From assembly GCA_902609025.1 (NCBI GenBank), contig CACLQD010000004.1, forward strand, positions 17,501 to 50,476: a stretch of DNA of 32,976 bases. The letters run 5' to 3'. Below, piece by piece: positions 1 through 32,976 of the stretch. Within the stretch, counting starts at the first letter, position 1, and every line of letters starts with the position of its first letter. This stretch comes from an uncultured PS1 clade bacterium. Its GTDB lineage: Bacteria > Pseudomonadota > Alphaproteobacteria > MED-G09. The notes beneath the pieces are model-generated. The model was given only the letters and a program-made list of their open reading frames with translations, had not been told where the DNA came from and made no database searches. The position numbers and the translations under genes were made by a program.

Positions 1-633
1 TTCAGGTTCTGGTAAAACAGCTACAGTTGCAGCCGAGGTATGAATTCTTCCGCTTGACTCTGTTGCCGGAACTCTTTGAACTCTATGCACACCAGATTCA
101 AATTTTAATTTCGAAAATACATTTTCTCCAGAAATTGATAAAATGATTTCTTTATATCCACCGACATCGCCATCCGATAAAGCCATTATTTGTGTTTTCC
201 ATTTATTTAAATCGCTATATCTTTGATACATTCTATATAAATCTCCTGCAAAGATAGCTGCTTCATCACCACCAGTTCCTGCACGTATTTCTAAAATAAC
301 ATCATTAGCGTCAGCCTTATCCTTGGGTAAAAGCATTAATTGGATGGATTCTTCTACTTGTAATATATTTTCTTTTAATTCATCTAATTCAGTTTTTGCA
401 AGATCGAGCATTTCTGGGTCAGATGAATCATCATTAATAATATCAGTTAACTCTTCGCTCTCATTTTGAAATTTTTTCCAATCAATAATTGCATTTTTTA
501 AAGGCTCAATTTCTGAATATTCTTTTGAGAGCTTTACATAATCTTCTGAGGATAATTCACTGCTTAGAGATTTCTCTAACTCGCTTGATCTATCTAATAT
601 ACTTTCTAATTTATCTAGTGGTATTTGAGTCAT
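1..633 (-). CDS. prfA: Peptide chain release factor 1 (RF1), 3' part truncated by window edge
   Basis: Minus-strand frame from ATG at 633 runs off the window: [21 protein letters not shown]...[22 protein letters not shown]...[41 protein letters not shown] and [12 protein letters not shown]...GRIHTS are RF1 signatures. Confidence 0.93.
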
Positions 634-1741
634 ATTTACTAATGTCTTTATTTATTTTTTGTTTTATTTTTTTTTCAACTTCATTAACAATTGAATCAAT
701 CAGTTCGTCATTATTACGCTTTGCAAGTTGTTTTCCATCTACATAAAGCATTCCACTATCATTCCCGCCCCCAGTAAAACCAACATCTGACATCGTGGCT
801 TCACCTGGCCCGTTAACTACACAACCAATTATAGAAATTGTAAAAGGTTCAGAAATACTTGATAAACGGTCTTCTAACTTTTTTACTGTACCGATAACAT
901 CAAAACCTTGTCTCGCGCATGAGGGACATGAAATTATATTAACTCCTCTATGTCTTAATCCCAGACTTTTTAAAATACTAAAACCAACTTTTATTTCTTC
1001 AACTGGATCGGCGGATAGAGAAACCCTTAATGTATCACCAATTCCTTCCGCCAGAAGTTGGCCAATACCTATTGAAGATTTAATCGTGCCATCCATTAAT
1101 CCCCCAGCTTCGGTAATGCCTAAATGGAGAGGGGCATCAGTTACTTTTGATAACTCTTTGTAAGACTCGACTGTAAGTAAAACATTTGAAGTTTTTACGG
1201 ATATCTTAAAATTATTAAAATCTAAATCCCTTAAAATATTTTCATGAAATAATGCACTCTCAACCATTGCTGCTGGCGAAGGACCTTTATATTTTTCAAG
1301 TATATTTTTCTCTAAAGATCCACCATTAACTCCTATTCTAATTGAACAATCATTATCTTTGGCAGCTTTAACGACTTCTTTAACTCTATCAATGGAACCA
1401 ATATTGCCTGGATTAATTCTTAAACATGATGCCCCGGATTCTGCTGCTTCTATTGCCCTTTTATAATGAAAATGAATATCAGCAACTATAGGAACATTTG
1501 TTTGATTAACTATATCTTTAAGAGCTTTTGACGATTCTTCGTCAGGACATGAAATTCTAACAATATCAGCACCTGCATCCTCTAAGTCCAATACTTGTTT
1601 TACTGTTGATTTGATATCCCGTGTATCAGTATTTGTCATTGATTGAACACTAATAGGCGCATCACCTCCAACGGGCATATCTCCGACATATATTTTTCTT
1701 GTCTTATGCCTTTTAATATCTATCCCATAAGGATTATTCAT
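611..1741 (-). CDS. ispG: 4-hydroxy-3-methylbut-2-en-1-yl diphosphate synthase (flavodoxin)
   Basis: [41 protein letters not shown] motifs (4Fe-4S ligating Cys) typical of IspG. Confidence 0.96.
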
Positions 1742-1771
1742 TAGTTACCTTTCAAACAAAATCCGATAAAT

Positions 1772-3013
1772 TTATCTATCTAATATAAAGGATTGATGTA
1801 ACATATTAACAGCTTTTTCAGCCTGCTCATTACTAATAAGAATTGATATTTTTATTTCTGAAGTAGAAATAACATCAATATTTATATCATTTTCAGACAA
1901 TATACTAAACATCTTAGCTGCTACGCCTGCATTACTTCGCATACCAACACCGACAATAGAAATTTTAGCAATGTTACTATCAGTCAATAAACTTTCATAT
2001 GGAACATCATCCTTAATTTGTTCCATAATTTTTTCTGCGCTCAACAAATCATCTTTAGGTATTGTAAAAGTTATATCAGTTGTCCTAGAGCTCTCTGAAA
2101 TATTCTGTACGATCATATCAACATTGATATTATTTTCTGAGAGAGATGAAAATATTTTAGCTGCAATACCAGGTTTATCTCTTACGCCTATTAAAGTTAT
2201 TTTACAATCATTGAGGCTTGAAGTTACACCTGTAACAACGCGTTGATCATTAATTGCGTCCTCTTCTGTAACAATAGTACCAGCATCTTCTTTATTTTCG
2301 TTACCAAAACTAGATAATACCCTTAAAGCAACATTATTTGTCATAGCAGTCTCAACTGATCTTGTTTGAAGAACTTTAGCCCCCAAAGATGCCATTTCTA
2401 ACATTTCTTCATATGATACTTTATCAAGTCTTTTGGCCTCAGGTAGTTTGTTGGGATCAGTTGTATATACGCCATCTACATCAGTATATATGTCACAATA
2501 ATCAGCGTTTATAGCTGCAGCAATTGCCACAGCTGATGTATCAGAGCCTCCTCTTCCTAGAGTTGAAACTCTGCCCTCTGATGTAATGCCTTGAAATCCA
2601 GGAATAACACATACTTTTTTATCTTTGAGAATCTTATTTATAAGCTCTGATTTTATAGCTTCAATTCTTGCAGATTTATGATCATTAGATGTCAAAATAG
2701 GAATTTGCCATCCTAGACAAGAACTTGCACCTATCCCATTTTCATTCAGCGTTGCTGCAAGCAAACCAACACTTACTTGCTCTCCAGAAGAAATAACGAC
2801 ATCGTATTCTTCAGGATTAAAATCATCTGAGATATCCTTTGTGAGATTGATTAAGCGGTCTGTTTCTCCAGCCATAGCAGATAAAACGACTACAACTTCA
2901 TGTCCCTCATCATATACTGATTTAACAATATTTGAGACATTTTGTATTCTATCAATACTTCCAACAGATGTTCCACCAAATTTCATAACGATACGTGACA
3001 TCATGATCTCCAA
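1772..3013 (-). CDS. lysC: Aspartate kinase with C-terminal ACT domains; start more likely MSRIVMKFGG near 3001
   Basis: VMKFGGTSVGSIDRI N-terminus, GFQGIT.EGRVSTLGRGGSDTSAVAIAAA, tandem ACT region. Confidence 0.95.
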   Translation of the reverse strand: MEIMMSRIVMKFGGTSVGSIDRIQNVSNIVKSVYDEGHEVVVVLSAMAGETDRLINLTKDISDDFNPEEYDVVISSGEQVSVGLLAATLNENGIGASSCLGWQIPILTSNDHKSARIEAIKSELINKILKDKKVCVIPGFQGITSEGRVSTLGRGGSDTSAVAIAAAINADYCDIYTDVDGVYTTDPNKLPEAKRLDKVSYEEMLEMASLGAKVLQTRSVETAMTNNVALRVLSSFGNENKEDAGTIVTEEDAINDQRVVTGVTSSLNDCKITLIGVRDKPGIAAKIFSSLSENNINVDMIVQNISESSRTTDITFTIPKDDLLSAEKIMEQIKDDVPYESLLTDSNIAKISIVGVGMRSNAGVAAKMFSILSENDINIDVISTSEIKISILISNEQAEKAVNMLHQSFILDR

Positions 3014-3128
3014 AATTATTTCAAAATTTATCCTAAATTAGTTATATAGATTACTCTATATAAGCTGGACAAGTAATAGATAATGTATAGGACTCATAGG
3101 AGCAAGCATAAGTGAAGAAGAAATTAAG

Positions 3129-3860
3129 ATGAATACAACCATAGATCCTTTAGAAAAAGAAAAATTTTCAAAAATGGCAGAAGAGTGGTGGGACCCAACG
3201 GGAAAGTTTAAAGCCTTACATAAATTTAACCCTAAAAGGATTGAATTTATTAGGGATAAATTGGTTGAACACTTTTCAATTGAGTCCGATTTAGAAAATC
3301 CTTTTTCAAACCTTGATATTTTAGATATTGGTTGCGGAGGTGGTCTTTTATCTGAACCAATGTCAAGATTAGGAGCGAATGTTACAGGTATTGATATTGT
3401 AGATAAAAATATCAATGTAGCAAAAACGCATTCTGAAGAACAAAACTTAGAAATTGATTATAAAATTACAACTGCTGAAGAACTTGCATTGGGTAAGAAG
3501 AAATTTGATGTGATATTAAATATGGAAGTTATAGAACATGTAGCAGATTTAAATTTATTTATTGAGTCTTGTGAAAAATTATTGAAAAAGAATGGGCTGC
3601 TTTTCTTTGCCACACTAAATAGAAATATATTGTCCTTTGGTTTAGCCATAGTTGGTGCAGAATATATTCTTGGCTGGTTACCTAAAGGTACCCATAATTG
3701 GAAGAAATTTATTACACCTGAAGAATTAAAAATAATCTTTAGATCAAGCGGTTTGAATATTACAAATATTATGGGAATGAAATATAACCCTATATACGAT
3801 AGTTGGTATTTATCCGAAGATACAAGTGTAAATTATCTTGGTACTGCTATTAAATCTTAA
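3129..3860 (+). CDS. ubiG: Bifunctional 2-polyprenyl-6-hydroxyphenol methylase / 3-demethylubiquinol 3-O-methyltransferase
   Basis: EKFSKMAEEWWDPTGKFKALHKFNPKRIEFI and LDIGCGGGLLSEPMSRLGANVTGID motifs of UbiG. Confidence 0.95.
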   Translation: MNTTIDPLEKEKFSKMAEEWWDPTGKFKALHKFNPKRIEFIRDKLVEHFSIESDLENPFSNLDILDIGCGGGLLSEPMSRLGANVTGIDIVDKNINVAKTHSEEQNLEIDYKITTAEELALGKKKFDVILNMEVIEHVADLNLFIESCEKLLKKNGLLFFATLNRNILSFGLAIVGAEYILGWLPKGTHNWKKFITPEELKIIFRSSGLNITNIMGMKYNPIYDSWYLSEDTSVNYLGTAIKS

Positions 3861-4273
3861 TTCTTAGATTTGGGATTTAAAGATGGTAAAGGCTGAACAT
3901 TAATGCCTTCCTCTATAAGGTCTTTTGCTTCCTCAACTGTTGTTTCACCATATATATCTTTTTGTTCTTTTTCTTCATAATGCATCGCTCTAGCTTCATC
4001 AGGAAATTTATCACCAACATATTCATAATTTTCCTTAACGTGCTTTTTGATCTTATTCATAACCATTTCAACTTTCTTAACATCACTTTTAGGGGCTCTC
4101 TGATTAGATTTAGATGGGATATTCGGAGCCATAATTGATTTGCTAATTTTTTTTGAACCACAAAGAGGACATTCGACTGAAGATTTTTCTAATTGTTTTT
4201 CACAAGTATCATAGTCAGAAAACCAAGCTTCAAAATTATGTTCTTGGTCACAAATGAGGGAATATTTAATCAT
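3857..4273 (-). CDS. DUF1178 family protein (zinc-ribbon-like)
   Basis: MIKYSLICDQEHNFEAWFSDYDTCEKQ...VECPLCGSKKISKSIMAP N-terminus characteristic of DUF1178; adjacent to grxC as in many alphaproteobacteria. Confidence 0.85.
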   Translation of the reverse strand: MIKYSLICDQEHNFEAWFSDYDTCEKQLEKSSVECPLCGSKKISKSIMAPNIPSKSNQRAPKSDVKKVEMVMNKIKKHVKENYEYVGDKFPDEARAMHYEEKEQKDIYGETTVEEAKDLIEEGINVQPLPSLNPKSKN

Positions 4274-4521
4274 GATAAAAGCTTTTCAAGATCACCACTT
4301 CTATCAATTGCATATAAATCATCATAACCACCTACATGCGTATCATTGATAAAAATTTGAGGAACGGACCGCTTGCCATTAGCTTTTTCAATCATTTCCA
4401 TCATGAGATCTGGATTATCACCAACATATATCTCTTGATAATCTAAACTTTTACTTTGCAGTAAAGCCTTCGCTTTCTCACAATAAGGGCACATAGGTCC
4501 GGTATAAATTATAATATCCAT
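4270..4521 (-). CDS. grxC: Glutaredoxin 3
   Basis: YTGPMCPYCEKAKALL (CPYC active site), SVPQIFI, GGYDDL motifs. Confidence 0.95.
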   Translation of the reverse strand: MDIIIYTGPMCPYCEKAKALLQSKSLDYQEIYVGDNPDLMMEMIEKANGKRSVPQIFINDTHVGGYDDLYAIDRSGDLEKLLS

Positions 4522-4593
4522 TTCATTCTCTATGCTTATAATATGGTAAATTGGTAATTAAATTCAAGATTTCTTAATAAAAAGAGTTATTTG

Positions 4594-5424
4594 ATGCACA
4601 ACAGAAAACTTATAAAAGTTAGGCAAGAAAAAGAAAATATAAATAATTTCGAAGAAAAAATCTTTTTCAAAGACTATCAGAATGATTTTGTTGAAAGAGT
4701 TTCACTTATTAATGAAAATTTTGAAAAGTCTCTTGCGTTTGGTTTTCGAGGATCAAAACTAGAGTTTTCAAAAAATGTAAAAAATGTAATTTATGGAAAT
4801 CTTGGAAAAAGTAATAAAACAAATATTATCTATGATGAAGAATTAATACCCTTTAAAGAGTCATCATTAGATTTAATTATGAGTTTCTTTAATCTTCATT
4901 TTGCAAATGATGTACCGGGCATTCTTTATCAAACATTAAGGAGTCTAAAACCAAATGGCTTATTTATAGCCTCTATGTTTTGTGAAAATACTCTGCAAGA
5001 ACTCAATTATTCTTTTATTAAAGCCGAGGAGGAGATTTGCGGAGGAATGAGCCCAAGAGTAAGTCCTTTTGCTAAGTTACAAGCTTTGGCTTCATTAATG
5101 CAGGAAATAAATTTTTCTTTACCAGTTGCTGATATTGACCGTCATTCTGTCTATTATAAACATCCCTCAAATTTATTAACGGATTTAAAAAAACTCGGAG
5201 AAACAAATTCCCTTCTAAGAATGAATAAATCATTCTTAAGAAAAGATGTTTTGAATAGAATGTATGAAATTTATATCGATAATTTTTCCAAAGATGGAAA
5301 AATTGTTGCCACTTTTGAAATAGCTTGGCTCACGGGATGGAAATATCATGAAAGTCAGCAAAAACCTCTTAAGAGAGGATCAGGAATGACTAATATGGTT
5401 GAGGGCGTGAAAAAATTTGAATAA
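4594..5424 (+). CDS. SAM-dependent methyltransferase, BioC/NDUFAF5-like
   Basis: N-terminal F.ERVSLINENFEKSLAFGFRG, SLDLIMSFFNLHFANDVPGILYQTLRSLKPNGLFIASMF; resembles the BioC/NDUFAF5-like family often found beside grxC in alphaproteobacteria. ORF track starts at TTG 4591; ATG at 4594 preferred. Confidence 0.75.
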   Translation: MHNRKLIKVRQEKENINNFEEKIFFKDYQNDFVERVSLINENFEKSLAFGFRGSKLEFSKNVKNVIYGNLGKSNKTNIIYDEELIPFKESSLDLIMSFFNLHFANDVPGILYQTLRSLKPNGLFIASMFCENTLQELNYSFIKAEEEICGGMSPRVSPFAKLQALASLMQEINFSLPVADIDRHSVYYKHPSNLLTDLKKLGETNSLLRMNKSFLRKDVLNRMYEIYIDNFSKDGKIVATFEIAWLTGWKYHESQQKPLKRGSGMTNMVEGVKKFE

Positions 5425-5429
5425 AAGAA

Positions 5430-7007
5430 TTAGAGCTTACCTTCAATAGCCTTATCAATGAGATCAATAACTTCTTTAACACCATAAAGGATAATAAATG
5501 AACCCAATCTTGGTCCTTGCGTTTGTCCAAGTAGAATTTCATATAAGGCAGAAAACCAATCCTTCAAAGAATCAAAATGACTATTCATTCCAATATCATA
5601 AATTATAGTTTGAATTTTCTCAGGATCAGTTTCATTTTCCATCTCTAGAAGGTTTTCTTTAAGAGTTTTAAGATATTCAATCTCTTGTTTTTCTGGTTTA
5701 CGATATTTTTTAGTAGGTAAAACAAAGTCCTTGTAATATTCCAATGCGAAAACAACTAATTGATCAATATATTGAGTGGCCTCTTCAGAAATATCGTCAA
5801 AATATCCCTTTATAAAACCCCAGATTACTTCTTTGCTGCTGGCTTGAGAGGCGCTAACGAGATTTAAAATCAGTGAAAATGTAACCGGACTTTCAATTAT
5901 TATTGGATTACCGTCATGAATATGAAAAACCGGATTACTTAATTGATCTTTTACTTCTTGGTTAGGATATTTTTCTGAAAAACTTTGATATTCATCTACA
6001 GCTTTAGGAATAACATCAAATGTTAGTTTTTTTGCTCTTCTTGGATTCTGATACATATATAAAATGAGACTTTCTTTTGAAGCAAATTTAAGCCAGTCAT
6101 CTATTGAAATACCGTTACCCTTAGATTTAGATATCTTTTCACCTTTCTCATCAAAAAATAATTCATAATTGAAACCAACTGGAGCAAAACCTCCAATTGC
6201 CTTACATATTTTTCCTGAAAGAGTTACAGATTCAATTAAGTCTTTTCCTGCCATCTCATAATCAACATCTAATGCAACCCAACGCATTGCCCAATCAGCT
6301 TTCCATTGTAATTTACATTTACCACCTAAGATGGATGTTTCTTTTTCTTCCTGCGTATTTGGATGCTCATATAAAATTGATTTTTCTTTTGTATTGTAAT
6401 CTAAAACTTTTGCGAGGAGTACCTGTCCAGTGTCCGGACAAATAGGTAGAAAAGGTGAATAAGTTTTTTTTCTTTCCTCACCTATCGTTGGTAAAATGAT
6501 ATTTATAATTGCTTCGTAATTTTCTAAGATCTTAGATAATGTCTCATCAAAATTACCATTCTTGTAATAATCTGTTGCACTAGCAAATTCATATTCAAAA
6601 CCAAATTGATCGAGAAATTCTTTTAATAAATTATTATTATGATCAGCAAAACTTGAAAATTTATTATAAGGATCAGGAATATCTGATAATGGCTTTTCTA
6701 AATTTTCAGATAATATTTCAGAATTTAGAATATTATCTGGTATTTTTCGTAATGCATCCATGTCATCAGAAAAACATATTAATTTTGTTTCGATGCTTTT
6801 ATCTAATACCTTAAGAGCATGCCTAACCATTGATGTCCGAGCAACTTCTCCAAAAGTACCTATATGAGGTAAACCTGAAGCTCCATAACCAGTTTCAAAC
6901 ACGGCACTATTGGAACCTGACTTTTCAAGGCGCTTTAAAATTTTTCTTGCCTCTTCGAAAGGCCATGACTTGCTTTCTTGGGCTACAGATATTATTGATT
7001 TATTCAT
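5430..7007 (-). CDS. lysS: Lysine--tRNA ligase, class I
   Basis: SWPFEEARKI, GLPHIGTFGE (HIGH-like), DDMDALRK, EKISKSKGNG (KMSKS-like): class I LysRS. Confidence 0.94.
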   Translation of the reverse strand: MNKSIISVAQESKSWPFEEARKILKRLEKSGSNSAVFETGYGASGLPHIGTFGEVARTSMVRHALKVLDKSIETKLICFSDDMDALRKIPDNILNSEILSENLEKPLSDIPDPYNKFSSFADHNNNLLKEFLDQFGFEYEFASATDYYKNGNFDETLSKILENYEAIINIILPTIGEERKKTYSPFLPICPDTGQVLLAKVLDYNTKEKSILYEHPNTQEEKETSILGGKCKLQWKADWAMRWVALDVDYEMAGKDLIESVTLSGKICKAIGGFAPVGFNYELFFDEKGEKISKSKGNGISIDDWLKFASKESLILYMYQNPRRAKKLTFDVIPKAVDEYQSFSEKYPNQEVKDQLSNPVFHIHDGNPIIIESPVTFSLILNLVSASQASSKEVIWGFIKGYFDDISEEATQYIDQLVVFALEYYKDFVLPTKKYRKPEKQEIEYLKTLKENLLEMENETDPEKIQTIIYDIGMNSHFDSLKDWFSALYEILLGQTQGPRLGSFIILYGVKEVIDLIDKAIEGKL

Positions 7008-7413
7008 GACATTATTAAATCCAAACGATGCTCTTATTTATAGCATGACTCTATCTTCTGCAATAGATGGGGAAATATCAAACAAAGAGATGCAATTTAT
7101 ACAGACTTGTATCAATAATTTACCAATCTTCAAAACCTATAATAGTGAGGACTTAGAAAAAACATTAAGTATGTTTTTTGAATTATTAAGTGGCGATAAT
7201 GATCCAGAAACAATTATAGAATTAATTGACCAGGCTTTAGATAAAAAAAATAAATATATCGCATATGCTTTATCTGTAGAGATTATGATGGTTGAAGAAA
7301 ACTTCACTAATGAAAAGTTACGCTTATTAGAGTTACTTGAAAAAAACTTTGAAATTAATGATCTTGAATCAGCATCAATTAAATATACAATCAAGACTAA
7401 GTACTCTGATTAA
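7006..7413 (+). CDS. TerB-like (tellurite resistance TerB fold) protein
   Basis: MTLLNPNDALIYSMTLSSAIDGEISNKEMQFI matches the TerB-type 'ADGEI...E...I' helical pattern. The upstream extension to 6910 in the track is antisense to lysS and unlikely to be translated. Confidence 0.7.
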   Translation: MTLLNPNDALIYSMTLSSAIDGEISNKEMQFIQTCINNLPIFKTYNSEDLEKTLSMFFELLSGDNDPETIIELIDQALDKKNKYIAYALSVEIMMVEENFTNEKLRLLELLEKNFEINDLESASIKYTIKTKYSD

Positions 7414-7429
7414 ATCAAAAGGGAATGTC

Positions 7430-8179
7430 ATGAACTTGATCTTTTTCAAACCTAGAAATATCGGCTTTTTAATGCGTATGATTAAAGAGAGACTGCTAGA
7501 ATTGTTTCTAAAAAGAGAAGATTTAGCTTCTGATGTTAGAAACTATGTCTTAAATAATGCAAAAAAGAATGATCCCGATAGTGTGCTAAATACAATGGAT
7601 GAATTTGCAAAAAGAAAAAGGTTTTTGATGAATGTTGGAGATGTTAAAGGCAAAATTTTAACAGATGAAATTAAAAAGTTAGGATCAAATCTAACTATCT
7701 TAGAGCTTGGATGTTTTTGCGGTTATTCAGCCATATTGATGGCGAAGACTCTTGGGGAACAAGGTAAAGTCATTTCCATAGAAATTAGTAAACATTATGC
7801 CAAAATCGCAAATGAAATAATCGAATTTTCTGGCCTAAAAAACAAAGTTATTATTATAGAAGGACCATCAGAAAAAATAATCCCAACACTACGATATGAA
7901 TTCGATCTTGTTTTTATTGATCATTGGAAAGATTTATACAAAAGAGATCTTCAGCTAATAGAAAAAAGAGGTTTATTAAAAAATCAATCAATTGTATTTG
8001 CAGATAATGTTGGGAGTCTCATTGAAGCATTAGTAGGTAAAAGGGGTAAATCAACAGATTATCTAGAATATGTAAGAAACCATAAGAATTTTCAGAGTAA
8101 AAATATAAATACAAACCTAGAATATTCTAATGCTGAAGATGCCGTCGAAATATCAACCTATAATATGAGCAATGAGTAA
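7430..8179 (+). CDS. Catechol-O-methyltransferase-like O-methyltransferase
   Basis: VLNTMDEFAKRKRFLMNVGDVKGKI, LELGCFCGYSAILMAKTL, VISIEISKHYAKIANEIIEFSGLKNKV, LVFIDHWKDLY, VFADNV: same motif order as animal COMT. Start set at the ATG at 7430; the track's 7337 start overlaps the TerB-like CDS. Confidence 0.88.
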   Translation: MNLIFFKPRNIGFLMRMIKERLLELFLKREDLASDVRNYVLNNAKKNDPDSVLNTMDEFAKRKRFLMNVGDVKGKILTDEIKKLGSNLTILELGCFCGYSAILMAKTLGEQGKVISIEISKHYAKIANEIIEFSGLKNKVIIIEGPSEKIIPTLRYEFDLVFIDHWKDLYKRDLQLIEKRGLLKNQSIVFADNVGSLIEALVGKRGKSTDYLEYVRNHKNFQSKNINTNLEYSNAEDAVEISTYNMSNE

Positions 8180-8182
8180 ATA

Positions 8183-9352
8183 TTATATCTGCTTGAAGTG
8201 CTTGGAGAGCTTTAAGCCTTGTTTCTGATAGTTAGAGCCTATTGACGATCCATAAGACCTTTCAGGTAGTTCTAGAAGCCTTTCATAAATCAATCTTCCA
8301 ACAATTTGTGAATCCTCAAGGATGAATGGTACTTCCCAACTCCTAATTTCCAAAACAGCTTTAGACCCTTTACCTTCTGATGAATTGTGACCAAAACCTG
8401 GATCGAAAAAACCAGCATAATGAACCCTGAATTCACCTACTGATGGTTTAAACGGCACCATTTCAGCAGCATGACTTGGAGGAATAGCAATAGATTCAGA
8501 TGAAGATAAAATATAAAACTCTCCAGGATCAAGAATAATTCTTTGACCTTCAGTTGCAAAAACAGGATCCCAATATTTTTCCATATCATAGGCATCCTTT
8601 TTATCTATATCTATTAAACCAGCATGCCTCTTTGCTTTCCAGCCAACTATGTCTTCTGCAGCCTCTCCTTTTAGGTCAACAGATAATGCTAGGCCCTCAG
8701 ATATATTAACCTTTCCATCATAAACAATATTGTCTTCTGAGTGTAATCTCTTAAGCTCAGTATCAGAATTTGTTGGTCTTCCTCGCCTAAATCTCATTTG
8801 ACTTAATCGTGAACCTTTTCTGACTATCACTGGGAAAGTTCGAGGTGAAATCTCAAGCCAAAGATGACCTTTATAACCATTTGGTATTTTGTCAAATTCA
8901 TGAGTTCCATCACATATTAATCTTGTAAAAACATCTATTCTTCCAGTAGAACTTTTAGGATTTGCAACAGCAATTATTCTTTCTGGAAGGGATAAAGCCT
9001 CCATTAATGGAACAAGATATACGCAACCAGTTTCAAGAACGGCACCATCTGTAATATCAATTCTGTGTAGAGCAAAATCTTTTAATTTTCTATTCACAGA
9101 ACCACCTGATGGTAAAAAACTTGCCCTAATTCTATATGCTGTATCTGCTAATCTTAAATCTAGGCTCGCAGGTTGAATTTGTTCATCATTTATTTCTCCT
9201 TGAGACCAAATTTCACCATTCTCAATCATCGAGCGGATCATTTGACCTGGCAGTACTCCAGAAATCTGAGCTTTTTGTCCTGGCGCTCCATCAAAGTCAC
9301 TAGTTGTCTCTTTTGTATCAGGAAATAAATCTGGTATTTTCTTTTCTGCCAT
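8183..9352 (-). CDS. dcd: 2'-deoxycytidine 5'-triphosphate deaminase, long (duplicated dUTPase-fold) form
   Basis: QIQPASLDLRL, ANPKSSTGRIDVFTRL, KGSRLSQMRFRRG and second-half HAAEMVPFKPSVGEFRVHYAGFFDPGFGH. Confidence 0.9.
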   Translation of the reverse strand: MAEKKIPDLFPDTKETTSDFDGAPGQKAQISGVLPGQMIRSMIENGEIWSQGEINDEQIQPASLDLRLADTAYRIRASFLPSGGSVNRKLKDFALHRIDITDGAVLETGCVYLVPLMEALSLPERIIAVANPKSSTGRIDVFTRLICDGTHEFDKIPNGYKGHLWLEISPRTFPVIVRKGSRLSQMRFRRGRPTNSDTELKRLHSEDNIVYDGKVNISEGLALSVDLKGEAAEDIVGWKAKRHAGLIDIDKKDAYDMEKYWDPVFATEGQRIILDPGEFYILSSSESIAIPPSHAAEMVPFKPSVGEFRVHYAGFFDPGFGHNSSEGKGSKAVLEIRSWEVPFILEDSQIVGRLIYERLLELPERSYGSSIGSNYQKQGLKLSKHFKQI

Positions 9353-9423
9353 CTTTTAAGCGATCCTAAAAAACTATATTAATTTAGTATATGAGTATAA
9401 AACATAATTAAAATAATAATATA

Positions 9424-10881
9424 ATGAATATTGCAACAATTGATATAAGACCCGTTTTATCAGTCTTGGGATTTTTTCTCCTAGGATTATCTGCCACTAT
9501 GTTTGTTCCAGCAATAGTTGACTTGATCTATAATAATTCTGGATGGGATAATTTTGTTATCAGCTCAATTATCACTAGTTTTGTTGGATTAATGTTCTTT
9601 CTTGTATCAAGAGGAAATAAAAGTGAATTAAATACAAAAAGTGCTTTTCTTCTTGTTACCTTAAGCTGGATTGTTTTATCAATTTTCTCTTCTGTTCCTT
9701 TTCTTCTTTCAACGAATGTTACAGGTATAACTAATGCATTTTTTGAGTCTGTATCAGGATTAACAACTACTGGCTCTACAATAATTGATGATATTGAAAG
9801 TACTTCAGAAGGTATAATTGTTTGGAGAAGCCTTTTACAGTGGTTAGGCGGTATTGGTATAATTGTCAGTGCTATTTCTATTCTTCCTAGTCTTGGCGTC
9901 GGTGGTATGCAGTTGTTTAAATTGGAAAGCTCTGACTCGACAGAAAAACTAATGCCGAGAACAGCAAATTTAGCTACCGAAATAATTTTTTTATATATTT
10001 TATTAACATCAATATGCGCGACACTTTATTGGGTCTGCGGTCTATCTTTTTTCGACTCTGCAAACCATGCAATGACAACTATTGCTACGGGTGGCTTCTC
10101 ATCTAATTCTCAATCAATAGGGGGTTATAATAATTTCTCAATAGAATATGTTTGTATTCTTTTTATGATTCTCTCTAGCCTTCCATTTGTTCTTTATCTC
10201 AAAACACTTAGAGGTAAGCCTTTAGCGTTGATTAAAGATGAGCAAGTAACAGGTTTCTTTAAAACTTTATTCTTAGCAATCATTTTAATCGCGGTTTTTT
10301 TGTTGGTTCAAAATAATTTTGAATTACAGATTCCTCTTAGACAAATTATTTTTAATGTTACATCAATTCTAACTGGCACTGGATACACTTCAACATCATA
10401 TGATCAATGGGGAACTCCAGCAATTATCGTGTTTCTTGCTATTACATTTATTGGAGGCTGTGCAGGTTCAACTACTTGCGGATTAAAGGTTTTCAGACTA
10501 CAGGTCATATTAAAAAATTCTGGACAGGTTATGAATAAATTAATAAGTCCAAATCGTGTGACAAATCATAAATATAATGGTGAAAACTTAACTTTAGAGA
10601 TCGTTGAGTCTGTTATGACATTTTTATTTATATTCTTCGTAACTTTCGTAATTATTTCATTTCTTCTCTCATTATCTGGTCTAGATATTTTAACATCAGT
10701 ATCTGCAGCTGCTACATCGATATCAAATGTTGGGCCAGGGCTTGGAAATTTAATTGGACCAGCTTACAGCTTCGAAGAGATACCAGAATTTTCAAAGTGG
10801 GTTTTATCTTTTGGCATGCTGGCTGGGAGATTAGAATTTTTAACTTTTCTTGTTATTTTTAGTCGTTCTTTTTGGAAATAG
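9424..10881 (+). CDS. trkH: Trk/Ktr-type potassium uptake membrane protein TrkH
   Basis: 485-aa polytopic protein with ESVSGLTTTGSTII, MTTIATGGFSSN, TGTGYTS, FIGGCAGSTTCGLKVFR and SNVGPGL filter motifs. Confidence 0.94.
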   Translation: MNIATIDIRPVLSVLGFFLLGLSATMFVPAIVDLIYNNSGWDNFVISSIITSFVGLMFFLVSRGNKSELNTKSAFLLVTLSWIVLSIFSSVPFLLSTNVTGITNAFFESVSGLTTTGSTIIDDIESTSEGIIVWRSLLQWLGGIGIIVSAISILPSLGVGGMQLFKLESSDSTEKLMPRTANLATEIIFLYILLTSICATLYWVCGLSFFDSANHAMTTIATGGFSSNSQSIGGYNNFSIEYVCILFMILSSLPFVLYLKTLRGKPLALIKDEQVTGFFKTLFLAIILIAVFLLVQNNFELQIPLRQIIFNVTSILTGTGYTSTSYDQWGTPAIIVFLAITFIGGCAGSTTCGLKVFRLQVILKNSGQVMNKLISPNRVTNHKYNGENLTLEIVESVMTFLFIFFVTFVIISFLLSLSGLDILTSVSAAATSISNVGPGLGNLIGPAYSFEEIPEFSKWVLSFGMLAGRLEFLTFLVIFSRSFWK

Positions 10882-10884
10882 AAC

Positions 10885-11802
10885 TTAACTCAAGCACCAC
10901 CTAATAATGCTTTTTTGTGCGTGAACCCTATTTTCTGCTTCATCCCAAACTACTGAATTGACTCCATCAATAACATCGGCGTCAACTTCTTCTCCTCTAT
11001 GAGCAGGTAAGCAATGAAGAAAAATTGCATCTGAAGATGCCATCGAAATTTTGTTAGCATCTACTTTATATGGCTCAAGAATTTTTCTTTTTTGATCATT
11101 ATCATCTTCTCCCATAGAGAACCAAGTATCAGTAATTATACAATCACAATCTTTGGCAGCATCATTAGGATCTAGATCAGTAGTTATATTTGGAAAACCA
11201 CTTACCAAATTATTATCTACTGAATAATCTTTTGGTGAACATATTCTTAATTCAAAACCAATAATTTGTGCGGCATGTATCCAACTTGTTAACATATTAT
11301 TTGCAGGACCAAACCAGACATAACTCTTATTTTCGATATCACCAATCTTCTCTTTGACTGTAATTAAATCAGCTAAAACTTGGCAGGGATGGGATTTATC
11401 GGTTAACCCGTTAATTACAGGTATCGATGCATTTTTTGCAAAATTTTCTAAAGTCGAATGCTTATTCGTTCTTACCATTGCGATATCAACATATCTTGAA
11501 ATGACTTTTGCAGTATCATCAATTGTTTCTCCCCTACCTAATTGCATATCAGACATATTTGCATAAATAGTTTTCCCACCTAATTGATACATTGCTGTTT
11601 CAAATGAAAACCTTGTTCTTGTAGAAGGTTTTTCAAAAATTGTTGCTAGTATTTTATCTTTTGCGCATGCATCTTCATCAACAGATGCCATACCATTCTT
11701 CGATGATATGTTCTTTTTGTTTCTTCCATCTTCAATTAAGAAAATAAGTTCATCCTTATTGAATTGGGTAAGATCAATGAAATCTTTTTTTGTTTCAGTC
11801 AT
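10885..11802 (-). CDS. argF: Ornithine carbamoyltransferase
   Basis: FEKPSTRTRFSFETAMYQLGG, DKSHPCQVLADL, FLHCLPAHRGEEV motifs. Confidence 0.96.
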   Translation of the reverse strand: MTETKKDFIDLTQFNKDELIFLIEDGRNKKNISSKNGMASVDEDACAKDKILATIFEKPSTRTRFSFETAMYQLGGKTIYANMSDMQLGRGETIDDTAKVISRYVDIAMVRTNKHSTLENFAKNASIPVINGLTDKSHPCQVLADLITVKEKIGDIENKSYVWFGPANNMLTSWIHAAQIIGFELRICSPKDYSVDNNLVSGFPNITTDLDPNDAAKDCDCIITDTWFSMGEDDNDQKRKILEPYKVDANKISMASSDAIFLHCLPAHRGEEVDADVIDGVNSVVWDEAENRVHAQKSIIRWCLS

Positions 11803-11816
11803 TTCTTATTATATTT

Positions 11817-12986
11817 CTATCTAGGTAAATTTTCTAGTGTGATATTTAGTAAGTTGAAAAACTCCTCAATATCTTTTTTCTCAGTATTCAAAGGGGGTAG
11901 CAGTCTAATTATATTGTCAGCAGCTGGAACCAATAATAAACCATTTTTGAGAGCGGTTTCGGCTATCAATGTATTTTCGACTTCACATTTTATACCAAGC
12001 ATAAAACCTCTTCCTCTCACTGAAATTATTTTATCCTTATGATTTTCTATAATGTCATTTATTCCTGCTAATAGAAATTCTGATAATGACTTAACATTTG
12101 AAAGGATCTTTTCTTCATCAATAATTTCAAGAACTTTAAGCGCTACTGAACAAGCTAACGGATTGCCGCCAAAAGTCGACCCATGAGAACCGTGGACCAT
12201 TCCAGATGATGCATCTGTTGAGGCCAATATAGCTCCTATTGGAAAACCTGCTCCTAAACCTTTTGCAAGAGTGATTATATCTGGTTCAACTCCAGCCCAC
12301 TCATGCGAAAAAAAATCCCCAGTCCTTCCTAAACCACATTGAACCTGATCAAGAATCATTAATACGCCATGTTTACTTGTTAGAGCTCTAATCATTTGCA
12401 AGTCTTCTTTCGGTGTAAGCCTTATTCCCCCCTCACCTTGTATTGGCTCAATAAGCACTGCAGCTGTCTTATTGGAGATCTTTTCTTCCAATTGTTTTTC
12501 GGATAGCTCTATGTTTTCGAAACCAGAAGGAAGCGGTCCAAACCCTTCGGTATGCTTGGGATTTGCTCCAGCTGCTAAAGTAGCTAGAGTCCTTCCATGG
12601 AATGCATTCTTAAAAGTAATGATTTCTGTTCTATCTTTATCACCTTTTTCAAAATGATATTTCCTTGAAGTTTTAATTGCCCCTTCAACAGCTTCAGCTC
12701 CCGAATTACAGAAAAATACTTTATCGGCAAAACTTATATCGCATAATTTTTTAGCTAATTTTTGCTGTTCCGGAATTTGATATAGATTCGAAACATGCCA
12801 AACATTATCAATAGCCTCATGCATTACCCTTTTTATTTCTGGATGACCATGACCCAAAACATTAACGGCAATACCTGCTGCAAAATCTAAATATTTTCTA
12901 CCATCACTATCATACAGCCAAGAGCCCTCGCCTTTCGAAAAGGATATTGGGTATCTCTTATATGTATCCATTAGATTTTCGATCAT
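11817..12986 (-). CDS. argD: Acetylornithine aminotransferase family
   Basis: LDFAAGIAVNVLGHGHPE, FFCNSGAEAVEGAIKTSRKY, FHGRTLATL, LDQVQCGLGRTG, LAKGLGAGFPIGA; adjacent to argF. Confidence 0.94.
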   Translation of the reverse strand: MIENLMDTYKRYPISFSKGEGSWLYDSDGRKYLDFAAGIAVNVLGHGHPEIKRVMHEAIDNVWHVSNLYQIPEQQKLAKKLCDISFADKVFFCNSGAEAVEGAIKTSRKYHFEKGDKDRTEIITFKNAFHGRTLATLAAGANPKHTEGFGPLPSGFENIELSEKQLEEKISNKTAAVLIEPIQGEGGIRLTPKEDLQMIRALTSKHGVLMILDQVQCGLGRTGDFFSHEWAGVEPDIITLAKGLGAGFPIGAILASTDASSGMVHGSHGSTFGGNPLACSVALKVLEIIDEEKILSNVKSLSEFLLAGINDIIENHKDKIISVRGRGFMLGIKCEVENTLIAETALKNGLLLVPAADNIIRLLPPLNTEKKDIEEFFNLLNITLENLPR

Positions 12987-13030
12987 GTGTACCTCAAACT
13001 AAAATTTTTAGCTTTCATACTCTTTATTTT

Positions 13031-13843
13031 CTATGTCTTCAACCTCCAACCGCTTTTAAGAAGGAAGTGACTTATTATGATTAAGATTAGATTCAATATT
13101 GTCAGGAAGATAGCTCCAAAGATCAAATCGCCATCAGCATTACCAACAAAACCATATCTGAAACCATCAATGACATAGAAAAATGGATTATATTCAATTA
13201 AATAAAGGGCAAATTCGGGCATTCTTTTAACTGAATAAAATGTTCCCGATAAAAAAGATAAAGGTACAATTATAAAATTTGTTATTGTCCCTAAATGGTC
13301 AAATTTCTCTGCCCATATACCTGTTATTATGCCTATTGATGAAAGCATAAGTGAACCAGAAATTAAGTAGAAGAATATTGCCCATATATTTTCGAAGTTA
13401 AAATTTACAAAAAAGGACATACAAATAATTGCACCTAAGGCAACTATAACCCCTCTAGTTACTCCCCCTAATGAGATAGCAGTATTTAATTCTATCTCTC
13501 CTAAAGGAGGCAAAAGAATATCGACTATATTTCCTTGTATCTTTGATATTAATAAAGATGAGGAAGTATGAGCGAAAGCCTGTTGAAGAACAGACATCAT
13601 TATTAAACCTGGAGCTAAAAACTCAATGAATGGTGCGCCATTTACATCTGGTCTCAAATCACCCAACGCAATAGTGAATATTGCCATAAAAAGAAGTGAA
13701 GTCGCTATTGGAGCTGCAATCGTTTGAAAAAAGATTTTAATGAACCTATAAACTTCTTTTTTATATAAGGTCCATAAACCATACCAGTTTATACTTCCGG
13801 GAACTCTTGGCTCCCTCCAATGATAATTTTCATTTTCATCCAT
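13031..13843 (-). CDS. ABC-2 type transporter permease
   Basis: Six hydrophobic segments, PGLIMMSVLQQAFAHTSSSLLISKIQGNI and PLSFLSGTFYSVKRMPE motifs of ABC-2 permeases. Confidence 0.85.
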   Translation of the reverse strand: MDENENYHWREPRVPGSINWYGLWTLYKKEVYRFIKIFFQTIAAPIATSLLFMAIFTIALGDLRPDVNGAPFIEFLAPGLIMMSVLQQAFAHTSSSLLISKIQGNIVDILLPPLGEIELNTAISLGGVTRGVIVALGAIICMSFFVNFNFENIWAIFFYLISGSLMLSSIGIITGIWAEKFDHLGTITNFIIVPLSFLSGTFYSVKRMPEFALYLIEYNPFFYVIDGFRYGFVGNADGDLIFGAIFLTILNLILIIISHFLLKSGWRLKT

Positions 13844-13993
13844 TTTTCAATTTAATCTTTATAATAATAGAATATCAACATCTATATTAGCTGTATTTCC
13901 AAAAAAACAACAATTTTTAACGAAAATATAAATCTATATCTTGTGCCAAAGTTATTTTTAGCATACCATATATACTTAAAAAAAGGGTGAAAA

Positions 13994-14503
13994 ATGGCTT
14001 GGACGGATGATAGAGTAGAAATTCTTAAAAAATTATGGGCAGAAGGTTTAAGTGCTAGTCAAATTGCTAGAGAACTTGGTGATGTTACTAGAAATGCCGT
14101 TATTGGTAAGGTTCATAGGTTAGGTTTAGCTGGTAGAGCTAGTCCTACAAAACCAAAAAGTAGGTTAAGGCATAGAGAACATATTGATTATGGAGAGTCT
14201 TCGTACCCTGGAAGCTCAAGATCAAGAATTAATGACAATGTTAAACCACTTGTTATGCCTGAGCCAGCAGTAACATCTGATGGTGAACCAATTAATATTT
14301 TATCCTTAAATGAAAAAGTATGTAAATGGCCTATTGGCGAACCTGGAGATGATGATTTCAGATTCTGCGGTAACCGCAAAGAAAATGGCTCTCCTTATTG
14401 CGCTGAACATACAAGAGTAGCTTATCAGCCACTTGAAAAGAAGAAGAAGAAGAACAAACTTTTAAATAAGAGAATGCCTGTATCCAAAATTAATAATTTT
14501 TAG
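13994..14503 (+). CDS. gcrA: GcrA cell-cycle regulator
   Basis: MAWTDDRVEILKKLWAEGLSASQIARELGDVTRNAVIGKVHRLGLAGRA and C-terminal CKWPIGEPGDDDFRFCGN....PYCAEH. Confidence 0.97.
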   Translation: MAWTDDRVEILKKLWAEGLSASQIARELGDVTRNAVIGKVHRLGLAGRASPTKPKSRLRHREHIDYGESSYPGSSRSRINDNVKPLVMPEPAVTSDGEPINILSLNEKVCKWPIGEPGDDDFRFCGNRKENGSPYCAEHTRVAYQPLEKKKKKNKLLNKRMPVSKINNF

Positions 14504-14528
14504 ATAGAAATATATATTAAATTATAGA

Positions 14529-15230
14529 TTAAAAGGTTGTTTCATTCTCAACTTCTGTTTTTTCTAAACCTTCTAAATCTTCTCCGGTAACAACAAAATA
14601 AGTTTCCTCAGCCACATTAGTTGCTTGATCACCAACTCTTTCAAGATATCTAGCAATAAATAATAGGGGAACTAAGGCATCTGTTGCATCAGGGTTTGTT
14701 TTAATGGAGTTAAGTATGTCCATCAATATTTCAGAATATAATGAGTCTATTTCGCTATCAGATTTCCAAACTTTAACTGAATTTTCACACTCTTTTTTAG
14801 AATAATCCTCCATAACAATCCTTAAGTTAGAGTGGACCATTGAACACATATTAACTAAGAGGCTAATTGTTTCAGGTGATTGTGCCTCATTAAGGTCGCC
14901 TTTTAATACGCGATTAGATATTCCTTTACACATATCACCACATCTCTCTAAATATAATGAAATTTTAACTGCCGAAAATACTATTCTGAGGTCAATAGCC
15001 ATAGGTTGTCTCGAAGCAAGTATATTAAAAACCTTATTTTCAACTGATTGACCAAGATCATTAATTATAAGATCATTTTTTATAATTTTTTGTGCCAATT
15101 CATGATCGTTATTCTTTAATAAAGTTTCAATATTATTTAAGGCTCCGAGAACTTCACCACCCATGCTTATCACACCATCTGATATCTCTTTTAAGTCATC
15201 ATCATAAGAACTTACAATATGTTCAGTCAT
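14529..15230 (-). CDS. phoU: Phosphate-signalling protein PhoU
   Basis: Two PhoU helical repeats (RQPMAIDLRIVFSAVKISLYLERCGDMCKGI; LLFIARYLERVGDQATNVAEE) next to pstB. Confidence 0.95.
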   Translation of the reverse strand: MTEHIVSSYDDDLKEISDGVISMGGEVLGALNNIETLLKNNDHELAQKIIKNDLIINDLGQSVENKVFNILASRQPMAIDLRIVFSAVKISLYLERCGDMCKGISNRVLKGDLNEAQSPETISLLVNMCSMVHSNLRIVMEDYSKKECENSVKVWKSDSEIDSLYSEILMDILNSIKTNPDATDALVPLLFIARYLERVGDQATNVAEETYFVVTGEDLEGLEKTEVENETTF

Positions 15231-15238
15231 ATTCTATC

Positions 15239-16051
15239 CTAACCATAACGCCCAGTTACATAGGCTTCTGTTTGTTCATTTTCAGGTGATCTAAAAATAT
15301 TTTCAGTATCACCTACCTCAATTAAATTCCCTAAATGAAAAAAAGCGGTTCTCTGGGAAACTCTTGCAGCTTGCTGCATAGAATGAGTAACAATTACTAT
15401 TGTATAGTTTGTTTTTAATTCATCAATTAATTCTTCTATCTTAGCTGTTGCAATTGGATCAAGTGCCGAGCAAGGTTCATCCATTAAAATAATCTCAGGA
15501 TCTACGGCTATTGCCCTAGCAATACATAATCTTTGTTGCTGACCTCCTGATAAGCTAGTTCCAGGTTCGTTTAGACGATCTTTTATTTCATCCCATAAAC
15601 CAGCCCTAACAAGACTTGCCTCTACTTTATGAGACATTTCATCCTTATCAGCAATTTTCCCGTGCAGTCTTGGTCCATAAGCTACATTGTCAAAAACAGA
15701 TTTTGGAAATGGATTTGGTTTTTGAAAAACCATTCCTATACGAGACCTTAATTCCACTACATCTATATTTGGATTATAAATATCTTCACCGTTGATTGTT
15801 ATATTTCCAGAAATTGAGCATGAATCGATTACATCATTCATTCTATTAAGACATCTTAAAAAAGTAGATTTTCCACATCCAGATGGTCCAATTAAAGATG
15901 TGACCTCTTTCTCATTGATTCCTAAACTAACATTATATAATGCCTGCTTATCTCCGTAAAAAACATCAACATTTTTACAATCTATTAAAAGGTTATTATC
16001 CGAAGAATAATTTCCATTTGGTTTAATATCATTTTCTGTGCCATCTACCAT
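15239..16051 (-). CDS. pstB: Phosphate ABC transporter ATP-binding protein
   Basis: Walker [77 protein letters not shown]. Confidence 0.98.
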
Positions 16052-17286
16052 TTTAATTGATACTTTTTCCTTAAAATTACTGCAGCTAAATTTATTATTA
16101 TTAATAAGAATATCAAAACTAAGGTCGCTGCGCTAGTTTTTGCTACAAAAGCTCTTTCTGGACTATCCGCCCAAAGATATACTTGAACGGGCAAAGCCGT
16201 TGCAGGATCAGTAAATGACCCCGGTATATCTACAACAAATGCTACCATTCCTATTAAAAGTAAGGGAGCAGATTCACCGAAAGCTCTTGCTAAACCTATT
16301 ATTGTACCTGTTAAAATTCCTGGTAAAGCAGCTGGAAGCAGATGTTGAAATACAACCTGCATCTCTGAAGCTCCCACTGCAAGTGCCGCCTCCCTAATTG
16401 ATGGAGGTACAGATTGAAGAGATGCGCGTGTAGCTATTATTATGACTGGTAAAGTCATAAGAGATAACACACAACCTCCAACTAAAGGAGCTGATCGAGG
16501 CATACCAAAAAAATTGATAAATAAGGCAAGTCCTAGTAGGCCAAAAACAATTGAAGGAACTGCCGCGAGATTGTTAATATTTACCTCTATAAAATCAGTA
16601 AGTTTATTTTTTGGAGCAAAGCTCTCTAAATAAATTGCAGAAAGGACGCCAATAGGAAAACTAATTATCAAAGTTATTAAAATAGTTAATAAAGATCCAA
16701 TAACAGCTCCTAGGACTCCTGCAATTTCAGGTTCTCGACTATCACCATTTGTAAATAAGTTTGTTGAAAATCTTTTTTCAACTAGGCCCAATTCTTTGAA
16801 TCCATTAAGCCAAGTTATTTCTCTATCATTCAACCTTCTCTCACTCTCTGGTAAACTATTATCAATTCCAAACTTATAAAATAAATCAGCATCATCAGAG
16901 AAAAGGATAAACTTACTAAAATCTTTTCCAATTAAGGAAGGATCATTCTCAATTGTATCTCTTAGTTCATATGCAGCACCAGATGAAAATAATCTCAAAA
17001 ACTCTTTTCTGCATTTCCTATCATCACAACCAGAATCTAATAAAGAAATATTGTCTCTAATTAAACGACGATAATTTATATTATCTTGAGCAATATTTTC
17101 TTTAGATAAATTAATACTTAGATTTAAACCGTAGTTTGTGAATGCTGGAATAGATCGATAAGTCATAGAGGAAATAATGACTACTAACATTATCAAAGCT
17201 ATCGCTAAAGATGCTTGACCATAAAATCTAAATCTTTTTTCAGCTGATTGTCTTTTTAACATCATACTATTAATATTTTTACTCAT
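16045..17286 (-). CDS. pstA: Phosphate ABC transporter permease PstA
   Basis: [48 protein letters not shown]; overlaps pstB and pstC. Confidence 0.94.
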
Positions 17287-18664
17287 ATCTTTCTCTATAT
17301 TTTCTAACCGTAACCATAGCTAAGATATTCAATACCAAAGTTATAAAAAATAAAACTAAACCTAGAGCAAAAGCAGCAAGGGTCTTAGGGCTATCGAACT
17401 CTTGATCGCCAACTAATAGAGTAACAATTTGAACTGTAACGGTAGTCACAGCAGAAAGAGGATTTGCAGTTAAATTTGCTGCCAATCCAGCCGCCATAAC
17501 TACAATCATTGTTTCCCCTATAGCTCTTGATATTGCAAGCAATATTGCTCCAACAATTCCTGGTAAAGCAGCAGGAAATATTACTTTTCTTATAGTTTCA
17601 GACTTAGTAGCGCCTAAAGCTAAAGAGCCGTCTCTCAAACTTTCAGGCACTGCGGTCATAACATCATCTGATAATGACGATACATAAGGGATAATCATGA
17701 TACCCATAACCAAACCAGCAGCTAATGCAGATTCTGTTGAAACTGTAAGGCCGAGACTTTCTCCTGTAGACCTAATAAAAGGACCAACGGATAATGCAGC
17801 AAAAAAACCATATACCACAGTCGGAATTCCAGCCAGTATTTCAAGAATTGGCTTAAAATAATTTCTTACTTTAGGTCTAGCATATTGAGATAAATAAATA
17901 GCTGAGTATAAACCTAAAGGAACAGCTATTAACATAGATATGGCAGTTATTAAAAGAGTTCCTGTAAATATTGGGATGGCTCCAAAACTTCCAGATGACC
18001 CAACTTGACCCTCTCTAATAGCTGTTTGTGGAGACCAATGAATTCCAAATAGAAATTCACTAAAACTAACTTGCGAAAAAAATCTAACTGTTTCAAAAAT
18101 TAAAGATAAAATAATTCCAAAAGTAGTCAAAACAGCAACTATGGAAAAAACAAAGAAAATAAACTTTAATATTTTTTCTACATTTCTTCTGGCATCAAAT
18201 CTAACATTAAGCTTTTTACCAGCAAGATACGCCAAGAAAGTAGTTATACAGATTATTAAGGTTAAAAATCCAGCTCTATAAAAGAAATAATAATTATATA
18301 ATGAATTTGCTGAATCGGTCGATAAAATCTCCAAAGATAGGATCGATTGCAAATTATGAATGTTATTTCTAAGAATACTTACTGAGAAATCTACTTCCTC
18401 CCGCCCTAACAAAATTAGTGAATTTGGTAGGTGATTCTGAATAATCACTCCCTTAATAAAGCCATCAATAGAAATGAATACAATAAGAAATATGATACAA
18501 GGCAATAAACTAGATAAAATTACAAATAGACCATGATAGTTTGGCATTGATCTTAGGGGCTTACCCTGAATAAGAAGAGATTGTGCGCGATTCCTAAAAA
18601 ATAGAAATGATAGTAATCCAATTAAAGTAATTACAGTTAAACTTATGATTATATCTATATTAAT
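17279..18664 (-). CDS. pstC: Phosphate ABC transporter permease PstC; proposed ATT start at 18664 (track's first ATG is 18547)
   Basis: DGSLALGATKSETIRKVIFPAALPGIVGAILLAISRAIGETMIVVMAAG. The open frame continues upstream of ATG 18547 as INIDIIISLTVITLIGLLSFLFFRNRAQSLLIQGKPLRS-MPNYHGLF, a TM helix plus linker typical of alphaproteobacterial PstC N-termini. Confidence 0.9.
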   Translation of the reverse strand: MNIDIIISLTVITLIGLLSFLFFRNRAQSLLIQGKPLRSMPNYHGLFVILSSLLPCIIFLIVFISIDGFIKGVIIQNHLPNSLILLGREEVDFSVSILRNNIHNLQSILSLEILSTDSANSLYNYYFFYRAGFLTLIICITTFLAYLAGKKLNVRFDARRNVEKILKFIFFVFSIVAVLTTFGIILSLIFETVRFFSQVSFSEFLFGIHWSPQTAIREGQVGSSGSFGAIPIFTGTLLITAISMLIAVPLGLYSAIYLSQYARPKVRNYFKPILEILAGIPTVVYGFFAALSVGPFIRSTGESLGLTVSTESALAAGLVMGIMIIPYVSSLSDDVMTAVPESLRDGSLALGATKSETIRKVIFPAALPGIVGAILLAISRAIGETMIVVMAAGLAANLTANPLSAVTTVTVQIVTLLVGDQEFDSPKTLAAFALGLVLFFITLVLNILAMVTVRKYRERYE

Positions 18665-18689
18665 ATCTAACCTCTTAATTCAAAGAGAA

Positions 18690-19745
18690 TTAAAGTTCAA
18701 GCTCAACTAGGTTTATAGTATTTATTTTTACTTCTTCATACTCATTTTCAGACAAAGGAATTAAGCCCTTGTCTGCAAGATATCCATCAAACCCCATAGC
18801 GCCCTCACTTGTAAATTCTTTCGCAAAATTTAATAATGAAGGTTTAATCCTTATATGATTCTTTTTAATATAAAAGTATAGAGATCTAGAAATTACATAA
18901 TCTCCAGAAAGTATTTTTTCGAATTCTGGTTCAACTCCATTAACATTGGAACCTTGCAATTTATCAGAGTTCTGTTCAAGAAAACTATACCCAAATATTC
19001 CTATAGCATTTGGATTAGCTTCAAGCTTTTGAACAATTAAATTATCATTTTCTCCAGCTTCAATATATGAGCCGTCCTCTCTTATAGTTCTTGCAATTCT
19101 TTTAAACTCACCTTTGCCTTCTTTAGAGCTACTCCTTAGGTCTTTTAAAGCAGTAAAAGATTTTGCTCCACTATCCATTGCTAGTTCGACAAAAGCATCT
19201 CTTGTGCCTGAAGTCGGTGGTGGCCCAAGAACCTCTATTTTTATATTTGGTAACTCTGCATTAACATCTTTCCAAGTCTTATTTGGATTATCTATTAAAG
19301 TTAAATCATTATCATTAACTGGTATTTCTTTTGCTAAGGCAAGATAAATATCTCGAGTTGTCAAATTATACAAAGTACCTTTTTTTGAATTAGCTAGGAC
19401 AATTCCATCATAACCAACTTTAACTTCTATAATCCTAATCCCATTTTCAGAACATGTATTGTATTCATTCTGCTTTATCCTTCTTGAAGCATTAGTTATA
19501 TCGGGATATTCAAAACCAATGCCTGAGCAAAAAAGCTTCATACCGCCTCCAGATCCAGTTGATTCAACTATAGGCGTTTTAAATTTGGTTGATCTGCCAA
19601 ATTCTTCAGCGACAGCTGTTGAAAAAGGAAAAACAGTTGAAGAACCTACGATGCGGATCTGATCATTTGCATAACCCTCTTGTGGTAAAATGAAGGGAGA
19701 TATTAATAAAGATACAAACAGAACTTTTTTTAAACTTTTTTTCAT
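18690..19745 (-). CDS. pstS: Phosphate ABC transporter substrate-binding protein
   Basis: Signal peptide, IRIVGSSTVFPFSTAVAEEFGR, ESTGSGGGMKLFCSG, GPPPTSGTRDAFVEL. Confidence 0.95.
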   Translation of the reverse strand: MKKSLKKVLFVSLLISPFILPQEGYANDQIRIVGSSTVFPFSTAVAEEFGRSTKFKTPIVESTGSGGGMKLFCSGIGFEYPDITNASRRIKQNEYNTCSENGIRIIEVKVGYDGIVLANSKKGTLYNLTTRDIYLALAKEIPVNDNDLTLIDNPNKTWKDVNAELPNIKIEVLGPPPTSGTRDAFVELAMDSGAKSFTALKDLRSSSKEGKGEFKRIARTIREDGSYIEAGENDNLIVQKLEANPNAIGIFGYSFLEQNSDKLQGSNVNGVEPEFEKILSGDYVISRSLYFYIKKNHIRIKPSLLNFAKEFTSEGAMGFDGYLADKGLIPLSENEYEEVKINTINLVELEL

Positions 19746-19783
19746 CCTTAACTCCAGAACTGAACCAAAAACATTATAACTTG

Positions 19784-20731
19784 TTAAAATAAGCCAAAAT
19801 TAAACTTATATTGCATACCAAACATTATTTCTTCTGTACTTTTTTCTATATTATCATAATTTTTTTCTACATAATTTACATAAAGCTTAACTGGTTTAGC
19901 TATTTTATAATCAAATCCAATACCCAAAAGCTCTCCTCCAGATCTAATCATATCTGACTCTCCATACATAAACTTCAAAGGTAGTTCTTTTATAAAATCT
20001 AATTTTAATGAAACAATATAACCATCATCATCATATCTACCTGTGCTATCTTTTGATTCCTGCCATATGAATCCAATCAAAACTGGATTACTAATAGGAA
20101 TTGATGCAGTAATTCTAGTTGTATTAAAGTAATATCCTTTTTGAGGGACATCTTGATCAAATGCTAATGAAAAATTTGTATCATTAATTATAAATTTACC
20201 TGACCAATTTATCGAGAATGAAAAACCCTCATTACTATCTTCCAATATAGTCATTAGATTAACTTTAAATCCTCTTAGCGAGGGTGTTGTCCATTGAACA
20301 ATTTTTTGACTCCTGTTTTCACCCCATAAAATATTTTTGATGTCTCCGGATGTATCATTAAATAAATCAATTTTAGCTTGAGACTGTTTTACTGGTGTAT
20401 CATGCATTCCTACAATAAATTTTCCAAAAGCTCCCTTTAATCCTACAAAACTATTTCTTTGCTTAAATGCAGGATCCCAATCAATAGGGTCATTTTGTAA
20501 TTCATATTGAAAAATAGCTGATAAACCATTATCAAAAATTTCTGATCCTTTAAATCCAATTCTTGATGCATGAGATTTTATTTCTGATTTTGAACTCTGC
20601 TTACCTTTATTGATATTAGAAATTGCTATATCTAATCGTCCGTATATTTCCTGATTTGCTTGAATTGATGAGGATATTATCAATAAAAATATAAAAGTAG
20701 AGATTAAATATTTATAATTCATTCCCAACAT
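19784..20731 (-). CDS. Gram-negative porin (general porin-like)
   Basis: N-terminal signal, IYGRLDIAISN...SRIGFKGSEIFDNGLSAIFQYEL, RNSFVGLKGAFGKFIVGMHDTPVKQ, C-terminal QYKFNFGLF with terminal Phe. Confidence 0.88.
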   Translation of the reverse strand: MLGMNYKYLISTFIFLLIISSSIQANQEIYGRLDIAISNINKGKQSSKSEIKSHASRIGFKGSEIFDNGLSAIFQYELQNDPIDWDPAFKQRNSFVGLKGAFGKFIVGMHDTPVKQSQAKIDLFNDTSGDIKNILWGENRSQKIVQWTTPSLRGFKVNLMTILEDSNEGFSFSINWSGKFIINDTNFSLAFDQDVPQKGYYFNTTRITASIPISNPVLIGFIWQESKDSTGRYDDDGYIVSLKLDFIKELPLKFMYGESDMIRSGGELLGIGFDYKIAKPVKLYVNYVEKNYDNIEKSTEEIMFGMQYKFNFGLF

Positions 20732-20844
20732 TTCGTACCTCTAACAAAAAAATTTGTTTTTTTTTATGTGAATCACATAACAAGTTTTGTTAGAAAAACA
20801 AATACTTTTTTTACTAAAATACAATTTTTGTATAAAATTATTAT

Positions 20845-21351
20845 ATGGATTCTCATTTGATATTATGGAGGCATGCGGAAGCGAGCATAGGTATAAAAGA
20901 TATTAATCGTGATTTAACTGAAAAAGGAAAATTAGATGGAAAAGAAATAGCTGAATTATTGGCAAAAAATTATACTAATATGAGTTTATTTTGTTCAAAT
21001 GCTATCAGAACAATAAATACATCTAATTATTTGATTAACATATTACCTAAAATTAAAACTTACTATTTTGATAAATTATACTTAGCTACTTCTGATGAAA
21101 TGATAAATATTATCTATCAAAATTCAATTAATAAAAAAAATATACTATGTGTTGGTCATAACCCTGGGATTCATCAATTAGCGTTGTCATTAGTCAAAAA
21201 AAGCTCTATCGATCCTAAATTTGAAAAGATAAATCACAAATATCCCACAGCAGCTCTTGCTGTTATAAAAATTAAAGATGGTAATTGGGAAAACTTATAT
21301 ACTAATCAAAATGAATTAATAGATTTTATAACGCCCAAAGATTTGAAGTAA
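20845..21351 (+). CDS. SixA-like histidine phosphatase
   Basis: LILWRHAEA (RHG motif), RDLTEKGKLDGKEIAELL, CSNAIRTINTS, ILCVGHNPGIHQLAL. Confidence 0.9.
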   Translation: MDSHLILWRHAEASIGIKDINRDLTEKGKLDGKEIAELLAKNYTNMSLFCSNAIRTINTSNYLINILPKIKTYYFDKLYLATSDEMINIIYQNSINKKNILCVGHNPGIHQLALSLVKKSSIDPKFEKINHKYPTAALAVIKIKDGNWENLYTNQNELIDFITPKDLK

Positions 21352-21359
21352 AAATATAT

Positions 21360-22148
21360 TTATTCAAATCCTCTTATTGGTAATTCTTTATAATTAAAAC
21401 CCTTTTCAATTGTTGGCTTAATTGTTGAAAAAAAAGGAGACAAGTCAAAGTCTCTGGGTACAAACAATGAATAATGTCGAATATGGTAGTATTCTTTTTC
21501 AATATACTGACTGTGTTTAACTCCTCTATAGGAAACTTCTTTTAACTTTTTTTCCTTTTGGATAACTGGCAATATTGGATAACTAATAGATTGGAATGCT
21601 TTTGCAATTAATGTGGAGCAAATTACTTTTGAAGGTGTTCCAGATCCGAGAGCAAGCATTCTTCTTCTAAATCGAATTGGAACAGGTGGTTGTGGAAGTA
21701 AATATCTCATTAAATCAATAATATTTTTTCTATCATAATCAAGACCAATAGAGTCAATCATGAATTCAATTACCTTTTCTTTTTCAAGATCAGATAAACC
21801 AGCTGGTCTACAAATTCTAGTGTTAAATTTTTCATATTTTGATAAAGGAACTGTTATAACTCCATCTTTTAAATCTGATTCAATTAAAATAGCATCCGTA
21901 CCAAACTTTTGAGAAAATTTATTATTTTTACCTAGATAAAAAGCTGCATGCGACCATGTTGATTGAGTAAGATATTTTATTGCAGAAGAAACCCTCTGAT
22001 TTCCATCAACCAATAAAATGTCACCGGGTTGCATAACTGACTCAAGATCTCGTAAATTAAATGGACTTCTATTTTCGTACTCTTTAATTGGTTTTTGAAG
22101 CCATTCTACAATTAGTTTATTTAATTTCTCAAAGATTTGAAACACCAA
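21360..22148 (-). CDS. YiiX/YebB-like permuted papain-fold (NlpC/P60-type) protein
   Basis: QPGDILLVDG, STWSHAAFYLG (His) preceding GTPSKVICSTLIAKAF (Cys): permuted His...Cys order of the YiiX family. Confidence 0.78.
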   Translation of the reverse strand: MVFQIFEKLNKLIVEWLQKPIKEYENRSPFNLRDLESVMQPGDILLVDGNQRVSSAIKYLTQSTWSHAAFYLGKNNKFSQKFGTDAILIESDLKDGVITVPLSKYEKFNTRICRPAGLSDLEKEKVIEFMIDSIGLDYDRKNIIDLMRYLLPQPPVPIRFRRRMLALGSGTPSKVICSTLIAKAFQSISYPILPVIQKEKKLKEVSYRGVKHSQYIEKEYYHIRHYSLFVPRDFDLSPFFSTIKPTIEKGFNYKELPIRGFE

Positions 22149-22509
22149 TCACAATAGCGGTAAACCCCATAATACTCATTAAAAGAAATGTACCTTGAGC
22201 ACCTATTAAACGAGGATAATTAGCTCCAGGACTTCTGCTCATTCCCCATGCATGTAATACCCTAAAGATAACAAGTAGACCTCCCATTGTATGAACAATA
22301 TGTGGATGAACACCTGATATCTCTATAAGAAAAAGGAGGAATAAAGAAAGTGGTACATTTTCGACAAAATTAGATTGAACCCTTTGAACTGTATTATCTC
22401 TCCATTCTGGCTCTTTATCTCCTCTTAAACGAACATAAAGGACCTGGTTTGCCAATAGAACGGATAGTAAGATTAATATTCCAGCATATAATAAAGTGAT
22501 CGATGCCAT
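22129..22509 (-). CDS. MAPEG family membrane protein
   Basis: VRLRGDKEPEWRDNTVQRVQSNFVENVPLSLFLLFLIEISG...RVLHAWGMSRSPGANYPRLIGAQGT: MAPEG core motifs. Confidence 0.88.
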   Translation of the reverse strand: MASITLLYAGILILLSVLLANQVLYVRLRGDKEPEWRDNTVQRVQSNFVENVPLSLFLLFLIEISGVHPHIVHTMGGLLVIFRVLHAWGMSRSPGANYPRLIGAQGTFLLMSIMGFTAIVIGVSNL

Positions 22510-22736
22510 TATAACGCTCCATAAATAACAAATATAATACCAATGACTGATAAGCTAATACCTATCCATGCATATTGATCGAACCAAAAAAGCATGAAGG
22601 CTTTTTGTGAGCCTTTTTCAGCAGTTGCAGTTTCTCCAGACTTGAGCTGTCTTGGTAATCCTGAAACCCAAAAAATTTGCAATCCTAACCATAAAAAACC
22701 AAGACCTATTGGAATAAACCAAAAATTTTCATCCAT
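22509..22736 (-). CDS. 75-aa two-TM membrane protein of unknown function, TAATG-coupled to MAPEG
   Basis: Two hydrophobic helices (FWFIPIGLGFLWLGLQIFWV; YAWIGISLSVIGIIFVIYGAL) in an operon; stop overlaps the MAPEG start. Confidence 0.7.
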   Translation of the reverse strand: MDENFWFIPIGLGFLWLGLQIFWVSGLPRQLKSGETATAEKGSQKAFMLFWFDQYAWIGISLSVIGIIFVIYGAL

Positions 22737-22761
22737 GTTTAGACTCCCTTACTCATTTTCA

Positions 22762-23823
22762 TCATGAACCTACTTTTAAAGATATCAGAGGAAGATCAAG
22801 AAAAGAAACAAAACCTGGCTCAGCATCACAGACATAAGGTATCGCATTTACCCCATGCATAGCTGTTGAAATAAGAGGATCATCATTCCAGTCATGACTG
22901 AAAGAGACTTTCATTTTTGGCACTCCCTCAACTTCTACAGTAACACCTACAGGATCATTCCATTCAGGTGCTGAGTCTTCGCTCGCTCTATAAATTGCTT
23001 CTTGAATAATTGTAACATCATTAGAACAATTTCCTGTCCATTTACGTCTTTGTGCAGCAATAGTTCCTTTAGCAATTTTACCTGCAGCAATTTCAAAATC
23101 CTTATCAGCAGTAACCAGCTTTAAATCTTCCTCAACATCTAAAACTTCCACACCTATTCCTTCAGCAATAAGGTAAATGGCTTCTTTAAATAAACCAGAT
23201 AACCACGCCTCATAGCGTTCAGCCTCAACTTCATATTCTTCCATAGTCTTGCCCATAAGCATCCCATCAATAACGATCTCTTTTGAAGGATAATAAGAAA
23301 ATTCTGAACTCTCACTTACAATTATTTTTTTAATTTCCTGAGACATCCCAGTCATTGTAAGGGGGACCAACTCAGCAAGCCAGCCAGGGTTATATCCTGT
23401 TCCATGCAAGCTTACTCCACCCTCTTTACATGCTTCTTCAATTTCATTTAAATAATCTTCTCCAAATGCCTTAGGAAAAAGAAAACCAACTGTAGTAACT
23501 ACATTAACTCCACTTTTTAAAATTTTAATAATATTGTTTTTATCAAGATCTGGATCCTCATTAACTCTAAACGAGGCTAAAGGAGTATAATTAATACAAT
23601 CGATATCTAAATCTGCATTTAAAAATTCATCTATATTATTTGTAGCTTTTACCCCTAATTCTTCAATGCCAATAATGGTTCCAACATCCATTCCGATTTT
23701 GTTTTCATCAGAAACTATTAAACCTGAAAGATTTAAATCTTTTCTATTATTAATACCAATGATTGAAGCTTTACCAACATTGCCACTTGACCATTGAACA
23801 ACATTATATGTTTCTTTTTTCAA
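22762..23823 (-). CDS. NAD(P)-binding oxidoreductase, dihydrodipicolinate reductase/2,4-diaminopentanoate dehydrogenase-like
   Basis: VVQWSSGNVGKASIIGI nucleotide-binding motif, VVTTVGFLFPKAFG, GVSLHGTGYNPGWLAELVPLTMTG typical of DapB-like catabolic dehydrogenases. Confidence 0.83.
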   Translation of the reverse strand: MKKETYNVVQWSSGNVGKASIIGINNRKDLNLSGLIVSDENKIGMDVGTIIGIEELGVKATNNIDEFLNADLDIDCINYTPLASFRVNEDPDLDKNNIIKILKSGVNVVTTVGFLFPKAFGEDYLNEIEEACKEGGVSLHGTGYNPGWLAELVPLTMTGMSQEIKKIIVSESSEFSYYPSKEIVIDGMLMGKTMEEYEVEAERYEAWLSGLFKEAIYLIAEGIGVEVLDVEEDLKLVTADKDFEIAAGKIAKGTIAAQRRKWTGNCSNDVTIIQEAIYRASEDSAPEWNDPVGVTVEVEGVPKMKVSFSHDWNDDPLISTAMHGVNAIPYVCDAEPGFVSFLDLPLISLKVGS

Positions 23824-23925
23824 AATTCACTCCCTATACTAATTTTACTTTAGTTCGACAGAACTATTATGTCATGAAATTTGAGACAAAATAAAATAAT
23901 TATTAGTTAAAAAATATTGAAAATT

Positions 23926-24870
23926 TTAGAGGAAAACGTCGTCTTTAACGCCAAAGAGAACACCGCGCATCCAAGCATTTGCTGGATCATCAGTAGATCT
24001 TTTATTCCATATCATTTTGACTGAAAATTCATCTGATTTAAATGGTAGAGAAACTACATCAAATTCATCTTTGTTATTTACTAGAGCACTAACATTACTT
24101 GATAATGATATAATACAATCTGTCTCGCGAACTATCTCAATGGCAGATTGATAATAATTCACTGATACCATTTTATTTCGTTTTCTTCCCATTTTCGCTA
24201 ATGTCACATCTACAGGGCTATTACTGATACCATCTATACTAATAAATACATGGTCTGCAGCTAAAAAGTTTTCAAAACTTATCTTATTATTTTTAATTAA
24301 TGGATGGCCTTTCCTTGCAACGCATCGATAGGTATCACGATAAACTTCAAAACTATCAAAATATTCATCAAATCTTTGACCAACAGGTGAGTCCATTTCC
24401 TGCACCATGTGTGGATCGGCAGCAAGTATAAAATCAATATCATGATTTTTTAATCTTTCTAAAACGCCATTTTGCAAAGCAATATTTGTGATTTTTATTT
24501 TTGGTGCTTCTTTTTGAAGTGTTTGAACTACCCTTGCGGCAACTTTAGATGCAGCAACATCAGGTGTACAAAAAACAAAACTTTTTTCAGACTCTGCTGG
24601 ATTAAAACCTTCACGTGTTAATGTTCCATCAATTAATTCGAGAGCCTTTTTTATAGGACCAACAAATTCTAAGGCTGCAGGCGTTGGTTGCATACGATCG
24701 CCTGATCGAAAAAAAAGATCATCCTTCATTGTGTAACGCAATCTATTAAGAGCGTTACTTACAGCAGATTGGGATAAATTAAGTTTCTCAGAAGCTTTTG
24801 TTATTGAGCCCTCATCAAAGACTGAATCAAAGACAACAAGCAGATTTAAATCAAGATTATTAAAATTCAT
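23926..24870 (-). CDS. LysR-family transcriptional regulator
   Basis: NLDLNLLVVFDSVFDEGSITKASEKLNLSQSAVSNALNRLR HTH followed by a substrate-binding domain. Confidence 0.95.
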   Translation of the reverse strand: MNFNNLDLNLLVVFDSVFDEGSITKASEKLNLSQSAVSNALNRLRYTMKDDLFFRSGDRMQPTPAALEFVGPIKKALELIDGTLTREGFNPAESEKSFVFCTPDVAASKVAARVVQTLQKEAPKIKITNIALQNGVLERLKNHDIDFILAADPHMVQEMDSPVGQRFDEYFDSFEVYRDTYRCVARKGHPLIKNNKISFENFLAADHVFISIDGISNSPVDVTLAKMGRKRNKMVSVNYYQSAIEIVRETDCIISLSSNVSALVNNKDEFDVVSLPFKSDEFSVKMIWNKRSTDDPANAWMRGVLFGVKDDVFL

Positions 24871-24908
24871 TTTGTAAATACTCTACATTTTTATAATTCA
24901 TTTGATAA

Positions 24909-24931
24909 ATATATAGGAGATCACTATATAT
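24909..24931. promoter_or_regulatory. Candidate LysR-type operator ATATATAG-N7-CTATATAT (T-N11-A)
   Basis: Perfect 8-bp dyad with 7-nt spacer between the lysR-like start (24870) and the divergent micro-ORF (24974); architecture of LTTR sites such as ATAC-N7-GTAT. Confidence 0.45.
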
Positions 24932-24973
24932 AAGTCAACATTAATTCACTGACATAGTTTTATAGGAGAAAAA

Positions 24974-25051
24974 ATGTCAATACTTAAAAACATACTACTA
25001 GTGTTCTTATTTGTTTCAGTACTAATAGCAATACAACCTGTTTTTATATAG
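24974..25051 (+). CDS. 25-aa putative single-TM micro-protein (MSILKNILLVFLFVSVLIAIQPVFI)
   Basis: ATG preceded by SD TAGGAGAAAAA; one hydrophobic helix; below the ORF-track length cutoff. Confidence 0.45.
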   Translation: MSILKNILLVFLFVSVLIAIQPVFI

Positions 25052-25115
25052 TTTCAATAATCAGTCAATATTGATTTAACTGATTTAACAAAATTTAGCT
25101 GAAAGGCAAACGGTA

Positions 25116-25170
25116 TTGGGTAATCTTACCATCCTTCCCCCTCCCAACCCTTCAAGGTGAGGTTACCCAA
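25116..25170 (+). ncRNA. Candidate structured RNA: 15-bp stem with 25-nt C-rich (CCUCCC) loop
   Basis: TTGGGTAATCTTACC / GGTGAGGTTACCCAA pair over 15 bp (13 Watson-Crick, 2 G-U on the + strand); loop ATCCTTCCCCCTCCCAACCCTTCAA lacks G. Confidence 0.5.
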
Positions 25171-25188
25171 AAAATTTAGGAAAGAAAA

Positions 25189-25350
25189 ATGAATTTAAAT
25201 AAAGATATAATAGATTTTAAGGAACCAGAACTTAGAAAAAAAGTTGATAGAATCCAATATGAGAGAGAAATGACTTCAATAGCTATATTTTTATTTATTG
25301 AAAAGCTTTCAAAATTCTTCGGTATTTCCCAATCACAATTCAAACAGTAA
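25189..25350 (+). CDS. 53-aa small protein of unknown function
   Basis: MNLNKDIIDFKEPELRKKVDRIQYEREMTSIAIFLFIEKLSKFFGISQSQFKQ; SD TTTAGGAAAGAAAA 5' of the ATG; directly downstream of the stem-loop. Confidence 0.55.
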   Translation: MNLNKDIIDFKEPELRKKVDRIQYEREMTSIAIFLFIEKLSKFFGISQSQFKQ

Positions 25351-25388
25351 TTTAAAACAATAACAATTTGCTCTATATTTTCTCTGTG

Positions 25389-26249
25389 ATGAGAGAAAAT
25401 ACAATTGTTGTTGATGGATTAACTTTTCCTGAAGGCCCAAGGTGGTATAAGGATAAATTATATTTTTCGGATTTTTTTACACATCAAGTTTACGCTACAG
25501 ACCCCCTAGGGAACTGCAATAGTATACTTAGAGTACCTAACCAGCCATCTGGTTTAGGTTGGTTGCCTGATGGAACTCTTCTTGTTGTTTCTATGATTGA
25601 TCAAAAAGTTTTAGCATATAAAGATAATGCATTAACAGAATATGCTGATTGTTCTGAATATGCCAATTTTCATTGTAACGATATGATAGTGAATACGAAT
25701 GGGTATGCATATATTGGGAATTTTGGTTTTAACAGTCGTAATAATGAAAGCATCAAATCAACAAATCTCATTCTTGTTCGACCGAATGAGAAACCTGTAG
25801 TAGCTGCAGATGATCTTTATTTCCCTAACGGAACAATCATAACAGAGAACAACAAAACTTTAATAATAGGTGAAACTTACGCTGCAAAATTAACTGCTTT
25901 TGATATTAATGATGATGGATCATTATCAAACAGAAGAGTATGGGCTGATTTAGCTAATATAGAGAAAGACTATAGGCCAGTTCCTGATGGAATATGTCTT
26001 GATGAAGAAAATGCCATTTGGATGGCCTCTCCAAGCACAAATGAAGTCCTTCGAATAAAAGAAGGCGGCATCATACTTGATAAAATAGGTGTTCAAACAA
26101 ATGCCTATGCTTGTGTTTTAGGTGGAAAAGATAGAAAAACATTATTTGTTTGCACATCAGGAGGATCGGATATGCAATCCTGTATAAAGAAGAAAGAAGG
26201 TAGAATAGAATCGTTTCAAGTTGATATTCCAGGAGCTGGAATTCCATAA
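25389..26249 (+). CDS. SMP-30/gluconolactonase/LRE family protein
   Basis: VVDGLTFPEGPRWYKDKLYFSDF, QPSGLGWLPDGTLLVVSM, CNDMIVNTNGYAYIGNFGF, PDGICLDEENAIWMA beta-propeller repeats. ATG 25389 preferred over TTG 25368. Confidence 0.92.
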   Translation: MRENTIVVDGLTFPEGPRWYKDKLYFSDFFTHQVYATDPLGNCNSILRVPNQPSGLGWLPDGTLLVVSMIDQKVLAYKDNALTEYADCSEYANFHCNDMIVNTNGYAYIGNFGFNSRNNESIKSTNLILVRPNEKPVVAADDLYFPNGTIITENNKTLIIGETYAAKLTAFDINDDGSLSNRRVWADLANIEKDYRPVPDGICLDEENAIWMASPSTNEVLRIKEGGIILDKIGVQTNAYACVLGGKDRKTLFVCTSGGSDMQSCIKKKEGRIESFQVDIPGAGIP

Positions 26250-26279
26250 AAAAAACCCCAGCTTAAACTGGGGTTTTTT
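26250..26279. terminator. Bidirectional intrinsic terminator
   Basis: AAAAAA-CCCCAG-CTTAAA-CTGGGG-TTTTTT: perfect GC stem with A/T tracts on both sides, between convergent SMP-30 and TonB receptor genes. Confidence 0.93.
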
Positions 26280-26299
26280 CATTTAACTAATAATTATTT

Positions 26300-28843
26300 T
26301 TAATAATTAAATTTAGCTCTAACACCAATAGATCTTGGAGCTCCATATCTTGCAAAGTTCCAAAGTGTAGCAACTGGGTTAGCAGATACTCTGAATGTTT
26401 CATCAGTAAGGTTTTTACCCCAAAGTGTAAGTGCCATATTTTCATTAACTTCCCAAGTCACAAAACCATTAACAAGCGTTCTTTCTTCAGCTTGTGTATT
26501 ACGCTTTTGTATTATTACTGGATTATCGTTAGTGCCTCCGGCTGCATTTGCAGGTAGTGGGCTTAATTCAAATTCATCACGATGATGGAAACCTAAATTA
26601 TATATAAGTGAACCACCTGAAGCTAAATCCTGGAAGTATGTTACAGATAAACCAGCAGTTAATTCTGGAGAAAATGGAACATTAAGACTTGAAAGATCAG
26701 GATTAATTGTAACACCAGAAGGTGCTCCAGCTATTAATGTACCAGCATCTAAACCAGGAGCATATTCATCATATTCATGATCTAGTATACCTAAGAAACC
26801 ATCAAAACGTAGGTTATCTGTTGGAACGTAAGTAGCTTCAATTTCAAAACCAGTTGCTGTTGATTCACCTTCGTTAACAGCAGCAGTTTCCTGGAATTGT
26901 GTATCACCAACTAGACGAACTTTTACTGAATCTCTTTGAAGACTTTCATACTCTGTTTGAAACACAGCAGCATTCAATCTTAATCTACCTTCCATAAGAT
27001 CAGCTTTAACACCAATTTCGATATTAGTATTTTCTTCATCATTATAAGGTTTACATGTAAATGTTGATCCACAAGTTTCTGTGAAACCACCTGCAACATA
27101 ACCTGTTGCAATACTTCCGTATATTAAAGTGTTTTCATTCATTGCATAATCAAGAACAATTCTCCATGTATCAGCTTCAAAATCCTTACTATCATCGATA
27201 GCAACACCAAAGTCTTCTTTGTTCAAAGGATTTGTCCAAGGACCTAAATATTGATCAGGTGTAAAGATTAAAGCAAAGCTTGCGCCATCAGGTGCAAATT
27301 GACGTCTATAGAAATCTTTTTCATCTTCTGTGTGTCTAGCTCCAACTGTTAATTTCAATTGGTCACTAATGTCATAACTTGCATCAATATAAACAGCTTT
27401 ACTTGTTCTATCCTGACCAGAAGCCTGAATTTCAGCAACATTTGCAAACTGTAATGCTCCTGAAGTACCAGTAGGTGAAATTAGATCAACAAAACCTAAA
27501 TTACCATAAACAAGAAACTCAACATCATCAGTATAATAAGCAGCGCCGGCAACAAAATTGAAAGGCCCATCAAATTCAGTAGTTACTCTGAATTCTTGTT
27601 GGAATTGCTCTCTTCTTGTATTTCTTGCAGCATCATAAAGTGATGTAAAAGACTCACCAGTATATGTACTATTTAATATTTCATCTTGATCTCTTTGACC
27701 TGTTATAGATTTAAGAGTGAAATTTTCAAAATTAAATGTTTGAGTAAGATAAACACCTTCAACTTCGATTTCGTGACCTCTACCAACACAAGTAAATGTG
27801 TTACATGTTTGAGATTCACCAGTTATGAAAGGGTTGCCTGGATAAGGTCCATCCCTATAGCCAGGGAAACCTAAATTTGGAAATAAATAAGCTTCTGCGC
27901 CGCCGCCAGGTGTATCGTTGGCTGTAGCAGGAGCATCACCTTGATCATCAAGTAATTCATAAGTGAAATCTGCTCTATAGAAATCATTAGGCTGATAAAG
28001 CACTTTAAATTTAGCAGCAAGAACATCTTTACCACCTATTTTACCACCATTACCTACTGATGTATAAGTGCCATCAGCATTTTTAGTAGTACCCACATCA
28101 TTAATTTGACCGCCTTCTGAATATAAAGCTGTTGACCCTGGGCCACCAAATGAAACAATACTTCCAGATGGTTTGCTATTTGTCCAATAACCTTCTTCTT
28201 CATCTTGAATAACGGATATACGAACAGCTAAAGTATCTCCAATTGGGAAATTAATTGCTGCATTTATTTTTTCAATTGACGCATCATTTGAAGCATATTG
28301 ACCATAAGTGGCCTCAACATCAAAGGTTGTTTCACCAAGAACGGGTTTCTTAGTAGTGAAAGCGATCGCGCCACCAGTTGTGTTTTTACCAAAAAGTGTT
28401 CCTTGAGGACCACGATAAATCTCAACTTGCTCCATATCAAACATCTCAATTGCTTGAGCTTGAACATGGTTAAAAGCAAAATCATCAACGACAATACCAA
28501 CAGACGGGTCTTTAGTAACAAGAATAGAAATAAATCCTGTACCACGCATACCACCTGCAATAGCATTAAAGCCATTTTGAGGAGTTAATGTTACATTAGG
28601 TGCAAGCTGTCCTAGTGCAAATACATCATTTCTAAATGTATTTTCTAGCTGTTGTTCAGTAATTGTTGATACAGCTATTGGAACATCTTGTTGAGAAATA
28701 TCTCTCTTAGTACCTGTAACAATAATTTCTTCAATACCAAGACGGCCGTCTGAAACAGACTCAGCATCTTGGGCATTAATTGAAGAAGTAATTCCCATTG
28801 TTAATATGAAAGAAAAAATAGTTAAATATCTAATCGAAAGCAT
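26300..28843 (-). CDS. TonB-dependent outer-membrane receptor
   Basis: Signal peptide MLSIRYLTIFSFILTMGITSSINAQ, TonB-box-like IEEIIVTGTK, plug VEIYRGPQGTLFGKNTTGGAIAFTTKKP, C-terminal beta-barrel ending GVRAKFNY. Confidence 0.95.
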   Translation of the reverse strand: MLSIRYLTIFSFILTMGITSSINAQDAESVSDGRLGIEEIIVTGTKRDISQQDVPIAVSTITEQQLENTFRNDVFALGQLAPNVTLTPQNGFNAIAGGMRGTGFISILVTKDPSVGIVVDDFAFNHVQAQAIEMFDMEQVEIYRGPQGTLFGKNTTGGAIAFTTKKPVLGETTFDVEATYGQYASNDASIEKINAAINFPIGDTLAVRISVIQDEEEGYWTNSKPSGSIVSFGGPGSTALYSEGGQINDVGTTKNADGTYTSVGNGGKIGGKDVLAAKFKVLYQPNDFYRADFTYELLDDQGDAPATANDTPGGGAEAYLFPNLGFPGYRDGPYPGNPFITGESQTCNTFTCVGRGHEIEVEGVYLTQTFNFENFTLKSITGQRDQDEILNSTYTGESFTSLYDAARNTRREQFQQEFRVTTEFDGPFNFVAGAAYYTDDVEFLVYGNLGFVDLISPTGTSGALQFANVAEIQASGQDRTSKAVYIDASYDISDQLKLTVGARHTEDEKDFYRRQFAPDGASFALIFTPDQYLGPWTNPLNKEDFGVAIDDSKDFEADTWRIVLDYAMNENTLIYGSIATGYVAGGFTETCGSTFTCKPYNDEENTNIEIGVKADLMEGRLRLNAAVFQTEYESLQRDSVKVRLVGDTQFQETAAVNEGESTATGFEIEATYVPTDNLRFDGFLGILDHEYDEYAPGLDAGTLIAGAPSGVTINPDLSSLNVPFSPELTAGLSVTYFQDLASGGSLIYNLGFHHRDEFELSPLPANAAGGTNDNPVIIQKRNTQAEERTLVNGFVTWEVNENMALTLWGKNLTDETFRVSANPVATLWNFARYGAPRSIGVRAKFNY

Positions 28844-29110
28844 AGTGTAACCTCCCCACAAAGTGTTTAATTGCTTTTAATAATATAATCTTAGTAGTAC
28901 CTGATTCTCATATATAAAGTATCTAATATCAACTCTTAATTTCGTAAAATTATCGATAATCAATATATAGTTAAAAAATATTGAGAATGACGACATATAG
29001 TGGTTTATAATTGCAACATATGCGTTAAAAAGCCCTAAAATTTGAATTTACTAGAAAGCCTTTTAAACATATTATTCTCGCTATATATTAAACTGAAAAT
29101 AGGATTTTAA

Positions 29111-29884
29111 ATGATAATTGTTCTTTCACCAGCTAAAACTCTAGATTACTCATCAGCAAATAATATTGATGATTATTCATCGCCTGTGTTTCTTCAAGAA
29201 TCAAAGGATTTGATTGATGAGCTAAAAAAGAAAAGGCCAAATGAAATATCTAAATTAATGAAGCTAAGTGACAAGCTAACAACACTCAATGTTGATAGAT
29301 ATCAAAAATGGAAAGCACAAAAAAAACCTTCTAATAATTCAAGGCAATCAATTTATGTTTTTAAAGGGGATGTTTATCAAGGTTTAGATATAGAAAGCTT
29401 TTCGAAAAAAGACACTGACTTTGCACAAAAACATTTAAGAATTTTATCTGGTCTATATGGTATTCTAAAACCTTTAGATGTCATCGAACCATATAGATTG
29501 GAAATGGGGACAAAGCTAAAAACAGAAAGAGGTTCAGATTTATATGACTTTTGGGGAAAAAATATCTCAAAAGAAATTGAAAAAGAATTGAATAAAATGA
29601 AGTCTAATACTTTAATCAACTTAGCATCTAATGAATATTATGACTCAATTCAGTCATTATCAAAAGATATAAAGGTTGTTGCGCCTATCTTTAAAGATAA
29701 AGGTAAAGATGGAAAATATAAAATTATTAGTTTTTATGCAAAGAAAGCTAGAGGATATATGGCTTCATGGTTAATAAAAAATCGAATAAATAAAGAAAAG
29801 GATATAACATCCTTTTCTGAGGAAGGTTATAAATTTTCAATCGAAGACTCTCAAAGCGGCTCCCCAGTCTTTTTGAGAGGTTAA
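29111..29884 (+). CDS. yaaA: Peroxide stress protein YaaA (DUF328/UPF0246)
   Basis: MIIVLSPAKTLDY, VFKGDVYQGL, RILSGLYGILKPLDVIEPYRLEMGTKL, NLASNEYYDSI, YAKKARGYMASWLIKNRI. Confidence 0.95.
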   Translation: MIIVLSPAKTLDYSSANNIDDYSSPVFLQESKDLIDELKKKRPNEISKLMKLSDKLTTLNVDRYQKWKAQKKPSNNSRQSIYVFKGDVYQGLDIESFSKKDTDFAQKHLRILSGLYGILKPLDVIEPYRLEMGTKLKTERGSDLYDFWGKNISKEIEKELNKMKSNTLINLASNEYYDSIQSLSKDIKVVAPIFKDKGKDGKYKIISFYAKKARGYMASWLIKNRINKEKDITSFSEEGYKFSIEDSQSGSPVFLRG

Positions 29885-29935
29885 TTTTTTATTGAGATCA
29901 TAGCTTTGTTAATTTATAAAGGCTTATTCATTTGT

Positions 29936-30011
29936 GGGGCCATAGCTCAGTTGGGAGAGCGCCTGCTTTGCAAGCAGGAGGTCGTCGGTTCGATCCCGTC
30001 TGGCTCCACCA
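29936..30011 (+). tRNA. tRNA-Ala (anticodon TGC), CCA encoded
   Basis: GGGGCCATAGCTCAGTTGGGAGAGCGCCTGCTTTGCAAGCAGGAGGTCGTCGGTTCGATCCCGTCTGGCTCCACCA folds as a cloverleaf; anticodon stem CCTGC/GCAGG, loop TTTGCAA. Confidence 0.97.
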
Positions 30012-30046
30012 CTAAAACTACCCTTAATTAATAAATAGATTAAACG

Positions 30047-31042
30047 ATGAAAATAGAGAGAACATTTCCAGAAACAAGAATGAGAAGAATTAGAAAAAAT
30101 TCTGGACTTAGAGAAATGCTAGCTGAAACAAATTTATCTAGAACAGATCTAATACAACCAATATTCATAAAAGAAGATTTATCTGGCACCGAGGAAATTA
30201 AAACCATGCCAGGAATAAATAGACTAGGTCTTGATATCTTAAATGATGAAGTTGGTAAAATTGTCGATCTGGGTATAAAATCTATTGCAGTTTTTCCGGT
30301 AATTAATGAAGAAAAAAAGGATGAAACTGGTTCTCAAGCTACGCTTGAAGATAACTTTATTTGCCACGCCATATCTTCAATAAAGAAAAGCTATCCTGAT
30401 TTAATAATTATAGCAGATGTAGCATTAGATCCTTACACTGATCATGGTCATGATGGATTATTGGATAAGACAGGTGATGTAGACAATGATTTAACTCTTC
30501 CTGTTCTAAGAGAACAGGCAGTTGTCTTAGCTAAGGCAGGAACAGATATAATTGCTCCTTCAGATATGATGGATGGAAGAATTAAGATAATTAGAGATGC
30601 ATTAGAGCAAAATGATTTTATCGATACGCTCATACTTGCATATTCGGCAAAGTTTAGTTCAAAGTTTTATGGTCCTTTTAAAGATGCGGTAGAGTCAGCA
30701 AAATTTTTTGGTGACAAAACTAAAGACACATATCAGATGCCAGTTGCTAATATTAATGAGGCTTTACATGAGGTTGCTTTAGATATTCGAGAAGGAGCTG
30801 ACATTGTTATGGTTAAGCCTGGAATGCCATACCTCGATGTTATTAAGGCCATTAAAGATGAGTTTAAAGTTCCAACTTTTGCCTATCAAGTAAGTGGTGA
30901 ATATTCAATGCTTAAAAATGCTGTTGATTCTGGACTACTAAGCAATGATGTCATCAAAGAATCACTTTTATCATTCAAAAGAGCTGGGGCTGATTGTGTA
31001 TTAACTTACTTTGCTTCGGAGATTGCTAGAGAGCTATCTTAA
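30047..31042 (+). CDS. hemB: Delta-aminolevulinic acid dehydratase (porphobilinogen synthase)
   Basis: RMRRIRKNSGLREM, DLIQPIFI, DVALDPYTDHGHDGL, APSDMMDGRI, SAKFSSKFYGPFKDA, MVKPGMPYLDVI, YQVSGEYSM. Confidence 0.97.
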   Translation: MKIERTFPETRMRRIRKNSGLREMLAETNLSRTDLIQPIFIKEDLSGTEEIKTMPGINRLGLDILNDEVGKIVDLGIKSIAVFPVINEEKKDETGSQATLEDNFICHAISSIKKSYPDLIIIADVALDPYTDHGHDGLLDKTGDVDNDLTLPVLREQAVVLAKAGTDIIAPSDMMDGRIKIIRDALEQNDFIDTLILAYSAKFSSKFYGPFKDAVESAKFFGDKTKDTYQMPVANINEALHEVALDIREGADIVMVKPGMPYLDVIKAIKDEFKVPTFAYQVSGEYSMLKNAVDSGLLSNDVIKESLLSFKRAGADCVLTYFASEIARELS

Positions 31043-31043
31043 A

Positions 31044-32114
31044 TTAAGCTTTAGCTTCCAGAACAATATTTGATTCAATATCAAGACACCGTCTTTCAAT
31101 ATTTTCAAAACCTGCCTCATTGAGAACTGAGCGTAATCTCTTTTCACCAGCTTGAGCACCAAGTTGTAAACCAACTTCTTGCGCTCTTGAAGTAGGAACA
31201 CATATTAAAGTTGAAAAAGAATAGTAAAGCCCAGATTGTGAATTTAGATTATCCTTCAATTCATCATTTGCAAATGGTTCTACAAGCATAAAAGTGCCAT
31301 CATCATTTAGAGTATTTAAAATAGCCTTTGATACTCCAACAGGATCACCCATATCGTGTAAAGCATCAAATATGCATGCAAAATCGTAACCTTTTTCAGG
31401 TATATTTTTCGCATCAGAAACGGCAAATTCTATATTAGTGACACCTTCTATCTCTGCTTTTTCTCTTGCTTTGATAATTGAAGGTTCATGGAAATCATAT
31501 CCATATATTTTAGATTTAGGAAAAGTTTTTGCCATAAGGATTGATGAAGAACCTAGTCCACAACCTATATCAGCAACAGTTGCTCCGGCTTCAAGTTTTT
31601 CTTTTACTCCATCAAGAGATGGTATCCAATTTTCTAAAAGATTAGTTACATAAATAGGTCTAAAGAATCTGTCAGTACCACAGAAACAGCATTCGTGATG
31701 CTCTTCCCAAGGCCTGCCTCTTCCAGTTTTAAAAACATCTAAAGCAACATCATGAGTAGCATATTGAGCAACAATACCTTGGAAAAGTCCTTGCATACAT
31801 GTGGGCTCACCCTCATGAGCAAAAATAGCAGCTTGCTCAGGGGTTAAACTGAATTCATTGCTATCCTCGTGATAAGTAATGTAACCCATTGCAGCGTTAG
31901 CCGATAACCACTCCAATAAATATCTTTCATCAAGATTTGTTTTCGATGCAAGAGCTTCGGCAGAACATGGTCCATTTTCATCTAGGGCAGAATATACTCC
32001 AGCTTGGTCTCCAATATATGCAACTAATAAACTTCCTGCAGCTGAAACATTTTCAAAAACCTTGCCAGTTAATTCCATCAACTTTTCTTCATCAAGATCA
32101 CTTTTTGCCATCAT
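31044..32114 (-). CDS. Class I SAM-dependent methyltransferase with N-terminal winged-helix dimerisation domain
   Basis: N-terminal SLLVAYIGDQAGVYSAL...TNLDERYLLEWL domain, then VADIGCGLGSSSILMAKTFPKSKIYGYDFHEPSI. Confidence 0.85.
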   Translation of the reverse strand: MMAKSDLDEEKLMELTGKVFENVSAAGSLLVAYIGDQAGVYSALDENGPCSAEALASKTNLDERYLLEWLSANAAMGYITYHEDSNEFSLTPEQAAIFAHEGEPTCMQGLFQGIVAQYATHDVALDVFKTGRGRPWEEHHECCFCGTDRFFRPIYVTNLLENWIPSLDGVKEKLEAGATVADIGCGLGSSSILMAKTFPKSKIYGYDFHEPSIIKAREKAEIEGVTNIEFAVSDAKNIPEKGYDFACIFDALHDMGDPVGVSKAILNTLNDDGTFMLVEPFANDELKDNLNSQSGLYYSFSTLICVPTSRAQEVGLQLGAQAGEKRLRSVLNEAGFENIERRCLDIESNIVLEAKA

Positions 32115-32185
32115 TTTACTCCTTAGAAAATTATAAAATTATTCTATTAGAAAATGCTTATACAAGAAATGAAAATTAAATATTT

Positions 32186-32976
32186 TTAAGAACTTTTTAC
32201 GGCTAAAGCTCTAGCAAAAGGCTTTCTTCCAAAATAAAAAATAAGGAATGAAATTGGACCACAGATAAGAAACATTGCTGCCATTGAAAGATCGATTGCC
32301 ATTTCACTCTTAAATACTTTATCAGTAAAAAATGCTACTGCCATTGGTCCTAATCCATAACCTGTAATATTTACCGTAAAGACATATAAACCAGAAACGA
32401 CACCTCTATATTGATTAGGTGTTATATTTTGTAGTGATGTGGCAAATAAAGCTAAGGGAAGAGTAATGAAGAAACTTGTTATGAATATTCCTATTAAAAC
32501 AATATCAGAATTTAAACTTAAAAAAGTTATAGGACCAACGATTGTTAGGGCTATTGCAGTAATGATACATAAAATTATAATAGGTGGATTGAAATTTAAT
32601 TTAGTCAAATACCTTTCACATATTGGCCCGGATATGACACCTAAAGATCCTGCAAATAATGCTACAAGACCGTATTGGTCTCCAATTCTAGTATGCTCCC
32701 ACCCGTGAATTCTATGTAAGAATGTAGGGACCCAAGATTGTACTCCATAAAGAAGAACAATAATAAATGCTGATCCTATTAAAAGAGGCATATAAGCGCC
32801 AATATTCTTAATGACATAGGAAAAAACCTCTTTAATACTCTCGTTTTCTTCTTTTTCATCAGTTAATCCTTCTTTTCTCTTAGGATCTTTCAGCGTAAAC
32901 ATAAACAAACCTAAAACTATTCCTGGCACAGCAATAATAAGGAAAATTATCTGCCATGGTTGAATAATCATACTTT
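32186..32976 (-). CDS. MFS transporter (5' part truncated by window edge)
   Basis: Multiple TM helices; WQIIFLIIAVPGIVLGLFMFTLKDPKR typical of spinster-like MFS TM6 and central loop, implying the N-terminal half lies beyond 32976. Confidence 0.85.
   Translation of the reverse strand, partial: SMIIQPWQIIFLIIAVPGIVLGLFMFTLKDPKRKEGLTDEKEENESIKEVFSYVIKNIGAYMPLLIGSAFIIVLLYGVQSWVPTFLHRIHGWEHTRIGDQYGLVALFAGSLGVISGPICERYLTKLNFNPPIIILCIITAIALTIVGPITFLSLNSDIVLIGIFITSFFITLPLALFATSLQNITPNQYRGVVSGLYVFTVNITGYGLGPMAVAFFTDKVFKSEMAIDLSMAAMFLICGPISFLIFYFGRKPFARALAVKSS

Follow-up and report, generated by a model that had tools for sequence, protein, structure and literature searches.

The window, the whole stretch of 32,976 nucleotides that was analysed, derives from an incomplete genome of 0.9 Mb and contains a long hairpin, SL2, situated between two small open reading frames (ORF1 and ORF2) beside a gene for a LysR-type regulator. 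The regulator gene (23926-24870, minus strand; PF00126, 1.2e-16; PF03466, 1e-14) diverges from ORF1 in all loci read, and its orthologues in other genera are 47-55% identical. Its product scores best against LeuO/BsrA-type models, every score falling below the cut-off. Named relatives recovered with this protein are genomes of the OCS116 cluster, PS1 clade or 'Rhodobiaceae' and of MED-G09, which places the host in the Alphaproteobacteria, as the original prediction had supposed; a SAR86 host, to which the gene content had pointed, is thereby rejected. An AT-rich block, TATAATTCATTTGATAAATA (24892-24911), lies between the LysR gene and ORF1 and is readable in loci of the window's genus (g1) and of genera g2 and g3; it is a candidate LysR operator or promoter. 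Further upstream, positions 14529-19745 of the window carry a pst/phoU-type operon for phosphate uptake, named from its translations.

ORF1 (24974-25051, plus strand) encodes a 25-residue signal-peptide-like peptide, MSILKNILLVFLFVSVLIAIQPVFI, with a pN/pS of 0.11 within the genus. In g3 the same position is occupied by a 102-residue secreted PAN-domain protein (PF00024, 2.6e-6; L023:1148-1456, and the minus strand of L091) whose N-terminus is similar to ORF1. ORF1 is probably a signal-peptide-like remnant of such a PAN-domain protein that is still under selection. ORF2 (25189-25350, plus strand) encodes a 53-residue protein with a pN/pS of 0.06 in g1 and 0.29 in g3, and both ORFs are under purifying selection. 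Members of the ORF2 family are 44-53 residues long and share the pattern I-I/V-D/N-F-K-x-P-x-L ... I-E-x-x-R. No match to ORF2 was found in Pfam or NCBIfam, and we regard it as founding a new small protein family. A relationship to DUF1127 proteins was considered and rejected: there is no Pfam match for ORF2, and PF06568 stays below its cut-off family-wide. The gene for an SMP-30/gluconolactonase-like protein (25386-26249, plus strand; PF08450, 6.3e-42) follows ORF2 in g1 and g2 only, its place 3' of ORF2 being taken in g3 by a convergent gene; it is context and not a component of the module.

The arms of SL2, TTGGGTAATCTTACC (25116-25130) and GGTGAGGTTACCCAA (25156-25170), form 15 base pairs on the plus strand, including two U-G pairs, and enclose a 25-nt G-free loop, AUCCUUCCCCCUCCCAACCCUUCAA (25131-25155), with the core CCCUCCCA. 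The original prediction had described this structure exactly, and had correctly set the 53-residue ORF 18 nt past the stem, with its start at 25189. It had also held that SL2 is not a plus-strand terminator; indeed, no U-tract lies 3' of the stem and no terminator-like site was found in 24850-25420. A second, smaller hairpin, SL1 (25098-25107, plus strand; GCU-GAAA-GGC), precedes SL2 and is weak in the window (-2.3 kcal/mol); its g3 counterpart is a hairpin of 5-7 bp whose arms differ yet pair (CAACC..GGUUG; CGAUC..GAUCG). RNAfold returns the same 15-bp SL2 stem from the window sequence. The folding energy of SL2 is, however, within chance (z -1.77 against shuffles, 11 of 200 of which fold equally well), so a single sequence could not settle whether the hairpin is real. 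Its reality rests instead on comparison, that is, on covariation, conservation and strand asymmetry.

Eighteen genomes of the family were searched twice and separately, once with a covariance model of five hairpin copies and once with a profile of the ORF2 protein. Both searches converge on one and the same locus in 15 of them, and the three genomes without a match are incomplete assemblies. Most of these loci (12 of 15) hold one hairpin, while G013 and G016 have two and G014 three, always in tandem and directly 5' of ORF2. In G016 (L147), the tandem duplication seems, read by eye, to take in the start of ORF2, with ATGATTAAAGTATTG left behind as a short remnant that separates the hairpins. 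The gap from the last hairpin to ORF2 is 15-23 nt in the 11 genomes that were measured on clean sequence and 11 nt in the N-bearing G007. No dispersed hairpin copies were detected in any family genome, further matches having E > 0.05 or falling at the same places on the other strand, and the loop pattern with two mismatches gave about as many matches across the family as the reversed-pattern control. A second DNA match in the window's own genome (L002) proved to be the AT-rich initiation region of another gene, with no hairpin.

Within g1, the hairpin is kept in five genomes with no differences in the 25-nt loop. The mean pairwise loop difference among these five species is 0, as against synonymous-site differences of 0.255 in ORF2 and 0.204 in ORF1. 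Stem differences in this genus are confined to the 3' arm, which reads GGTGAGGTT or GGTGGGATT, each of which pairs with the invariant 5' arm. In two other genera the stems are largely unlike those of g1 (GGACAATCCC...GGGATTGTCC), with a loop of the same kind. Across copies, the loops are 19-25 nt long, C-rich and nearly G-free; CCUCC is present in 17 of 19 and CUCCCA in 16 of 19, and the C-rich core is common to three genera. The anti-Shine-Dalgarno-like character originally ascribed to the loop is thus a conserved feature.

Covariation was assessed on a MAFFT alignment of 19 hairpin copies with 15 pairs. Paired cells amount to 93.7%, compared with 82.5 +/- 1.1 in shuffles (none of 500 as high) and 38-52% in slid-structure controls. 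Changes on both sides affect 11 of the 15 stem pairs, compared with 5.3 in shuffles, and RNAalifold finds the same helix in this alignment unprompted. Near relatives differ on both sides of the stem (G011/G015, GGACAACCUC...GAGGUUGUCC, versus G012/G010, GGACAAUCCC...GGGAUUGUCC), as do tandem copies within one genome; by inspection, the changes therefore represent several events, not one. The metagenome assembly G007 (L015/L098) contains many N and its hairpin is mismatched; noise in the assembly may account for these broken pairs. SL2 is thus almost certainly a conserved structured RNA. A stem neither conserved nor covarying among relatives, which was to have counted against the original prediction, is not what the comparison shows: the stem covaries, and the loop is kept.

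The strand of this RNA can be read from its wobble pairs. The 14 inner pairs contain 17 G-U cells versus 2 C-A cells, indicating an RNA of plus polarity. A count over distinct rows that takes in the outermost pair as well, unformed in the majority of copies from outside g1, gives 11 G-U versus 7 A-C. Covariance model scores for the well-matched copies are 50-76 bits on the plus strand versus 17-29 on the opposite strand. The polarity first proposed from the two wobble pairs in the window is therefore upheld.

No family in Rfam 15 lies over SL2 in the window at the gathering threshold. With E up to 5, the sole Rfam overlap with the hairpin in five relatives was an XIST intron motif, on the opposite strand and at chance level, so the scan offered no known family that would explain the hairpin otherwise. 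Run over 142 and 385 alphaproteobacterial genomes, the hairpin model gave weak matches only outside the family, none of them credible. The leading matches were rejected as apparent stretches within or antisense to genes, a terminator-like hairpin after 5S rRNA, or chance C-runs. As far as searched (Rfam 15 and the 142 and 385 genomes), no described RNA family matches the hairpin and no credible copy lies outside the host's family.

Several alphaproteobacterial RNAs nonetheless resemble it. The cuckoo/alpha-r14 RNAs, such as CcsR1-4 of Rhodobacter and NfeR1 of Sinorhizobium, and those of CIN1 loci, have a CCUCCUCCC loop, divergent stems round this common anti-Shine-Dalgarno loop and tandem hairpins (PMC3927594, PMC10746234), and a small ORF, CcaF1, accompanies the CcsR RNAs (PMC10253847). 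The hairpin shares with them its host class, variable stems round an anti-Shine-Dalgarno-like common loop and a small ORF in the layout, though one hairpin rather than two or three is the rule here. In contrast, the loop here is CCCCCUCCCAA-like, a perfect CCUCCUCCC occurs in none of the 19 copies, a DUF1127 neighbour (PF06568) exceeds the curated cut-off in none of the 18 family genomes, and the hairpin lies between two ORFs at one locus per genome and not at a 3' end before a terminator. Because the perfect motif, the DUF1127 neighbour and the terminator were looked for and are absent, we do not class it as cuckoo/alpha-r14. Of the link to these RNAs drawn in the original prediction, the resemblance in working stands; membership does not, given the loop, the lack of DUF1127 and the lack of an Rfam match.

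The AbcR RNAs pair through an M1 motif, CUCCCA (PMC5461406), and AbcR1 and AbcR2 go together with the LysR regulators VtlR and LsrB and have uptake systems as known targets (PMC5461406, PMC12595884). Here, M1 stands in the hairpin loop, and a LysR gene is nearby; however, the M2 motif GUUCCC, which AbcR RNAs have between hairpins, is absent from 25080-25200, the structure differs and no terminator follows the hairpin. In Caulobacter, the alpha-R8 RNA SisA represses TonB-dependent receptor mRNAs via an anti-Shine-Dalgarno 10-mer (PMC12559287). The alpha-R8 RNAs (SisA-D of Caulobacter, MmgR of Sinorhizobium) likewise carry an anti-Shine-Dalgarno motif with CCUCCC, but their UUUCCUCCCU is single-stranded under a weak hairpin and followed by a terminator, whereas the loop here has another sequence and no terminator follows. 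A free-standing alpha-R8-like motif was not found by motif search in two sampled PS1 genomes. Finally, GsrN of Caulobacter has a conserved C-rich loop that pairs with a G-tract of the katG leader (PMC5869019). GsrN, however, belongs to the general stress response, sits in another context and activates expression by its pairing. The hairpin appears to work like cuckoo/alpha-r14, AbcR or alpha-R8 RNAs yet lacks their defining features.

A candidate target lies in the window itself. The gene for a TonB-dependent receptor (26300-28843, minus strand; PF00593, 1.3e-27) has the initiation region TGTGGGGAGG with the Shine-Dalgarno sequence TGTGGGGAGGTTACACT-ATG, its start being taken as the ATG of MLSIRYLTI at about 28841-28843. 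In the window, G004 and G011, receptor Shine-Dalgarno sequences are strikingly G-rich (GGGGAGG, GGGGG). Targets were scanned for in stretches of G004 (1.26 Mb) and G011 (0.71 Mb) with home-made gene calls. Across these stretches, loop pairing with initiation regions is no stronger than that of reversed or shuffled loops; register-specific targeting is therefore unsupported. GGGG occurs at positions -23 to -3 in 13 of 15 and 11 of 12 TonB-dependent receptors of the two genomes, while Shine-Dalgarno sequences containing GGGG precede 4 of 114 and 7 of 66 other proteins that are exported or anchored in a membrane, and roughly 6-9% of the remaining genes. When receptors, defined by a somewhat stricter pattern, are set against all genes, Fisher tests give 4e-13 and 1e-9 for a class that was picked out after viewing the top pairing matches. 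Orthologues of AmtB-like and PII-like proteins, named by reading of their sequences, also have G-rich Shine-Dalgarno sequences. A GC-rich alphaproteobacterium with no match to the hairpin model has receptors with GGGGAG-like Shine-Dalgarno sequences too; the signature is therefore wider than the hairpin and need not be a consequence of it. Regulation of uptake receptors in trans is plausible; that TonB-dependent receptor mRNAs are the main targets is a tentative suggestion, and we think it somewhat unlikely to be right.

The best explanation of the locus, to which we give about an even chance, is an anti-Shine-Dalgarno RNA module within a LysR-linked mRNA. A single transcript, perhaps under LysR control, would run from ORF1 through SL1 and one to three copies of SL2 to ORF2. 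The variable stem would display the conserved C-rich, G-poor loop, with its core CCUCCCA, in single-stranded form. Whether or not the transcript is first processed, its loop may then base-pair with G-rich Shine-Dalgarno sequences of other mRNAs, for which TonB-dependent receptor mRNAs are the best candidates, and lower their translation in the manner of the cuckoo/alpha-r14, AbcR and alpha-R8 RNAs. We favour this module because of the covariation, the loop kept under changing stems, the tandem hairpins, an Hfq gene (found in 14 of 18 family genomes), the receptor Shine-Dalgarno sequences and the parallel with SisA. Counted against it are loop pairing at control level, a receptor signature that extends beyond hairpin carriers, and the lack of a terminator. 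That the loop itself acts in trans by base-pairing is about as likely as not.

The spacing of 15-23 nt to ORF2 argues against a purely trans RNA, which would not need it, and brings in the second option of the original prediction, cis control of the 53-residue ORF. Here the hairpin, as part of the ORF2 cistron near its 5' end, would control translation of ORF2, or processing between ORF1 and ORF2. Its loop would be read by an RNA or by a protein, which could be ORF2 itself in an autoregulatory role. It lies at a single locus per genome, always 5' of ORF2, and the spacing in the 11 genomes is held even when hairpins multiply; the duplicated stretch in G016 also appears to include the first ORF2 codons. 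Against this, steady spacing may only reflect the short intergenic gaps of a small genome, the Shine-Dalgarno sequence of ORF2 differs between genera and is not conserved, and in none of the genomes tested does the loop pair over more than 4 nt with the initiation region of ORF2. Such short pairing speaks against direct occlusion but still allows a role in processing or one mediated by a protein. We consider cis control possible, if on balance doubtful.

A plain hairpin that stabilises the mRNA or serves its processing 3' of ORF1, with a loop that has no role, would suit an intercistronic site and a long stem in an AT-rich transcript. It is improbable, as conservation is higher in the loop than in the stem (no changes in 25 nt among five species at a synonymous divergence of 0.26, with the core shared by three genera). 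Very improbable is an element acting as DNA, be it a recombination site, a REP-like repeat, an operator palindrome or the minus-strand G-quadruplex of the original prediction. The inverted repeat does have a G-rich complement and stands in tandem in three genomes, but dispersed copies are absent from the family genomes, the compensatory changes lie beneath an unpaired loop of 19-25 nt, and the strand asymmetry, with higher plus-strand scores and G-U far exceeding C-A in the inner pairs, gives the G-quadruplex no support. A chance hairpin, which the weak energy z-score by itself would allow, is refuted by covariation, and conservation, the single-locus matches and strand asymmetry also tell against it, leaving it next to no probability.

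Carried to its furthest extent, the proposed anti-Shine-Dalgarno module would make the LysR regulator, secreted peptide, hairpin and ORF2 a self-contained unit and a new RNA family specific to the PS1/OCS116 lineage. The hairpin RNA would set the uptake profile of the outer membrane through pairing with the uniformly G-rich Shine-Dalgarno sequences of TonB-dependent receptor mRNAs, with ORF2 as a dedicated partner in the way that CcaF1 is for CcsR. We think this extension unlikely in its entirety.

We know of few structured RNAs from uncultivated, small-genome marine alphaproteobacteria. The one described here has strong covariation behind it, is without an Rfam entry and is accompanied by a regulator and by two small proteins that are conserved. 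Action on TonB-dependent receptors, if real, would suggest that C-rich anti-Shine-Dalgarno RNAs for nutrient uptake arose repeatedly in the Alphaproteobacteria, with the G-rich Shine-Dalgarno sequence of the receptors as their shared target signature.
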